A DNA stretch of 64,000 nt, from the NCBI RefSeq assembly GCF_000020125.1, contig NC_010681.1, positions 1,922,001 through 1,986,000 of the forward strand, read 5' to 3'. This document shows positions 1-64,000 of the stretch, one piece after another. Origin of the DNA: Paraburkholderia phytofirmans PsJN. Its GTDB lineage: Bacteria; Pseudomonadota; Gammaproteobacteria; Burkholderiales; Burkholderiaceae. Both the position numbers and the translations under genes were made by a program. The notes beneath the pieces were generated by a model. That model saw only the letters and a program-made list of their open reading frames with translations. It was not told where the DNA came from and did no database searches. Position 1 is the first letter of the stretch. Every line of letters starts with the position of its first letter.

Positions 1-756
1 GTCCGTCGTCACGCCTTCATGCACCCGGTTTTGCGTGAGCTTGGTGGCGTCGTGAGCGATGTCGAGGTTCTGCTTCGCGATCTGCAGCAGGGCCTGCGTG
101 TCGCGCAACTGGATGTAGTCGCGCGCGAGTTCGGCGCGCGCGGACAGCAGGATCGCGTTACGGTCCTCGTACGATGCATCGGAGAGCGCCGACGCGGCCT
201 CGACACCGCGTCGTACGCGCCCCCAGAAGTCGAGTTCCCATGACGCGTCGAAGCCGAACTGGTACAGATCGTAAGCGGGCGAGCCCTTGGCGCCCGGCAA
301 CGGCGCGACACCGAGCGGTGCACTGCCCGAGGCCGACTGCGTCTGGCTTCCTGTCGGCGTGACGCCAAGCAGCGAGAGGATGCCGTTCGGACTGCCGCGC
401 TCGCGGTCGTAAGAGGCGGCGCCATTGAGCGTCGGATACTCTTCGGCGCCGGCAATGCGCTGTTGCGCCCGGCTTTGCCGCAGACGCGCCGATGCGGCCG
501 CCACATCGAGATTCGCATCGCTCAGCTGCTGTTCCAGCGAGTCCAGTATCGGATCGTTGAACAGCGTCCACCATTGCGGTGTGAATCCGGACTCGACGGC
601 CTTGCTTGCGGCCTGTGCGCTCCGGGTGCGGTTGAACACGTCGGGCGTGGCCGTCTGCGGAGGTTCGAAGTTCGGGCCCACCAGACAGCCCGTGAGCATC
701 GAGCACAGCAGCAGCGCGAGCGCCGGTGTGCGCAGGGAGAAGTCGCTCGCGTTCAT
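1..756 (-). CDS. Outer membrane efflux lipoprotein, NodT/OprM type (partial, C-terminus beyond window)
   Basis: The frame stays open from an ATG at 754-756 to the window edge, giving about 252 N-terminal residues. A signal peptide with lipobox LTGC is followed by VGPNFEPP, the usual start of mature NodT-family outer membrane factors. The visible part then shows the family's WWTLFNDP-like stretch and a long helical region (AASARLRQSRAQQRIAGAEEYP). The start codon overlaps the stop of the HlyD adaptor gene by 4 bases (ATGA), so the two are translationally coupled. Role by family: the TolC-like outer membrane exit duct of a tripartite drug pump. The C-terminal half is outside the window. Confidence 0.9.
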   Translation of the reverse strand, partial: MNASDFSLRTPALALLLCSMLTGCLVGPNFEPPQTATPDVFNRTRSAQAASKAVESGFTPQWWTLFNDPILDSLEQQLSDANLDVAAASARLRQSRAQQRIAGAEEYPTLNGAASYDRERGSPNGILSLLGVTPTGSQTQSASGSAPLGVAPLPGAKGSPAYDLYQFGFDASWELDFWGRVRRGVEAASALSDASYEDRNAILLSARAELARDYIQLRDTQALLQIAKQNLDIAHDATKLTQNRVHEGVTTD

Positions 757-1829
757 TTCGAATCCGCTCCCGCGACCCGCATATCGGCGCGCCTGCCGAC
801 GGCCACCTCCGTTTCGACGGAAAGGCCCACGCTCAATGCGGCCGCCGCTTCCTGTCCATGATCGATGGTGATCCTGACCGGCACGCGCTGCACGATCTTG
901 GTGAAGTTGCCCGTTGCGTTATCGGGTGCGATAGGCGCGAAGCTCACGCCGGTAGCAGGCGCAAGACTGTCGACGTGCCCGCGGATCACCGCGCCCGGAA
1001 AACTGTCGACCTTGATACGCACGGTGTCGCCGGGGCGCATCCTGGCAAGCTGGTTCTCCTGGAAGTTGGCGACGATATAGGCCTCCGACAGCGGGACGAT
1101 CGCGAGCAGCGGCGCGCCGGTCGTCACGAATGCGCCCACACGTGCCGAACGCCGTCCGACCTTGCCGGTGATGGGCGCGTGGATCTCCGTATACGACAGG
1201 TTGAGTTTCGCCTGCTCAAAGGCGGCTTCGGCATGCGCCAGCGCACCGGCCGCCTTGTCGCGCTGTGTCTTCAGCACGTCGAGGTTCTGCACGGTCGCCA
1301 CAAGTGCGGCCCGGTTGCGCGCCTGCTGCGCGAGTTCCTCGGCCAGCGCGCTCGCCGCGTGCTGCTGCTCCTGGGTGGTTCCCGCACCGGTCTCCGAAAG
1401 ATTGCGGTAGCGCGCAGCATTCGCGCGCGCAAACTCGAGCGTCGCATCGTCCGCGCGCAACGTGGCACGCGCCTGATCAACGAGTGCGGGCTGCCGTGCG
1501 ATCTCGGCCTCGTAGTTTGCAACCGATGCCCTGGCTGCCGCCACGTCCGCCCGGGCGCTCATCAACGCGGCACGAAAGTCGCGGTCATCGATGCGTACCA
1601 GTAATTGCCCCGCCTTGACCTGCTGGTTGTCTTCAACGAGCACCTCGGACACCTGACCCGCGACACGCGGCGCGACCAGTGTGAAGTCGGCCGTCACATA
1701 GGCATCGTTCGTGGTTTCGCTGGTCGAGCCGGTAAACAGCCATATACAGGCCAGCACAGCGACGCCGAGTATGACCGCATACGCAGCAAGACGGATCGTT
1801 CTGGGAGAAAATCGGATAGCGGATGACAT
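753..1829 (-). CDS. HlyD/EmrA-family membrane fusion protein
   Basis: 358 residues. One N-terminal membrane helix (about residues 13-32) is followed by the barrel-sandwich motif (VAPRVAGQVSEVLVEDNQ, near 50-68), a long alpha-helical hairpin rich in Ala/Gln (about 85-210), and the second lipoyl half (IHAPITGKVGRRSARVGAFV). This is the order of EmrA-type periplasmic adaptors, which join an inner-membrane MFS pump to an outer membrane channel. It lies 12 bases after the MFS gene and overlaps the outer membrane factor gene, so the three form one operon. The exported substrate cannot be read from the sequence. Confidence 0.92.
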   Translation of the reverse strand: MSSAIRFSPRTIRLAAYAVILGVAVLACIWLFTGSTSETTNDAYVTADFTLVAPRVAGQVSEVLVEDNQQVKAGQLLVRIDDRDFRAALMSARADVAAARASVANYEAEIARQPALVDQARATLRADDATLEFARANAARYRNLSETGAGTTQEQQHAASALAEELAQQARNRAALVATVQNLDVLKTQRDKAAGALAHAEAAFEQAKLNLSYTEIHAPITGKVGRRSARVGAFVTTGAPLLAIVPLSEAYIVANFQENQLARMRPGDTVRIKVDSFPGAVIRGHVDSLAPATGVSFAPIAPDNATGNFTKIVQRVPVRITIDHGQEAAAALSVGLSVETEVAVGRRADMRVAGADSK

Positions 1830-1841
1830 GGATAGCGTCGC

Positions 1842-3467
1842 TTAACGGGAAGAGGGCGGCGTCGTGCTCCAGGGCGGATAGACACGCACGGGCAACACCG
1901 GAATAACGAAGAGAAAGGCGACGGCGATACCGGCCATCACGCGATAGAGATCCGCCGAGGTGAGCACGACGGCCTGCTCGTGGAGCCGGTGTGCGAGTTC
2001 GCCGAGCCCGTGAGCGGCATCGATGCTCTGGCTCGTGACCAGCGCGTTGTTGCCCAGGTGGTCCACCAGCATGGCCGAATGAAAATGCTCGCGCGCGGTG
2101 CCCAGACCTTCGATGAGGCCGGTGGCCGCGGCGCCGGACAGTGTCTTGACGGTGTTGAACATGGCTGAAGCAAACGGGCCTTCAGTCGGCGGCAAGCCGG
2201 TCGTGACGCCCATCAGGATGCCCATGATGATCATCGGCTGCGCCAGGATCTGTAGCGACTGAAGCCAGTAGAAGTTCTCGCGAACCCAGTCCGTGGTCAC
2301 GAAACTGCCGAGAAAACACGAGATCGCCATCAGGCAAAGTCCAACCGCCAGGACCCAGCGGTGGTCGACCTGCCGCAGATTGAGCAGCGCGGCGGTCGCC
2401 GGGAGCGAAATCAGCAGGGGAATGGCCACCAGCAGAAACAGCGGCGTGGTTTGCAGCGGCCTGTAACCGTGAATCTGCGCGAGATACTGGCCGGGTATGG
2501 CGGCAACACCGACCAGCAGCGTCACGGCGCCCACCAGGGTCAGCAGTCCATGCGCGAAGTTCCTGCGGGCAAGCAGCTGGAGTTTGAAAAACGGCAGCGG
2601 ATGAAACCATTCGTTGATCAGGAACGCCACGAGCAGCAGCGTGCCGCCGCCAAACATCGTGGCGATGAACGTGGAGTTCAGCCAGTCGAGGCGATCACCC
2701 TGCAGCAGGCCGATCACGAGCATGGCGATGGCCGGATAACCGAGTAGGAATCCGGTCCAGTTGAATGAACGCAGCCGCTCGAGTCGGGTGGGATCCGCCG
2801 GCAGTCCCCTGTAGATTGCCACGCAGCTGATGAGTCCGAGCGGCACGATCTGCCAGAATGCCATTTGCCAGCCGACATATTCCGTCCATAACGCGGCGAG
2901 CGGCGTGCCGAGCGCCGGTCCGAAGGTGGCGGTCAGTGCATAGCCCGCGAGCCCGTATAGCTTGACCTTCGGGGGCAGGTAACGCAGCGCCACGATGATC
3001 AGCATGGGCGGCAGACATCCGCCGGCGACGCCCTGCAGCGCGCGCAATACATAGAGCGTCAGCAGGTTTGGCGCAAACGGGCAGAGCAATCCAAGGACCA
3101 TGACGGCGAGCACGGCGCCGATCGTGAAGCGTTTGAGGGTGAAGGTCACGCCGAACCACGGCGCGAACACCATCGTGGCCACGTTCGTCGCCTCGAAGAG
3201 GGTGGTCAGCCATGTCCCGTCGTCACGTCCGATCGAGAACGCGCCGCGGATATCGGCGAGTGCAACCGCGGTGACCTGTTCGTTCAATATGGCGAGCAGT
3301 GATGCCAGCAACATGCCGAGCAGGCCGATTGTGAGACGCAGTGGTAGCTCCGCTTCGGCGGAAGTTTGCTGTACAGGGATCCCTGTCGCCGGTACAGAGA
3401 CAGGCGCCGACGATGGCGCAAGCTTCGGTTCTCCTGTTCCAGTTATCGGTGAGTTGGCGCTATTCAT
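1842..3467 (-). CDS. MFS drug transporter, DHA2 family (EmrB-like, 14 TM)
   Basis: Inner-membrane proton-coupled pump of the tripartite system. From the ATG at 3465-3467 the protein has 541 residues. A polar N-terminal tail of about 40 residues precedes many hydrophobic helices, compatible with 14 TM segments of the DHA2 family (LNEQVTAVALADIRGAF in TM1, LRALQGVAGGCLPPM in TM4). An in-frame ATG at 3567-3569 would add 34 residues (575 aa), but neither its ribosome site nor its Arg-rich leader is convincing, so I prefer the downstream start. First gene of the efflux operon; no adjacent regulator is visible. Confidence 0.88.
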   Translation of the reverse strand: MNSANSPITGTGEPKLAPSSAPVSVPATGIPVQQTSAEAELPLRLTIGLLGMLLASLLAILNEQVTAVALADIRGAFSIGRDDGTWLTTLFEATNVATMVFAPWFGVTFTLKRFTIGAVLAVMVLGLLCPFAPNLLTLYVLRALQGVAGGCLPPMLIIVALRYLPPKVKLYGLAGYALTATFGPALGTPLAALWTEYVGWQMAFWQIVPLGLISCVAIYRGLPADPTRLERLRSFNWTGFLLGYPAIAMLVIGLLQGDRLDWLNSTFIATMFGGGTLLLVAFLINEWFHPLPFFKLQLLARRNFAHGLLTLVGAVTLLVGVAAIPGQYLAQIHGYRPLQTTPLFLLVAIPLLISLPATAALLNLRQVDHRWVLAVGLCLMAISCFLGSFVTTDWVRENFYWLQSLQILAQPMIIMGILMGVTTGLPPTEGPFASAMFNTVKTLSGAAATGLIEGLGTAREHFHSAMLVDHLGNNALVTSQSIDAAHGLGELAHRLHEQAVVLTSADLYRVMAGIAVAFLFVIPVLPVRVYPPWSTTPPSSR

Positions 3468-4151
3468 CGTCGTTCGGCCACCGGTATTTAATGGGGCATT
3501 CCGTCGGGAAATCTCCCTGTCACGCCGGGCGATCGCAAAGATCCCGGATGCTCCGCGAAGAAGCCTCATCCGATGAGCTTATGGTTTTTACTGTGCTCAT
3601 TCCAGCCGGCTTACTCACGTTTTGGTGCCACGAAATGAGTTGATTTCATTCTAGGAGACAGGTCTGCTCTCCTGAAGTCAAAAAGTCCGCGTATCGGTCC
3701 GTTCCATTCACAAATCCAGCTAATGTCACCACTGCAACAAGGACAATGCACTCGCCTGGCAATGATCTTTTTCCATTCAGCTAACAGCACAAACCTGGGC
3801 AAAGGTGCAGAGGTGCGAGCCGCTGTTTTCCTGGCACGCTTTAGACACTCCAAGGCAATAGGACATCGCGTATCAACAATCGAATATGCGATGAGGATCG
3901 TCGACGCTGCAGCAAAGCTCAACGTCGACATCGGCACGAACAGGACGAGCGTCGAATCACGGCTGACGCCGGAGAAGTTTCTTGTCGCGTTCCGAAGACA
4001 AGAACTATGACGTGATCATCGTCGAAGCGTAGACAGGCGCGAGACCGAGTTCGATTACAGCGGCTGAAAGGGGACGCGTGGCACGGCCCACGTCATGGGC
4101 TGTATTGGACTAGCGGCGTCCGTCTTGTGGGCAGCGCGCCCGCTGAGCACC
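3468..4151. other. Low-GC spacer without a recognisable gene
   Basis: About 680 bases upstream of the efflux operon, visibly richer in A/T than the flanks. Open frames exist on both strands (3723-4010 plus, 3611-3937 minus), but neither protein has a familiar motif or a good ribosome site. A short stretch near 3985-4030 (SEDKNYDVIIVEA, in a frame that then stops) faintly resembles the serine-recombinase core DVIIVEALDRLSRD, too short to call. The efflux promoter should lie here, but I see no clear one. Confidence 0.4.
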
Positions 4152-4703
4152 TCAATGCTGCGGCGGTGTGACGTCGAACGCAATCCGTCCTGCGGGCAGA
4201 AGCGTGAGCGAGATGACAGCGCCGCCCTTGGTCTCCGGGAAGTGGTGGCTTCCGGGTGCGGGCGCCGTCCAGCCGCCATAACACCAGCCGTTCGGACCTG
4301 CGAGCGCAGCGCCTTCATCAAGCGGCACCACCAGATTGAACTCGCCATACGGGTGCGCGTGATAGTCGCCCCGGAAGCTGCCATCGGGGTTGTTCTGGGT
4401 GTTATCCGTGCTGTCCATCAGCACCGCTGTAATGCTGAAAAAGAACGTCTCCGCGCAGGGTGCAACGAGTCGTGAGCGACGGTAACGCGGGCCGGCGATT
4501 TCGGCGTCGGCCGCCCAGCCCTCGTTCACGCCGAGAATAATCAGTCGCGACAGATCCCTGTACAACTCGCTTTCAATGCCATATTTTGTATTCAGCCATT
4601 GCTCGACCTCGGTGCTCGTGGTCATGTCCTTGACCTCTTGCAGCAAAGGGATAAAACGGGCGACGAGTTCGTCTTTGGTACTGGTGACTTGGGTCTCGGG
4701 CAT
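4152..4703 (-). CDS. DUF4863 family protein (4-hydroxylaminobenzoate lyase/PnbB-like)
   Basis: 183 residues, with AAGGA about 9 bases before the ATG. The C-terminal half has a His-rich cupin-like core (GDYHAHPYGEFNLVVPLD, then GWCYGGW and GSHHFPETKGGA) typical of DUF4863. To my knowledge that family includes PnbB, which converts 4-hydroxylaminobenzoate to protocatechuate in nitrobenzoate degradation. That role is a family-level inference; no nitroreductase is nearby. Just upstream on the same strand is a broken SDR dehydrogenase gene, so this may be what is left of a larger catabolic cluster. Confidence 0.7.
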   Translation of the reverse strand: MPETQVTSTKDELVARFIPLLQEVKDMTTSTEVEQWLNTKYGIESELYRDLSRLIILGVNEGWAADAEIAGPRYRRSRLVAPCAETFFFSITAVLMDSTDNTQNNPDGSFRGDYHAHPYGEFNLVVPLDEGAALAGPNGWCYGGWTAPAPGSHHFPETKGGAVISLTLLPAGRIAFDVTPPQH

Positions 4704-4721
4704 TCAGGTTCGTCCTTGGTT

Positions 4722-4960
4722 TGAGCGTTATGCAGGGCCGGCGTGAGGATTACAGCGCCCACGATTTGCGGCGAGAAGAAGCCCGCGACATTCACATCCG
4801 ACGGCCTGATCGAAAGCGCGGTCGTAACAATGCGGTAATCGCGCTTTCGAAACGCCTTCGCGACTTCGGCGCCAATGCCTCGCGATGCACCGGTAGCGGC
4901 GACAGCATTGTCTGGTGTGTCCAGGTTTTTACCCTGAAGAAGTGCACAGTTCTGTGCCAT
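4722..4960 (-). pseudogene. Remnant of a short-chain dehydrogenase/reductase (SDR)
   Basis: The minus-strand frame reads AVAATGASRGIGAEVAKAFR, the SDR nucleotide-binding signature TGxxxGIG with its helix, then RDYRIVTTALSIRPSD, and jumps at once to VNVAGFFSPQ. That segment normally lies about 60-80 residues further on in SDRs (helix 4, 'VNVAGFF'). The Tyr-x-x-x-Lys active site and the C-terminal half are absent, and the frame runs on into the next gene. It looks like a gene with an internal deletion and a lost 3' end. The reading is by eye. Confidence 0.7.
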
Positions 4961-5707
4961 GCAGTCCGCGTCAGTTTGCGCAAGACGAGCAACCGCTTGA
5001 CCGCCATGAGACCACTCTACGATTTATGGGCTTTCACCGAGGTTTTAGCTGTGACGGTTTGGGGACATTTGCTGCGCATTTTGGGCCATCGCGCTGATTT
5101 CTCCGGGATCCTGCTATTTGCAAGTTCGAACCGAGTCGCGACACACATACGCCATGCTGACCTTCACCACTCGACAGTTGACCAACACTGAACAGTGCGC
5201 ATGCTTTGTTGCATAGGGTGTAATCACACCAGATTCCTGCTGTACTTTCCCGGAATCCACGGCTGCCTCCCGGTGATTCATTTGCTACACTTGATCACGA
5301 CGCGGACCTATGTGGCGCCCGCGTCGAAGCTGATGGCGGCGGCTGAGTTGCGAATCAGCGCGACTCGATTTGACAGCCTCAATATTCAGTACATTCAACA
5401 TCAATACGGCCTGAAAGAGAGAAGGGCGTCAGGGCCGCCGTTCTGCTCGCTCTGGTTGTCGAGCGGCGCCGACTTCTCCGTCCAAGCTACGGTGTCGCGC
5501 CCGCCGCTGAAGCGGCACTTAACATGTGTTCAGCAAGCAGACTCAGCGTAAGCAGTTCACGAATTCGTCAGCGAGGAATCGCTATCGAAGCCATGGTCCG
5601 ACATGCGTAGGTTGAAGTTTTTTTTCGTTCATGGACCTCACGCCGCGATTGCGGAGCCTGGCGTCGGTCCTTCATCACAGCGCATGAAATAGTGCGGAGG
5701 TGTCGCC
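4961..5707. other. Intergenic region, no supported gene
   Basis: About 750 bases between the SDR remnant and the aldo/keto reductase gene. Short open frames on both strands (for example 5195-5551 plus) show no recognisable family and no convincing ribosome site. Base composition is lower in GC than the core genes. The aldo/keto reductase promoter presumably lies near 5600-5690, but no clear -35/-10 pair was found. Confidence 0.4.
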
Positions 5708-6649
5708 ATGATTGAGTCTTCCGATTTCCGGAGCAGAAAGATAGCGCTTGATCACGGAGGCGGCCGCGTGCCCGCGCTCGGATTCGGCACCCTGATTCCC
5801 GATGCAGCGACGACCACCAGCGCTACCAGAGACGCACTGGAAGCCGGCTATCGGCACTTCGATTGTGCCGAGCGATATCGAAACGAGCGCGAGGTGGGCG
5901 ACGCTTTGCGAGCAGGACTCGCTGCCGGAGGGATCGCGCGCGAAGAGATCTTCGTGACGACAAAATTGTGGAATTCCAATCATCGGCCCGAACGTGTCGA
6001 ACCGGCGTTCGATGCAAGCCTTGAAAGACTCGGGCTCGACTACCTCGATCTCTATCTGATACATACGCCGTTCGCGTTTAAGCCAGGAGACGAGCAGGAC
6101 CCGCGCGACGAAAACGGCGATGTCATCTACGATAAAGGCGTCACCTTGCTGGACACGTGGAGTGCGATGGAAGAGCTCGTCGATCGTGGAAGATGCCGGG
6201 CTATTGGACTGTCGGATATCGGACTGGACGAATTGCGGCCTCTCTATGAATCGGCACGAATCAAGCCGGCCGTGGTGCAGGTCGAAGCCCATCCCTATCT
6301 TCCGGAAACGGAGCTTCTGGAATTCTGCAAGGAGAAGGGAATCGTGTTTCTGGCTTTTGCGCCATTAGGTCACGGAATCAGGCCGGGGCCGCTTGAGGAT
6401 CCGGTCATCTTGCAGATTGCCGAACGAATTGGAAAGACACCGGCGCAGGTGCTGCTCGCCTGGGCGATCCAGCGCGGCGGAGCATTGCTCACCACCCCCA
6501 GGACGGCGGCCCGCGCGCGCGAGAATTTCGATATCGCCGCGCTTCCCGCAGAGGCGTTCGACGAGATCAACCGGATTGAGACGCGGCAGAGGTACAACGA
6601 AGTCGTCAAGACGGGTAGCCCCGGGTTTATTCCGCGGCGTCCGCAATAG
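5708..6649 (+). CDS. Aldo/keto reductase
   Basis: 313 residues, well placed after GGAGGT 8 bases upstream of ATG. The AKR catalytic tetrad is complete: Asp52 and Tyr57 (HFDCAERY), Lys86 (TTKLWN) and His119 (LIHTP). The C-terminal NADPH-binding region follows the pattern LLAWAIQRGGALLTTPRT. It is an NADPH-dependent oxidoreductase that reduces carbonyls; the substrate is unknown. A SnoaL-like gene follows after 30 bases, probably in the same transcript. Confidence 0.9.
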   Translation: MIESSDFRSRKIALDHGGGRVPALGFGTLIPDAATTTSATRDALEAGYRHFDCAERYRNEREVGDALRAGLAAGGIAREEIFVTTKLWNSNHRPERVEPAFDASLERLGLDYLDLYLIHTPFAFKPGDEQDPRDENGDVIYDKGVTLLDTWSAMEELVDRGRCRAIGLSDIGLDELRPLYESARIKPAVVQVEAHPYLPETELLEFCKEKGIVFLAFAPLGHGIRPGPLEDPVILQIAERIGKTPAQVLLAWAIQRGGALLTTPRTAARARENFDIAALPAEAFDEINRIETRQRYNEVVKTGSPGFIPRRPQ

Positions 6650-6679
6650 ATAGAGGTGAACGGTATCCGGAGGCAAGCC

Positions 6680-7063
6680 ATGCAGGAAGACAAGATACGC
6701 GAAGCCCTGAGCGCGCACTGGCACGCGTCGGCGGTGGGTGATCTCGACGCGGAACACGGTATTTACGACGATGATGCCATCTGTGACTATCCCCAATCAG
6801 GGGAACGAATCATCGGGCGAAGCAATTTGCAGGCGCTGCGGAGTCATCATCCAGGTAAGCCATCAGGATTCAATGTCAGGCGAATGCAGGGAGAAGGTAA
6901 TCTCTGGGTCACGGAATACACCATCAACTATGAGGGGCGCACGGCCTACACAGTTAGCATCATGGAGTTTTGCAACGACAAGGTGATTCACGAGACCCAG
7001 TATTTTTCGGATCCCTTCGAGGCGCCGGGTTGGCGGAGCCGCTGGGTTCAGAAGATCGCGTGA
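6680..7063 (+). CDS. SnoaL-like / NTF2-fold protein
   Basis: 127 residues from the ATG at 6680, which has GGAGG 6 bases upstream; an in-frame GTG at 6656 has no comparable site. The start (EALSAHWHASAVGDLDAEHGIYDDDAICDYPQSGERIIGRSN) and the later part (YTINYEGRTAYTVSIMEF) fit the nuclear transport factor 2/SnoaL fold used by small cyclases, isomerases and binding proteins. The function is not defined. Its place after the aldo/keto reductase suggests action on the same metabolite. Confidence 0.8.
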   Translation: MQEDKIREALSAHWHASAVGDLDAEHGIYDDDAICDYPQSGERIIGRSNLQALRSHHPGKPSGFNVRRMQGEGNLWVTEYTINYEGRTAYTVSIMEFCNDKVIHETQYFSDPFEAPGWRSRWVQKIA

Positions 7064-7199
7064 CGTCGCTCGGTTAATTCTCGATGCAAACGCCCGCGCG
7101 GCACTCTGCCGGCCGGGAATACACTTGATCCGAGCGGGGTAGCAACCTTCTTCATCGGTAGGATGTCGCCGCTCTCCACCGTCGGCATGACCCGTCGAG

Positions 7200-7637
7200 T
7201 TAGGAAATGATTGCGGAAGTCACCGGTTGCCAGCGTGACATTGCACGGTCGGACCATAACGGGCGAAGCGTTTCACGCAACGGTCGCGAAAATAGCAACT
7301 GTCCTACAGTCGACTCCATCGCATTGAAATCTACCGGCTTGAGAAAGAACGCGTCCCAGAGCGCGGGCTTTTGTCGAAGCTGCACCTGCGCAGAAACCAT
7401 AATTACCGGTATTGCCGTAAGGGCAGGGTAAAGCTTAAGGCACCGACACAACTCGACCCCATCCATCTCGGGCATGCTGCAATCCGTGACAATGAGGTCC
7501 GGCAAATTTCTTCCTGCTTGTTCCAGCCCGCTCCTACCGTCTTTGGACAAAAGCACCCGATATCCGCGCCATTCCAGAGCCGCGCTTAAAGCAGCCAGGA
7601 TTTCTGGATCGTTATCGACTAGAAGGATGGTTGGCAT
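7200..7637 (-). CDS. Stand-alone CheY-like response regulator receiver
   Basis: 145 residues and a single receiver domain without an output domain. The acidic pocket (Asp8, Asp10), the phosphoacceptor Asp52 (IVTDCSMPEMDG), Ser82 and Lys100 (FLKPVD) are all present, so phosphotransfer should work. No histidine kinase is adjacent. Its partner, probably a hybrid or orphan kinase, must be elsewhere. The tail beyond about residue 120 is not part of the domain. Confidence 0.88.
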   Translation of the reverse strand: MPTILLVDNDPEILAALSAALEWRGYRVLLSKDGRSGLEQAGRNLPDLIVTDCSMPEMDGVELCRCLKLYPALTAIPVIMVSAQVQLRQKPALWDAFFLKPVDFNAMESTVGQLLFSRPLRETLRPLWSDRAMSRWQPVTSAIIS

Positions 7638-7766
7638 GGGAACGTCCGGAGCGTTTCATGAACCGGCGCAACAACCATGCCGCTGTCGCGAGGGCCCGTG
7701 CGGTTTCCGCGCAACTACGGCGAATGCGAACATCGGCCGCGCACATTCGGCCCGTGGCGATTGGGT

Positions 7767-8657
7767 TCACCCATTTGACCGTTCTCCGATCGCAGCCGGT
7801 TCGCTTCGGCGCTGCGGCTCCGACGCTGTGATCTCCGCCGCTATGGAGCCATGGTTAATGATTGCCACCAGCGAGATGCCGCCGATCATATTGCCAAGCA
7901 AGGTAGGCGCAAAGAATCCGCGCAGATAATCCTGAATACTCGCCGCGCCGGTCATGACGGCGTAGCTCGCTTCAACCGAACCGGCGATGATATGGGAGAG
8001 CTTGCTGATCGCCACCACATAGGTGATCAAAAGAATTGTCACGAGCCGGGCCGAGCGCGCACTGGGCAGTAACCAGACCATCAGCGCAATGAGCCAGCCG
8101 GCGAATACCGCGCGAACGACCGTCACCAGAAAGCTGCCGGAATACGGCTGTGTCGCCAGCGCACCCAGCGACTTGACGACATCGTCGGAAAATACGCCCG
8201 GAATCTGCAGCATCGCAGCGAATATCAGTGTGCCGCCAATATTCGCCGACAGCACGAGTACCCAAAGCCGGGCGGTTTTCGCAACGGTTTTGAGGTCGCG
8301 ACGCGTAAGGACCGGCAGTACGGCACTCAGCGTGCTCTCGGTAAAAAGCTGCTGTTGGCCGAGAATGACGATGACAAAGCCGACTGAGTAACCGAACGAA
8401 GTAACGAGGAAGCGCCACGAGGTGTCGGGCAACGAGCTTTCGATGACCGCCTGTGTCAGGAAAGAAAAGCCCATCGACAGCCCCGCTGCCAGCGCGGACA
8501 TAACAAGGGCTCCTGCCGTCCGGGCCATGGCGGCCTCACCTTCTTCTCTGACGACCTCGTGGATCACCAAAGCGCGGGGAGAGGCGTGTTGTGCTGCCTG
8601 TTGCTGTTCGCCGTCGTCAAGATGGGGAGAGTTGGAGCCAGTATCTGAAGCGGCCAT
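7767..8657 (-). CDS. Formate/nitrite transporter family protein (YfdC-like)
   Basis: 296 residues from the ATG at 8655-8657, which has AGGA about 8 bases upstream; an ATG nine codons earlier lacks a site. A polar N-terminal tail of about 45 residues precedes six hydrophobic helices. The sequence has the features of the FNT superfamily (FVIVILGQQQLFTEST, NIGGTLIF, GNMIGGISLV), close to the YfdC branch. These are pentameric channels for small monovalent anions. The substrate is not predictable. It lies among genes of general stress type (receiver, yqjDE). Confidence 0.85.
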   Translation of the reverse strand: MAASDTGSNSPHLDDGEQQQAAQHASPRALVIHEVVREEGEAAMARTAGALVMSALAAGLSMGFSFLTQAVIESSLPDTSWRFLVTSFGYSVGFVIVILGQQQLFTESTLSAVLPVLTRRDLKTVAKTARLWVLVLSANIGGTLIFAAMLQIPGVFSDDVVKSLGALATQPYSGSFLVTVVRAVFAGWLIALMVWLLPSARSARLVTILLITYVVAISKLSHIIAGSVEASYAVMTGAASIQDYLRGFFAPTLLGNMIGGISLVAIINHGSIAAEITASEPQRRSEPAAIGERSNG

Positions 8658-8765
8658 GCTTGGAATCCTGCAAAAGCCGGTCATCTTGCGGTGTCGCAGA
8701 TTGTTCGGCGAACTAAGGGGGAGCAGCGCCCCGAATGGTCGGCGTGCGACCAGACGCGGCGGTGT

Positions 8766-9074
8766 TCAGGCGGTCTTGGAGATTGCCTGGTGAATGGTCC
8801 TGCCTAGCCAGGCCGTGATCCCTGATCGGGCGGCAATGCCAACCAGACGCCGAGGTCCGAACGCTATGGCGCCGACGCTCAAAGCGAGAACCAACGAGAC
8901 ATGTGGCGCATCTGCTAGCGAAGCCAATATGCCGGCGGCGGGAGACCGGTTTAGTTCGCGTGAGCCGGAGATTGGCCGGGGCGTGCTGTTTGCTTCGACC
9001 AGCGCCGCGCGCGAGTCCGCCATTCGCATCAGAATCGCGGTCTCCTGGTCCTTGTTGCTGATTGCGCGTTTCAT
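8766..9074 (-). CDS. Small membrane-associated protein, YqjK position
   Basis: 102 residues. The start overlaps the stop of the upstream yqjE-like gene by 4 bases (ATGA), so it is coupled to it. The N-terminus is charged, and a hydrophobic stretch near residues 58-72 (VSLVLALSVGAIAFG) may cross the membrane. It holds the third position of a yqjD-yqjE-yqjK type operon. The resemblance to YqjK rests mainly on position and size, so I leave the symbol empty. Confidence 0.7.
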   Translation of the reverse strand: MKRAISNKDQETAILMRMADSRAALVEANSTPRPISGSRELNRSPAAGILASLADAPHVSLVLALSVGAIAFGPRRLVGIAARSGITAWLGRTIHQAISKTA

Positions 9075-9445
9075 TTGAGGGCTTCCCTGAGAGTGTCGAG
9101 ATCGCGCCGAATCTCAGTCTGGAGGATCTGCAGCGATTGTCCGGGCGTCTGCGAGCGAACGACGAGCAGAGCGACGACGGACACCGCTAGCCACATTCCT
9201 GCAACGCCCCACACCACTTGCAGAAAATAAGGGGTGCCCCAGGCAGTGGCGATGACCGCGATACACACGAACGACAGCGTGAAGAGGGCAGCCACGGCGA
9301 GGACTACTAGCGCGCTTAGTTCGCGTACCAGGCGTTGGCGGGTTTCCTCGAGTTCGATCCCGAACAGTTCGCCGTAGTCGGTAGCTCGCTCGACGCAGAA
9401 TGCGCTGACATTTCGCCACTTCGTGATTTTTGAGCGCACGGACAT
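9071..9445 (-). CDS. Phage holin family / YqjE-like inner membrane protein
   Basis: 124 residues. An N-terminal amphipathic part (ATDYGELFGIELEETRQRLVREL) is followed by two hydrophobic segments at about 43-68 and 73-96, then a charged tail. This is the Phage_holin_3_6 (YqjE) layout, found in stationary-phase membrane proteins and not in lytic holins. It sits between the DUF883 gene upstream and an overlapping small gene downstream, as in the E. coli yqj cluster. Confidence 0.83.
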   Translation of the reverse strand: MSVRSKITKWRNVSAFCVERATDYGELFGIELEETRQRLVRELSALVVLAVAALFTLSFVCIAVIATAWGTPYFLQVVWGVAGMWLAVSVVALLVVRSQTPGQSLQILQTEIRRDLDTLREALK

Positions 9446-9550
9446 TTACGAACTCCTCGGAGCAGGCACGTTTTTCGAAAGCGCCGTTGGGCAGCTGTGC
9501 AATCGGCTGCATAACGGTGTGGTCTCGTGCAAGCCGAGACGTCTGCCACG

Positions 9551-9847
9551 TTAATCCCGCTCTCTCCGGTTGCCGCTGTTGTTGTAGGCAACAGAGCGAC
9601 TCGATGCATGCAACGCTCCGAGAATAAAGCCGACGCTGGCGGCAATCGCAAGCGCCGCGAACGGCTTCTCCACGGTCGATTCGCGCACGACGTCCGTAAA
9701 ATCTGCACAGAGTTGCCGCGCTTTGCCGCTCAATTCGTTTGCGGTTCCGCTAATTTGCTCACCCGCGGTGGCCAGCAGATCCTTCCCAGCTGTCTGCACA
9801 TCGCTTGCAACTCGAGCCACCGTGTTGTCTCCGTTCGTCGTTTCCAT
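9551..9847 (-). CDS. DUF883 family protein (YqjD/ElaB-like)
   Basis: 98 residues from the ATG at 9845-9847, which has GGAGG 8 bases upstream; the TTG five codons earlier overlaps that site and is rejected. A helical, heptad-like body (VQTAGKDLLATAGEQ, ANELSGKARQL) precedes the C-terminal hydrophobic segment (ALAIAASVGFILGAL). That is the DUF883 pattern of YqjD/ElaB, tail-anchored proteins linked to ribosomes in stationary phase. First gene of the yqjDE-like operon. Confidence 0.88.
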   Translation of the reverse strand: METTNGDNTVARVASDVQTAGKDLLATAGEQISGTANELSGKARQLCADFTDVVRESTVEKPFAALAIAASVGFILGALHASSRSVAYNNSGNRRERD

Positions 9848-10120
9848 TTTCTGATCCTCCAATAGACCTGCAAGGTTGGCACTACGCGGGCCGGCGGGAG
9901 CGAATGCTCCGGTTCGTGACGTAATGGGTGTCGCAACGGCTGTACCTGAATGCCAACGGATGTTGTGGCCGGTCTATTGAGGTAGGAAGTACGAGTAAGC
10001 GGATCCGGCTTGGGAGAGCGGCAAGGTGGCAAAGGAGTTACTTTGCGAGGCAGCCATGGACGCGCCGCGATCCGCAAAAATCGTCGAAGCCGGTGTACGC
10101 ACGAAGCTGTAGAAAACAAA
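9848..10120. other. Spacer upstream of the yqjD-like operon
   Basis: Together with the terminator and up to the tRNA-Leu gene, about 340 bases without a protein gene. It should hold the yqjDE promoter. No clear -35/-10 pair or repeat was seen. Confidence 0.4.
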
Positions 10121-10152
10121 AAACCCCGTAAGACGTTGATCTTACGGGGTTT
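10121..10152 (-). terminator. Intrinsic terminator of tRNA-Leu
   Basis: A perfect 13-base stem (AAACCCCGTAAGA and its complement) with a 6-base loop, followed in the minus direction by a T-rich run. It stands 34 bases after the tRNA 3' end. Confidence 0.9.
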
Positions 10153-10186
10153 CTCGAACTTCTTCGGCTTACGCCGAAACGACTGA

Positions 10187-10273
10187 TGGTGCCCAGGAGA
10201 GGACTCGAACCTCCACGGTGTTGCCACCGCTAGGACCTGAACCTAGTGCGTCTACCAATTCCGCCACCTGGGC
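10187..10273 (-). tRNA. tRNA-Leu(CAG), copy 1
   Basis: 87 bases including the encoded CCA. Acceptor stem GCCCAGG/CCTGGGC pairs fully, the anticodon loop TTCAGGT gives CAG, and the long variable arm is typical of leucine tRNAs. Confidence 0.97.
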
Positions 10274-10476
10274 ACGTTTTCAAGCTAGACCGCTATTTTA
10301 GCGTGATGATTTAGCGTGTCAATCCCCACCTGCAAACTGACTCCGCTTCAATCAACCGCCCGGATATCGCGTGCAATGAAGGGATGCTTCATCACTCGAC
10401 AACCGTCCTGCCAACCACTCAATCCACCCAATAATCCGTGCTGATAAACAGAATCGGATCATTCGGCTTCACACAA

Positions 10477-10509
10477 AAAGTAAAGCCGCTCGTAAGCGGC
10501 TTTACTTTT
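10477..10509 (-). terminator. Intrinsic terminator of second tRNA-Leu
   Basis: A near-perfect stem of AAAGTAAAGCCGCT with its complement around a 4-base loop, followed on the minus strand by a T run. It lies 6 bases after the tRNA 3' end. Confidence 0.9.
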
Positions 10510-10514
10510 GAATC

Positions 10515-10601
10515 TGGTGCCCAAGAGAGGACTCGAACCTCCACAGTGTTGCCACCGCTAGGACCTGAACCTAGTGCGTCTACCAATTTCGCCACCTGGG
10601 C
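10515..10601 (-). tRNA. tRNA-Leu(CAG), copy 2
   Basis: 87 bases with encoded CCA, and the same anticodon as copy 1. I count three differences: one in the D-arm region (G to A), one in the variable arm and one in the acceptor 3' strand. The last two turn G-C pairs into G-U pairs, so folding is kept. Confidence 0.97.
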
Positions 10602-10736
10602 AGGTGATGAACAGCAAAGAACGCCATTATAGCGACAGATTGGAGCCTGTCAAGCGTTTCTCAAAACTCACTTAAACATCGCGGCGACGAGCCTGCGCGC
10701 GCCGCTGGACAACCGTCCGGCATCTATTGACAGGCC

Positions 10737-10765
10737 CGCTTGGGGCGCAATACGGGTGTTAGAAT
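10737..10765 (+). promoter_or_regulatory. Possible extended -10 promoter for rnr
   Basis: TGTTAGAAT at 10757-10765 reads as an extended -10 (TG-n-TAGAAT), with a weak -35 (CGCTTG) 17 bases upstream. It would give a leader of about 180 bases before rnr. The rest of 10602-10952 shows nothing else readable. Confidence 0.4.
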
Positions 10766-10952
10766 GCCTCGCAGTAGTTCGTTGGCACGGTGCACACGCC
10801 CGTCGGACTCAGCCTTGAACGAGCTGGACCCGAGCAGTTTTTTTCTGTGCATTTGCAGGTGCAATTCGAGCGCAGCCAAAGCGCAACCAGAGCGCACTGC
10901 AATCGCTTCCTAAGCCGAGCCACATCGCCGAGCCACATCGCGACCGACGTCC

Positions 10953-13454
10953 ATGCAACGAGAAAAAATCATCGATAAGCCCTTGAGCAAATTTCCGTAT
11001 CCGATTCCAAGCCGCGAGGAGATCCTCGGCGTCCTGCGCACGAGTGAAGCCCCGCTTGCCGCGAACGACATCGCCGAAGCCCTGTCGATCAAGCGCCAGG
11101 AGCGCGAAGGATTTTTCAAGCGCCTCGGCGCGATGGAGCGCGACGGCCAGATCCGGCTCGATCAGCGCAATCTCTATCAGCTGACTCATCCGTCGAACTT
11201 CGTCGCGGGCCGCGTGCAAGGTCATCGCGACGGCTACGGCTTTCTGATTCGCGACGATGGCCAGGACGATCTGTTCCTGCCCACCGCCGAAATGCAGAAG
11301 GTCATGCACAACGACCGCGTGCTCGCGCGCATCGTCGGCTATGACCGGCGCGGCCGTCCGGAAGGGCATATCGTCGAGGTCACGGACCGCGCCAACAAGC
11401 GCGTGATCGGCCGCCTGCTCAACGAGAACGGCGCGCTGATCGTGGCGCCCGAAGACAAGCGCATCGGCCACGACATTCTGATCCAGCAGAACACCAAGAA
11501 GGCCAAGGTCGGCCAGGTGGTGGTGGTCGAGCTGACCGATTTCCCGAGCCGTCATTCGCAGCCGCTCGGCCGCGTGGTGGAAGTGCTCGGCGATATCGAC
11601 GACCCCGGCATGGAAATCGAAATCGCGGTGCGCAAGTACGGCGTGCCGCACGAATTCAGCCAGGCCGCGCTCGACGAAGCCTCGCGCCTGCCCGACGAAG
11701 TGCGCCCGGTCGACGCGCGCCATCGCATCGATCTGCGCGACGTGCCGCTCGTCACGATCGACGGCGAAGACGCCCGCGACTTCGACGACGCCGTGTACTG
11801 CGAGCCGGTCCAGGTCGGCCGCGGCGAGGGCTTCCGTCTCATCGTCGCGATCGCGGACGTCTCGCACTACGTGCACCCGAAGAGCGGGCTCGACGCCGAC
11901 GCGATCGAACGCAGCACCTCGGTCTATTTCCCGCGCCGCGTGATCCCCATGCTGCCGGAGAAACTGTCGAACGGCTTGTGCTCGCTGAACCCGCACGTCG
12001 ACCGTTGCGTGCTGGTGTGCGACATGATCATCACCGCGCGCGGCGAAGTGAAGGCGTATCAGTTCTATCCCGGCGTGATGCACTCGGCCGCGCGTCTGAC
12101 CTACACGGAAGTCGCCGCGGTGCTGAAGAACACCAAGGGCCCGGAGGCCACGCGCCGCGCCGCCTTGCTGCCGCAACTGCAGAATCTGTACGGCGTCTAC
12201 AAGTCGCTGTTCGCCGCGCGCCAGAAACGCGGCGCGATCGACTTCGATACCACCGAGACGTATATCGTCTGCAATGCGCAGGGCAAGATCGAACAGATCA
12301 TTCCGCGCACCCGCAACGACGCGCACAAGCTGATCGAGGAATGCATGCTGGCCGCGAACGTCTGCGCGGCCGACTTCCTCAAGCGCAACAAGCATCCGGG
12401 GCTGTTCCGCGTGCACGCCGGACCGACCGCGGAAAAGCTCGAGAATCTGCGCACGTTCCTGCGCGGCATGGGCTTGACGCTGGCCGGCGGCGACAAACCG
12501 CACGCGAGCGACTACGCGGCATTGATGGCGCAGATCCGCGAACGGCCCGACGCACAGATGCTGCAAACCATGCTGCTGCGCTCCATGCAGCAGGCGGTCT
12601 ACAGCCCGGACAACATCGGCCACTTCGGTCTCGCGTACGAGGCGTATGCGCACTTCACGAGCCCGATCCGCCGTTATCCCGATCTGCTCACGCACCGCGC
12701 GATCTACGCGATTCTGCAGGGCCGCAAGTATCAGCCGGAGCCGCCGCAAGGCGTCGAGCTGAATACGGCGCTCTCGCCGCGCGCGCGCGCCATGCAGCAG
12801 GCCGACGACGAAAAACGCGGCCGCGTGCGGGGCAACAACGTGGCCATCTGGGAAGAGCTCGGTCTGCATTGCTCGGCCAACGAACGCCGCGCCGACGAAG
12901 CCTCGCGCGACGTCGAAGCCTGGCTCAAGTGCTACTTCATGCGCGACAAGCTCGGCGAAGAGTACGGCGGCATGGTGAACGGCGTGACGTCGTTCGGTAT
13001 TTTCGTGCAGCTCGATTCGCTCTTTATCGAAGGCCTCGTGCACGTCACCGAACTTGGCTCGGACTACTTCCAGTATGACGAGATCAAGAACGAGTTGCGC
13101 GGCGAGCGCACCGGGATTCGTTATCGCCTGTCGGATCGCGTGCGGGTGCAGGTGAGCCGCGTCGATCTGGATGCACGCAAGATCGACTTCCGGCTCGTGC
13201 GCGACACGCCGATCAAGCCCCCGCTGGTGCGTGGGCCGTCGGCCGACAAATCGTCCGGTGAAAACGGCGGCGCACGCGTGCGTGCGTTGCCGCCGGCGGA
13301 AGGTGGCGCGCCGGCGCCGGGCGCGCGCCGCAAGAAGGCTGCGCCCGCGCAAACCGCGGCGGTCAAGGAAGCACGCGCGGCGCGCGGCGCGGCGAAGAAG
13401 CACGGCGCCGCGACCAAATCGGCACCGAAGCCGCAGGCACGCAAGAAGCGCTGA
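10953..13454 (+). CDS. rnr: Ribonuclease R
   Basis: 833 residues, a 3'-5' processive exoribonuclease that degrades structured RNA. Order: an N-terminal winged-helix RNase-R domain (about 20-80), cold-shock-like domains (85-230), the RNB catalytic domain with the signature [12 protein letters not shown] at 270-281 (metal-binding Asp270, Asp276, Asp278, Asp279), and an S1 domain ([20 protein letters not shown], near 670-740). The last 90 residues are a Lys/Arg/Ala/Pro-rich tail, as usual in burkholderias. rlmB follows on the same strand, as in many proteobacteria. A same-length antisense frame is a composition artefact. Confidence 0.97.
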
Positions 13455-13639
13455 AGCCGCCTGCTTGCTCAAACCGCGCGCATCGGGCACATAGCAACGT
13501 GCCGGTTGCGCGCGGTCTGCGTTTCATCGCCTTCGAGCATTCGAACATGGCAGCCGCAACGCATGCAGTAAGCACGCAGGTTCGTATTCATCACAGCAGC
13601 GCGCGTCGAACGCGCGCTCAATCAAAGGTTGTATCAGTC

Positions 13640-14383
13640 ATGGCACGTCTCAAGGTTTTATACGGTTTCCACGCAGTGACCGCACGTATGCGGCATGACG
13701 CGTCCACGGTCGAAGAGGTCTATTACGACGCGACGCGCAAAGACCGTCGCATGACCGAGTTCCTGCACGCGGCGAAAGAAGCCGGCGTGCGTCTGATCGC
13801 CGCCGACGAAACGCGTCTCTGGGGCCTCGCCCACACCGAGCGTCACCAGGGCGTGGTGGCACGCGCCGGCGACATGCCGCTCGCGCAGAACCTGGCGGAG
13901 CTGCTCGACGGCATCAACGGTTCGCCGCTGATTCTGGTGCTCGACGGCGTGACCGATCCGCACAACCTGGGCGCCTGCTTGCGCGTGGCGGATGCCGCCG
14001 GCGCGCACGCGGTGATCGCGCCGCGCGATCGCGCGGTGGGGTTGAACGCGACGGCCGCGAAAGTGGCGAGCGGCGCGGCCGACACCGTGCCGTACATCAC
14101 CGTGACGAACCTGGCGCGCGCGCTGCGCGAGTTGAAGGACGCGGGGGTGTGGGTCGTCGGCACGGCCGGCGAGGCCACCAAGAGCCTCTACGACACGGAA
14201 CTGGACGGTCCGGTGGCATTGGTGATGGGCGCCGAAGGCGAGGGCATGCGCCGCCTGACGCGCGACACCTGCGACGTGGTGATGCAGATCCCGATGGCGG
14301 GCACGGTGGAAAGCCTGAACGTCTCGGTGGCGAGCGGCGTGTGTCTGTTCGAAGCGGTGCGTCAGCGGTCGGTGAAGAAGTAA
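13640..14383 (+). CDS. rlmB: 23S rRNA (guanosine-2'-O-)-methyltransferase RlmB
   Basis: 247 residues from the ATG at 13640, the usual family length. The open frame extends 47 codons further up to 13499, but that part is not family-like. An N-terminal substrate-binding domain ([19 protein letters not shown]) precedes the SPOUT knot with the motifs [30 protein letters not shown] and [18 protein letters not shown]. It methylates G2251 of 23S rRNA. Downstream of rnr, upstream of rpiA. Confidence 0.95.
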
Positions 14384-14464
14384 ACCCGAAGTAAGCCCGA
14401 CACGACCGGCGCTGGTCCACCACTCCGGTAAACTAGCGCTTTTTACTGCACGCCTGCCTTTCCC

Positions 14465-15160
14465 ATGACTCAAGACGAACTCAAGCAACTGGTCGGCCAG
14501 GCCGCCGCCGACTACGTGAACGCCACTGTGCCCGAAGGCGCGGTGATCGGCGTCGGCACCGGCTCCACCGCGAACTGTTTCATCGACGCGCTGGCTGGCA
14601 ACAAGGCGCGCTATCGCGGCGCGGTGTCGAGTTCGCTCGCCACCACCGCGCGCCTGCAAACGCACGGCATCAAGGTGTTCGACCTCAACGAAATCGATTC
14701 GCTGCCCGTGTACGTGGACGGCGCCGACGAGATCGACCGCAGCGGCGCGATGATCAAGGGCGGCGGCGGCGCGCTGACGCGCGAAAAGATCGTCGCGTCG
14801 GTGTCGGACGTGTTCGTGTGCATCGCCGACGCCAGCAAGCTGGTCGAGACGCTCGGCACTTTCCCGCTGCCGATCGAAGTGGTGCCGATGGCGCGTACCG
14901 CGATCGGCCGCCGCGTGACGGCGCTCGGCGGCGTGCCGGTGGTGCGCGTCACGAAAGAAGGCGTGCCGTTCATTACCGACAATGGCAACGAGATCATCGA
15001 CGTCAAGGGTCTGCGTATCAGCGACCCGCGCACGCTGGAAACGCACATCAACGCATGGCCGGGCGTGGTAACGGTGGGTCTGTTCGCCGCCCGTGGCGCG
15101 AACCTGTGCCTGCTCGGCACGGACACCGGCGTCGAGACGATCGAGTACAGCAAGGGCTGA
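14465..15160 (+). CDS. rpiA: Ribose-5-phosphate isomerase A
   Basis: 231 residues, the usual length. It interconverts ribose 5-phosphate and ribulose 5-phosphate in the non-oxidative pentose phosphate pathway. Signatures: [15 protein letters not shown] (phosphate loop), [20 protein letters not shown] with the catalytic Asp/Glu, and REKIVAS. The coding sequence starts 81 bases after rlmB. A TAAACT near 14430 could be a -10 element, but no strong -35 is visible. Confidence 0.97.
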
Positions 15161-15632
15161 ACAACGCTGCCCAAAGATCGCGCGGGCCTGGATAGACCGG
15201 CTCGCGCGGACATTGAATGCGTGACTCGCATCTGTGTCACTAGCGCGTGGCTTCGTTGATCACTTGGGTTATCCGCTAGTTTTATCACCCCGCTGAAAAT
15301 TCCATTCGCGCATCGGCCGGCACTTGTTCCGCAAGACGCTGCGCCAATGCCGGATCGGCACGCAACGTGCCGATCGCATCAGTTAATGCCGTGACATCCC
15401 CCGCGTTGCAACGAATGAGCGAGCGCCGAAGCGCCAAAGCGTCGGTCGTCAGACGCATTCAAAGGCAAAGACATGGGAAACGCCGCTTCGCAATCGGCGA
15501 ACGGCGAACGGCGATGCCTATTATTCGCGAGCTGTCGCGCGTCGAATGTGGGCACGCGCACGCACAGCAAACGTAGCGCCACATACACTCGTTGCTAGGC
15601 GTAAAAGGCGTCAATTAAAAAACGAGGGGATC
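15161..15632. other. Intergenic region with decayed sequence
   Basis: About 470 bases between rpiA and the glycosyltransferase gene. It contains the glycosyltransferase tail remnant listed separately and no intact gene. The ribosome site of the next gene (GAGGGG) is at its right end. Confidence 0.6.
15285..15440 (-). pseudogene. C-terminal remnant of a group 1 glycosyltransferase
   Basis: On the minus strand this stretch reads NAGDVTALTDAIGTLRADPA, then LAQRLAEQVPADARMEFSAG and a stop at 15285-15287. It strongly resembles the last helix region of GT4 glycosyltransferases (the pattern 'D..ALA.AI..LL.DPAL..RL'). No upstream catalytic part is present, so it is a decayed tail. An intact GT4 gene follows on the other strand. 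Confidence 0.6.
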
Positions 15633-16829
15633 ATGAAAGTGGCGATCGTGCACGACTGGCTGGTCGCGCCGGGCGGCGCGGAGAAGGCGCTCGAGCAGAT
15701 CATCGAATGCTTTCCCGATGCCGATCTATTCAGTCTCGTCGATTTCCTCGCAGACCATAAGCCGTTACGCGGCAAGCCCGTGACGACTTCATTCATTCAG
15801 CGACTGCCGTTCGCGCGACGCCACCATCGCGCTTATTTGCCATTGATGCCGCTTGCCGTCGAACGACTCGATCTGTCCGCCTACGATCTGATTATTACGA
15901 GCTCTCCTGCGCTCGCCAGGGGCGTGCCGGTCAGGCCGGATCAGAAGCTTATGAGCTTCGCGCATTCACCGATGCGCTTCGCGAGGGATCCGCAGCATCA
16001 GTCGTTGCACGAAGCGGATCAGACGCGTGAGACAAAGTCGTGGGCGGCGTGGGCGTTGTTCCACTATCTGCGCGGCTGGGATTCGCACTCGGCTGACGGC
16101 GTCGACCGGTTAATCGCGAACTCGCATTTCGCTGCGCGTCGCCTGATGAAAACTTACCGGCGTGATGCGGCCGTGATTGCGCCGCCCGTCGACGTGCACC
16201 AATTCGAACTGTGCACGCGCAAGGAAGATTTTTATCTGGCTGCTTCGCGGATGGTGCCGTACGAGCGCATCGATCTGATCGTCAAAACCTTCAACGCCAC
16301 ACCGCACCGCCGGCTGGTCGTAATCAGCGACGGGTCGGAAATGGCGACGATTCGCGCCAAGGCTGGTCCGAACGTGACGATCCTCGGCGCGCAGCCGTTC
16401 GAGGTGCTGAAGGACCATCTGCAACGCGCGCGAGCTTTCGTGTGCGCCGCCGAGGAGGACTTCGGCATGGCCGCGCTCGAAGCGCAGGCATGCGGCACGC
16501 CGGTCATCGCATTCGGCAAGGGCGGCGCGCTCGAAACCGTGGTGCCGATCGGCGAGGCGCATCCCACCGGCGTGTACTTTGAGCGCCAGTCGGTGGTGTC
16601 GATGCTCGACGCGCTCGATCGGTTCGAGCGTCAGCGCAACCAGATCACGCCGGCGGCCTGCCGCGCGAACGCTGAACGCTTTTCGCCGGCAGTATTCCGA
16701 CGCGCGTTCATGGCCGAGGTCACGCGGACGATCGCAGCGGCGAGCCGGCGCAGAAAAGCAGTTGGGGCCGCTGAAGTGGTCGAAGGTGACCGCGTCGCCG
16801 GTTTCCGCATGTTGGCGGGACGACGCTGA
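15633..16829 (+). CDS. Glycosyltransferase family 4 (group 1)
   Basis: 398 residues from the ATG at 15633 with GAGGGG 5 bases upstream. An N-terminal GT-B domain (VAIVHDWLVAPGGAEKALEQ, typical of GT4) leads into the donor-binding domain with the family E-x7-E region (CAAEEDFGMAALEAQACGTP) and GKGGALETV. It transfers a sugar from a nucleotide donor, most likely to a polyprenyl-linked exopolysaccharide or lipopolysaccharide intermediate. The nearby WcaJ-like priming transferase supports a polysaccharide role. Acceptor and sugar are unknown. Confidence 0.9.
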   Translation: MKVAIVHDWLVAPGGAEKALEQIIECFPDADLFSLVDFLADHKPLRGKPVTTSFIQRLPFARRHHRAYLPLMPLAVERLDLSAYDLIITSSPALARGVPVRPDQKLMSFAHSPMRFARDPQHQSLHEADQTRETKSWAAWALFHYLRGWDSHSADGVDRLIANSHFAARRLMKTYRRDAAVIAPPVDVHQFELCTRKEDFYLAASRMVPYERIDLIVKTFNATPHRRLVVISDGSEMATIRAKAGPNVTILGAQPFEVLKDHLQRARAFVCAAEEDFGMAALEAQACGTPVIAFGKGGALETVVPIGEAHPTGVYFERQSVVSMLDALDRFERQRNQITPAACRANAERFSPAVFRRAFMAEVTRTIAAASRRRKAVGAAEVVEGDRVAGFRMLAGRR

Positions 16830-16859
16830 GCTGTGAGTGGGCGTCCCATTATTCGCTCA

Positions 16860-16888
16860 TTGCGAACTTCGCAAATTGCGAATAAAAT
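16860..16888 (+). promoter_or_regulatory. higBA promoter with overlapping operator
   Basis: A -35 TTGCGA (16860-16865) and a -10 TAAAAT (16883-16888) are separated by 17 bases. The -35 lies inside a perfect palindrome, TTGCGAA-C-TTCGCAA (16860-16874). A third half-site TTGCGAA (16876-16882) abuts the -10, and a partial one (TTCGC) is at 16852. This is the arrangement expected for autorepression by the HigA-type antitoxin. Confidence 0.65.
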
Positions 16889-17026
16889 GCTTTCGTCGTA
16901 CCGCAGTAGGCAGCAAATAGCCGTTCGGACTATGCCGTCCGGCCGGCTATCGGTGTCGATCCGTCCCGTTTAGCCTCGCAGGTAGAGCGCGCACATTCAG
17001 CGCGCGAACACGTGCGAGGAAATCCG

Positions 17027-17326
17027 ATGCGGGTCATTTCAAAGAAAGCGTTGCTGGACTTCATAAAGAGACATCCGGGGGCGCGCAGTGCGCTATTGAC
17101 TTGGTATTCACTGGCGCAGGCATGCCTCGCGTATGGCTATAACGACCTGAAGCAGACGTTCGCCGGTGTGGACTACGTGCCGCCTCAATACACGGTTTTC
17201 GACGTGGGCGGCAACCGGTTCCGGATCGTTGCGGCGATTCACTACAACAGGCAGTCGATATTCGTTCGTCATGTAATGACGCATGCGGAATACGACCTTT
17301 GGACGAGGAAGAATCTAAACTCATGA
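17027..17326 (+). CDS. higB: HigB-type toxin (mRNA interferase)
   Basis: 99 residues from the ATG at 17027 (GAGGAAA upstream); a GTG at 17012 is less likely. The sequence has the HigB_toxin pattern: RVISKKALLDFIKRHPGAR, a middle TWYSLAQ, then RFRIVAAIHYNRQSIFVRHV and MTHAEYD near the end. Such proteins cleave mRNA at the ribosome. The toxin gene comes first and the antitoxin overlaps it by 4 bases, the order typical of higBA. Confidence 0.9.
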   Translation: MRVISKKALLDFIKRHPGARSALLTWYSLAQACLAYGYNDLKQTFAGVDYVPPQYTVFDVGGNRFRIVAAIHYNRQSIFVRHVMTHAEYDLWTRKNLNS

Positions 17327-17745
17327 ATGCCGATCGCCTTCCGGGAGCTTTTCCCGACATCGCTCAAACCTGGGCCGCGCTGCAAGCGCAGTTGCCGATC
17401 ACGCCCATTCGCAACGAGCAGGATTACCAGACCATGGTGCGGCTCGCCAACTCGCTCTCTGATCATCTGAACGGCAACGAAGAGGATCCGCTCTCGGATC
17501 TGTTCGCGATCGTGACCGACCTGATCGAAATCTGGGAAGCGCATAACGTGACGATTCCAAAAGCGGAACCCCGCGAGGTCTTGCGGCATCTGCTGGAAAC
17601 GCATGGACTCAAGCAGAAGGACCTGATAGGTATCGCATCGCCCACGGTGGTGAGCGATATTCTCGCGGGCCGCCGCGCCATCAGCAAGAAGGTGGCGAAA
17701 GCGCTGGCCGTGCGTTTTCATACCGACGTCAGCGCGTTTCTGTAA
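17323..17745 (+). CDS. higA: HigA-type antitoxin with C-terminal HTH
   Basis: 140 residues starting at the ATG that overlaps the higB stop (ATGA). The N-terminal part is acidic and probably neutralises the toxin. The C-terminal third has an XRE/Cro-like helix-turn-helix (LLETHGLKQKDLIGI, VVSDILAGRRAISKKVAKAL, about residues 93-130). It should bind HigB and repress the upstream palindromic operator. Confidence 0.9.
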   Translation: MNADRLPGAFPDIAQTWAALQAQLPITPIRNEQDYQTMVRLANSLSDHLNGNEEDPLSDLFAIVTDLIEIWEAHNVTIPKAEPREVLRHLLETHGLKQKDLIGIASPTVVSDILAGRRAISKKVAKALAVRFHTDVSAFL

Positions 17746-17952
17746 AAGCCGCGCAGCGCCGGCTCAGTTTCCGCGCCGTACGTGGTGCTGACCGGCAAGC
17801 TTTCCCGTTGCACACCTCGTCCTTTCGACACCGAACCGGCGGCATGTTTCAGGCCGTCGGCTTCGGTGCTTGCCGCATTGGTTTCGCTTTTTATTTTCCG
17901 CGAGAAATGAGCTTCCGGCCGCGCCGTTGCAGATCCGGACGGATTGGCGCGC

Positions 17953-19350
17953 TCAGAATGCGTTGCGGCCGACAAAGCCCTTGAAGATCGTGATGAACAC
18001 GATCTTCATGTCGAACCAGAACGACCAGTTATGAATATAGAAGAGATCGAACTTGACGCGCGCTTCCATCTTTTCCACCTTGGTGGTGGCGCCGCGATAG
18101 CCGTTGACCTGCGCCCAGCCGGTGATGCCAGGCTTGATCCGGTAGCGGTGCATATAGCCGTACACCTGATCCTTGTATAGATCGTCGTGTTCGACCGCAT
18201 GCGGGCGCGGACCGACCACGGACATCTGCCCGAGCAACACGTTGAGAAACTGCGGCAGTTCGTCGAGACTGGTGCGGCGCATGAAGCCGCCGAGCTTCGT
18301 GACGCGCGCGTCGTTGCGCGAGGCCTGGGTGAGCTGGCCCTGCGCTTCGTGATGCACGGTCATCGAACGGAACTTGTAGATCGCGAACGGCTGGCCGTCC
18401 ACGCCCTTGCGCGTCTGACGAAAGAACACCGGCCCCGGCGAGCCGAGCTTGATGCCGATCGCGAGCGCCACGAAGACCGGCGCGAGCGCGAGCAGCGCAG
18501 CCGCCGCGAACAGCCGGTCGAAGATCAGCTTGGGCCACATCTGCGGCGACGAGAAGGGCGTCGCGCTGAGATTCAGCGTCGGTAAACCGACGACATCGAC
18601 CAGCGCGTGATTGAAAAGCGAGAGGCTGCGTACATCGGGAATGAAGCGCAGATTCACGAAGTCATGGCGGAACATGCGCGTGAAGCGGTAGATCGTATGT
18701 TCTTCCGACAGCGGCAACGCAAGCCACACTTCGTTCACGTGATCTTCACGCACCTTGGCGGCGAAGGCGTTCAGATCGGTCAGGACGGGCAGGCGGTTCA
18801 GACGTGCGCCGTACGGCTCGGCTGCTTCGAAACTGGTGTGGCAGCTCGTATCGAGCACGCAGACCGGTTTGAAGCCGGCTTGCGGCGCGTGTTCGAGATG
18901 GGCGAGCAGTGTGCGCGCAAAACCCGGTGCGCCGACAATTGCGACAGTGCGGGAATTCATCCCGCGACGCCGCACCATGCGCAGCACCGCGTGCACGAGG
19001 CACTTTGTAACGATGATCAGCGCGCCGGAAATCACCGTCGAGTAACCGAACCACAAGCGCGACACCGCATCCATGCGATGCAGCGTGAAAGCCAATACAA
19101 GCGCGGTGAACACAACCACCAGCCACGCGGCCGCCACTCTCGCCAGCATGGCGGGCAGCGGTTTGCCGCGCCAGGTTTCATACACCCCGAAGCCGGGAAA
19201 CAGCAACAGCAGGAGGACGCAGTTAAAGGCAATCAGAAGGCGTTCGGTGTCCGACAGCGCAATCGGCGTCGAGAACCGCATCCAGTGAGCGAGCAGCCCT
19301 CCCGCAATCACGAAGAGTACGTCGAGGAATCGCGCAGTATTCCTGAACAT
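17953..19350 (-). CDS. Undecaprenyl-phosphate glucose phosphotransferase (WcaJ-like)
   Basis: 465 residues. Four or five N-terminal membrane helices (about 5-105), a Rossmann-like CoA-binding-type domain (SRTVAIVGAPGFARTLLAHL, about 130-240), another helix (near 280), and the C-terminal bacterial sugar transferase domain with the motifs GSPGPVFFRQTRKGVDGQPF, KFRSMT, RRTSLDELPQFLNVL, GQMSVVGPRPHAVEHDD and KPGITGWAQVNGYRG. It puts the first sugar phosphate, usually glucose-1-phosphate, on undecaprenyl phosphate to start exopolysaccharide assembly. Close to burkholderial cepacian-type priming enzymes by layout. A Crp/Fnr regulator lies just upstream on the same strand. Confidence 0.93.
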   Translation of the reverse strand: MFRNTARFLDVLFVIAGGLLAHWMRFSTPIALSDTERLLIAFNCVLLLLLFPGFGVYETWRGKPLPAMLARVAAAWLVVVFTALVLAFTLHRMDAVSRLWFGYSTVISGALIIVTKCLVHAVLRMVRRRGMNSRTVAIVGAPGFARTLLAHLEHAPQAGFKPVCVLDTSCHTSFEAAEPYGARLNRLPVLTDLNAFAAKVREDHVNEVWLALPLSEEHTIYRFTRMFRHDFVNLRFIPDVRSLSLFNHALVDVVGLPTLNLSATPFSSPQMWPKLIFDRLFAAAALLALAPVFVALAIGIKLGSPGPVFFRQTRKGVDGQPFAIYKFRSMTVHHEAQGQLTQASRNDARVTKLGGFMRRTSLDELPQFLNVLLGQMSVVGPRPHAVEHDDLYKDQVYGYMHRYRIKPGITGWAQVNGYRGATTKVEKMEARVKFDLFYIHNWSFWFDMKIVFITIFKGFVGRNAF

Positions 19351-19386
19351 ATTCGACTCTATTCACTAGTCAGACGAACCAGCACT

Positions 19387-20121
19387 TTACTCGACGGTTT
19401 CAGCCTGACGCAGACGCGGCAGAAGGCGGTCGAATTCGCGTTTGACGAGGCCGTAGCATTCGCAGGCGCGTGCTTCGAGTCCTTTACGGTCGAGCACCTT
19501 GATGTGGCCGCGGCTGTGATGGATCAGGCCTTCGTCGTGCAACTTGCCGGCCGCTTCGGTGATGCCTTCGCGGCGCACGCCGAGCATGTCGGCGATCAGT
19601 TGCTGGGTGACGGTCAGATCGTTCGAGGCCACGCGGTCCACTTCGATCAGCAGCCACCGGCACAGTTGCTTGTTGAGCGCGTGATGGCGATTGCATGCAG
19701 CGGTTTGCGCGACTTGCGTGAGCAGGGCGTGCATGTACAGCAGCATCAGGCGGCGCAGGAAGTCGGAGCGGGCAAATTGCTGCTTGAGTGCCTGGGCGCT
19801 CATACGGTAAGCAAAGCCTGCGCATTGCACCTGCACGCGGTTCGGCATGGTTTCGCCGCCCGTGAGCACCGGCACGCCGGTCATGCCTTCGCGGCCGACC
19901 GCGGCGATTTCCACCGAGCTGCCGTCTTCCATCGTCGAGAGCATCGAGATGATCGCGGTGGTGGGGAAGTAGACGTGATGAATGCGCTGACCGGAGTCGC
20001 ACAGCAATTGCTCGGTGCGCAGATGAACCAGTTCGAGATGGGGAGCCAGCGCCTGCCATTCATGGGACGGCAATGCGCCGAGCAAATGGTTACCGTGCAA
20101 ATCGGATTGAAGTGTCAGCAT
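19387..20121 (-). CDS. Crp/Fnr family transcriptional regulator
   Basis: 244 residues from the ATG at 20119-20121, preceded by GAGGACC; the longer frame (to 20184) adds an unlikely leader. A cyclic-nucleotide-binding-like beta barrel (about 15-130, VYFPTTAIISMLSTMEDGSSVEIAAVG) is followed by a winged HTH (LTVTQQLIADMLGVRREGI). It lacks the Fnr cysteine cluster. It lies 36 bases before the priming transferase gene, so it may control exopolysaccharide synthesis. The ligand is unknown. Confidence 0.9.
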   Translation of the reverse strand: MLTLQSDLHGNHLLGALPSHEWQALAPHLELVHLRTEQLLCDSGQRIHHVYFPTTAIISMLSTMEDGSSVEIAAVGREGMTGVPVLTGGETMPNRVQVQCAGFAYRMSAQALKQQFARSDFLRRLMLLYMHALLTQVAQTAACNRHHALNKQLCRWLLIEVDRVASNDLTVTQQLIADMLGVRREGITEAAGKLHDEGLIHHSRGHIKVLDRKGLEARACECYGLVKREFDRLLPRLRQAETVE

Positions 20122-20750
20122 GATCGGTCCTCGCGTGAAAGTCGCGCTCTGCGTGACTTTCTGTTTTTGATCCGATGCCCGCATCCCTTTTTAACGGCGT
20201 GCTGCCTGGCGAGCAGCGAAGGATGAACAGGACCGGCCCCGTATTGGCCTTTGTTGCGCCGCCGCCGTTGTTGTGGATCTCTGCGGTGACGCGGTGTTGC
20301 GCTCTTCTATTAGCGAGGAGCGTGCCAGCGGGAGGCAAAACGAGGACTGGTGCGGGGTAACGCACCAAGGCTTAGCGCCGCGCGAAGGCAAACGTGACTT
20401 TTTGTTTCAAATCTGCACAACGTCCTCGCCGCCGGCGAGCGCGTCGCAGGCTCTGCCTGTTTCCCGGAAGTCCTTGATGCAGTTGGGTTGACGGGTGCTG
20501 GGAGGGGTTCGGAGGCACCTGTCTCACCGCTGAATCAGCGCCTCGGGGCACGTTCTCATGCGGCGTCCGGGATGTGCCGGAATTGATTCAGATGTGTTCA
20601 ACACGCTTGGTTCGCTGCCGCACCGATGAAGTTTTTGGCGCGCTAAAAGTCTGAGAAAAACCAACAGTGATTCCGCAGACCAGACAGATGAAGACGCGCA
20701 GCGTGAGCTTTTGCGCGCCTTGCGAAGGGTTGGTTAGATCAGGGAGACCA
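20122..20750. other. Intergenic region, no supported gene
   Basis: About 630 bases between the Crp/Fnr gene start and the end of the GH2 gene. Short frames on both strands look like noise. A small perfect inverted repeat (CTCGCCG-C-CGGCGAG) is at 20425-20439 without a T tract. The Crp/Fnr promoter must be here, but no clear elements were seen. Confidence 0.4.
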
Positions 20751-23399
20751 TCAGCCGTAGAAGATGGCGGATAACGCATTGACCGCGCGAACTTCGCCCG
20801 CGGGCGCCGGGTATGTTGCATCAGCTTGAAACACGCCACTCGATGCCTGTGCAACGAATCTTTCCTGCGACGCGAGCGCAATGAGCGGCACGATGCATGG
20901 CCGGTTCGGCGGCAGATGAAACCAGTCGCGCGCGGCCCTGTAGTGTGTGTCAACGATATGAACGAAACGCACAAAACGCTTCGCTTCGATCATGAGTTGC
21001 CAGTTGTCGCCGTTGCGTTCCACGCTGACCGTCAGGCCCAGATCGTGGCGCTCGCTCACACGCCGCTCCGGGAGATGAAACGCTTCCGCCACCACCTCGC
21101 CACTCGCCAGGTCGCGCAGTGTGGCAATCGTCACGTCGTGCGCGCGCGGGCCGAAGCGATATGCGTGGGTGAAGTCGAAGAACTGGCCGAGACACGCGGC
21201 CGCGCTGAGACGCTGCACACTGTGCGGCGCCAGCTCCACTTCGCGACTGGCAGAGGCGACCTTGACGCTGCCGTCACGCAGGCAAACGAGTTCCAGTTGC
21301 GCGCGCAGCGGCTGCGCACGTTCGTTCAGCAGATGAATATCAAGCCCGTTGAGGCCCTCGTCGGTGATGACGGCCTGAATGGGTTGCAGCGCTTGCGCGA
21401 GGCCGTGCAGGGCGCTTTTAGGCCGTCCTGTGGCGTCGATCAAGCCCCAGCCTGCGCCGGGACGCAAATCCTGCAGCTGCCAGACCAGCGCGCCGCCGCA
21501 ACTGGAACCGGCGCGGCGCCATTCCGCGAATACATCGCCCATCAGTTCGGCGACCACCGCGCGCGACAGGTCCAGATAGCGCTCGGGGTCTTCGTAGCGC
21601 AAGCGTGCCGGCTCGACACCGTATAACGTCTGCAGATAATGATCGCGCACGTCGTCGAAATCCCAGCCGGAGCCGGGGTCGCGCGGCACCGCGGCTTTCC
21701 AGCGCGGATCGTGCAGATGAATCGTGCCGAGCGCGTCGTGCAGCGTGGCGTCGTCGGGCACGTTGGCGAAGGCAAGGCATTCGGCGGCGAAGCGCACCTG
21801 CGAGCGGCGCACGTCGTCGAGCGGACGCTGATAGGCGCCCACGCCGTAGTAGTGAGTGACGCCCTCATTAGTTGAAAACGGCCACACGCCCCCCGATGGC
21901 GAGTTGCCGACATACGGCACGTCGGGCCGTTCACGCGCGACGATGGCGGGCAGTTGTTCAGTAAAAAGTGGTTGCGCGCGCATCGAAGGCGGCAGGCCGA
22001 ACATGGCCGCCTGCTGGTCGACCTCGCTGCCGCCGCACAGCATCGCGAGCGAAGCGAAGCGCCGTGTGCGCGTTAAAAATTGCGTCGCTTCGCGTTCGAT
22101 CGACGCGCTGAATGCGGCATCGTTCGGATAGTCGAAATTCGCCAATGCGAAGTCTTGCCAGACGAGCATGCCGTATTCGTCGGCGAGCGCATAAAACGCG
22201 TCGGACTCGTAGACCATCGTGCCGCCCACGCGCAGCATGTTCATGCCCGCATCGCGAGCCAGCGTGAACGCGTGGCGCAGTTGCGCCTCGCTGCCGGCGA
22301 GTGTGACGAGGTCCGCGCTGGTCCAGCATGCGCCCCGGCAAAACACCGGCACGCCATTCAGGCGCAGCGCGAAGCCCATACCGTCCGCGCCGCGGTCCAC
22401 TTCGATACTGCGGAAACCGACTGAACCCAATGCGTGAGATGTCGCGTGCCCGTCATCGAGCTGCAATGTCAATGGATATAAAGTGGGCTCGCCGTGCGTA
22501 TGCGGCCACCAGCGCTTCGCATCCGACACGCGTACGCTGCCGGTCAGTGTATATGCATTGCTCCATTGCAAAGACGAAACAGCGTCGCCGCATTTAAGCG
22601 AAGCGCGGCAGGCCGCGTCATCGTGCGGATGAACGAAACGTAGCGTGACCGTAACAAGGCCTGAAGCAAGACCGTCGTCATTGAGCTCGATGTGGCTCGA
22701 GACGTCGACGTTATCGAAAGCGTGCGGCGCGTCGCTCAGCAGTTCGACCGGACGCCATGGGCCGACCGCCTGCACCGATGGACACCAGCCAGGCATATGG
22801 CCGAGCAGGGTGGTGCGCACGTTGCGCAAGGTGGGCGGCGAGACGAGCCGCGGACGCCACCGCGCGCGCGAGCGTTTCGCCGTCAACGCCGGAGTGAGAG
22901 AGCGGAAGCACAGCGCGAGCGTTGCGCTGCCGTTCAGCTCGATGTCCAGATCGTGCGCGACGAACATCGAATCGGAATCGAGACGCTTCACCCCGTCGAG
23001 CCAGACTTCGGCGATGGTGGCGAGGCCATGCAGACGCAAGCGGCGACGGCCGGTGCCTTCGAGCGCGAGGCAATACCAGTGGTCGTCGAAAGCGAGCGGC
23101 GGCGGGTGCGCGAGGTCCAGCAGACCCGCGGCGCGGCGCGCGCTCGCAACGGTGCCGGGCACTTGCGCGGCGAGCCAGCCGTGCGTGGGTAAATCGGCGG
23201 GCGAGGCGCACGCGCCCGCGGGCGTGCTGACACACTGCCAGCCGGTATCGAGACGCCGCGGCCAGAGCGTTTGCGATACGCGCGCCAACGATGCGCCATT
23301 GGCATCGGCATCGGTTTGCGCGGCCTCGTCAGGCGTGGGCGCGAGCACACCGCTCGCGCCCCCTTCATCAGGCACAAGGTCTATCGTCAGTCCATCCAC
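20751..23399 (-). CDS. Glycoside hydrolase family 2 / beta-mannosidase-like protein
   Basis: 882 residues from a GTG at 23397-23399 with CGGGGA upstream. Layout: GH2 sugar-binding domain (about 50-225), Ig-like domain (about 230-335, ending FRSIEVDR), TIM barrel (from LNGVPVFCRGACW at 348). The acid/base Glu is probably Glu459 (LCGGSEVDQQ, where mannosidases have WxGNNE), and a candidate nucleophile is Glu540 (FAAECLAF). Both motifs are divergent (GNN is GGS), so activity is uncertain. There is no signal peptide, so it is cytoplasmic. It is the last gene of the carrier-protein operon, 40 bases after DUF1839, where a glycosidase is unexpected; it may act on a sugar-linked product. Confidence 0.85.
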   Translation of the reverse strand: MDGLTIDLVPDEGGASGVLAPTPDEAAQTDADANGASLARVSQTLWPRRLDTGWQCVSTPAGACASPADLPTHGWLAAQVPGTVASARRAAGLLDLAHPPPLAFDDHWYCLALEGTGRRRLRLHGLATIAEVWLDGVKRLDSDSMFVAHDLDIELNGSATLALCFRSLTPALTAKRSRARWRPRLVSPPTLRNVRTTLLGHMPGWCPSVQAVGPWRPVELLSDAPHAFDNVDVSSHIELNDDGLASGLVTVTLRFVHPHDDAACRASLKCGDAVSSLQWSNAYTLTGSVRVSDAKRWWPHTHGEPTLYPLTLQLDDGHATSHALGSVGFRSIEVDRGADGMGFALRLNGVPVFCRGACWTSADLVTLAGSEAQLRHAFTLARDAGMNMLRVGGTMVYESDAFYALADEYGMLVWQDFALANFDYPNDAAFSASIEREATQFLTRTRRFASLAMLCGGSEVDQQAAMFGLPPSMRAQPLFTEQLPAIVARERPDVPYVGNSPSGGVWPFSTNEGVTHYYGVGAYQRPLDDVRRSQVRFAAECLAFANVPDDATLHDALGTIHLHDPRWKAAVPRDPGSGWDFDDVRDHYLQTLYGVEPARLRYEDPERYLDLSRAVVAELMGDVFAEWRRAGSSCGGALVWQLQDLRPGAGWGLIDATGRPKSALHGLAQALQPIQAVITDEGLNGLDIHLLNERAQPLRAQLELVCLRDGSVKVASASREVELAPHSVQRLSAAACLGQFFDFTHAYRFGPRAHDVTIATLRDLASGEVVAEAFHLPERRVSERHDLGLTVSVERNGDNWQLMIEAKRFVRFVHIVDTHYRAARDWFHLPPNRPCIVPLIALASQERFVAQASSGVFQADATYPAPAGEVRAVNALSAIFYG

Positions 23400-23439
23400 G
23401 GCAAATCCCCGAGAAGTCCGCGAAGCCGCGCAAGGCGTG

Positions 23440-24522
23440 TTACAGCACCAGCGCGGCGAGCGGCGGCAGCGTCTTTTCGTAAGCGCTTTCGAGCACGTCG
23501 AAGCAGTCTTCGCACAGATCGCGGCGCCCGCGGGTAATCGCCCGCACGAGCCGGAACTGCATCACCATCGACTCCGACGCGATGCTCTGCGCCGCTGCCG
23601 GAATCGACGCCGGCACCTCGAAGCCTTGCGCGGAGAGCCACGTCAGATACTTCGAGAGAAACTCGAAGTTCGCGCCGAGTTGCCGCATCAGGTTGAACGA
23701 GTACGGGTGGAAGAACTTTTCGCCACGTTCGAGCAACGTCTCGAGATGTGCGGGAAATGCGGCACGCCACTGAGTAATCGGATTGCTAAGCGGCCGGCGG
23801 CTCAGGTGCGCACACAGCAGTTCCGCCGAAGCCTCCGCGAGCGCGGTGCCTTCGAGCGCGGGCCGCGACTGCTTGGCGAACTCCACATACGGAAACAGCA
23901 GATCAGCCTGCTGCTGGAACTGCGGCAGCTTGCGGAACACGCCGTCGTAGTCTTCACCGTCGAGCAGATGATAGCCGGTGTTGTGAAAGTAGCCGAGACG
24001 GCGCGCGTCCGGATCGATGAAGTCGATGCCCACAGTGGTCTTCGGATGCTCGCGCCGGTACGACGTGGCGCGCGTATTCGGCAGGTAATAGCCGTCCACT
24101 TCCACCAGCACCGTATGACCGCGCAAGGTCTGCGCGAGCACGCGTGCTTCGAGCGAATCGTAGATGGCCAGTTCCTGCACCTGAGTGCCGTAGAGCCGTT
24201 CGAGATCTTCGAGCGGAAACTTGAAGAACGTAAACTGATCGCCTTCGAAATCCTGCGTGACGGTAAAGCCGAGCGCCGCGCGCGGTTCTAGCCCGAAGCC
24301 GTGCAGCAGTTCGATCCACAGATCGACGTAGCAGTTTGTCTCCTGCCATACACGCTCGCCCTGATGCAGCGCGTGCGGCGCATGCTCGCGCAAGCGCGCT
24401 GCGGGCGCTGCGGGCGAGGTAACGGCGCCGCCGGCAGCGGGCAGATCGACGTGGCGGCTCAGCGGAAAAGCGCCATTTGCGCCGTTCGCGCCATTCGGCA
24501 CGGGTATCAGAGACGGATTCAT
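23440..24522 (-). CDS. DUF1839 family protein, possible BtrH-like acyltransferase
   Basis: 360 residues; the start overlaps the ligase stop by 4 bases. The N-terminal 50 residues are low-complexity (three NGA repeats, then Ala/Pro). The conserved part starts at ETNCYVDLWIELLHGFGLEP with Cys64, then VEVDGYYLP (Asp143), REHPKTTVGIDFID (His159, Asp167/Asp170) and GYFHNTGYH. The order Cys...Asp-x-Tyr-x-LPx...His...Asp recalls the BtrH_N papain-like fold, which transfers an acyl group from a carrier protein to an amine. In this operon it could release the aminoacyl group from the carrier protein. Membership of DUF1839 is firm; the enzymatic role is my inference. Confidence 0.82.
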   Translation of the reverse strand: MNPSLIPVPNGANGANGAFPLSRHVDLPAAGGAVTSPAAPAARLREHAPHALHQGERVWQETNCYVDLWIELLHGFGLEPRAALGFTVTQDFEGDQFTFFKFPLEDLERLYGTQVQELAIYDSLEARVLAQTLRGHTVLVEVDGYYLPNTRATSYRREHPKTTVGIDFIDPDARRLGYFHNTGYHLLDGEDYDGVFRKLPQFQQQADLLFPYVEFAKQSRPALEGTALAEASAELLCAHLSRRPLSNPITQWRAAFPAHLETLLERGEKFFHPYSFNLMRQLGANFEFLSKYLTWLSAQGFEVPASIPAAAQSIASESMVMQFRLVRAITRGRRDLCEDCFDVLESAYEKTLPPLAALVL

Positions 24523-25583
24523 ACGCGCTCTCCGGAATCGTGCTCCGTGTCATCGGACGCCGTTCGCATGGTTTCCATGCCATGCGCCACACGCGCCTGG
24601 GTATCGCCCCACAGCAGCGCACGCACGTCGTCTGGCCACGCGTTCACGTCGAGCCCATGATGACGGAATAGCGCGAGGGTGATCCGTTCCATGCCGAAAC
24701 CGACACAACCCGTATGCGCGATCGCGCCGTCTTCGCACTCGATCTTCCAGATCGCGCCGAAGTGCTCCATGTGATAGTTGAACGACAGGCACGCCGTCTT
24801 GCCGCGCGGATCGGCCACCGGAATCAGCAGTTCGAACTTCAGCGCCTGGGCACGCTGGCTATCGGCGACGATCTTGCCGCCGCGGCCGAAGAACGGGTCG
24901 TTGGCGAGATCCACTTCGACCGGCAATTGCAGCAGATCGATAAGCAGCGAGCCGCGCTCGATCCACATCTGCCGGAACGCCATCACCTGCTCGGCGTTGC
25001 CCAGGCGCACGTATTCGCGCTGGCGGAACATCTGCATGCGGCCCGGATCCAGCGACGGCTCGTGACGGAAGCAATACGACAGCACATCGATCGTGCGGCC
25101 GCCGGCCGGCAACGGACCGCGCCGCGCCATCACCGGATAGATCGGGTAGCAGGCGGCCGGCGTGAGCACGACGCGAGTCGGCTTCTGCTGCGCCATCCAG
25201 TCGTCGCTGCGATCGTCGTCGCGTTCGGTCATGGCGTCGTCGAGCGCGCGCAACAGGCGTTGGTGGCCCATGTCGTTGCCGCAGAACGAGTGAATCGTGC
25301 CGGCCAGGTTCGGGAAGCTCTTCAGATACTCGCTGTCTTCGAAGTCGGTGCGGCGCATGGCGGGCGGGAAACGCAGCAGTTCCGGCTGCTGATCCGCGCC
25401 GAGATGCGTGATCGCCACGTTCAGGCGGTCCACCACGTCTTCGAAAATCTGACTGCGGCCATACAGGCCGTTTTCGCCGGTGTCGATCAACAGGCCCGCG
25501 GCCAGCAGTTCGTCGCGAAAGCTCGGCGCCTCGGCTGCCTGAGCAGCGGCGGCAAGGGCGGCGGTATCGGTCATCGTGTTCAT
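24519..25583 (-). CDS. Amino acid:[carrier protein] ligase (SerRS-like, class II)
   Basis: 354 residues from the ATG at 25581-25583 (GGAGAG upstream). A class II aaRS catalytic core without the tRNA-binding coiled coil: motif 2 CFRHEPSLDPGRMQMFRQRE and motif 3 GFGMERITLALFR. Zn ligands Cys145, Glu190 and Cys293 are present, with the same spacing I recall for the Bradyrhizobium enzyme Bll0957. Such enzymes activate a small amino acid (glycine or alanine) with ATP and load it on the phosphopantetheine of a dedicated carrier protein, not on tRNA. The start is one base away from the upstream dehydrogenase stop, and the carrier protein is two genes upstream. Confidence 0.92.
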   Translation of the reverse strand: MNTMTDTAALAAAAQAAEAPSFRDELLAAGLLIDTGENGLYGRSQIFEDVVDRLNVAITHLGADQQPELLRFPPAMRRTDFEDSEYLKSFPNLAGTIHSFCGNDMGHQRLLRALDDAMTERDDDRSDDWMAQQKPTRVVLTPAACYPIYPVMARRGPLPAGGRTIDVLSYCFRHEPSLDPGRMQMFRQREYVRLGNAEQVMAFRQMWIERGSLLIDLLQLPVEVDLANDPFFGRGGKIVADSQRAQALKFELLIPVADPRGKTACLSFNYHMEHFGAIWKIECEDGAIAHTGCVGFGMERITLALFRHHGLDVNAWPDDVRALLWGDTQARVAHGMETMRTASDDTEHDSGERV

Positions 25584-25584
25584 A

Positions 25585-26871
25585 TCAGGCTCTCCCCGGG
25601 GCGGCAGGTCGTTGCGCGAGCAACAGGCTCGCGGTGTTCTGCGCAATGCGGTCGTTATTGATCATCAGCGGCGCGGAATGCAGGTCGCGCAAATGGCGCC
25701 CGACGCTGTACGGCGTGCCGTTCTTGTAGCCCGCCATGCCGCAGATCATCAGCACTTCGTGCACGACCTGCAGCCCGGTGGTGGAGATACTCGTCTTCAG
25801 CGTGTTCATGTCGGAGGCAAAGCCGAGCATGGCCGCGAGCGGCGCGTCGGCTTGCGAGCCGCCATGGCGCGCGTGGTGAGCGGTGCGTGCCGCCTCCAGC
25901 GCGACCGCGAGGCGCGCCTGCATCATCTGCAGCAGACCGACCGCTTCAGCAAGGCGCAAACCGGCCGGCGGTACCACACCCGGCTTCGCGCGCGCCTGCG
26001 CGCGGAAGAACGCTTTCGCGCGATTCACGGCGTCCGTGGCCACGCCGGTCCACACCGAGGCCCACAGCGTGTGCGAGACCGGCAGCATGGTCTGATCGGC
26101 GATCTCGGCGAAGGGCGTCGGCAGGATCTGTTCGGCCAGACCCGTGGCGACGAGCCGGAAGCCCTCGCTGCAGGTGCCGCGCATGCCCATCGAATCCCAG
26201 CCGCCGCGCTTTTCCAGTTGCGTATCGGAGCGCAACGCGACGATCAGCACCTGGTCGGCTGCGGCCGATTCGGCGGTGCGGCGAGCGGTGACGAGAATGC
26301 CATCGGCGTGCGCGCCATACGAAATCGTCGGTGCGAGCTTTTCGATGCGAAAGCGCGCACCGTCGAGTTCGACCGAGCAGGCGCTGGTGCGCATATTGCC
26401 GCCGATGGTTTCCTCGGACGTGGCCGACGCCAGCAGCCACTGCTGCTTGACCAGTTGCACGAGCAACTGCCGATGCCATACCGCGTCGCTGCCGTGCGCC
26501 TCGATGCACGCCACCTGGATCTGGTGCATTGCATACACCATCGCGGTGGAGGCGCAGCCTTGCGCGAGCGTTTCGCAGATCGCGCCGACGTCCGCGAGCG
26601 AGAGGCCCGCGCCGCCGAACTCGGTCGGCACCATCACCGAGAGCAGGCACTCGCGCTTGAGCGCCTCAAATGCTTCGCTCGGGAAACGCGCCTCGCGATC
26701 CACCGAATCCGCGAACTGCGCGGCCACCGCCGCACAGCGTTGCGCGGCCGCGCGCCAGCCTGGTTCGGTTTCGACCGCGGTTAAGCCGAGCGACGTATCG
26801 GCGCCTTGCGCCGCACCGTGCGCGTGCCTCGAGGCGGGCTCTGCCGCCGCATCCAGCAGCGGGGCGTTCAT
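25585..26871 (-). CDS. Acyl-CoA dehydrogenase-like flavoprotein
   Basis: 428 residues; the start overlaps the carrier-protein stop by 4 bases. It has the N-terminal helical domain (ECLLSVMVPTEFGGAGLSLADVG), the middle beta domain (LLASATSEETIGGNM, GGWDSMGMRGTCSEGF) and the C-terminal helices with VHEVLMICGMAGY and GRHLRDLHSAP. Where ordinary acyl-CoA dehydrogenases carry EGT with the catalytic Glu, it reads MINNDRI (403-409). That suggests a different chemistry, such as flavin monooxygenase or oxidase action as in DszC-like relatives, or a base elsewhere. The substrate is probably an aminoacyl group on the neighbouring carrier protein. Confidence 0.87.
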   Translation of the reverse strand: MNAPLLDAAAEPASRHAHGAAQGADTSLGLTAVETEPGWRAAAQRCAAVAAQFADSVDREARFPSEAFEALKRECLLSVMVPTEFGGAGLSLADVGAICETLAQGCASTAMVYAMHQIQVACIEAHGSDAVWHRQLLVQLVKQQWLLASATSEETIGGNMRTSACSVELDGARFRIEKLAPTISYGAHADGILVTARRTAESAAADQVLIVALRSDTQLEKRGGWDSMGMRGTCSEGFRLVATGLAEQILPTPFAEIADQTMLPVSHTLWASVWTGVATDAVNRAKAFFRAQARAKPGVVPPAGLRLAEAVGLLQMMQARLAVALEAARTAHHARHGGSQADAPLAAMLGFASDMNTLKTSISTTGLQVVHEVLMICGMAGYKNGTPYSVGRHLRDLHSAPLMINNDRIAQNTASLLLAQRPAAPGRA

Positions 26872-27119
26872 GCTGCCGCCTTCGCCTGTTGCAGCTCGGT
26901 GACTGCGGCGGCCATCGAATCGATGCTGGAGAACAGGCGCCGCGTCAGCAGACGGTCCGGAATCTCAATGCCGAATTCGTCTTCGATTGCGAGCATCAGA
27001 TGCACGGTCGCGAGTGAGGAGAGGCCTGCGGCGTAGAGGTCGGCGTCGTCGGCCAGCGTCTCCGCCGGGACGTCCAGGCGGGCCGATTCGGAAAGGATGC
27101 GGCGCAAGGCGTTTTTCAT
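26868..27119 (-). CDS. Acyl/aminoacyl carrier protein
   Basis: 83 residues from the ATG at 27117-27119 (GGGGACC upstream); a longer frame to 27203 is rejected. A four-helix carrier fold is suggested by size and composition. The phosphopantetheine site is Ser35 in AAGLSSLATVHLML, with Ser in place of the usual Asp of DSL. The acidic helix III region reads AIEDEFGIEIPD. First gene of the operon, and the likely partner of the amino acid ligase. Confidence 0.9.
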   Translation of the reverse strand: MKNALRRILSESARLDVPAETLADDADLYAAGLSSLATVHLMLAIEDEFGIEIPDRLLTRRLFSSIDSMAAAVTELQQAKAAA

Positions 27120-27443
27120 GATGTGGTCCCCTAGTTGTTCAACGTTCTCGGATGGTGCGGACTTCGATCGAACCCACGTGATCGTTTTTTTGTCCATTGC
27201 CACGACGCATACCGGCGTGGTCCATATGTGGGGCTGCGTTTCAGGCGGCGTGCCGTGATGCCATGCCCCGACGTCCGTATTTAAGATTTGTCAACGCCCA
27301 GCGTCAGTGCGATGGCGCACGGAAGCACGCGTTTCACGGACGTACCTTGTAGCCATCAGAACGGGCCAGCCTATGCAGCCAGGCCGTCAAAGCCGGCGCG
27401 CCGTGTCGGCGTCGTTGAACTTATTGACCGCTGGGGGAAGGCG
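27120..27443. other. Divergent intergenic region
   Basis: About 320 bases between the carrier-protein operon and the GNAT gene. A minus-strand TTGACA at 27289-27294 has no good -10 at the right distance. The region should hold promoters for both directions, but none is clear. Confidence 0.4.
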
Positions 27444-27977
27444 ATGAACTGGAAAACGCTGGAATTCGATCAGCTTTCGGCACGCGAGCTGTATTTGATC
27501 TTGCGGGCGCGCAGCGCGGTGTTCGTGGTCGAACAGTCGCATGTCTGTCTCGACGCCGATGGCCGTGATGAAAACGCGGTGCACGTCTTCGCCGTGGAGG
27601 ACATGTCGCGGCCGATGCCGATTCTTGCCTACGCGCGCCTGCAACCCGGCGACGCCGAAGATCCGGAGATCACCATCGACAAGGTGCTGACGAGCCCGCT
27701 GCGGCGCGGCGACGGCACCGCCGAACTGTTGATCGAACGCGTGCTGCAGGCGATTGTCGAGCGTTGGCCGGGCCATGCCGTGCGTGTCAGCGCGCCGCTC
27801 GGTCTGCGCGGCTTCTACGAGCAATTCGGTTTTCGCAAGACGGAAGGGCCTTATCTGGAACACGGCGTGCCCTTCATTGGCCTGACGCGCCAGGTGCGCG
27901 GCAGTCAGCCGCTTTTCGGCGGACGGCGCCGTGAGCGTGACAGCGCGGTGCTCGTCAATACGTTCGAGATGCTGTGA
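27444..27977 (+). CDS. GNAT family N-acetyltransferase, ElaA-like
   Basis: 177 residues from the ATG at 27444, preceded by GGGGGAAGG; the frame opens 52 codons earlier without family similarity. The start MNWKTLEFDQLSARELYLIL with RSAVFVVEQ, then AYARL, IDKVLTSPLRRGDGTAELLIE and FYEQFGFRKTEGPYLEHGVPF, matches ElaA-type acetyltransferases. The substrate is unknown. It is divergent from the carrier-protein operon, so it may or may not belong to that pathway. Confidence 0.85.
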   Translation: MNWKTLEFDQLSARELYLILRARSAVFVVEQSHVCLDADGRDENAVHVFAVEDMSRPMPILAYARLQPGDAEDPEITIDKVLTSPLRRGDGTAELLIERVLQAIVERWPGHAVRVSAPLGLRGFYEQFGFRKTEGPYLEHGVPFIGLTRQVRGSQPLFGGRRRERDSAVLVNTFEML

Positions 27978-28417
27978 TCGGGTGGATGCGCGTCATGCCT
28001 GCCAGCGCACGGAATGTCTTTTCCCAAGCCAATGCCGCGCGCTCGATGTTCGCGCGGTGCGGGCCGTATGACAGCCGACTGCGTTGCCATGTTTACGCAA
28101 ACGCGTGCGACGCGCATTCTCCTTTGCATCGGACTCCGAGACAATGTGGCGGGACGTACATATCAACCATGCAACGTTTGTTGTAATGGCTTGAAAAGCG
28201 GGAACCTTGTGAGGAGCGTGGCGTGCGGCCAGTAGCGTTCGATGACCGTTTCGGCTGGCGCCATCCGGCGAGCGGGCCGGGCGGCGGCCGGCGGCCCAAG
28301 GTCACGGCTATGGCCACGCAACGCTTTGTAAAGCGCTCGCGCAGGTTTCGTCTATTCGGGGAAGCGTAATGCATGCGCAAGGATTGTCCAGCGCACATAC
28401 GCTAAGGGGAGCGCGTA
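27978..28417. other. Intergenic region, no supported gene
   Basis: About 440 bases before the methyltransferase gene. No family-like frame and no clear promoter were seen. A G/C-rich inverted repeat near 28268-28300 has no T tract. Confidence 0.4.
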
Positions 28418-29251
28418 GTGAACAGTCAATCCGAGTTGGACCGCATCAATCGAGTTGCATGGAATTCGTCCGACGCCGAACGCGTGATGACGTTCGGGAA
28501 GAACTTCTCCGATCCCGGGGAACAGGCTGCCTTCGATTGGCTCGCACCGCGTTGCGCGGGTCAGCCCTTACTCGATATCGGGATCGGCGCCGGCCGCACG
28601 ATTCCATTGATGACGTCCATCTCCGACGACTACATCGGCGTCGACTACACACAGAAACTGCTCGATCTCGCGAAGGCGCGCCATCCCGGACGCGACCTTC
28701 GGCATATGGACGCGCGTGACATGTCCGAGCTGCGTTCGGATCATTACGGGCTTGCCGAATTTAGCTGGAACGGTATCGACTGCGTCGACTACGACGATCG
28801 CGTGAGGATTCTCGAGGAGATGTATCGGGTGGTGCGGCCCGGCGGGTATGTGCTGTTTTCGTCGCACAACCGCGGCGGCCCCGGCTACCGCGAGAACATC
28901 TGGCAGCTGCTGCCGCAATTCTCGTTCAATCCGCTCAGACTCGGCTGGCGCACGCTGCGCTCCGCACGGCGCTTCCAGCTCGGCACGCTGAACTATCTGC
29001 GCAACGTGAAGCTGAATCACGACTACGGCGGCTACGCGGTCAAGACCGCGGCGGCTCACAACTTCGGCATTGTGATCGTCTACACGACGCTGCGCGAGCA
29101 GCGCCGGCAACTGGCGCAAGTCGGCTTGCAAATCGATGCCGTGTTCGGCAGTTCCGGCGGCGAGCGCATTCCCGACGACGTGGAAGAGAGCGACGCGTGG
29201 TGGTTTCACTTCATCGCGCACAAACCGCTCGCCGCCCGTCGCTTCGACTGA
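28418..29251 (+). CDS. Class I SAM-dependent methyltransferase
   Basis: 277 residues from a GTG at 28418 with AGGGGAG upstream. SAM-binding motif I is LLDIGIGAGRTIPLM (about 50-64), motif II follows near DYIGVDYT, and then AEFSWNGIDCVDYDDR and YRVVRPGGYVLFSSHN. The C-terminal part (about 150-277) is long and less typical. The substrate is unknown; the neighbouring ManC-like gene hints at sugar or polysaccharide modification. Confidence 0.88.
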   Translation: MNSQSELDRINRVAWNSSDAERVMTFGKNFSDPGEQAAFDWLAPRCAGQPLLDIGIGAGRTIPLMTSISDDYIGVDYTQKLLDLAKARHPGRDLRHMDARDMSELRSDHYGLAEFSWNGIDCVDYDDRVRILEEMYRVVRPGGYVLFSSHNRGGPGYRENIWQLLPQFSFNPLRLGWRTLRSARRFQLGTLNYLRNVKLNHDYGGYAVKTAAAHNFGIVIVYTTLREQRRQLAQVGLQIDAVFGSSGGERIPDDVEESDAWWFHFIAHKPLAARRFD

Positions 29252-29354
29252 CGATGTCCTTCGGACGAAGGCACGCCGTATAGGTAGCACGGTAGTACGC
29301 ACGGCAACATAGAACAATGAACCGGACCAGTTAGACCGGATAGGGGACCCGCAC

Positions 29355-30572
29355 ATGAATCGCATCGTAGAACCAGGCAATCCGCTTGCGTCGACCAGGG
29401 ACGTCAGCGAAACGGCCACACGTTTATCCGTGCAGCCGGTGATTTTCGCAGATGGCTTGGGCGCACGATCGTGGCCGTTGTCGCGCGAACGCAATCCGAA
29501 ACGCTCGGTCGACCGCATGGGCGACGCGTCGCTGCTTGAATCCACGCTGAGAACCACGCTGAGCCGGCTCGACGCGTCGTTCGTCGCGGCGCACCACGTT
29601 ACGCCGGCGTCCAGTCCACGATCCATTGCGGCACCCTTGATGGTCTGCTGCGAAGACCTGCATCGGCAATCGCGCGAACCGCTGGAGCGGCTCGCCCGTT
29701 CGGGCCGGTCGGTGCGCATGGTGCTCCAACCGATAGCTCGCGATACCGCGCCCGCGCTGACCATCGCTGCGCTCGCCGCGCGCGCGGCGGCCGTGGAGGG
29801 CGACGATCCGCTCATCGTCGCGTTGCCGGCGGATCATCCGATTGCCGATCACGTTGCGTTCGGCGTGGCGCTCGCCGAGGCGCTCGAGCACGCGACGCAC
29901 GGTGCGCTCGTCGCGCTCGGCGTGCCGCCCAGGCGCGCGGAAACCGGCTTTGGCTACATCCGCACGGGGGCCGCGCTCGGCAAACGGGGCGCGCGCGTCA
30001 TCGAACGGTTCGTCGAGAAGCCCGATCCGGAACTGGCTGAACGCTATGCCGCATTGGGCAATTACTGGTGGAACAGCGGCCTGTTCGTGGTGCGCGCGTC
30101 GGTGTGGCTCGCGGCCATCGCGCTCTGCCATCCCGCAATCGCCGAGGCCTGCGCGGCCGCGTTCGAGCGTGCCACGGTCGACGGCGACGGCACGCTGCAC
30201 GTGGCGCGCGATCAGTTGGCCCTGTGCCCGTCCCGTTCGATCGACTACGCGGTGATGGAGCGCGTCGGCAGCGACGCGCGCGTGGCAGGCGTCACCGTGC
30301 CGTTCGTCGCGGGGCGCGCGCAAGCGTGCGCCTGGGATTCGGTGATACGCGTCGCGCGCGGCGAGGAATGTTTCATGCTCGCGGAGGAAAACCCGTCGAC
30401 GTATGCTCCGCCCGGCGTCACGCACCGGCTGGCAAATACGGGCAGGACGCCGCGAGAAATGATCGAAGTCCAATCAGGCGGCCATCTGGGCGAAGACGAC
30501 ATCGTGCGTTTCGAGGACCCGTTCGGTCGCAATCTGGAGAGCGCTCATGCACGCAAACGTACTTCAGGCTGA
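29355..30572 (+). CDS. ManC/AlgA-like protein with internal deletion and altered signature
   Basis: 405 residues, start after GGGGACC. It aligns by eye with mannose-1-phosphate guanylyltransferase/mannose-6-phosphate isomerase: RDTAPALTIAAL, LPADHPIADHV, GFGYIRTG, ERFVEKPDPELAERYAALGN, WNSGLF, CPSRSIDYAVME. The nucleotide-binding signature GGSGTRLWPLSR is DGLGARSWPLSR (33-44) and the following PKQ is PKR. After AWDSV (about 326-330) it passes directly to RVARGEECFMLAEENPSTY and the C-terminal end of the isomerase cupin (PPGVTHRLANTG, EVQSGGHLGEDDIVRFED). The end of the transferase and the metal-binding QMHHHRxEHW part of the isomerase are gone. Isomerase activity is very unlikely and transferase activity doubtful, but the frame is open and ends in the flavin reductase gene. 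Confidence 0.8.
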   Translation: MNRIVEPGNPLASTRDVSETATRLSVQPVIFADGLGARSWPLSRERNPKRSVDRMGDASLLESTLRTTLSRLDASFVAAHHVTPASSPRSIAAPLMVCCEDLHRQSREPLERLARSGRSVRMVLQPIARDTAPALTIAALAARAAAVEGDDPLIVALPADHPIADHVAFGVALAEALEHATHGALVALGVPPRRAETGFGYIRTGAALGKRGARVIERFVEKPDPELAERYAALGNYWWNSGLFVVRASVWLAAIALCHPAIAEACAAAFERATVDGDGTLHVARDQLALCPSRSIDYAVMERVGSDARVAGVTVPFVAGRAQACAWDSVIRVARGEECFMLAEENPSTYAPPGVTHRLANTGRTPREMIEVQSGGHLGEDDIVRFEDPFGRNLESAHARKRTSG

Positions 30573-31137
30573 GACGCAGTGCGTCTCGCAGGCGAGTTTC
30601 GACGAGCGGCGCTTTCGTCACGCGTTGGGACGCTTCGCGACCGGCGTGGTGGTGATCTCGACCGGCAGCGGCGACGACTTGCACGCGATGACCGCTAACG
30701 CCTTCATGTCGGGTTCGCTCAAGCCGCCGCTGATCGTCGTCTCGGTCGGGCACCGGGCGCGCATGCACGAGCGTCTGATGGACAGAGCGCTATTCGGTGT
30801 GAGCGTATTGTCGGAGGCGCAGGAGCCGCATAGCCGCCACTTTGCCGGCGAGCCGCAGAGCCGGCTCGCGCCGCGCTTCGCGCCGGTCGAAGGGCTCGCG
30901 GACGTGGTGCTGCTCGAACACGCGGCAGCGCGGTTCGCCGCGCGCGTGGTGGACCGGCATCCGTGCGGCGACCATACGCTGTTTGTCGGCGAGGTGCTGG
31001 TGTTCTCGCTCGATGAACACGCGCCGCTGATCTTTTTCGGCGGACGTTATGGATCGGTCGCAGCGTCGGATTCTATTCAGCGATCCACTGCCGCATGCGC
31101 GCAGGAATCGCCGCCCATTGCCGCGAGCGCCTCCTGA
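30547..31137 (+). CDS. Flavin reductase family protein
   Basis: 196 residues with GGAGAG before the ATG. It overlaps the ManC-like gene by 26 bases, so they are cotranscribed. The FMN-binding split-barrel pattern is clear: FRHALGRFATGVVVIST, DLHAMTANAFMSGSLKPPLIVVSV, FGVSVLSEAQEPHSRHFAG, DHTLFVGEVLVFS and PLIFFGGRYGSV. Such proteins reduce FMN or FAD with NAD(P)H and pass it to a monooxygenase. The partner is not visible nearby; the flavoprotein at 25.6 kb and SsuD at 47.2 kb are candidates, purely as inference. Confidence 0.9.
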   Translation: MHANVLQAETQCVSQASFDERRFRHALGRFATGVVVISTGSGDDLHAMTANAFMSGSLKPPLIVVSVGHRARMHERLMDRALFGVSVLSEAQEPHSRHFAGEPQSRLAPRFAPVEGLADVVLLEHAAARFAARVVDRHPCGDHTLFVGEVLVFSLDEHAPLIFFGGRYGSVAASDSIQRSTAACAQESPPIAASAS

Positions 31138-31471
31138 TGCGCACGTCATCCGTCGTTTTCCGCCAGGTCCTGTCCGCCGACGCCGGGTGGATCAGACAAA
31201 TCGTCTCGCAACGTGCGTCTTCGCACCATGCAAATTCCGCAACGCAGGCACGCTTGAGGCGCAAGCTTATGGCCCATCAAAATATGCGGCGTTACAAGGA
31301 AGAAACAATTCTTCAGAGGGATAACCCTGTCAGGAAGTTTCCCAACTGGCGCAACGGTTTTGAAGCTAGCAACGTATCGTAGAAGAACTAAGCGACATCA
31401 ATAAAACGAGACATAAGGGCCGCACGACCAACAGGCTACGCGGGGGCAAACACCGCTTCGGGGAGAGTGTC
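31138..31471. other. Intergenic region before the FadR-type regulator
   Basis: About 330 bases without a supported gene. A small inverted repeat (GAAGAA-4-TTCTTC) lies near 31299-31314 and might be an operator, but it is short. The regulator's ribosome site (GGGGAGAG) is at the right end. Confidence 0.4.
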
Positions 31472-32197
31472 ATGGAACAGGGAAACAAAGATCGATCGCT
31501 CGTGAGCAAAGTCATGGATGGGCTGGTCACGGGCATCGTCGAAGAGAAATACGGCGCCATCCTGCCACCGCAGGATGTGCTGTCGAAGGAGTTCGACGTC
31601 AGCCGCACCGTCATGCGCGAGGCGCTGTCGATGCTGCTCGCGCGCGACATGCTGGACGTGCGGCCGAAAATCGGCACGCGTATCCGGTCGATGAGCGACT
31701 GGCGCATGATCGACGAAGACGTCGTGAACTGGCGTTTTCGCGCGAAACCGGATCCGCTGTTTCTGCGCGACGTGATCGAGTTTCGTATCCTGATCGAACC
31801 GCGCGCCTCGGCGCAGGCGGCCGCGCGCGGCAGCGCGGCGGATATTGCCGCGATCCGCGAGGCCTTCGAGGCGTTCCGCACGATCCGGCCGGATGAGCCG
31901 GGCTATCAGGAAGCGGACGAAATTTTTCACACCCGCATCGTGGTGGCGAGCGGCAACCAGTTCTTCAAGCAGATGGCGGCGATCATTCGCGGCGCGCTCT
32001 CGACTGTCAATCCGATCGTCACCAAAAGGGACGGGGAGGGACTGTGGGAAACCGCGGTGAAATCCCATCAGCGCGTGGTCGAAGCGATCGAACGGCACGA
32101 TCCCAAGGAAGCGGAACTTGCCTCGCTTGCAATGATCGACTACACCGCGGAAGAAGTCGGCGGCCAGTTTTCAGCGGAACCGCCGGCACGCGGTTGA
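31472..32197 (+). CDS. FadR/GntR family transcriptional regulator (FCD domain)
   Basis: 241 residues. A GntR winged HTH (residues about 10-75, YGAILPPQDVLSKEFDVSRTVMREALSML) is followed by an all-helical FCD ligand domain with the metal-binding pattern (EFRILIEPRASAQAAA, ADEIFHTRIVVASGNQFF, SHQRVVEAIERHD). These regulators sense organic acids or sugar acids. The Gfo/Idh/MocA oxidoreductase gene starts 150 bases downstream, so a sugar derivative is plausible as ligand. Confidence 0.92.
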   Translation: MEQGNKDRSLVSKVMDGLVTGIVEEKYGAILPPQDVLSKEFDVSRTVMREALSMLLARDMLDVRPKIGTRIRSMSDWRMIDEDVVNWRFRAKPDPLFLRDVIEFRILIEPRASAQAAARGSAADIAAIREAFEAFRTIRPDEPGYQEADEIFHTRIVVASGNQFFKQMAAIIRGALSTVNPIVTKRDGEGLWETAVKSHQRVVEAIERHDPKEAELASLAMIDYTAEEVGGQFSAEPPARG

Positions 32198-32344
32198 GCG
32201 TCGCCGCCGCGGCGGCACGCTGGTTCTTTTATTTTTTCTTGTGAGACTGTGCGATACGAAAGGGCGCGCGTTCACGCCCACGCGAGAGCGTGTGGCATGC
32301 GCGACAATAGCGCCTGTTCTGAACCGCATGGACTCGAAGGAACG

Positions 32345-33343
32345 ATGACAATCGCAACGCAGGAAATCCCCCCGGACGGCACGATCCGCTGGGGAATCGT
32401 CGGGACGGGCCGCATTGCCCGTCGCTTCGCGGCAGGTCTCGCTCATGTGCCGCACGCGCAACTAACCGCGCTGTGGTCGCGCCGCGCGGAGCCGGCCGTG
32501 GCATTCGCCGGGGAATTCGGCGGCGAGGTGTGCGCGAGTTTCGACGCGCTGCTCGCGAGCGGTATCCACGCGATCTATATCGCCACCGTCCAGGACAGTC
32601 ACGCCGACTACGCGATCGCCGCGCTGCAAGCCGGTCTGCACGTGCTGTGCGAAAAACCCGCCACCATCAATCAGCCGCAACTCGAGCGCGTGCTCGACGC
32701 CGCGCGCGACGCGCAGCGGCTCTTCATGGAAGCCATGAAGCCGCCCTTTTATCCGCTCTACAGAAAGTTGCGCGCGCATCTAGATGCCGATCCGATCGGC
32801 GCGGTCGGGCTGGTGCGGGCCGGCTGCTCGGTGCCGGGCGTACCGGACGATCATCCTTCGCTGTCGTTCGAGCATGCGGGCGGCGCGTTGCTCGACATTG
32901 GTATCTACGAGATGTTTCTCGCCGTCGACTGGCTGGGCGCGCCGCTCGAGGTGCAGACGCTTGGGCGGCTCGGGGCGACGGGTGTCGATACGTTCGCGAG
33001 CCTGAACAGCCGGCACGAGAGCGGCATCGCCCAGTTGTTCTGCGGGCTCGATCTGCACGGCAAGGGCGATGCGCTGCTGATGGCCAAAGGGGGCCACGTC
33101 ACGATTCATGAGCCATGGTGGAATCCGTCGCGCGCGACGATCCGCTATACCGATGGACGCGTGGTCGAACTCGACGAACCGTTCGAAGGCGGCGGCCTGA
33201 ACTACGAGACCGCGCACTTCTGCGAACTGATCCGGGCGGGGAAAATGGAAAGTCCGGTCATGCCGCACGCCAGGTCGCTGCAGATGATCGCGATGGCCGA
33301 CGCGGCGCGCGCGGCGCTCGGGTTGAAGTTCGCGGGAGAGTAG
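32345..33343 (+). CDS. Gfo/Idh/MocA family oxidoreductase
   Basis: 332 residues from the ATG at 32345 with GAAGGA upstream; the longer frame to 32249 is rejected. An N-terminal NAD(P)-binding Rossmann domain (IRWGIVGTGRIARRFAAGL) is followed by the EKP motif (LHVLCEKPATINQ) and the C-terminal alpha/beta domain. It oxidises or reduces a sugar or a cyclic diol such as dihydrodiol; the substrate is unknown. It lies downstream of a FadR-type regulator. Confidence 0.9.
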   Translation: MTIATQEIPPDGTIRWGIVGTGRIARRFAAGLAHVPHAQLTALWSRRAEPAVAFAGEFGGEVCASFDALLASGIHAIYIATVQDSHADYAIAALQAGLHVLCEKPATINQPQLERVLDAARDAQRLFMEAMKPPFYPLYRKLRAHLDADPIGAVGLVRAGCSVPGVPDDHPSLSFEHAGGALLDIGIYEMFLAVDWLGAPLEVQTLGRLGATGVDTFASLNSRHESGIAQLFCGLDLHGKGDALLMAKGGHVTIHEPWWNPSRATIRYTDGRVVELDEPFEGGGLNYETAHFCELIRAGKMESPVMPHARSLQMIAMADAARAALGLKFAGE

Positions 33344-33471
33344 TGTCGCCGGCGTCGCCGGCGTTGCCGCGTTGCGACCAGCAGCGGTGGTAGGATTTGC
33401 GCGGGCATGCGGAGAGAAAAACGCTCCACGTGCCCGCCGCTTTCGAATTCCTTCCATTGGAGCCGCCTGCC

Positions 33472-34170
33472 ATGCGCATGCTCGGAAAACTGTGGCGCGA
33501 CAACAAGAGCGTCGTCGCGTTTCTCTTCCTGATGGTGTTGTTTCGCAGCGCCGTGGCCGACTGGAACGTCGTGCCGAGCGGCTCGATGCTGCCGACGATC
33601 CGCGAGGGCGACCGGATCTTCGTCGACAAGATGGCCTACGATTTGCGCGTGCCGCTCACGCATATCGCGATCGCGCATCTGCACGATCCGCAGCGCGGCG
33701 ATATCGTGACGATAGATTCGTCGGCGGCGCATGAGCTGATCGTCAAGCGCCTGATCGGCTTGCCCGGCGACAGCGTGGCGATGCGCGAGAACGTGCTGTA
33801 TGTGAACGGCGTGCGCGCCGATTACCAGCCGCTCAAGCTCAAGCCGCTGCCTGGCGACGCCGCATCGCCCGGCGACTATCTGACGGAGCGCTTCGACGGC
33901 GTCACGCATACGGTGCGGCTCGCGCCGCAGGCGCCGAGCCCGCGGGATTCGTTCGGGCCGGTGGTCGTGCCGCCCGGCGAGTATCTGATGCTCGGCGACA
34001 ATCGCGACGACAGCGCCGATTCGCGTTACTTCGGCTTCTTTCCGCGCAAGGAATTGATGGGCCGGACGCGCCATGTCGCGTTTTCGCTCGATCCGGACCA
34101 CTACTACACGCCGCGCTTCGAACGCTTCGGCGCGCCGCTGGATGCGGCGTCTTCTGTCGCCAGCCGCTAA
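33472..34170 (+). CDS. Signal peptidase I (compact paralogue)
   Basis: 232 residues from the ATG at 33472 (GGAG 9 bases upstream). One N-terminal membrane helix (about 13-28) is followed by the catalytic Ser38 (VVPSGSMLPTI), Lys92 (IVKRLIGLPGD) and GDNRDDSADSRYFGF. It cleaves signal peptides from exported proteins. It lacks the second N-terminal TM and the long insert of E. coli LepB, and it is not next to lepA/rnc, so it is probably an extra copy alongside the main lepB. Confidence 0.92.
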   Translation: MRMLGKLWRDNKSVVAFLFLMVLFRSAVADWNVVPSGSMLPTIREGDRIFVDKMAYDLRVPLTHIAIAHLHDPQRGDIVTIDSSAAHELIVKRLIGLPGDSVAMRENVLYVNGVRADYQPLKLKPLPGDAASPGDYLTERFDGVTHTVRLAPQAPSPRDSFGPVVVPPGEYLMLGDNRDDSADSRYFGFFPRKELMGRTRHVAFSLDPDHYYTPRFERFGAPLDAASSVASR

Positions 34171-34188
34171 ATCAAAAGCGTTGGGTGC

Positions 34189-34848
34189 TCAGTGGCGCGA
34201 CGGCAGCGCAAGGCGCCGTTCGTACCAGCGTTGCACGCTTTCGAGCACCTGACACAGCACCCAGTAAACGGCGGCCGCGGCAAGATACAACGGCAGCGGC
34301 TGATAGGTCGATGCGATGATCTCCTGCGCGCTGCGCAGCAATTCGGTCACGGTGATTACCGACACCAGCGAAGTGTCCTTGATCAGGCTGATCAGACTGT
34401 TCGACATACTCGGCACGGCAATGCGCAAGGCTTGCGGCGCGATCACGTAGCGCAGCGTCTGGCGTCGCGAGAGTCCGAGACTATAGGCCGCGAGCCATTG
34501 GCCATTGTGGATCCCCAGGATCGCGCCGCGCATGCTCTCCGACAGATACGCGGCCACATTCGCGGACAGCGCGATCACGCCGGCCGGCGTCGGGTCGAGT
34601 GAAATGCCGAAACTCGGCAAGCCGTAATAGATCACGAAAATCTGCACCAGCAGCGGCGTGCCGCGCATCACGCTCACATAAATGCGCGCGATCCAGTTCA
34701 GCACGCGGTTGTGGCTGACGCCCATCAACGCGAGCACGGCGCCGGCAATCAGGCCGAAGATCATCGACAGAACCGCGAACTTGACCGTCAGGACGGCGCC
34801 CTGCGCGAGCACGGGCAGCGATTCAACGAGCAGGGAAGTGGTGGACAT
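34189..34848 (-). CDS. Amino acid ABC transporter permease (HisM/GlnP type)
   Basis: 219 residues from the ATG at 34846-34848; a GTG 13 codons upstream is less likely. Five or so hydrophobic segments, with the inner-membrane component EAA loop (SLGLSRRQTLRYVIAPQALR). It forms the pore of a polar amino acid importer with the binding protein encoded just upstream on the same strand. No ATPase gene is adjacent, so the ATPase must be shared or located elsewhere. Confidence 0.92.
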   Translation of the reverse strand: MSTTSLLVESLPVLAQGAVLTVKFAVLSMIFGLIAGAVLALMGVSHNRVLNWIARIYVSVMRGTPLLVQIFVIYYGLPSFGISLDPTPAGVIALSANVAAYLSESMRGAILGIHNGQWLAAYSLGLSRRQTLRYVIAPQALRIAVPSMSNSLISLIKDTSLVSVITVTELLRSAQEIIASTYQPLPLYLAAAAVYWVLCQVLESVQRWYERRLALPSRH

Positions 34849-34911
34849 GAGCTGGGCGGAGGACGGGTTAGGCGCGCAAAAGCGCACATCATAAACTTGG
34901 CTGCAGAAGCG

Positions 34912-34945
34912 CGAAGGGCGGCATCGTCGACGATGCCGCCCTTCG
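34912..34945 (-). terminator. 34-base perfect palindrome between binding protein and permease genes
   Basis: Left arm CGAAGGGCGGCATCG and its exact complement around TCGA. It lies 16 bases after the stop of the binding-protein gene. Few T follow on the minus strand, so it may be an attenuator or an mRNA-stabilising hairpin that gives more binding protein than permease. Confidence 0.65.
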
Positions 34946-34961
34946 GTTCAGCGAGCGTGTC

Positions 34962-35756
34962 TTACTTGATCGGCTTGCTGACGTCGATGCCGAACCACTT
35001 GTCCGAGATCTTCGAGAACGTGCCGTCGGCTTCGAGTTGAGTCATCGCGTCGTCGATCGCCTTGGCGAACTTCGGGTTGCCCTTTCTGAACGGAATGCCG
35101 GAAGGGTTGCCCGCGCCGACATTCGCGCCGGTGCGCAGCGGCAACTGCGAGTTCTTCATCAGGTAGGCGAGCATCAGACGGTCGTTGAGCGCCGCGTCCA
35201 GACGCCCGGCGGCCAGATCGCGCAGGTACTCGGGCGCGCCCGGATACGTCTTCACGTCGATGCCCGGCACCGACTTCGCCATGTCCATGTAGTTCGTGCC
35301 CAGACCGACGCCGAGCTTCTTGCCCTTCAGATCGTCGAGCGACTTGAACTGGCGCGTGTCGTCCTTGCGCTGGATCAGTTGCGCGGCCGAATACGTGTAG
35401 GCCGGCGAGAAGTCGAGCGCCTGCTTGCGTGCGTCCGTGATGCCGACCTGGTTGACGATCACGTCGAACTTGTTCGCCTGCAGACCGGCGATGATGCCGC
35501 TCCATTCCGTCGTAACGAATTCCGGCTTCACGCCGAGCTTGGCGGCGACCGCCTTGGCGATGTCGACGTCGTAGCCGACCAGTTCGCCCGACGGCGCTTT
35601 CGAATTGAACGGCGGGAAGGTGCCTTCCAGACCGATGCGCAGCGTGCCGCGCTGTTTGACCTGATCGAGCAGGTCGTCGGCGTGGGCGGCGACGGCGGTG
35701 AACGACGCGCCGATCAGGCCGGCGACGAGAATCTTTTTCAGCAAGCCAATTTTCAT
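34962..35756 (-). CDS. Amino acid ABC transporter substrate-binding protein
   Basis: 264 residues from the ATG at 35754-35756, preceded by AAGGAA. A signal peptide (MKIGLLKKILVAGLIGASF, cleavage after AHA) leads to the SBP_bac_3 fold: GTLRIGLEGTFPPFNSKAP, GYDVDIAKAVAAKLGVKPEF, VTTEWSGIIAGLQANKFDVI, and the end FSKISDKWFGIDVS. It captures a polar amino acid in the periplasm. The AT-rich 35800-35860 upstream probably holds the promoter. Confidence 0.93.
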   Translation of the reverse strand: MKIGLLKKILVAGLIGASFTAVAAHADDLLDQVKQRGTLRIGLEGTFPPFNSKAPSGELVGYDVDIAKAVAAKLGVKPEFVTTEWSGIIAGLQANKFDVIVNQVGITDARKQALDFSPAYTYSAAQLIQRKDDTRQFKSLDDLKGKKLGVGLGTNYMDMAKSVPGIDVKTYPGAPEYLRDLAAGRLDAALNDRLMLAYLMKNSQLPLRTGANVGAGNPSGIPFRKGNPKFAKAIDDAMTQLEADGTFSKISDKWFGIDVSKPIK

Positions 35757-35961
35757 CGAGTTCCTTTTTTGTTCGTCTGGCGTTTCAGCAGACGAAAGCA
35801 TACCAAAGCAGACTATCGAAATTAAAATATCGTTTGTTTATGTCTATATTACTGGCGCGGGGCGCGGGACACGAAGCTAGGGCCTGAGGCGCGGGCGCTA
35901 ACGCGGTGCCCCGGGCAGGGCATAGCGTCGGAGGCAGGCGCGACGTTCAGCGCCGCTACGC

Positions 35962-36984
35962 TCAACGCAGCGCCTGCGCACATTCGGCGACCAGCGCCGG
36001 TCCGCGATAGATAAACCCGGTATAAAGCTGCACCAGCGACGCCCCGGCCGCGATCTTCGCGCGCGCATCGTCTCCCGAAAAAATCCCGCCGACGCCGATG
36101 ATCGGCACCGTTTCGCCGACTTCCGCGCGCAGCTTGCGGATCACTTCATTCGACGCGTCGAACACCGGCTTGCCCGACAGGCCGCCGGCTTCGTCGCCAT
36201 ATTGCATGCCGGCGACGGCCGTGCGCGACAGCGTGGTGTTGGTGGCGATCACGCCTTCGAACTGGTGACGCAACAACGTGTCGGCAATCGACTTGATCTG
36301 CTCGTCGTCGAGGTCCGGTGCGATCTTCAGCGCGAGCGGCACGAGCTTGCCGTGCATGTCGGCCAGACGCTGCTGCTTGTCCTTGAGCGCCGCGAGCAGC
36401 GCGTCGAGTTCGCCCGCGCCTTGCAACTGGCGCAGATTCTTCGTATTCGGCGACGAGATATTGACCGTCACGTAGCTGGCGAATGGATACACGCGTTCGA
36501 GACAGTACAGATAATCTTCGGCGGCGCGTTCGATCGGCGTGTCGGCGTTCTTGCCGATATTCAGGCCGAGAATGCCGCGATAGCGCGCGGCCTGCACGTT
36601 CTTTACGAACTGGTCGACGCCCGCATTGTTGAAGCCCATCCTGTTGATCACGGCGTTCGCTTGCGGGAGCCGGAACATGCGCGGGCGCGGATTGCCCGGC
36701 TGCGCGCGCGGCGTGACCGTGCCCACTTCGATGAAGCCGAAGCCGAGCGCGGCCAGGCCGTCGATGCAGGCGCCGTCCTTGTCGAGACCCGCGGCAAGTC
36801 CCACCGGGTTGCGGAACGTCAGTCCCATCACGGTGCGCGGCGCATCCGGCACGCGCGGCGCAAACGCGCCGGCCAAGCCGGTGCGGCCGGCGGCGCCGAG
36901 CATGCGCAAGGTGAGATGGTGAGCGTCTTCCGCGTCCATGCGAAAGAGTTGGGCGCGTACAAGCGGGTAGAGGGAACTGAACAC
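35962..36984 (-). CDS. pyrD: Dihydroorotate dehydrogenase (quinone), class 2
   Basis: 340 residues from a GTG at 36982-36984, which gives the family N-terminus (M)[19 protein letters not shown]. An ATG 13 codons upstream (37021-37023) is also possible. FMN-dependent oxidation of dihydroorotate to orotate at the membrane. Signatures: [29 protein letters not shown], the class 2 catalytic Ser in [16 protein letters not shown], and [17 protein letters not shown]. The N-terminal helices for membrane and quinone binding are present. It follows bpt at a distance of over 100 bases. Confidence 0.96.
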
Positions 36985-37118
36985 GGGACGAAGCCGGGCG
37001 GCCGGAAAATGGGAACCCGCCATTTTACCGGCTTTGGCGCCTTAATGAGACCGACTGGCTGAGACCGACTGGCGCGATCGGCGCGACCCGTCCCGCTCGC
37101 GCCTTCGCAACGGCCCGG

Positions 37119-37940
37119 CTACGGCTTGAGCGGCGGCCGCTTGCCGTGTATCGCCAGGTCGACCGGCGGCAGGTCCACGCTGGTGGGATCGAGCACGCAC
37201 CAGGCGCCGTCGATCAAGCCTTCGAGCGGCCGGAAATTCGCCTTGTACGCCATCTTCGGACTCTCGCGAATCCAGTAGCCGAGGTACACGTAGGGCAGCT
37301 TGAGGCTGCGCGCCTGCTCGATCTGCCAATAGATGTTGTAGGTGCCGAAACTCGTGTTGGGCAGCCCCGGCTCGAAAAACGTGTACACCGACGAGAGCCC
37401 GTCACCGAGGATGTCGATCATGCTGATCATGCGCAGAATGCCCGGGGCATCCGCTTGATCGCGCAGCGGTTCGCGGAATTCGACCAGCCGCGAGTTGATC
37501 CGGCTCTGCAGCAGAAACTGTTCATATTGGTCGCGGCTGTCGCGATCCATGCCGCCGCCCGCATGCCGAGCCGATTGATAACGCATGTAGAGCGCGTAGT
37601 GCTCTTCGTCGTAGTGGAGCGGCGCGACGGTGGCGATCAGTTCGCCGTGTTTTTTCCAGACGCGGCGCTGTGTGCGGTTCGGCTCGAACTGGTCGACCGG
37701 CACGCGCACCGGCACGCAGGCGCGGCAGCCGTCGCAATACGGCCGGTACGTGAACACGCCCGAGCGCCGGAAGCCGGCCTTGACAAGGTCGGTGTAGACG
37801 TCGGAGTTGATCAGGTGACTGGGGGTGGCGACTTGCGAGCGCGCAATGCGCCCGTCCAGGTAACTGCAGGGATAGGGCGCCGTTGCATAAAATTGCAGCG
37901 CCGAAAGCGGTGAAAGAGGCAGCTCGTTGGGATGAGTCAC
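37119..37940 (-). CDS. bpt: Aspartate/glutamate leucyltransferase (Bpt)
   Basis: 273 residues from a GTG at 37938-37940 (start [20 protein letters not shown]). The frame opens 23 codons earlier with no family similarity. The N-terminal Cys cluster is intact ([21 protein letters not shown]), as in arginyl-tRNA protein transferase relatives. Bpt moves Leu from tRNA to N-terminal Asp/Glu of proteins, making N-degrons for ClpS/ClpAP. aat, the other N-degron transferase, is just upstream. Confidence 0.94.
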
Positions 37941-38057
37941 GTTGGCAGCTCTCGAAGCGTCTCTGGTAATGCAAACCCGGCGCCTTGCGGTTGACGACGC
38001 GCGGCTCACGACCCGCGGCTCGGTAGGCGGCGGATCCGGATTCGGCCTGATTCTTTC

Positions 38058-38795
38058 CTACGACGCCGGCGCGACGACCTCGAGCAACGCGGTCTTGTCG
38101 AAGCGCCAGGGAATCGGCGGCGCCTCGACCGACGCGCGAACATGCGCGATGAACGACTTGCGCGTTATCTCGCGACCGCCTAGCGACGCCAGATGCGACG
38201 TGTTCTGCTGGCAGTCTATCATTTCTATTTCGTGACGGCGTAAGTGTCCGACAAGCGCGGCCAGCGCCATTTTCGACGCATCCGTGACCTCCGCGAACAT
38301 GGATTCGCCGAAGAACATTTTGCCGAACGACACCCCGTATAAACCGCCCACGCGCTTGCCTTCGAACCAGGTTTCGATGCTGTGCGCGTCGCCCACGCGA
38401 TGCAGCGACGAGTACGCTTCGACCACATCGGCGGTGATCCAGGTGCCGCGCTGTCCACGTCGCGGTGCCTGCGCGCAGGCGCGCATCACCGAGGCAAAAT
38501 CATGGTCGACGCGGATTTCCCACGCGTCTTCACGCAGCACGCGCCTGAGCGTTTTGCGCAGCGACGGCGCCACCTTGAATTCGGCGGGGCGCAGGACCAT
38601 GCGCGGGTCGGGGCTCCACCACAACACCGGCTGACCGTCCGAATACCACGGGAAAATGCCGCGCCGATAGGCGTCGATCAGGCGCGACGGCAACAGGTCG
38701 CCGCTGGCGGCGAGCAGGCCGGGCGCGCCGCTGGTCGCGCCGAGGGCGCGTTCGACGGGCGGGAACGGATCGTCAGGTCCGAGCCAGGGAACCAT
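38058..38795 (-). CDS. aat: Leucyl/phenylalanyl-tRNA-protein transferase
   Basis: 245 residues, starting 9 bases after the NUDIX stop. Signatures: [50 protein letters not shown] and [18 protein letters not shown]. It transfers Leu or Phe to N-terminal Arg/Lys of proteins in the bacterial N-end rule pathway. Followed after 117 bases by bpt. Confidence 0.96.
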
Positions 38796-38804
38796 GCGCG
38801 CCGC

Positions 38805-39350
38805 TCAACCTTCGCGCAGCGAGCGGAAGATGTCGCCCGTGTGCAGGCCGAAGCTGCCGGCGGCGCGGTCGGCGAAAAAGAAACGCAGGGTCTGGCCGAC
38901 CGTGGGAAAGGCAATCTCGTCCCAGGGGACTTCGTGTTCTTCGAAGAGCTTTACTTCCAGGCTTTCTTCGCCGGCGGCAATGTCGAGATCGAGCAGGCGC
39001 GCCATATAGAACAGATGCACCTGATGCACGTGCGGCACGTTCAGCAGCGAGAAGAGGTTTTGCACTTCGACGCGCGCGCCGGCTTCTTCCAGCGTTTCGC
39101 GCGATGCCGCTTCGGCGGTGGTCTCGCCCATTTCCATGAAGCCCGCAGGCAGCGTCCAGTAGCCGTAGCGCGGTTCGATCGCGCGACGGCACAGCAGCAC
39201 TTTGTCGTCCCACACCGGGACGGTGCCGACCACGTTGCGCGGATTCTGATAGTGCACCGTGCCGCAACTGCCGCATACGAAACGCTCGCGGTTGTCGCCC
39301 GGCGGGATGCTCAGGCTGACGCCCTGGCCGCAGACAGAACAGAATTTCAT
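38805..39350 (-). CDS. NUDIX hydrolase with N-terminal zinc ribbon
   Basis: 181 residues. A Cys4 zinc ribbon (FCSVCGQ...FVCGSCGTVHYQNPRN, residues 3-40) precedes the NUDIX box GFMEMGETTAEAASRETLEE at about 70-89 with its REtLEEaGA core. It hydrolyses a nucleoside-diphosphate-linked compound; the ribbon recalls NADH pyrophosphatase but the protein is shorter. First gene of the NUDIX-aat-bpt-pyrD group, common in burkholderias. No strong ribosome site. Confidence 0.92.
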   Translation of the reverse strand: MKFCSVCGQGVSLSIPPGDNRERFVCGSCGTVHYQNPRNVVGTVPVWDDKVLLCRRAIEPRYGYWTLPAGFMEMGETTAEAASRETLEEAGARVEVQNLFSLLNVPHVHQVHLFYMARLLDLDIAAGEESLEVKLFEEHEVPWDEIAFPTVGQTLRFFFADRAAGSFGLHTGDIFRSLREG

Positions 39351-39649
39351 AGGAAGGGGACGAGAAAGGGTGATAGGAGTTTATCACCGGGGCGAAGTTT
39401 TTCTCAGGTCGCAAAATCGCGGCGAGCGGGATTTGGCGTGAGGCGAGGCCGATGCTGAGGAACAAGCCGAAAACTGCGTGCGCGCGGCGTGATTGTTTTG
39501 TTCGGAATCCGGAGTATCTTGCGCGCGAGGCTCGATCCGCGGGCATGCATGGTGTCGCAAGCCAGTGGTGGGATCGGTGCTGAAAGAAAGGCACTACGAC
39601 TGCGGCTGGTAATGCGCTACGCGTCGTAAAAAAACAGCGGGAAAGAAAC
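39351..39649. other. Spacer between NUDIX gene and tRNA terminator
   Basis: With the terminator and up to the tRNA, about 370 bases without a protein gene. The NUDIX operon promoter should be here. No clear elements were seen. Confidence 0.4.
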
Positions 39650-39678
39650 AAAAAAGGCCTGCCGGTTAGGCAAGCCTT
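39650..39678 (-). terminator. Intrinsic terminator of initiator tRNA
   Basis: A 10-base stem (AAGGCTTGCC with one G-U pair) and 5-base loop, followed on the minus strand by a long T-rich run. Confidence 0.85.
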
Positions 39679-39717
39679 CAATGTTGTCTTCGACGTCTCC
39701 AACCAATTTGGTGCGCT

Positions 39718-39794
<77 letters not shown>

Positions 39795-40029
39795 TCCGTC
39801 GAAGAAAAGATTATAGAACAAAGCGGATAGGGTTGCAATAGCTATTTAAGAACCGGCTTCAATCCATGAGCCTTGCATCGGCACGTGAGCGCTGAAGTCG
39901 CCGCGCGCATGGCTTGCGTCGCATGCCGGAAGGCCCGCGTAAGGCGCTGCGCTAGAATTCAGGTTCCTCTCGCGACGCCACCCCGCACGCACGGCGGCGC
40001 GCTCCAACTCTTACCTTGTTCTGAACTCC

Positions 40030-40527
40030 ATGGATATCGCTCACGATCTGCAGGTGATTGCCGCTCAGGAACACACGCTGGTGTTCCCCCAATTCGACGC
40101 CGACCGCGCGTGGCAAGTCGGCGCGTATCTGCACGAGGTCGCCAAGGCGCGCGGTATCCCCGTCGCGATCGACGTGCGCACCTTCGGTCAGCCGCTGTTT
40201 TTCAGCCTGCTCGACGGCGCCACGCCGGACAATATCGATTGGGTGCGCCGCAAGAGCAACACGGTCGCGCATTTCCGCCGCAGTTCGTACGCGATCGGCT
40301 TGAAGTTGCAGCAGGCCGGCGGCACGCTCGCGGATAAGCACGCCCTGGCCGCGTCGGAATATGCGTCGCACGGCGGCGCGTTTCCGTTGACGGTGGCGCA
40401 CGCGGGCGTGATCGGTTCGATCACCGTGTCGGGTCTGCCGCAGCGCGCCGATCACGAACTGGTGGTGGAAGCGCTGTGCGCGCATCTCGGCCACGACTAC
40501 AGCAAGCTCGCGCTTGCAAAGGCCTGA
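40030..40527 (+). CDS. UPF0303 / heme-degrading domain (DUF336-like) protein
   Basis: 165 residues. The pattern [33 protein letters not shown], then [21 protein letters not shown] and [24 protein letters not shown], fits UPF0303, related to the HbpS/GlcG fold. Family members are small cytoplasmic proteins of uncertain role, some of which bind heme or corrinoids. The SMR pump gene follows after four bases. Confidence 0.85.
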
Positions 40528-40531
40528 GCCG

Positions 40532-40870
40532 ATGCGGCTGCCTCCTTATGCCTTGCTCGGCATCGCCATCGTGGCCGAAGTGATCGCGACCTCCGCGATG
40601 CGGGCGTCGGAGGGTTTCTCGCGGTTGCTGCCTTCGGCGGTGGTCGTGCTCGGCTATGGCGTGGCGTTCTATTGCCTGTCGCTCACGCTCAAGAGCATTC
40701 CGGTCGGCATCGTCTACGCGGTGTGGTCCGGCGCCGGCATCGTGCTGATCACGCTGGTCGCGGTGCTGCTGTACCGCCAGGTGCCCGACGTGCCGGCCGT
40801 TATAGGACTCGGGCTGATTATTGCCGGGGTTGCCGTACTGAACATGTTTTCGAAGATGCAGGCGCACTGA
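40532..40870 (+). CDS. SMR family multidrug efflux protein (EmrE-like)
   Basis: 112 residues from the ATG at 40532. Four hydrophobic helices with the essential membrane Glu in TM1 ([19 protein letters not shown]) and the signature [15 protein letters not shown]. It works as a dual-topology dimer exchanging protons for cationic drugs. Probably cotranscribed with the UPF0303 gene. Confidence 0.93.
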
Positions 40871-40901
40871 GCCGCTGCATAGACACGGGCGCCGCGGGTG
40901 C

Positions 40902-41297
40902 TTACTTGCAGCGCACGATCATCGAACGGTTTTTCACGTTGGCCGAGACGACGTTCGTGACGCTGCCGCCCGCCGTGCCGCCTTCGTCATTGTCTTTGGA
41001 CACGATGTCGTAGCCCGTCGCGCCGCAGGCCTTGCCGGCCTGCACGTAGCACGACGCCCAGCTGGAAGCGGCGTCGGCGCCGCTGCAATTCACGGCGAAG
41101 CCGGTCTGGCCGTTCGGCAGATTGATCAGCGACGTGGTGTTCGACGATGCGCAGCCGGCGAGGCTCGCCGCGCCGATCAGCACGGCGGCGGGCAGGGCGG
41201 CCACGAGCGGGCTGCGGCGAACGAGAGCAAGCGCTGCGGCGCCGGTTCGATGGCGGTTGAAGCGGCCGGCGCGGCGCAGTTGCGTCATGAAATGCAT
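40902..41297 (-). CDS. Putative lipoprotein of unknown function
   Basis: 131 residues; GGA 9 bases before ATG. An unusually long basic leader (about 30 residues) precedes a hydrophobic stretch and the lipobox SLAGCAS near residue 48. The mature part has several Cys (VNCSGADAASSWASCYVQAGKACGATG) and ends YDIVSKDND...RSMIVRCK, a pattern seen in small Cys-rich surface lipoproteins of unknown role. Confidence 0.72.
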   Translation of the reverse strand: MHFMTQLRRAGRFNRHRTGAAALALVRRSPLVAALPAAVLIGAASLAGCASSNTTSLINLPNGQTGFAVNCSGADAASSWASCYVQAGKACGATGYDIVSKDNDEGGTAGGSVTNVVSANVKNRSMIVRCK

Positions 41298-41369
41298 CGT
41301 GATGTTTCCTTTCAGATTGATATTCGGGTCGCCACGTGGACCGGGAGCGCCTGTCGACGCTCGGGAAGC

Positions 41370-41561
41370 TCACGGCGTTTCGATCGTGATGCCCGCAGCG
41401 CTGACCATCCGGCGGCTTTCCCCGCCTTCTCTCGTGGCCGCGTCTTCCCAGATGCTGATGGCTTTTGCAATGTCGATGCCGTGACTTTCGGCGTACGCAA
41501 ACCATGTGTTCGCCGCATCCGGCTCGGGCAATTCGTGGTTTTGCAGAAAATATTTTCCCAT
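41370..41561 (-). CDS. Small hypothetical protein
   Basis: 63 residues from an ATG at 41559-41561 (MGKYFLQNHELPEPDAANTW). The frame runs much further upstream, but only this part looks protein-like, with balanced charge and helix-forming sequence. No family recognised. It lies convergent to nothing and 72 bases after the lipoprotein gene start, on the same strand. Confidence 0.5.
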   Translation of the reverse strand: MGKYFLQNHELPEPDAANTWFAYAESHGIDIAKAISIWEDAATREGGESRRMVSAAGITIETP

Positions 41562-41848
41562 ATTGCGCTCGGTGAACTCGAAAAGGCGTTTTCGTGACAG
41601 CACGGTCCGTGCCGATGATCCGGTTCGACCGGCGCGGGCCGAACAAGTGCGATCGGTTGCACCGCCGGGCGGCGCCGTAGAACTAATCGGCTCGCGACGC
41701 GCCTTACTTACTGGTTGGCCGCGCGTCAATGCCGGCGACGCACTGGCCGCGCGGACGCAAGCGGTGACATGAAGGTCGACGCACAGGCAGGCGCATCGAA
41801 CGCCGCTGTGCGCGGCATCCACCCTGAATTACAACGAGGAGAACGAAT

Positions 41849-42127
41849 ATGGCTGAACGGGTCAGCGGCCCTTACCGCGGTTATTACATCAGCGCCGCCG
41901 CGCGCCTCGTACCGGCGGCCGACGCGCCGGCTACGACCGCAGGCAGCGCGAGCGGGACTTACGTCGGCTCGGTGAGCCTGGCTGAACACGGTCCGGACGA
42001 TCCTCATCGTATGGAAACCTTGCTCGAACTCGGCGACGGCCAGCGCTTCGGCAGCGAGGAGGAGGCGCTCGCCTTCGTCGAGCAGGCGGCGCGCGATTAC
42101 ATCGACCGCTTGCTGGGAGGCGCTTGA
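41849..42127 (+). CDS. Small hypothetical protein
   Basis: 92 residues with an excellent ribosome site (GAGGAGAACGAAT before ATG). It starts MAERVSGPYRGYYISAAARLV, has a beta-rich middle (GTYVGSVSLAEHG) and a helical C-terminus (EEEALAFVEQAARDYIDRLL). No named family recognised. The layout suggests a small cytoplasmic alpha/beta protein. The DUF1488 gene is 176 bases downstream. Confidence 0.7.
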   Translation: MAERVSGPYRGYYISAAARLVPAADAPATTAGSASGTYVGSVSLAEHGPDDPHRMETLLELGDGQRFGSEEEALAFVEQAARDYIDRLLGGA

Positions 42128-42303
42128 TGGCGGGGCGTAAGGTGGAGCAAAGCGTCGCCGGGCGGGTCGGCAAAACTGCCGATGAAAGCTTGGCCGCAGG
42201 CTGGACCTCGGTCCGGCCGCGCGAGTACCATATCGACGTTCTCCGGCGCCGGCCGGTTCTCGCCGGCGCCGGTTTCCCGCCGGATCTTTCTGATGAGGCA
42301 ACC

Positions 42304-42588
42304 ATGGAAATTCGGTTTCCCGCGGACGCGCCTGCTTACCGCGACTCGAATCTGACCGTTGTCTTCCCCGCACTGGTGGATGGCGAACCGGTGCCGTGCG
42401 CGATCTCCGTGGAAGCGCTCGAAGATCACTTCGGCGCCTATTCCGAGGACCTGGAAGGCTGGATGCGTGCTTTCGACGCCGGACGTCCGCGCATCGAAGC
42501 GGTCGCGCGCGAGCACTTGCAGATCAGTAACGGCACGCCTGTGCTGCTGAAGAGCGGTCACTTTCCGCCGGGCAATGTCGCGGGGTGA
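42304..42588 (+). CDS. DUF1488 family protein
   Basis: 94 residues from the ATG at 42304, preceded by GAGGC; the open frame extends upstream to 42124 without similarity. Start MEIRFPADAPAYRDSNLTVV, then FPALVDGEPVPCAISVEALEDHFGA, the DUF1488 pattern. Function unknown. Confidence 0.82.
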   Translation: MEIRFPADAPAYRDSNLTVVFPALVDGEPVPCAISVEALEDHFGAYSEDLEGWMRAFDAGRPRIEAVAREHLQISNGTPVLLKSGHFPPGNVAG

Positions 42589-42978
42589 TGGCGCTGTCCG
42601 AAAGAGAATGCGGCTGCGCGGGCCGCATCGTAATTGCAGCGGATTGGCGGTCAGACGCGTTATCGTTGATGAGCATTTGCGACTGAGCGAGCCATAGCGC
42701 ATTTGCATGCGCTGACCTGAAGTGCCGCACGCTGCAAATCCTCGCGCAGCTCGCCAACGCCACCCGCCACCCGCCGACTGGCTGGTGAACAGTTGCGACT
42801 GAGTGGGCCGTGCGAGAGCCATGGCGAATTTGCACGCGCTGACTGAAGTGCCGCACGCCGCAAATCCACGCAGTTCGCCAACCCAACGCAGCTCGCCAAC
42901 CCAACGCAGCTCGCCAACCCCACGCAGCTTGCCAACCCAACGCCACTTGCCACACCCCGACGACCTTCGCGCCGTTGT
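42589..42978. repeat. Repeat-rich intergenic region
   Basis: An imperfect duplication of about 90-100 bases (roughly 42671-42760 and 42787-42885) shares TTGCGACTGAG, GCGCTGAC, TGAAGTGCCGCACG and GCAAATCC. The second copy runs into five tandem 18-base units of consensus ACGCAGCTCGCCAACCCA (42868-42957). It lies between DUF1488 and the end of the convergent epimerase gene. Confidence 0.85.
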
Positions 42979-43977
42979 TCAAACCGCGCTCGCGGCGCTG
43001 CCGTTTGCTCCCGCATTCGCCGATGCCGCTTCGCGCGCGGCATCGAATGCATGGCGGATCCCTTCTTCGTAGGACGTTCTGGCGATCGGGCCAATCAGTT
43101 CGGTCAACGCCGAGTCGTCGAGCACGAGCGGTTCGGTCATCAGGTAATTCATTTCCACCAGTTCCCGCATCAACGGATTGAACAGGCCGAGCACGCGCAG
43201 CAGCGTCTTGCCGGCCACCATCAGCTTGGGTTGGCGGCCCGCCAGCGCATAGGCCTGCCGTGCCACTTCGCGCTGCGTGATGGTCCCCGCGCCGGCGAGG
43301 TGCCACCAGCGTCCATATGCCTCGGGCGTGCGCGTGAGCTTTTCGACCACCGGCCCGATATCCGGCAGATAGATGAATTCATGCGGCACATCCGCAGGCC
43401 CGATCACCTGCGCGCGCTTGCCGTTTGCCGCGGCTTCGAACACGCCGTTCAGCAGGCTGCGCTCGATATTCGGGCCGTAGAAGTCGGGCAGGCGCAGCAC
43501 GAGCGTCGAGAGGCCATTGTGGCCATGCGCCGCCAGCACCAGGTTTTCCTGCGCGAGGCGCATTTGCCCCTTGAACGTGTGCGGCTGCCGCGGATGATCT
43601 TCGCGGACCGGGTTGCCGCGCGCGCGGCCGTACGGATACACCGTGCCGATCAGAATGAAGCGTTCGACGCCCGCCGCCGTCACGCCCGCAAGCGTTCTCT
43701 CCATGAGCGGCGGATGCGCGGCGAACTGGTCGTAGGGCACGCCGACCAGATAGATCACCGTTTGCAGACCTTGGGACGCCGCGCGGATCGAGGCGGGGTC
43801 GTCCGGATTCCACGTGACGATCTCGGCGTGCGGATCGTGGCCGAACGCGGCCTCGAGCGGCTGACGCGAACGGCCGACCACGCGGTAATCGCGACCCGCC
43901 GCGCTGAGCGCCGCCGCGATGACCTGGCCGGCCGCGCCCGCGGCGCCGAATAAACCCACCTTGCCTGTCTCTTGCAT
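42979..43977 (-). CDS. NAD(P)-binding epimerase/dehydratase-like protein
   Basis: 332 residues. An extended-SDR Rossmann start (VGLFGAAGAAGQVIAAAL), then AGVERFILIGTVYPYGRARG with Tyr of the SDR type, LRLPDFYGPNIERSLLNGVF, and EFIYLPDIGPVVEKL. The catalytic YxxxK is not obvious, so it may be an atypical member. A TetR regulator is divergent, and its double operator overlaps this gene's promoter (listed). Substrate unknown. Confidence 0.87.
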   Translation of the reverse strand: MQETGKVGLFGAAGAAGQVIAAALSAAGRDYRVVGRSRQPLEAAFGHDPHAEIVTWNPDDPASIRAASQGLQTVIYLVGVPYDQFAAHPPLMERTLAGVTAAGVERFILIGTVYPYGRARGNPVREDHPRQPHTFKGQMRLAQENLVLAAHGHNGLSTLVLRLPDFYGPNIERSLLNGVFEAAANGKRAQVIGPADVPHEFIYLPDIGPVVEKLTRTPEAYGRWWHLAGAGTITQREVARQAYALAGRQPKLMVAGKTLLRVLGLFNPLMRELVEMNYLMTEPLVLDDSALTELIGPIARTSYEEGIRHAFDAAREAASANAGANGSAASAV

Positions 43978-44043
43978 GACTACTCCCTGAGGCGGCGCCG
44001 GATCGCGTCCGCATGATTTTGTGACTGATGGAGAGAAATTTAG

Positions 44044-44070
44044 TGAACACCGTTCAGTGAACAGTGTTCA
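44044..44070. promoter_or_regulatory. Double TetR operator
   Basis: Two adjacent 13-base palindromes: TGAACACCGTTCA (44044-44056, near-perfect) and TGAACAGTGTTCA (44058-44070, perfect), with centres 14 bases apart. They sit between the TetR gene and the epimerase gene and touch the -10 of the epimerase promoter. Confidence 0.7.
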
Positions 44071-44097
44071 GTTTAATTTGACTTTTCAGTTTGTCAA
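44070..44097 (-). promoter_or_regulatory. Promoter of the epimerase-like gene
   Basis: On the minus strand, -35 TTGACA (44092-44097) and -10 TAAACT (44070-44075) with a 16-base spacer. The double TetR site starts at the -10, so binding should block this promoter. Confidence 0.65.
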
Positions 44098-44104
44098 CCC
44101 GAAA

Positions 44105-45028
44105 ATGTTCGTCATGGGAATCGCTGAACGAAAGAACCGCCAGAAGCAGGCACTGCGCGAACGCATCCTCGATGCCGCGCGGCGCATCGTGATGCGCGAA
44201 GGCTTTGCCGCGTTGTCCATGCGCAAGATCGCCGACGCCATCGAATATTCACCGGCCACGCTTTACCTGCACTTCGCAAGCCGCGATGAGATCGCGCAGG
44301 CCTTGTGCGCGGAAGGCTATGCGCAACTACTGGAAACGTTTGTGCCGCTCGCGGGCATTGCCGATCCGGCCGAGCGGCTCAAGGCGCTCGGCCGGGCGTA
44401 TGTGGCCTTCGGCGTTGCGCATCCGGAAACGTACCGGCTGATCTTCATGGAAGATCCGAGCTACACGGGCGCGGCGTTGGGCGGAGCGGTGAAGGGTAAG
44501 GCGGTGGCGGATCCGGCTAATGCCGGGGCGGCGTCCGGCGCTGCGGCGACGAGCGAGGACACCGGAGCCAGCGCGGCTGACGAAGCGAGCAGCGAAACGG
44601 CCGCTACCGAGGCCGACCCCGGAGAAGCCGCCTTGCACATCATGATTTCCGCGCTCGACGAACTCAAAGCGGCGGGGCGGCTGTCGGCGTCGATGGATGT
44701 GGCGGTGTGGGCCGAGGCGTTCTGGGCAAACTTGCACGGCATCGTCGCACTGAATCTGACGTGCCCCGTGTTTCCGACCGCGCCGCTCGATACCGTGGTG
44801 GGCGTTGCGCTCGACGCCTGGTTGGGCGCATCGCATGCAGAACAAGCGCCGACGGGCGCCGTGGGCAGCGCCGGCACGCGCAAGAAGAAATCGCCCGGAA
44901 CGCGTCTCGAATCGGCAGCGCAACCGGACAACGATCTCGACGCTCAACCGTTAGCTAAAAAACCGGCGAAAGCCACAGCGAGCGGTGTCACCGCGCCGCC
45001 CGCCAGGCGCAAAATCACGAGCGCGTGA
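44105..45028 (+). CDS. TetR/AcrR family regulator with unusual low-complexity insert
   Basis: 307 residues from the ATG at 44105, or 304 from the ATG at 44114; no ribosome site distinguishes them. The HTH is clear (ERILDAARRIVMREGFAALSMRKIADAIEYSPATLYLHFASRDEIA, within the first 75 residues), and WHG-type C-terminal helices follow (GVAHPETYRLIFMED, later VWAEAFWANLHGIVAL). An Ala/Glu/Ser/Thr-rich stretch of about 45 residues (near 125-175) interrupts the ligand domain, and the last 50 residues are Lys/Ala/Pro-rich. Both make it longer than the usual 200 or so. It probably represses the divergent gene. Confidence 0.9.
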   Translation: MFVMGIAERKNRQKQALRERILDAARRIVMREGFAALSMRKIADAIEYSPATLYLHFASRDEIAQALCAEGYAQLLETFVPLAGIADPAERLKALGRAYVAFGVAHPETYRLIFMEDPSYTGAALGGAVKGKAVADPANAGAASGAAATSEDTGASAADEASSETAATEADPGEAALHIMISALDELKAAGRLSASMDVAVWAEAFWANLHGIVALNLTCPVFPTAPLDTVVGVALDAWLGASHAEQAPTGAVGSAGTRKKKSPGTRLESAAQPDNDLDAQPLAKKPAKATASGVTAPPARRKITSA

Positions 45029-45074
45029 TAACGTTCAATTCCACCTCAATTTGCGCGGTTGCGCTTAGCTCTCC

Positions 45075-46199
45075 ATGTCCATTTCCGCCTCGCCCGACGT
45101 CAGCGACGAAGTCGCGACTTACGTAGCCAACCGCATCGGTTTCATCGAACTGGACAGGCCGAAGGCGCTCAATGCGCTGTCGACCGGCATGATTCGCGCG
45201 ATGCACGCGGCGCTCGACCAGTGGCGCGAAGATCCGGACGTGCTCGCCGTCGTGGTGCGCAGCCGGCACCCGCGCGCGTTCTGCGCGGGCGGCGACATCC
45301 GCTTTCTCTATGAGTCGGCGCAGCGCGGCGAGCACGATGCGCGCGACACGTTTTTCATCGAGGAATACCGGCTCAATCACGCGATCTTCACCTTCCCGAA
45401 GCCGTATATCGCGCTGATGAACGGCGTGGTGATGGGCGGCGGCATGGGCATTTCGCAGGGTGCGCATCGCACAGGCGGTCTGCGAGTCGTCACGAATTCG
45501 ACGAAGATGGCGATGCCTGAAACCCGCATCGGCCTGTTTCCCGATGTCGGCGCGGGTTGGTTTCTGGCTCGCACGCCCGGCGCGATCGGCCGTTATCTCG
45601 CGGTGACCGGCGAAACGATCGGCGCGGCCGACGCGCTTTACGCAGGTCTTGCCGACACCTACATCGACGACGCGGCCTTGCCCGCGCTGGTCGACACCTT
45701 GCGCAGCGAGCCTTTCGAGCGTGGTGCGGACGTGGTGGCGTGCATTGAACGCGAGGCGCTCGCGCATCAGGTCGTGCCGCAACCGGAGGCCTCGTCGCTG
45801 GCGCACGGGCGTGCGTTGATCGATCGTCACTTCGCGTTGCCCGATGTCGCTCGCATTCTTGCCTCGCTCCAAAGCGAGCGCGAGGCCGCCGATTGGGCCG
45901 AACAGATGATTTCGGTGTTGCGCGAACGTTCGCCGTTGTCGATGGCGGTGTCGCTGGAAGTGGTGACGCGCGCCGAAGGTTCGATGGCCGACGTGCTGCG
46001 TGGCGACCTCGATCTGACGCGCTCGAGCTTTCTGCACGGCGACACGATAGAAGGCATTCGCGCGCGCATCATCGACAAGGACAACGCGCCGCGCTGGCGC
46101 TTTGCGCGCATCGAAGACGTGAACGCCGCCGACGTCGAGAAGATGTTCGAGAGCCCGTGGCCGGCGAACGAGCATCCGCTGCGCGATCTGCGCGGTTAA
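45075..46199 (+). CDS. Enoyl-CoA hydratase/isomerase family, 3-hydroxyisobutyryl-CoA hydrolase-like
   Basis: 374 residues, the length of HIBYL-CoA hydrolases and longer than crotonases. Crotonase fold with the oxyanion-hole motifs AFCAGGDIRFLYE and GVVMGGGMGISQGAH, and the acidic active-site region KMAMPETRIGLFPDVGAGWFL. The C-terminal part (RSPLSMAVSLEVVTRA, RIIDKDNAPRW) is typical of the hydrolases. It acts in valine degradation, releasing 3-hydroxyisobutyrate. No other valine genes are adjacent. Confidence 0.92.
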   Translation: MSISASPDVSDEVATYVANRIGFIELDRPKALNALSTGMIRAMHAALDQWREDPDVLAVVVRSRHPRAFCAGGDIRFLYESAQRGEHDARDTFFIEEYRLNHAIFTFPKPYIALMNGVVMGGGMGISQGAHRTGGLRVVTNSTKMAMPETRIGLFPDVGAGWFLARTPGAIGRYLAVTGETIGAADALYAGLADTYIDDAALPALVDTLRSEPFERGADVVACIEREALAHQVVPQPEASSLAHGRALIDRHFALPDVARILASLQSEREAADWAEQMISVLRERSPLSMAVSLEVVTRAEGSMADVLRGDLDLTRSSFLHGDTIEGIRARIIDKDNAPRWRFARIEDVNAADVEKMFESPWPANEHPLRDLRG

Positions 46200-46292
46200 A
46201 CCCGAAGGATCAAAGCCGGGCGGCAAGCCATGACGCCGTGGCGCGCGGCATAGCGCTGTTGCAAACGACCGGCGGCTAAGCCGCCGCGCCGC

Positions 46293-46718
46293 TCATTCCT
46301 CGTCTTCGCTCGCCATGAAGGCGCGCATGAACACCAGCGCGCCCCAGCCCCACATCGCATTCGCGGCGAACCCCACGGAGAGGCGCGGCAGCATGTTGCC
46401 GCTCGGCCAGATGCCGCGCAGCGGGTCGATCACGAACACGCTCGCCGCCGTCAGCGCAATGCCGCCAAACACGAAGGCCGGCACCCACGGCGCACGCCGA
46501 TGCGGCGCGACGCGCAACAGCCACGCCATCAGCACGGCCCAGAACGCACTCCAGATTGCGTTGGCGATGAACTCAGGCAAGCCGAGCGGTAAAAACGGCG
46601 CAGTGGAAAAACCGGTCGGCTCGATCATCCCGGCTGCGTGCAGCAGCGCCAGCGTCGAGTCGTGGAAGAACAGGGAAGCCAGAAAACCGGCGACGAACGG
46701 CAGGATGAGTTTTTGCAT
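46293..46718 (-). CDS. Small integral membrane protein of unknown function
   Basis: 141 residues from the ATG at 46716-46718 (GGCGG upstream). Four hydrophobic segments (LILPFVAGFLASLFF, FIANAIWSAFWAVLMAWLL, AFVFGGIALTAASVFVI, FAANAMWGWGALVFMRAFM) make it a small four-TM protein. No family recognised with confidence. It ends in an acidic SEDEE tail. Confidence 0.8.
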   Translation of the reverse strand: MQKLILPFVAGFLASLFFHDSTLALLHAAGMIEPTGFSTAPFLPLGLPEFIANAIWSAFWAVLMAWLLRVAPHRRAPWVPAFVFGGIALTAASVFVIDPLRGIWPSGNMLPRLSVGFAANAMWGWGALVFMRAFMASEDEE

Positions 46719-47222
46719 GCATTGCACCGCCAGGATACAGGCGGCGTGGTTCGCATGGCCTGTACCGGATTATTCGGAAAACGTGCGCCATTATATATAG
46801 ACGTACCCCCCTTCCAGCGTACACGCCGCGCAACATCCGTATGCTTTAGCGTCGGGCTAATCACGAAAGTGGAAAACCTAAGCTAAAAAAAATCGTTCAA
46901 AAGCCGCAGCCCGATCCATAGACTGTTTCTCCATGCAGACGGCGTTTGCCGCCGTCGCCGTTTAATCGAGCGCATGACGCGCACGTTTGGTCGAGGGAAG
47001 CCGTTGCGATGTCCTGCCTGATGCCGATCTTCATCCGCCGCATGGCGCACGCGCGCCGGCCGGTCCGTTGTCGCCGCTAGCGCGCACCGGCACCGCATTT
47101 TTCCGTTTCTTTGCGCTGCACCGTCCGGCTGTGTGCCGGAGGCGTGTGCGCGGCCGGCCTGTGCGCGAACGCTCGACGCACCGTTTTCATTTAATCCAGT
47201 TTCGTACCTGCAGGAGCAGCAA
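46719..47222. other. Divergent intergenic region upstream of ssuDCB
   Basis: About 500 bases. A perfect minus-strand TATAAT at 46790-46795 can serve the membrane protein gene, but its -35 is weak (GCTGGA). A short inverted repeat (GACGGC-7-GCCGTC) lies near 46939-46957. The ssu promoter must be in the right half; no clear elements are visible, as often with CysB-type activated promoters. Confidence 0.45.
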
Positions 47223-48383
47223 ATGAATGTGTTCTGGTTCATTCCGACTCACGGCGACAGCCGCTATCTCGGTACGTCCCAAGGCGCACGCGCAGCCGAT
47301 TACGACTATTTCCAGCAGATCGCCGTCGCCGCCGATACGCTCGGCTACGAGGGCGTGCTGCTGCCGACGGGCCGCTCGTGCGAAGACGCATGGGTCGTCG
47401 CGTCGAGCCTGATCGCCGCGACCAAGCGGTTGAAGTTTCTGGTGGCGATTCGCCCGGGCATCTCGTCGCCGGGCTTGGCCGCGCGCATGGCGGCGACCTT
47501 CGACCGGCTGTCGAACGGGCGGCTGCTGATCAATGTCGTGACCGGCGGCGATGCGGCTGAACTGGAAGGCGACGGCGTGTTCGTCGACCACGACACGCGC
47601 TATGAAATCACCGACGAATTCCTGCACATCTGGCGCAAGCTGCTCACTGCGGCGCATACCAACGACGCGATCGATTTCGAGGGCAAGCATCTGAGCTCGA
47701 AGGGCGGCAAGGCGTTGTATCCGCCCGTGCAGAACCCCCATCCGCCGCTGTGGTTCGGCGGCTCGTCGCCGGCCGCGCACGAGATGGCGGGCGAGCATAT
47801 CGATACCTATCTGACGTGGGGCGAGCCGCCCGCCGCAGTCGCGAAGAAAATCGCCGACATTCGCGCGCGCGCCGCGGCGCATGGCCGTCAGATCAAGTTC
47901 GGGATACGTCTGCACGTGATCGTGCGCGAGACCGAAGAAGAAGCGTGGGCCGCCGCCGACAAGCTGATCAGCAAGCTCGACGACGAAACCATTTCGCGTG
48001 CCCAGGCCTCGTTCTCGAAGATGGACTCTGAAGGCCAGCGCCGCATGGCCGCGCTGCACGGCGGCAAGCGTGGCGGCCGGGCGGAACTCGAGGTCTATCC
48101 GAATCTGTGGGCGGGCGTGGGCCTCGTGCGCGGCGGCGCGGGCACGGCGCTGGTCGGCAATCCGGAGCAGGTGGCGGCGCGCATGAAGGAGTACGCCGAA
48201 CTCGGCATCGACACCTTCATTCTGTCGGGCTATCCGCATCTGGAAGAGTCGTATCGCTTCGCCGAACTCGTGTTTCCGTTGCTGCCGAACCGTCGCAACA
48301 AGGTGTCGAATGGACCGCTGTCGGGGCCGTTCGGCGAGATCGTCGGCAACAACTATCTGCCGAAGGCGGCGAGTTCGAGCTGA
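47223..48383 (+). CDS. ssuD: FMNH2-dependent alkanesulfonate monooxygenase
   Basis: 386 residues from the ATG at 47223, with GGAGCAGCAA before it; the frame opens 30 codons earlier without similarity. A bacterial luciferase-like fold with the family motifs [79 protein letters not shown] and [13 protein letters not shown]. It releases sulfite from C2-C10 alkanesulfonates when sulfate is scarce, using FMNH2 from a reductase (SsuE or similar, not adjacent). ssuC and ssuB follow. Confidence 0.96.
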
Positions 48384-48434
48384 GTCTCGAACTCGCCATG
48401 CATGCCCATCGATAAGCAATGAGGAACGAGAAGC

Positions 48435-49277
48435 ATGGCTGAATCCACTGTGAGCGCCGCGCGGCATGAAGGCGCCGAGGCCGGCTCGGGTTTGAACACG
48501 TTGCGCCGGGTTGGCGCGCATCTCGCGCCGTGGCTCGCGCCGCTCGCGATTCTGCTGGCGTGGGAATTCGCCGCGCGGAGCGGCGTGCTGTCGACGCGCG
48601 TGCTCCCTGAACCGCTCGCGGTCGTCAAGGCCGCGTGGTCGCTGATCCAGTCCGGCGAAATGTGGACGGACGTGAAGGTCAGCACGTGGCGCGCGGTGTC
48701 GGGTTTTGCGATCGGGGGCGGCATCGGCCTCGTGCTCGGACTCGCGACCGGTCTGTTCAAGCCCGCCGAGATCGCGCTCGACTCGACCGTGCAGATGGTC
48801 CGCAACATCCCGGCGCTGGCGATGATTCCGCTCGTGATTCTGTGGTTCGGCATCGAGGAGCAGGCGAAGGTGTTTCTCGTCGCGCTGGGCGTGTTTTTCC
48901 CGATCTACGTAAACACCTTTCACGGCATCCGTTCGGTGGACGCCAATCTGATAGAGATGGCGCGCAGTTATGGCGTGAAGGGCTTCGCGCTGTACCGGCA
49001 CGTGATTCTGCCGGGCGCGTTGCCCTCCATTCTGGTCGGCGTGCGCTTCGCGTTCGGGCTGATGTGGGTCACGCTGATCGTCGCCGAAACCATTTCCGCG
49101 CAATCGGGCATCGGCTACATGACCATGAACGCCCGCGAATTCCTGCAAACCGATGTGGTGGTGGTCGGCATTCTGCTCTACGCGGCACTCGGCAAACTCG
49201 CCGACGTGCTGGCGAAAAGCCTCGAACGCGTCTCGCTGCGCTGGCATCCGGCATATCAACGAGGAGCGAAATCATGA
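48435..49277 (+). CDS. ssuC: Alkanesulfonate ABC transporter permease
   Basis: 280 residues; GAGGAACGAG lies upstream of ATG. A BPD_transp_1 permease with about six membrane segments. The EAA loop reads [25 protein letters not shown], and [22 protein letters not shown] is typical of SsuC/TauC. Its end overlaps the ssuB start (ATGA). Confidence 0.95.
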
Positions 49278-50275
49278 ACGCAACGACCTTGTCCGCCTCG
49301 TTCGGCGGGATTGCCGGCAGCGATCTCGAAGCCGAGTTGGCGCACGATCGTCATGTCGATCATGACGCGCACGAAGCCGCTGACCTCGAATATGCCGATG
49401 CGACGCATCATCATCGACCGCGCGTCGATGCGGGACTATCGCCTGGCGCGCTCGCACGCAACGACGCGCGCCGTGCCGCGGATTATTCGGTGGAATTGCG
49501 CGGCGTAGGAAAAAGCTACGGCGAACGCCAGGTGCTGGCCGATTTCAATCTGTCGATCGAGCGCGGCAGTTTCGTGGCGATTGTCGGCCGCAGCGGCTGC
49601 GGGAAATCGACCTTGCTGCGACTCGTCGCCGGGCTGGAGAAGACGACCTCGGGCGTGCTCGAAAAGCGCGCCGAAGACGGCGGCCCGATCGACACCCGCA
49701 TCATGTTTCAGGACGCGCGTCTGCTGCCCTGGAAGAGTGTGCTGCAAAACGTGATGCTCGGCCTCGGCCGCAGCGCGCGTGAGGACGCACGCGCCGTCCT
49801 TGCCGAAGTCGGCCTGCTGGAACGCGCCAACGACTGGCCCGCCCAGTTATCCGGCGGCCAGCGTCAGCGGGTGGCGCTGGCGCGGGCGCTCGTGCATCGG
49901 CCGCAATTGCTGTTGCTCGACGAACCGCTCGGCGCGCTCGACGCGTTGACGCGCATCGAAATGCACGCGCTGATCGAGCGCCTGTGGCGCGAACATCGAT
50001 TCACCGCGCTGCTGGTCACGCACGACGTGCATGAAGCGGTGGCGCTCGGCGACCGGATTCTGCTGATCGAAGAAGGGCGCATCGCGCTCGATCAGCCGGT
50101 GCCGCTTGCCCGTCCACGGGCGCGCGCGTCGGCCGGTTTCGCCGCGCTCGAAGAACACGTGTTGCAACGCGTACTGAAGACGGCGCCGAATGACGACGCG
50201 CTCTCCCATCACGCTTACGACTCGCGTGACGAAGGCCGTCTCAGGCGGCCGACAGAGGTTCGCTGGGCCGTTTGA
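49274..50275 (+). CDS. ssuB: Alkanesulfonate ABC transporter ATPase
   Basis: 333 residues from the ATG at 49274 (GAGGAGCG upstream), coupled to ssuC. The first 70 residues are an extra His/Asp-rich tail (many H and D, e.g. [12 protein letters not shown] and HHHRPRVD) not present in E. coli SsuB. The ATPase core follows: Walker [11 protein letters not shown]-loop FQDARLLPW, signature LSGGQRQR, Walker B LLLLDEP, H-loop LLVTHD. Energises sulfonate uptake. Confidence 0.95.
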
Positions 50276-50323
50276 CATTGCTTGACTGACTGTTTCTAAA
50301 TCGCTTTTCTGGAGTCACTCGAT

Positions 50324-50539
50324 ATGGGCATTTCCGCAATCAACGTACGCAATCAGTTCAAAGGCAAGGTCAAGGAAATCATCCGCGGACCGGTCGTATC
50401 CGAAGTCGATGTGGATACGCCGTTCGGTATCGTCACCTCGGTGATCACCACGCGCTCCATCGACGAACTCGAACTGACGGTCGGCTCGGAAGTGATCGCG
50501 CTGGTGAAGTCCACGGAGGTGTCGATCGCGCGCCTGTGA
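50324..50539 (+). CDS. TOBE domain / molybdopterin-binding (Mop) protein
   Basis: 71 residues with GGAG before ATG. A single Mop domain: MGISAINVRNQFKGKVKEII, VVSEVDVDTPFGIVTSVIT, GSEVIALVKSTEVSIA. Such free-standing molbindins store or bind molybdate or other oxyanions. It directly follows ssuB, 48 bases away, in the same direction, so it is probably part of the sulfonate operon. Confidence 0.92.
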   Translation: MGISAINVRNQFKGKVKEIIRGPVVSEVDVDTPFGIVTSVITTRSIDELELTVGSEVIALVKSTEVSIARL

Positions 50540-50547
50540 AGCTCGCG

Positions 50548-50829
50548 CTATTTCGCATTGGCGCCGCTGGCGGGCGGCGCGTGCATCATTTTGTCGTTGG
50601 TCGGCTTGCTCGGGCGCTTGATCGGCATGTTGTCAGGATTGCTCGAAGCGCCTGAGCCGGAGGCGGCCTCGGGCGGCTTGGCCATCGACGAGTTGTCGTT
50701 TTGCGGCGGTTTTTGCTGCGTGTGTGCCGGTTTCGCCGTCTGTGCGAATGCCGTCACGGTGCCGTTTATGCCGAGGCCCGTCGCCAGCGCGACGCCTGCT
50801 GTCAACACTGCCCATCTGCTTCGCTTCAT
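50548..50829 (-). CDS. Small secreted Pro/Lys-rich protein
   Basis: 93 residues from the ATG at 50827-50829, which has a perfect GGAGGA site; the upstream continuation of the frame is spurious. A signal peptide (MKRSRWAVLTAGVALATGLG, cleavage after TAFA) leads to a low-complexity Pro/Lys/Ser/Asn-rich mature part with PPQNDNSSMAKPPEA and MPIKRPSKPTNDKMMH. Function unknown. Convergent with the TOBE gene. Confidence 0.72.
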   Translation of the reverse strand: MKRSRWAVLTAGVALATGLGINGTVTAFAQTAKPAHTQQKPPQNDNSSMAKPPEAASGSGASSNPDNMPIKRPSKPTNDKMMHAPPASGANAK

Positions 50830-50978
50830 ATCCGTCCTCCCTGGCGCCATCGCCTCACGGTTCGGCGCCGCCGCGCTGGTGGAATCATCTTCGCCACGCA
50901 TTTCGCGTGCCTCGGCGCGCGCCTGCATACGCCCCCGAAACTTGCTAGGATGAATTGAGCATGCAGACGGAGACGGCC

Positions 50979-51176
50979 ATGTCAAAGTCATTGAGTCCCG
51001 AAGCGGTGGAAGCCTTGCGGCGTCTGAACGACGTCGGTGTCGGACAGGATGCGCCGAAGCTGGCGCAGTCCGTGACAGCCGAACTGCTGGCCGGCGGTCT
51101 GGTTGCCGAGGCGAGCGGCGGCGACGTCGAAATCACCTGCAACGGCCGGCAATATCTTTCTGGCGATTGCGATTGA
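50979..51176 (+). CDS. Small hypothetical protein
   Basis: 65 residues from the ATG at 50979 (GGAGAC upstream); an ATG at 50961 is an alternative start. Mostly helical with a short C-terminal beta part (MSKSLSPEAVEALRRLND, LLAGGLVAEASGGDVEITC). No family recognised. Confidence 0.6.
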   Translation: MSKSLSPEAVEALRRLNDVGVGQDAPKLAQSVTAELLAGGLVAEASGGDVEITCNGRQYLSGDCD

Positions 51177-51301
51177 TCGTCAGGGCGAAGTTGGCATGAC
51201 GTTCGGGTCGAATCGATCCGCGAGCCGTTAAGCGTGCTCGCCGGACAAGTCTGGCCGTCACATTGGCGGCGAAACATTGGCGACGACACATGGAGGCGAA
51301 G

Positions 51302-51574
51302 ATGGAGCCGAAGGGTCTCGACATGGGGGATTACCAGGAGCGCTATCAGGACTACGACATCGAGGTCGCCGTCGAACAGGTGCTGACGGGCGTCAAAGCC
51401 CATTTCCGGGTGTTGCGGGGCGAGGCGGTGGTGATCGACTGGCGGCTCGTGCATATCGACACCTTATGGTGCACTGAGCATGCCGCGGCCGAAGCGGGTT
51501 TGCGCGCGGCGCGTGAAGCGATCGACGCGGGCGGCCTTGCCGCCTCGCCGCACGTTCCTTCCGCACCCGGATGA
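51302..51574 (+). CDS. Small hypothetical protein
   Basis: About 90 residues from an ATG at 51302 with GAGGCG just upstream; other ATGs at 51290 and 51323 are possible. The body DYDIEVAVEQVLTGVKAHFR, then GEAVVIDWRLVHIDT and EHAAAEAGLRAAREAID, looks like a small alpha/beta protein. No family recognised. Confidence 0.6.
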   Translation: MEPKGLDMGDYQERYQDYDIEVAVEQVLTGVKAHFRVLRGEAVVIDWRLVHIDTLWCTEHAAAEAGLRAAREAIDAGGLAASPHVPSAPG

Positions 51575-51631
51575 AATCGCGCACGCCTTCGGTTAAGCTG
51601 GCTGTCCCGCCATGACTAGCCGGAGACCGCT

Positions 51632-52000
51632 GTGCATCTCGCGCGTGCCATCCCGATCATCCGTATCTTCTCCGAGCAAAAAGCCCGCGAATTTTACGTG
51701 GACTTTCTTGGCTTTACTGTCGAATGGGAGCATCGGTTCGACGAGAATTTCCCGCTCTATGCGCAGGTGCGCCGCTCCGATCTGATCCTGCACTTGAGCG
51801 AGCATCATGGCGACGCCACGCCGGGCTCGACGATTTTCGTGCCGATGCACGACATCGACGCGTTACATGCCGAACTTCAGCGCAAAGACTACAAATACGG
51901 GAAACCGGGCGTAGAAACGTTGCCGTGGGGAAGGGTGCTGGAGACGGTCGATCCATTTGGCAACCGGATCCGGTTTTGCGAATCGCCGAAGGGTGAATAG
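51632..52000 (+). CDS. Glyoxalase/bleomycin resistance-like (VOC) protein
   Basis: 122 residues from a GTG at 51632 with GGAGAC upstream. The VOC pattern is clear: IPIIRIFSEQKAREFYVDFLGFTVEWEHRF, LILHLSEHHGD, and ETVDPFGNRIRFCE at the end. By layout it resembles bleomycin-binding proteins and small glyoxalase-like enzymes. No substrate can be assigned. Confidence 0.88.
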   Translation: MHLARAIPIIRIFSEQKAREFYVDFLGFTVEWEHRFDENFPLYAQVRRSDLILHLSEHHGDATPGSTIFVPMHDIDALHAELQRKDYKYGKPGVETLPWGRVLETVDPFGNRIRFCESPKGE

Positions 52001-52148
52001 GCGGGAGATCGGTCGCCGAGCGGTGAGCGGACGGACTCGATGCGGTGCAATGGCGCGTAAACGCAACTAGGCGCCGGCATCGATACTGCATGCGCGGCGC
52101 CCAGTTTACCGGCTGCCCTCGTGAGGCACCCGGTTCAACGGCAACTGC

Positions 52149-52415
52149 TTAGTGGCCGAAGAAAACCGATTGCGGGCCCGAAACCGGCTCTTTGGCACCC
52201 GATTGCGACGACACGTTGTTCACGCCGCCGTAGGCATTCGATTGAGCGTTGGCGCGTTCAGCTGCCACGGTTTGTGCGTTCTGGCCTTGTTGCGAAGCCG
52301 GTGCGCCGACCGACGGACGGTAGAACGGTGCCGGACCGTAGCCGCTAGCAAAAGCGGGAGCAGCGATCGAGGCAGAAACAGCAACCAGCAGGGCGGCGAT
52401 GAGCTTGGTCTTCAT
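52149..52415 (-). CDS. Small secreted protein of unknown function
   Basis: 88 residues with GGAGTC before the ATG. A signal peptide (MKTKLIAALLVAVSASIAAP, cleavage after AFA) leads to a mature part rich in Gly/Ser/Gln/Asn (SQQGQNAQTVAAERANAQSN). It is a small periplasmic or secreted protein of a type common in burkholderias. No function known to me. Confidence 0.78.
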   Translation of the reverse strand: MKTKLIAALLVAVSASIAAPAFASGYGPAPFYRPSVGAPASQQGQNAQTVAAERANAQSNAYGGVNNVSSQSGAKEPVSGPQSVFFGH

Positions 52416-52731
52416 GGTGTGACTCCGATAATGTTTTCGATTTCAGTTCAGGAAGGCGTTGCAGGGGGCCGGTGAGGTGTGTCTGCAACGTCGATGGAAG
52501 GCAGTGTATACCCCTACTATCAAAAATTTGTCCTGATAATCTGAAATTACTGTTCTTGAATCTGAAATAATCGGCGGAAGGCAGGCGGGGCAAGCTTCAG
52601 CGGTGGTCCGACCCCGCGGGCCAAGCGGTTTCGGGTGTCAAAGACCCGCGTCGCGGTGCGGGTTAATCGCAATGGATAGCGTGGCGCGAATCGAACGTCG
52701 GTTTGAACTCGTCGCCTTGGAGAGGATTTCG

Positions 52732-52956
52732 ATGGACCTGTGGATTCAACCGTGCGCGGATTGCTTCGAGCTTTATGGTTTGCCGTCCGCGCATCGTCCG
52801 CATGACAAGCTGACGTTGAATAGCCGTGGAGCGGTGAAGGACGAGCGGGCGGAGGAGCACTACACGTGCGTGCGTTGTAGAGCGGCGTTCGCGCGCGTCC
52901 TTGCCGGCGAGCCTCGAAAGCAGATATGGCTGTTGCTGAACGCGGGGCAGCACTGA
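52732..52956 (+). CDS. Small zinc-ribbon-like protein
   Basis: 74 residues from the ATG at 52732 with GGAGAGG upstream; the upstream extension of the frame is rejected. Two CxxC pairs, CADC (near residue 8) and CVRC (near 48), suggest one zinc site. The rest is basic. No family recognised; possibly a small nucleic-acid-related protein. Confidence 0.6.
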   Translation: MDLWIQPCADCFELYGLPSAHRPHDKLTLNSRGAVKDERAEEHYTCVRCRAAFARVLAGEPRKQIWLLLNAGQH

Positions 52957-53046
52957 CGGGCAGACCGTTCTGCGAGGGGCAACCGTTTCTCATGCCCTCG
53001 TGAATCGGGCTGTAAAGTTTTCGGCGCCGCTGCCGAAAACGTGAGC

Positions 53047-53292
53047 ATGAAATATTTCTTCGACTCCAGGCTCGCCGATCGATACGGCTACGGGATGGCC
53101 GTGTATATCGCCGCCGAGACCTCCGATCTGCAGCGCGCTATCGATTTGACAAACGCACGACGTCTGCGCGCCGGCCGCCGCCTGCTCGAAGATGCTCGAA
53201 TCGAGGACGTGCTTTCGGCCATGCTCAATACCGGGTTGCTGAAGGCTAGAACGGATGAGGGCGGAACGAATGTGTCGGGGGCGACTCGGTGA
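53047..53292 (+). CDS. Small hypothetical protein
   Basis: 81 residues from an ATG at 53047, without a visible ribosome site. The body KYFFDSRLADRYGYGMAVYI, then RAIDLTNARRLRAGRRLLED, is protein-like but unrecognised. Low confidence that it is expressed. Confidence 0.45.
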   Translation: MKYFFDSRLADRYGYGMAVYIAAETSDLQRAIDLTNARRLRAGRRLLEDARIEDVLSAMLNTGLLKARTDEGGTNVSGATR

Positions 53293-53392
53293 AGTTCGGC
53301 GGTTGGGGGTCAAACAACTGAAGCGCGGTGTAAGAGGCCGATTGTTTTCGGCCCGCGCTAAATCGATTGCAAACTAGCAAGGCCAAAACAAA

Positions 53393-53422
53393 AACGGCGT
53401 TGTGATTTCTCACAACGCCGTT
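53393..53422 (-). terminator. Intrinsic terminator of tRNA-His
   Basis: A perfect 13-base stem (AACGGCGTTGTGA) with a 4-base loop, followed on the minus strand by a T-rich run. Confidence 0.9.
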
Positions 53423-53449
53423 CTTAAAACTTTTACTGCTGGAATTCTT

Positions 53450-53525
53450 TGGGGTGGCTGATGGGGCTCGAACCCACGACAACAGGAATCACAATCCTGG
53501 ACTCTACCAACTGAGCTACAGCCAC
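53450..53525 (-). tRNA. tRNA-His(GTG)
   Basis: 76 bases with encoded CCA. Acceptor GTGGCTG/CAGCCAC, anticodon GTG, discriminator C73. The base just before the 5' end (53526) encodes the extra G-1 needed by histidine tRNAs. Confidence 0.97.
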
Positions 53526-53613
53526 CACTGACATCTGCTTGACTTGCCGTAAAACCTGGCTCGTCGATGAAGAAACGGGATTATACGAACAAGAATTCCG
53601 TTTGCCTAGTCCT

Positions 53614-54615
53614 TTATTCAAAAATTTCGATAGGCTCGCGCAGATGCTGTCTTGCCTCATCGAAGATGGTCAGATCACGCGCGGCGAGGCGCTTGCTATC
53701 GGACAACACGCGTCGCCATCCACGCGCCCCTGCTTCACCACGATAAAGGCCGAGCGCATGGCGCGTGATGGCGCCGAGATACGTGCCACGCACCATTTCG
53801 GCGGCGCAATACTCGATCAACTTCGCCTCGACCTGCTCGCGCGTGAGCGGCGTTTGCGCCGCCCCGTAGAAGCGGGCATCTACATCGGCCAGCACATACG
53901 GATTGTGATAAGCCTCGCGCCCGAGCATCACACCGTCGACGTGTTCAAGATGCGCCTCGACTTCATCGAGCGTCTTGATGCCGCCGTTGATGATGATCTC
54001 CAGTTGCGGAAAGTCGCGCTTCAATTGATACGCGTACTCGTATTTGAGCGGCGGAATCTCGCGATTTTCCTTCGGGCTCAAGCCCTTGAGAATCGCGTTG
54101 CGCGCGTGAACGATGAACACATTGCAACCCGCCTCCGCAATCGTGCCGACGAAATCGCGCACGAATCCATACTCTTCCACGGCATCCACGCCGATGCGGT
54201 GCTTCACGGTTACCGGCACCGACACCGCATCCCGCATCGCCTTCACACAGTCGGCGACGAGTTGCGGCTCGTTCATCAGGCACGCACCGAATGCGCCGCG
54301 TTGCACACGCTCGGACGGGCAGCCGCAGTTCAGATTGATTTCGTCGTAGCCCCATTGCTCGCCCAGCTTCGCCGAGCGCGCGAGGTCGTCGGGTTCGCTG
54401 CCGCCGAGTTGTAGAGCGACCGGCGCTTCTTCGGGCGTGAATGCGAGATGGCGGGGCACATCGCCGTGCAGCAGCGCGCCGGTCGTCACCATTTCCGTGT
54501 AAAGCCACGTATGGCGAGAGATCACGCGATGTAGGGAACGGCAATGACGATCGGTCCAGTCCATCATCGGTGCGACCGATACGCGGCGCGGACTGGGAGT
54601 GTGAGGTGAAGACAT
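53614..54615 (-). CDS. dusA: tRNA-dihydrouridine(20/20a) synthase
   Basis: 333 residues, the length of DusA. FMN-binding TIM barrel with VSVAPMMDWTDRHCR, the catalytic Cys in INLNCGCPSERVQRGAFGAC, VKHRIGVD, VHARNAILKGLSPKENREIP (a DusA-type stretch), NGGIKTLDE and MLGREAYHNPYVL. It reduces U20/U20a in tRNA D-loops. Fittingly, tRNA-His is encoded just downstream on the same strand. Confidence 0.96.
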   Translation of the reverse strand: MSSPHTPSPRRVSVAPMMDWTDRHCRSLHRVISRHTWLYTEMVTTGALLHGDVPRHLAFTPEEAPVALQLGGSEPDDLARSAKLGEQWGYDEINLNCGCPSERVQRGAFGACLMNEPQLVADCVKAMRDAVSVPVTVKHRIGVDAVEEYGFVRDFVGTIAEAGCNVFIVHARNAILKGLSPKENREIPPLKYEYAYQLKRDFPQLEIIINGGIKTLDEVEAHLEHVDGVMLGREAYHNPYVLADVDARFYGAAQTPLTREQVEAKLIEYCAAEMVRGTYLGAITRHALGLYRGEAGARGWRRVLSDSKRLAARDLTIFDEARQHLREPIEIFE

Positions 54616-54777
54616 GGGGCGGCCAGACGGCTTGATTCAAAACACCGATTTTACCGCAAGGCGTGAATTCGCTTGACCGGGGGTATCTGCCGGGAAAATG
54701 GAGCCGGGTAGCGCAGCGAGCCGGCTCCGCAGGTGCCATGCAGATCAAGACAGGCAGATCACGACAGGCAGATCACC

Positions 54778-55146
54778 TCAACGCCCACGTCCCCCGTGGC
54801 CGCCACCGCCGCTGCTCCACGAACTTCCCCCGCCGCTGACGCTGCTGCCGCCATGAGACCCGCCGTACCCGCCGCCATGCCAGCCACCGCCTCCGCCGTG
54901 CCAGCCGTTTCCGCCGTGCCACCCATGGCCGCCATGCCAATACCCGCCGTGATAGCAGCAGGATCCACCCCAGCCGCCATAGATGCCGACGCTGCCATAA
55001 ACCGGCGCATACGGTGGCCCGTACGCATAGCCGTAGTCGGGGTAATAAGGTTGCGCGTAGCCATAGTCGTATCCGGGCGCGACCGCGCATCCGGTCAAAC
55101 TGGCCGTCACCGCCAACAGTGCCATTGATGCAATGAGCCTGCTCAC
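54778..55146 (-). CDS. Gly/His/Tyr-rich lipoprotein
   Basis: 122 residues from a GTG start with GAAGGAG upstream. Lipobox SLTGC (cleavage before Cys20). The mature part is a Tyr/Pro-rich stretch (GYDYGYAQPYYPDYGYAYGP) and then repeats of GHGWHGG-type units with many His, Gly, Trp and Ser. Such repeats could bind metals or act as a flexible surface linker. No family function known. It may be lipid-anchored in the outer membrane. Confidence 0.78.
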   Translation of the reverse strand: MSRLIASMALLAVTASLTGCAVAPGYDYGYAQPYYPDYGYAYGPPYAPVYGSVGIYGGWGGSCCYHGGYWHGGHGWHGGNGWHGGGGGWHGGGYGGSHGGSSVSGGGSSWSSGGGGHGGRGR

Positions 55147-55494
55147 GATTTTCTCCTTCGCATGTGATTGAGAAAAACCGCACGCTCAAGAGTTCAGCAG
55201 CATTTGTATCCGCCAATTACGGTTTGCGCATGCCATGCAGCGTCGATCGCCCGAGCGTGTGATCGAAGGCCATGGCAGTCAGGCGCGGCGACAAGCTTTC
55301 CAGAACTTACGCATACACGGTGCTGTAACAGTTAGTTAAATTTTCGCAACGAAACTGTAGGGCGCGGCTGATAAGTTGCCTTCAGACAATTACCTTCGAC
55401 TCCCGACCGCGCCGCTTGCCGGGCCGGATGAAAAGATCGCACTCGCTCACTGTCAGGACCGCTCGATGCGAAGCCTGCAAATATCCAGCCGTCA
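55147..55494. other. Divergent intergenic region
   Basis: About 350 bases between the Gly/His-rich lipoprotein and the sulfotransferase gene. An A/T-rich patch near 55320-55345 may hold a promoter for the sulfotransferase gene. No definite -35/-10 pair is visible. Confidence 0.4.
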
Positions 55495-57087
55495 ATGAAG
55501 CAAGATCCACAGCCGGCTGTCGCAAGGGAATGGCGCGCCGAAGGCGACGCCTGCGCCGCGCGCGGCGAGCTCGACGCCGCGCTCCAACGTTACGAAAGCG
55601 CCCGCGCACTCGATCCCACCGACGCGCTCGTCCAGCAGCGCCTCGCGGCCACGCTCGCCGCGTTGAACCGGTTTCCCGAAGCCGTCGTCCGCTATCACGA
55701 AGCGATCGCGCTCGATCCGCGCGACAAGGATTCGCATCACGGCCTCGGCTGGACGCTCGAGCAGATGCATCGCCTTGAACAGGCGGTGGACGCTTATCGC
55801 GAGGCGACGCGCGTGAATCCGCAAGCCGACGGCTCGCACAACAACATGGGCAACTGCCTGCAGGCACTCGGCCGTTTCGACGAAGCGCACGAAGCGTATC
55901 GCCGTGCGATCGAAGCCGCGCCGCAGGTGCCGCTGTACTACCGCAACTTCGTGCAGTCCAAGCGCCTCGCCGCCGACGATCCCGTGTTCCTCGCGATGGA
56001 GCGTCTCGTCGTCGATGCGGCTTCGCTCACGCCGGCCAATCAGGCGGAGCTTCACTTCGCGTACGGGCAGGCGCTGTCCGACGTGGGCTGCAACGACGCG
56101 TCGTTCGATCACTTTCTGAAGGGCAATGCGCTGCACCGCGCCGGCGTGCGTTACAACGAAGCGGAAACGCTCGGTCTGTTCGCGCATCTGCCCGAACTGA
56201 TGACTGCCGAGCTGCTGGCCTCGAAGCGCGGTCTTGGCGACGCATCGCAGGCGCCGATTTTTATCGTCGGCATGCCGCGCTCGGGTTCGACCTTGATCGA
56301 ACAGATTCTCGCGAGCCACCCGCAAGTGTTCGGCGCGGGCGAGCGCACGGAATTCGGCGAGGCGCTGGTAAACTGCATCCGCCGCGATCTGGATGATCCG
56401 TTGCGGATCGATATCGAAGCTTTGGAAGAGGTCGGCGCCGCGCCGTTGCGCGCGCTCGGCGTGGACTATCTGCGCCGCATGCGCAATGCGTTGCCGGAAC
56501 TCCAGAGCAGGGCGCAAAACGACCAACGCAATCCGGCTGCGAACTACACGCACTTCACCGACAAGTATCCGTTCAATTTCATCAACCTCGGCCTGATCCA
56601 TCTCGCGTTGCCGAATGCCCGTTTCATTCACAGCAGCCGCGCACCGTTGCCAACCTGCCTGTCGATTTTTTCGCGGATCTTTCACGACGTGCCGTTCAGC
56701 TATGATCTCGGCGAACTGGGCCGCTACTACCGCGCGTACGACGCGTTAATGGCGCACTGGCAACGCGTGCTCCCCGAAGGTGTGATGATCGAAGTCAAGT
56801 ATGAAGAACTGGTCGACGATTTTGAAGCCAATGTGCACCGCCTGCTCGCGCATTGCGGGCTCGAATGGGACGAACGCTGTCTGTCGTTTTATCAGACCGC
56901 GCGCCAGGTGAATACGGCCAGTTCCGCGCAGGTGCGCCGGCCGCTGTATAAGACGTCGCTGCAACGCTGGCAGCCGCCGCGAGCGTTGTTGCAGCCGTTG
57001 CTCGACGGCTTGGGCTCAGAGTTGGCGGCGGCGCATCGTCACGAGACTGGCGAGGTCGAGGCAAGCGGCACGGAGCATCGCTCATGA
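55495..57087 (+). CDS. TPR-repeat sulfotransferase
   Basis: 530 residues. Residues about 9-145 are four TPR repeats ([60 protein letters not shown]). The sulfotransferase domain begins at [18 protein letters not shown] (256-273), the 5'-phosphosulfate loop for PAPS. The 3'-phosphate motif is weak ([14 protein letters not shown] instead of RDPRDVCLS). It likely transfers sulfate from PAPS to a protein, sugar or lipid; the TPRs may hold the acceptor. Its stop overlaps the APS kinase start, so PAPS synthesis and use are coupled. Confidence 0.9.
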
Positions 57088-57623
57088 GCGCGTCGCGCGG
57101 CGCCGTGATCTGGATGACGGGGCTTTCCGGCGCCGGCAAATCGACGCTTGCCAACGCCTTGCATCAGCGTCTGATGGAAGCGGGGCACGCGGCGATCGTG
57201 CTCGACGGCGACGTGCTGCGGCGCGGACTGAACGCCGATCTCGGCTTCACGCCCGAGGACCGCACCGAGAACTTGCGGCGGATCGCGCACGTCGCGGCGC
57301 TGTTCATGCAGCAGGGCTTCGTCGTGATTGCCGCGGTGATTTCGCCGGAGCATCGGCATCGGTGCTCGGCGCGTGAAATCGTCGGTGACGGTTTCATCGA
57401 AGTGTTCGTGAATGCTCCGCTAAACGTCTGCGAAGCTCGCGATGCCAAAGGGCTTTACGCTCGCGCGCGGCGTGGCGAGATTCCGCATTTCACCGGCATT
57501 TCCGGGCCTTTCGAAGCGCCGCTCGCGCCGGATGTCGTGATCGAGAGCGACCGGATGCCGGTCGACGAGTCGGTCGATCGCCTGCTCGCGCATCTGGCCG
57601 CAATGGGGCGTCCAGGCCATTAA
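57084..57623 (+). CDS. cysC: Adenylylsulfate (APS) kinase
   Basis: 179 residues; the start overlaps the sulfotransferase stop by 4 bases. P-loop GLSGAGKST (13-21), [55 protein letters not shown], and the lid Lys/Arg region. It phosphorylates APS to PAPS. It is a stand-alone kinase without a CysN fusion. Its pairing with a sulfotransferase points to sulfation of a cell product, not to cysteine synthesis. Confidence 0.94.
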
Positions 57624-57749
57624 CGCGCGTCGTCCTGAAGCGCGGCGAGCCACGCGCAGCGCCTGACCGCACACGCAGATTTTTCACCCGGCCCGCGACG
57701 TTTCGCTATACCGTTTCGATTTCTCGGGGACAGAAAGGGTGCAGCGCCA

Positions 57750-58400
57750 ATGCCGACATTGTCGATACGAAAAATCAGGCTGAACGTCGAAACACTGGTG
57801 CTCGCAGCCGACCTGGCGGGCACGGTGGTGTTCGCGCTCGAGGGTGCGCTCAGCGCGATCCACGGCGGTCTCGACCTGTTGGGCGTGATGGTGATTGCGT
57901 TTGTCGCGGCGCTCGGCGGCGGCGTGATTCGCGATCTGCTGATCGGCGATTCGCCGCCGAACGCGATCCGCGACTGGCGCTATCCGGCGCTCACCTTCAT
58001 CACCGGGTTGCTCACCTTTATCTTCCATTCGACAGCGCAGCAGTTTCCCGTTGCGCTCGTCACCGTGCTCGACGCGGCGGGCCTCGCGCTGTTTGCCGTG
58101 GCGGGCGTGGAAAAAGCGCTGCTGTTCGGCATCCGTCCGTTTATCGCGATGTTGATGGGCACGGTCACGGGCGTGGGCGGCGGGGTGATACGCGACGTGC
58201 TGCTGGCACGCGTGCCGCTCGTCCTGCATGCCGACATCTATGCAACGGCCGCGTTCGCGGGGGCGTTCATCGTGGTGGTGGCGCGTCGTGCCGGTCTGCC
58301 GCCTGGCGCGGCAGCGTTGGCGGGCGGTTCGGCGTGCTTCGTCTTGCGCGTGCTCGCCGTGACTTACGGCTGGCATCTGCCGAAGGTGGCGCCGGTTTGA
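57750..58400 (+). CDS. UPF0126 / TRIC-type cation channel family protein
   Basis: 216 residues, about six to seven hydrophobic helices in two repeats. The two TRIC-like motifs are clear: FVAALGGGVIRDLLIG and MGTVTGVGGGVIRDVLLA, with GALSA and AVAGVEKAL. This is the YadS/YicG-like membrane family, related to trimeric intracellular cation channels; glycine-related transport has been suggested for some members. Substrate unknown here. Confidence 0.93.
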   Translation: MPTLSIRKIRLNVETLVLAADLAGTVVFALEGALSAIHGGLDLLGVMVIAFVAALGGGVIRDLLIGDSPPNAIRDWRYPALTFITGLLTFIFHSTAQQFPVALVTVLDAAGLALFAVAGVEKALLFGIRPFIAMLMGTVTGVGGGVIRDVLLARVPLVLHADIYATAAFAGAFIVVVARRAGLPPGAAALAGGSACFVLRVLAVTYGWHLPKVAPV

Positions 58401-58460
58401 GCGAAGCGTGCCGAGCGCAGGCGCGGGCTCCTGCACGGCGCATTTCGAAGCCGCTTCGCG

Positions 58461-58706
58461 TTACCGCAACAGCCCGGCCGAATGATGCAAAGCCGGGTAC
58501 ACGCCGATAATGAACGCCGCATAGATCGCGGCCATCGTCACGCCGGCGGCGGTGCCCCAGATATCGCGCGATGCGGCGCCCTGGCGGAAATGCACAGGCA
58601 GTCCGACGACGAGGTAGCCGATCAGGAAGAAGAGAATCACCGCCCTCACGGGCGAGAGGTCGTGGCCGATAAATTCGAGCAGCGCGGACAAGCTGAATTC
58701 AGACAT
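58461..58706 (-). CDS. Small membrane protein of unknown function
   Basis: 81 residues. Two hydrophobic segments (AVILFFLIGYLVVGLPV and AAGVTMAAIYAAFIIGVYP) make it a two-TM protein. No strong ribosome site, and no family recognised. Convergent with the UPF0126 gene. Confidence 0.65.
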   Translation of the reverse strand: MSEFSLSALLEFIGHDLSPVRAVILFFLIGYLVVGLPVHFRQGAASRDIWGTAAGVTMAAIYAAFIIGVYPALHHSAGLLR

Positions 58707-58912
58707 GGACGAACAGGCAAGATGACATGCGGACGATGGCGCGAACCACGCAGTTCGCGCGAAGACCTACGTGGATTAAAGTCCATTCGACGGCCAAGGT
58801 GCAAGCAAAAGACTGTATAAATTTGTACAGGCAGCGATTGCTTGCACGATGCCTACAGGCCGACTTTCATCCATGCCTCACGGTGCTTCACTCCGCTTTC
58901 ACCGCGAGGCGA

Positions 58913-59125
58913 TCAGCGCTTGCGCAACGGCTCGAGCAGCGACTTCAAACCGTTGTGATCGATCTCGTGCATTAACGCCAGCAGCCGGCCGATTTCGCCG
59001 GGCGGAAAGCCTTGGCTAGCAAACCAGTTTAGATAATGACCGGGCAGGTCCGCAATCACGCGGCCTTTATATTTCCCGTAAGGCATGATGCGCGTGACCA
59101 GCAGTTCGAGGTGTTCGGGATTCAT
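58913..59125 (-). CDS. DUF3820 family protein
   Basis: 70 residues from the ATG at 59123-59125; the frame to 59236 is less family-like. Pattern MPYGKYKGRVIADLPGHYLNW, then GFPPGEIGRLLALMHEIDHNG: the DUF3820 pattern of 'small quorum-sensing-regulated' proteins. Function unknown. Confidence 0.85.
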   Translation of the reverse strand: MNPEHLELLVTRIMPYGKYKGRVIADLPGHYLNWFASQGFPPGEIGRLLALMHEIDHNGLKSLLEPLRKR

Positions 59126-59295
59126 GGTGGACAGGTCGACGCAGGGAAGCCGCAGCGAAATATTTCGCGCGGAAAGAAACGGGTGACATGCGCTGGAACC
59201 GCATTTTAGCGCGCCAGGCAGAGGCCGGGCGGACATGGTAACGTCTGCGCTTTTCGTTCAACCAATCCGTTCAACCAATCAACAGGACAAGTTCA

Positions 59296-60348
59296 ATGGA
59301 ATACCGCAGACTCGGCGACTCCGATGTGCAGGTTAGCCTGATCGGTCTCGGCACCATGACGTGGGGCGAGCAGAACACGGAACAGGAAGCGCATGCGCAG
59401 ATCGACTACGCACTCGATCATGGCGTCAACCTGATCGACACGGCCGAAATGTACCCGGTGCCGCCGCGTGCCGAGACGCAAGGCGCGACAGAGCGCTACA
59501 TCGGCACATGGCTCGCACGGCATCGCAGCGCGCGCGAGAAAATCGTGCTTGCCACCAAGATCGCCGGCCCGGCGCGTCAACCGCACAACCCCACTCATAT
59601 TCGTGGCAAAGGCAACCAGTTCGACCGCAAGAATCTGACCGAAGCACTCGACGGCAGCCTGAAGCGCCTGCAAACGGACTACGTCGATCTGTATCAATTG
59701 CACTGGCCGGATCGCAGCACGATGACGTTCGGCCGCCCGGCGTATCCGTGGGTCGACGACGCCTATACGGTACCGATCGAAGAGACGCTGTCGGTGCTCG
59801 CTGAATTCGTCAAGGCGGGGAAGGTGCGTCACATCGGCGTGTCGAACGAAACGCCGTGGGGCGTCGCGCAGTTTCTGCGCGCGGCCGAAAAGCTCGGCTT
59901 GCCGCGCATCGTCAGCATTCAGAATCCGTACAGCCTCGTGAACCGCACGTACGAAGCGGGGCTGTCGGAGTACGCGCACAGGGACAACATCGGCTTGCTG
60001 GCTTATTCGCCGCTGGCCTTCGGCTGGCTGACGGGTAAGTATGAAGGCGGCGCGCGTCCGGCCGGTGCGCGCATTTCGCTGTTCGAGCGTTTTCAGCGCT
60101 ACAGCAAGCCGCAAGCCGTAAAGGCGATCACGCGTTACGTCGAGTTGGCGAAGCGTCACGGCTTGTCGCCCGCACAATTCGCGCTCGCGTTTGTGAATAG
60201 CCGGCCGTTCGTGACCAGCAATCTGATCGGCGCGACCTCGCTCGATCAGTTGAAGGAAAACATCGCCAGCGTCGAGGTGAAACTTTCGCCGGAAGTGCTC
60301 GCGGAAATCGATGCGCTGCATGAGTTGCAGCCAAATCCGGCGCCTTGA
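59296..60348 (+). CDS. NADP(H)-dependent aldo/keto reductase, Tas-like
   Basis: 350 residues. Complete tetrad: Asp48, Tyr53 (NLIDTAEMYP), Lys88 (LATKIAG) and His136 (YQLHWPDR). The insert PVPPRAETQGATERYIGTWL and GNQFDRKNLTEALDGSLKRL is typical of the Tas subfamily, which suppresses tyrosine auxotrophy in E. coli when overexpressed. The natural substrate is unclear. It is unrelated in sequence detail to the AKR at 5.7 kb. Confidence 0.93.
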   Translation: MEYRRLGDSDVQVSLIGLGTMTWGEQNTEQEAHAQIDYALDHGVNLIDTAEMYPVPPRAETQGATERYIGTWLARHRSAREKIVLATKIAGPARQPHNPTHIRGKGNQFDRKNLTEALDGSLKRLQTDYVDLYQLHWPDRSTMTFGRPAYPWVDDAYTVPIEETLSVLAEFVKAGKVRHIGVSNETPWGVAQFLRAAEKLGLPRIVSIQNPYSLVNRTYEAGLSEYAHRDNIGLLAYSPLAFGWLTGKYEGGARPAGARISLFERFQRYSKPQAVKAITRYVELAKRHGLSPAQFALAFVNSRPFVTSNLIGATSLDQLKENIASVEVKLSPEVLAEIDALHELQPNPAP

Positions 60349-60486
60349 TGCGCGAGTGTTGAATGCATGGCTCGAGTGCGGCTCGAGTCATGTGACAATT
60401 CGAGTGCGCCGGTGGCGTGGCCGGCGCACCCACTCGCAAGCCGACACCGATTCGCGTCTACAACACTGTCACCTCGACACGCTCCG

Positions 60487-61770
60487 TCAGCGGATTTTCA
60501 ACCTCCCGCGCACCGCATAAAGCGCGAGCAAACTCGCCACCGCACAGAACATCAGATAGAAGCCAGGCGCGAGCTTATTACCGCTTGCATCGATCAGCCA
60601 CGTGATCACGAACGGCGCAAAACCGCCGAACACCGTCACGCCGATGTTGTAGCTCACCGCCAGACCGGTCGCACGCGTCTGCGTCGGGAAAATCTCCGAC
60701 ATCAACGCGGGCAGCGCGCCGAAATACGTCGCCTTCAATACGCCGATCCAGATCAGCGCGAGCAGCATCGTCACGAACGATGGATGCGCGTTCATATACA
60801 CAAAAGCCGGATACACCGTCACCAGCATCAGCACGGCGGCCGTCGCCATGATGCGGATGCGTCCGAGTCTGTCGGACAGATGACCCGCGAACGGCGTCAG
60901 CACCGTGAGCACCACGCCGGTGGCGAGCGTCGCCGCGAAGCCGGTCGAGGCGGGCAGGTGCAGTTGCTTGATCGCGTAGGTCGGCATGTACAGGATCATG
61001 TAATTGGCCGCCGTCGAAATGATCAGCGAGCCGACCGCTAGCAGCATGCGGACCTTCTGTGTGCCGAACAGATCGCGCAGCGGCGTGCGGGCTTTCGGCT
61101 CGGCGTTGAACTCGGCGCCTTCATCCACGTAACGGCGGATATAGAAACCCACCGGGCCGATCGCGAGGCCGAACAGAAACGGCACGCGCCATCCCCACGA
61201 TTCGAGTTGCGCGCTCGTGAGCTGGCTCGTCAGCAGAGCGCCGAAACCGGAGGCGAGCAGCGTCGCCATGCCTTGGCTCGCGAACTGCCAGCTACCCATG
61301 AAGCCGCGGCGCTCGGGCGCATGTTCGACCAGAAACGCAGTGGACGCGCCGAACTCTCCGCCGGCCGAAAAACCTTGCACGAGACGCGACAGCATGATGC
61401 CCGCCGGCGCCCACAGACCGATCGCGGCATACGGCGGCATCACGGCGATCGTGAGGGTGCCGACCATCATCAGCGCGATCGAGAGAAGAAGCGACGCCTT
61501 GCGCCCAGCGCGGTCCGCGAGCGAACCGAGCACGAGTCCGCCGAGCGGCCGGATCATGTACGAGATGCCGAAGGTGCCGAGCGTGAGCATCAGCGAAATC
61601 GCTTCGGTGCGCGCCGGAAAGAACAGCTTCGCGATGGTCACCGCGAAGAATCCGTAGACGACGAGGTCGAACCATTCGAGCGCGTTGCCGATCGACGCCG
61701 CGAGAATGATGCGATGGACCTTCGCGGCGGACGGCCGCGCGGCGCTGGCTTGCAGAGTGGACGTGCTCAT
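60487..61770 (-). CDS. MFS transporter, metabolite:H+ symporter (MHS) family
   Basis: 427 residues, 12 hydrophobic segments. MHS signatures: ASIGNALEWFDLVVYGFFA in TM1, GSLADRAGRKASLLLSIALMM, and LVQGFSAGGEFGASTAFL. MHS members import organic acids such as citrate, shikimate or alpha-ketoglutarate, or betaine. The M20 peptidase gene directly upstream on the same strand (75 bases) suggests uptake of an amide or peptide that the hydrolase then cleaves. Confidence 0.92.
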   Translation of the reverse strand: MSTSTLQASAARPSAAKVHRIILAASIGNALEWFDLVVYGFFAVTIAKLFFPARTEAISLMLTLGTFGISYMIRPLGGLVLGSLADRAGRKASLLLSIALMMVGTLTIAVMPPYAAIGLWAPAGIMLSRLVQGFSAGGEFGASTAFLVEHAPERRGFMGSWQFASQGMATLLASGFGALLTSQLTSAQLESWGWRVPFLFGLAIGPVGFYIRRYVDEGAEFNAEPKARTPLRDLFGTQKVRMLLAVGSLIISTAANYMILYMPTYAIKQLHLPASTGFAATLATGVVLTVLTPFAGHLSDRLGRIRIMATAAVLMLVTVYPAFVYMNAHPSFVTMLLALIWIGVLKATYFGALPALMSEIFPTQTRATGLAVSYNIGVTVFGGFAPFVITWLIDASGNKLAPGFYLMFCAVASLLALYAVRGRLKIR

Positions 61771-61844
61771 CGTGGACGTGCCTCGTGACGGATGCGATAA
61801 CGGCGTGCTGCGCCCGATTCGTTCGGGCGTCGCCTGGATTGCGT

Positions 61845-63248
61845 TCAGGCTGCGCTGACCGCGGACGCGCGCGGCGAGTTTTCGCCGAGATCCCAGAAGA
61901 GGCCCGCCATGATCTGCAGACCTTCACGCACGACCGGTGCGAGCAGGTGTTCGTTGGGCGCGTGCTGCGAGCAGGCCGGATATGAGTGCGGTACCCAGAT
62001 GGTCGGCAGGCCGAGCGTGTCGGCGAATACTTCGTTGGGCAGCGTGCCGCCCAGATTCGGCAGCACGGCGGTCTTCTTGCCGGTGGTCTGTTCGAGCGAG
62101 TCGATGGCCCAAGTGACCCACGGATCGTCCGGGTCCAGGCGCGTGGCGGGCGCGCCGCGCTCGACGTCGATCTGCACCTGCGAGAAGCCGTGCGCATCCA
62201 GATGCGCGCGCAGATGCCGTTCGAGGTTGTCCCAATCGGTGCCGACCACGAAGCGCAATTGGCAATGCGCGAATGCCGACGACGGAATCGCATTGACCGG
62301 GTTCTCAGGGTTGCCGGCCTTGAACGCGAGTATTTCGAAGCTGTTCCAGCCGAACACGCGCTCGGGTGCGGTAAGGCCGGGCTCGCCCCAGTTGTCGTCG
62401 ACATCTGGATCGCCCGGGCCGCCGCCTACCGTGATATCGGCGAGCGCGCGGCGCACCGCCTCGGGAATCGGCGGCGGACGCAAACCGTCGACGGCGATCA
62501 CGCCGCGCGCGTCGACGAGGCTTGCCAACGCGTTCGCCAGTACCGTGGCCGGGTTGCGCAGCAGGCCGCCCCAATTGCCCGAATGATGCGCGCCGTCGCG
62601 CAGATTCAACGACAGCTTGAAATTCACCGAGCCGCGCGAGCCGAGGAACACGGTGGGGCGGCGCGCGGCGAGACGCGGACCGTCCGAGGCGATCAGCACG
62701 TCGGCGGCCAGTTCTTCACGGTGCGCGCGGCAGATCTCGTCGAGTCCGGGCGAGCCGGTTTCCTCGCCCATCTCGATCAGCAGCTTCGCGTTGAAGCCGA
62801 GCTTGCCGTCGCGCGCGGCCAGCACGCTTGCCAGCGCGGCGAGATTGATGCTGTGCTGGCCTTTGTTGTCGGCGGTGCCGCGGCCGAACCAGCGCTCGCC
62901 TTCGATGGTCACGGCCCACGGCGTCAGCGGCGCGCGCCACTGGCTGTCGTAGCCGCGCACCACGTCACCATGGCCGTAGATCAGCACGGTCGGCAGATGG
63001 TCGCCCTCGTGGCGCTCCGCGATCAGGAAAGGTCCGAAGCCGTCCACCGGGTTTGCGACGATGCGCGTGGTGAAGCCGAGGCCTTTAACTTCAGGCGTGA
63101 TCTCATCGGTCAGATACGACAGCAGCGTGGCCGCGCGATCGTCCTCCTGACTTTCGGTGCGAAAACCGACGCGCCGGTTGAGGGTTTCCAGAAAGGCGCC
63201 GGATTCGAAATGGCGGGTGGCGTGCTCGATGGCCTGGGTGCGGCTCAT
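61845..63248 (-). CDS. M20 family metallopeptidase
   Basis: 467 residues from the ATG at 63246-63248 with GGAGAC upstream. Di-zinc hydrolase fold: the first metal motif is ILIYGHGDVVRG with Asp near FGRGTADNKGQ, then MGEETGSPGLDE, the dimerisation domain, and the C-terminal HSYPACSQHAPNEH motif. It cleaves a peptide, an N-acyl amino acid or a carbamoyl bond; specificity cannot be assigned. Likely cotranscribed with the MHS transporter. A LysR gene is divergent. Confidence 0.92.
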   Translation of the reverse strand: MSRTQAIEHATRHFESGAFLETLNRRVGFRTESQEDDRAATLLSYLTDEITPEVKGLGFTTRIVANPVDGFGPFLIAERHEGDHLPTVLIYGHGDVVRGYDSQWRAPLTPWAVTIEGERWFGRGTADNKGQHSINLAALASVLAARDGKLGFNAKLLIEMGEETGSPGLDEICRAHREELAADVLIASDGPRLAARRPTVFLGSRGSVNFKLSLNLRDGAHHSGNWGGLLRNPATVLANALASLVDARGVIAVDGLRPPPIPEAVRRALADITVGGGPGDPDVDDNWGEPGLTAPERVFGWNSFEILAFKAGNPENPVNAIPSSAFAHCQLRFVVGTDWDNLERHLRAHLDAHGFSQVQIDVERGAPATRLDPDDPWVTWAIDSLEQTTGKKTAVLPNLGGTLPNEVFADTLGLPTIWVPHSYPACSQHAPNEHLLAPVVREGLQIMAGLFWDLGENSPRASAVSAA

Positions 63249-63480
63249 GCGTGTCTCCAATGCGGACGAATGTGGGGCGGGCGGCGCGTACTCGTTTGTC
63301 TGATGACGCCCGGAGGCGGCCTGCATCTTCGAACCGATTCTAGGAGGCCGTTTTTTTTGTCACAATGATCGTCTTTCGAAGCTTGCGTTGCCGAAAAGGC
63401 AAAGCTCGCCGCGCGTGCAGAAGGCGTTTGCGGATATCGGCGCGCCGGCGCTGACCGTTGAATGGAATGGGGCATCACAC

Positions 63481-64000
63481 ATGGCACTTTCGCTGCATGG
63501 CATCGCGCTGCGCTATTTCGTCGAAGTTGCGCGCACCGGTTCGCTCAGCGACGCGTCCGCGCGGCTGCACGTCGCCGTGTCGGCGATCAGCCGGCAGGTG
63601 GCGCGGCTCGAAAGCGAGCTCGGCGTCGCGCTATTCGAGCGGCGGCCGCGCGGCATGGCGCTTTCCGAAGCGGGCGAGCGCCTGCTGGCCTACGCGCAGC
63701 GCAGCCTGCTGGAGGCTGAGCATGTGATGAAGGAGATCGGCGGCCTCGAGACCTTGCACGGCAGTATGATCAAGGTGACGAGTTCCGAAGGCTTCGCCGC
63801 CGACTTCCTGCCCACCGCGATGGCGAGCTTCCGGGCTCAGTATCCGGGCATCGACTTCACGCTCTCGGTCATGTCGCCGGGCGAGGCGACCCGCCAGGTG
63901 CGCGACGGCGACGCCGACCTCGCGTTGACCTTCAGCCTCGCGCCGGAAAAGGGCGTCAAAGTCGAGCACACGGAGCGCGCGCCGGTGCTGGCGCTGCTGC
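63481..64000 (+). CDS. LysR family transcriptional regulator (partial, C-terminus beyond window)
   Basis: The first 173 residues from an ATG at 63481 (GGGG 8-9 bases upstream). An N-terminal LysR HTH (LRYFVEVARTGSLSDASARL, then HVAVSAISRQVARLESELG and LFERRPRGMALSEAGERLL) precedes the start of the substrate-binding domain. It is divergent from the M20/MHS pair, which it probably controls; the intergenic region 63249-63480 would hold the shared operators. Confidence 0.92.
   Translation, partial: MALSLHGIALRYFVEVARTGSLSDASARLHVAVSAISRQVARLESELGVALFERRPRGMALSEAGERLLAYAQRSLLEAEHVMKEIGGLETLHGSMIKVTSSEGFAADFLPTAMASFRAQYPGIDFTLSVMSPGEATRQVRDGDADLALTFSLAPEKGVKVEHTERAPVLALL

Follow-up and report, generated by a model that had tools for sequence, protein, structure and literature searches.

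In butirosin biosynthesis, a ligase, a carrier protein, a flavin oxygenase and a papain-like transferase (among BtrI, BtrJ, BtrO, BtrV and BtrH) form a pathway that ends in a transfer to an aminoglycoside, and exosortase-A exopolysaccharide clusters combine a carrier protein and an AMP-forming ligase with hydrolases 1 and 2. CtaG and AziU2-U3 presumably belong to the closthioamide and azinomycin pathways, respectively. The lincosamide synthetase CcbD/LmbD joins a carrier-bound amino acid and an amino sugar using a Cys nucleophile (PMC12945683, accessible part), and its fold and these features, the latter in part by prediction, recur in the system described here; its loader LmbC/CcbC is an NRPS-type adenylation domain (accessible text of PMC4351081), whereas the operon considered below has a SerRS-like ligase. 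The closest described neighborhood is that of the amino acid:[carrier protein] ligases reported in 2010 in a note added in proof (PMC2922099), which comprises an ACP, a redox enzyme, a SerRS-like ligase, a conserved uncharacterised protein and a glycosidase, and for which both a monooxygenation and amide formation with an amino sugar of the cell surface were predicted. The pathway idea has, thus, been in print since 2010, and the neighborhood is not new. In the accessible part of that report the case rests on context and offers neither fold evidence nor a count, and a tandem hydrolase and a duplicated copy are likewise absent from it; its Atu2574 is taken here as a putative DUF1839 gene.

The locus analyzed in this study lies in a 64,000-nucleotide stretch of the Paraburkholderia phytofirmans PsJN genome (the window, meaning the whole stretch at its full length). 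Its features are:

17953..19350, minus strand: WcaJ-type undecaprenyl-phosphate glucose phosphotransferase (TIGR03023, 505 bits, cut-off 411)
19387..20184, minus strand: Crp/Fnr-type regulator, downstream of the operon (PF13545, PF00027)
20751..23399, minus strand: GH2 protein, beta-mannosidase-like (882 aa, start GTG 23399, PF22666 and PF00703)
23440..24522, minus strand: DUF1839 protein (360 aa, PF08893)
24519..25583, minus strand: amino acid:[carrier protein] ligase, SerRS-like (354 aa, start ATG 25583, NF005479)
25585..26871, minus strand: acyl-CoA dehydrogenase-superfamily flavoprotein lacking the usual catalytic Glu (PF02771)
26868..27119, minus strand: carrier protein, CP (83 aa, phosphopantetheine Ser35, start ATG 27119)
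29355..30572, plus strand: mannose-1-phosphate guanylyltransferase-like protein, context only (TIGR01479, 272 bits, below the cut-off of 373)
30547..31137, plus strand: flavin reductase, StyB/HpaC-like (NF045733, 123 bits, below the cut-off of 200)

The five-gene operon (20751-27119, minus strand) has 4-base overlaps at the CP/flavoprotein and ligase/DUF1839 joints, flavoprotein and ligase genes one base apart, and a 40-base gap between the DUF1839 and GH2 genes; AGGGGA precedes the CP start codon. These coordinates and joints, together with the Pfam/NCBIfam matches, bear out the sequence-only reading, which had placed five genes of these families at these positions. The 8.2 Mb genome yielded a single DUF1839 gene and a single ligase of this type. 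A long antisense open frame within the flavoprotein gene (26144-26902, plus strand), favored over it by a composition-based choice of ORFs, is an artefact of the GC-rich sequence.

The CP matches NF005480 (125.6 bits vs. cut-off 72) and PF00550, and the ligase matches NF005479 (534 bits vs. cut-off 357), with 4h2w and 3mey (Bll0957) as PDB relatives (E 1e-84 or better); the SerRS model aligns with it only at positions 312-503 of 518, i.e., the catalytic core without the tRNA-binding domain. The CP Ser35 (n = 124 aligned CPs) and the ligase Cys145/Glu190/Cys293 (n = 138), both singled out earlier from the sequence, are in place and each at least 97% conserved, in counts that omit proteins with an internal stop or that are too short or too long; in the conservation alignments they appear as S63 and C166/E211/C314 because the aligned rows include upstream codons. 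The three ligase residues align with the same residues in Bll0957, where we take them to be the zinc ligands. Bll0957 reportedly loads glycine and, less well, alanine. In the proposed pathway, the SerRS-like ligase would activate a small amino acid and load it onto the Ser35-phosphopantetheine of the CP. In a phaR mutant at low oxygen, bll0957 and bll0958 are listed with a fold change of 3.0 (PMC10888616, accessible part).

Association of these genes in other genomes, set beforehand as the test on which the sequence-only reading could fail, proved strong. Among 398 evenly drawn Pseudomonadota genomes (the window's genome among them), DUF1839 was found in 16 (class A), and the ligase gene was adjacent and on the same strand in all of them. 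The ligase scored above the NF005479 cut-off in 28 genomes, each with the flavoprotein beside it (tblastn). The other 12 of these (class B) had no DUF1839 with their ligase and flavoprotein genes among the matches of the 398-genome search; a GH2 homologue at E 1e-20 was detected in 16/16 class A and 0/12 class B genomes, and no replacement transferase was recognised among the class B neighbor genes scanned. Weak ligase matches below the cut-off occurred in 16 further genomes, and the flavoprotein was absent from the stretches around them in the eight genomes fetched. The ligase tree, where the nearest compared rows to the window ligase are Paraburkholderia, separates classes A, B and C and is used for this separation only: the branch that carries two of its class A rows (G255, G328) has an implausible length of 9.45, and long branches come together in the tree. 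Class B arrangements include six genomes (L146-L151; family label f48, genus label g109) with ligase and flavoprotein genes without DUF1839 or GH2, as well as two loci (L156:9763-13012, L157:7197-10447) where the ligase gene is followed by genes for a PLP enzyme of Cys/Met metabolism and a homoserine O-succinyltransferase-like protein (identified by scan in L157 and by clustering in L156).

All five genes are present in 108 of 129 loci that span 13 kb or more, and 105 of the 108 have the order CP-flavoprotein-ligase-DUF1839-GH2; these loci are not independent, since 75 of the 129 came from one scan (Paraburkholderia, Caballeronia and other Burkholderia-group), and one contig is seemingly present twice (L081 and L139, both 521,174 bases). 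The remaining three (L143, L166, L167) keep the usual order with an in-operon DUF1839 gene and have a second DUF1839 copy, which is the best DUF1839 match. The five genes are annotated in the same order in Azospirillum, Mycetohabitans, Rhizobium, Shinella and Phyllobacterium records (the GH2 gene of R. acidisoli is unannotated and was located by tblastn); coverage of the named Cupriavidus plasmid records was two of four. The Cupriavidus copies of DUF1839 include one that keeps the active-site Cys discussed below and one that lacks it. A plasmid of Rhizobium leguminosarum Vaf10 (L175:13968-18176) has DUF1839 and GH2 matches, no CP or flavoprotein matches, and transposase genes nearby, and is probably carrying a decaying copy of the operon.

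The description of the flavoprotein as acyl-CoA dehydrogenase-like holds for its fold and PF02771 match, but not for its active site. The catalytic Glu of acyl-CoA dehydrogenases was found in 134 sequences at neither of the positions that we take to hold it in MCAD and in LCAD/IVD: the former (RD+8, Ile404) is Ile in 133 and Val in 1, and the latter (266) is Ser in 116, Ala in 11, Thr in 4 and Cys in 3, next to a His267 present in all 134. The top phmmer match is TdsC (E 1e-11), with a dehydrogenase next (2e-11); Foldseek ranks 1-6 are of the two-component flavin monooxygenase type (DszC/TdsC, DnmZ, KijD3), whereas VIA puts dehydrogenases first, and among NCBIfam models a dehydrogenase scores best, though below its cut-off. 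The flavoprotein would oxidise the CP-bound aminoacyl group, and we lean slightly toward oxygenation of this substrate over classical alpha,beta-dehydrogenation. The nearby flavin reductase (30547..31137) is a possible electron partner; only 16 of 110 DUF1839 loci, each fetched with ~10 kb on either side, have such a gene close to the operon.

We assign the transfer step to the DUF1839 protein (PF08893, 448 bits vs. cut-off 22.5) because of its fold. Whole-chain fold matches were obtained with CcbD, AziU2-U3 and CtaG, the CcbD/LmbD match extending over 288 residues; CtaG and AziU2-U3 differ in their substrates and have no detectable sequence similarity to DUF1839. Indeed, a sequence-profile search of the PDB gave chance-level matches only, with the CcbD, AziU2-U3 and CtaG chains absent up to E 10. 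Cys64 is conserved in 138/144 and His180 in 144/144 proteins, and Thr162/163 lies on the strand preceding that ending at His180; secondary structure taken with PMC10318531 suggests that Cys64 and His180 are spatially equal to CcbD active-site residues. In its accessible part, the same paper classes DUF1839 as papain-like, C(T/S)H in which the His and the Thr/Ser have traded places; DUF1839 lacks the Cys-His-Glu triad of CcbD/LmbD and has Cys-Thr/Ser-His instead. Comparison with the BtrH family (PF14399) gave no support for membership: hhalign against seven BtrH_N-family proteins gave an 18-column match with a probability of 0.7% and nothing global, at low alignment diversity, and a BtrH relative used as a PDB search query found no chain.

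We propose that the DUF1839 protein is an aminoacyl-CP:amine amide synthase with Cys64, Thr162-163 and His180 as its active site. Cys64 would receive the acyl group, which would then be handed on to an amine, just as CcbD/LmbD acylate an amino sugar, and we consider amide synthesis from aminoacyl-CP likely. On the present evidence, DUF1839 is no longer a guess from context but a candidate amide synthase with fold support; no paper linking it to CcbD-type enzymes was found in a search that covered literature outside subscription journals. Action on glycans in the cell wall was guessed for DUF1839 from genomic context (accessible part of PMC10318531). This role appears highly improbable, as inspection by eye found a signal-peptide-like N-terminus in 0/5 operon proteins. 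Moreover, the other operon members use ATP, phosphopantetheine and flavin, which are cytoplasmic cofactors.

The best PDB relatives of the GH2 protein are beta-mannosidases (E 8e-43), with which its catalytic glutamates E460 and E541 align (both at least 97% conserved, n = 104). The Asn before the acid/base is replaced (GGSE vs. CGNNE), Ser459 being conserved in at least 97% of the same 104 proteins, and an unusual substrate is likely. CcbD/LmbD are not known to work with a comparable GH2 or hydrolase partner.

A protein of ~600 residues encoded near many operons combines two alpha/beta-hydrolase domains resembling hydr2_PEP and hydr1_PEP. It is present in 35 of the 110 loci; the window is one of the 110, outside the 35. 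Three such tandem hydrolases scored 102, 109 and 77 bits vs. 168 for hydr1 and 64, 109 and 71 bits vs. 203 for hydr2, and are thus under both curated cut-offs, in distinction from the exosortase-A exopolysaccharide clusters (hydr1/hydr2, ligase_PEP_1). The hydr1_PEP model was discarded as a search tool, having matched 283/398 genomes at E 1e-3 and 25 over its cut-off (0/25 with DUF1839); because it is unspecific, the search was made with the whole tandem protein. With one tandem hydrolase as query (E 1e-20), 17 of the 398 genomes were positive, namely, the full 16 with DUF1839 plus G322, which corresponds to 1e-27 in Fisher's test, uncorrected for kinship among 16 genomes from four families. 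The tandem hydrolase is a sixth member of the gene set and, together with the GH2 protein, would work on the sugar side or on the conjugate. The window's genome has two copies, both far from the operon; among the three scanned neighbors of one (L188), one is an ABC permease and the other two match no family.

Eleven tandem-hydrolase neighborhoods were covered (ORFs listed in five, some of them scanned; the other six by tblastn only). Rhizobium sp. NLR16a and G253 encode the hydrolase as a fusion with a Wzx-type flippase domain; a flippase gene precedes it in G107, and a Wzc gene stands directly before it in G255 and one gene upstream of one G000 copy. In G322, which is of the same genus as the window's genome, the operon is absent, and a set at L190:7014-10809 encodes, in order, an NRPS-type adenylation domain (TIGR01733, 346 bits vs. 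cut-off 317), a CP (8721-8981; PF00550; 53% identical to the window CP over 76 residues) and the tandem hydrolase (8956-10809), flanked by Wzc and, at the opposite end, GDP-mannose 4,6-dehydratase. We read this cluster as the same theme with another loader; since it has the hydrolase without DUF1839, the tandem hydrolase does not require DUF1839. The combination of CP, adenylation domain and tandem hydrolase without DUF1839 would also suit a DUF1839 protein that acts as a thioesterase or hydrolase, clearing the CP or editing its cargo while another protein performs the transfer, as would its placement in the papain-like superfamily, rich in hydrolases (PMC10318531, accessible part); we regard such a role as improbable.

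For the amide synthase pathway, the end product would most likely be a sugar unit of an exopolysaccharide, an end point that we hold tentatively, at slightly less than even confidence. A WcaJ-type match (>55 bits) occurs in 60/110 loci and the Crp-type regulator in 68/110, the window included; these neighbors mostly represent one Paraburkholderia-Caballeronia synteny group, rearranged in L130, L169, L143 and L167. The Crp/Fnr-type protein is a likely regulator of the operon. A mannose-1-phosphate guanylyltransferase-like gene is found in 18/110 loci, and O-antigen-ligase-like and glycosyltransferase genes in four Paraburkholderia or Caballeronia-type loci. The searched literature (outside subscription journals) yielded no paper on aminoacyl or glycyl carrier-protein amides in exopolysaccharide, and a search around exosortase likewise gave none.

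The same chemistry could instead yield a diffusible small molecule, an amino-sugar metabolite of the lincosamide or butirosin kind, trimmed or released by the GH2 protein and the hydrolases. The nearest fold relatives (CcbD, CtaG, AziU2-U3) make small natural products, and the Azospirillum and Mycetohabitans stretches examined carry no annotated genes for polysaccharide synthesis. On two Rhizobium plasmids, the operon comes directly after nifHDKENX, fdxB and an exopolysaccharide-repressor gene, a position behind nif genes that would also fit a small metabolite:

L173:9604-16496 and L177:11640-14960: nif-linked operon copies on plasmids of Rhizobium gallicum and R. acidisoli

The R. gallicum operon is itself followed by a gene with an ACC deaminase annotation. 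No NifA sites or full sigma-54 patterns were found before the two nif-linked copies, and the bare GG-N10-GC core occurs three times in each nif-linked stretch and three times in the window control. Nevertheless, the location of the tandem hydrolase beside or fused to Wzx or Wzc genes (G107, one of two G000 copies, G255, G322, G253 and Rhizobium NLR16a) and the nearby WcaJ-type genes, largely of one synteny group, argue against a small metabolite, which we consider unlikely.

Overall, the initial scheme in which an amino acid is loaded, oxidised and transferred to a sugar acceptor is partly supported and is still the best-supported reading. It requires revision on four points: the transfer step can be given to the DUF1839 protein by its fold, the flavoprotein lacks the dehydrogenase Glu, the set has a sixth gene, and the idea was already published. 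From gene conservation, predicted fold, residue conservation and co-occurrence, we find it reasonably probable that this is a carrier-protein pathway making an amino acid-amino sugar amide, probably for exopolysaccharide, each reaction, substrate, acceptor and polysaccharide in it being predicted. The pathway is real, conserved, unsolved and already noticed by others; the fold support for DUF1839 and the sixth partner are what this study adds. A more ambitious and rather doubtful extension is a widespread CP machine that puts an oxidised amino acid on exopolysaccharide by means of a CcbD-fold amide synthase, an aminoacyl-CP oxygenase, a flippase-linked tandem hydrolase and interchangeable loaders.

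Amino acid:carrier protein ligases have solved structures and, according to the accessible part of PMC9437257, no known biological role. If DUF1839 is the acceptor enzyme, the question of where the aminoacyl group goes becomes a direct assay. If true, the proposed pathway would carry lincosamide-type amide chemistry from antibiotics to polysaccharides on the surface of bacteria that are associated with plants, fungi and soil.
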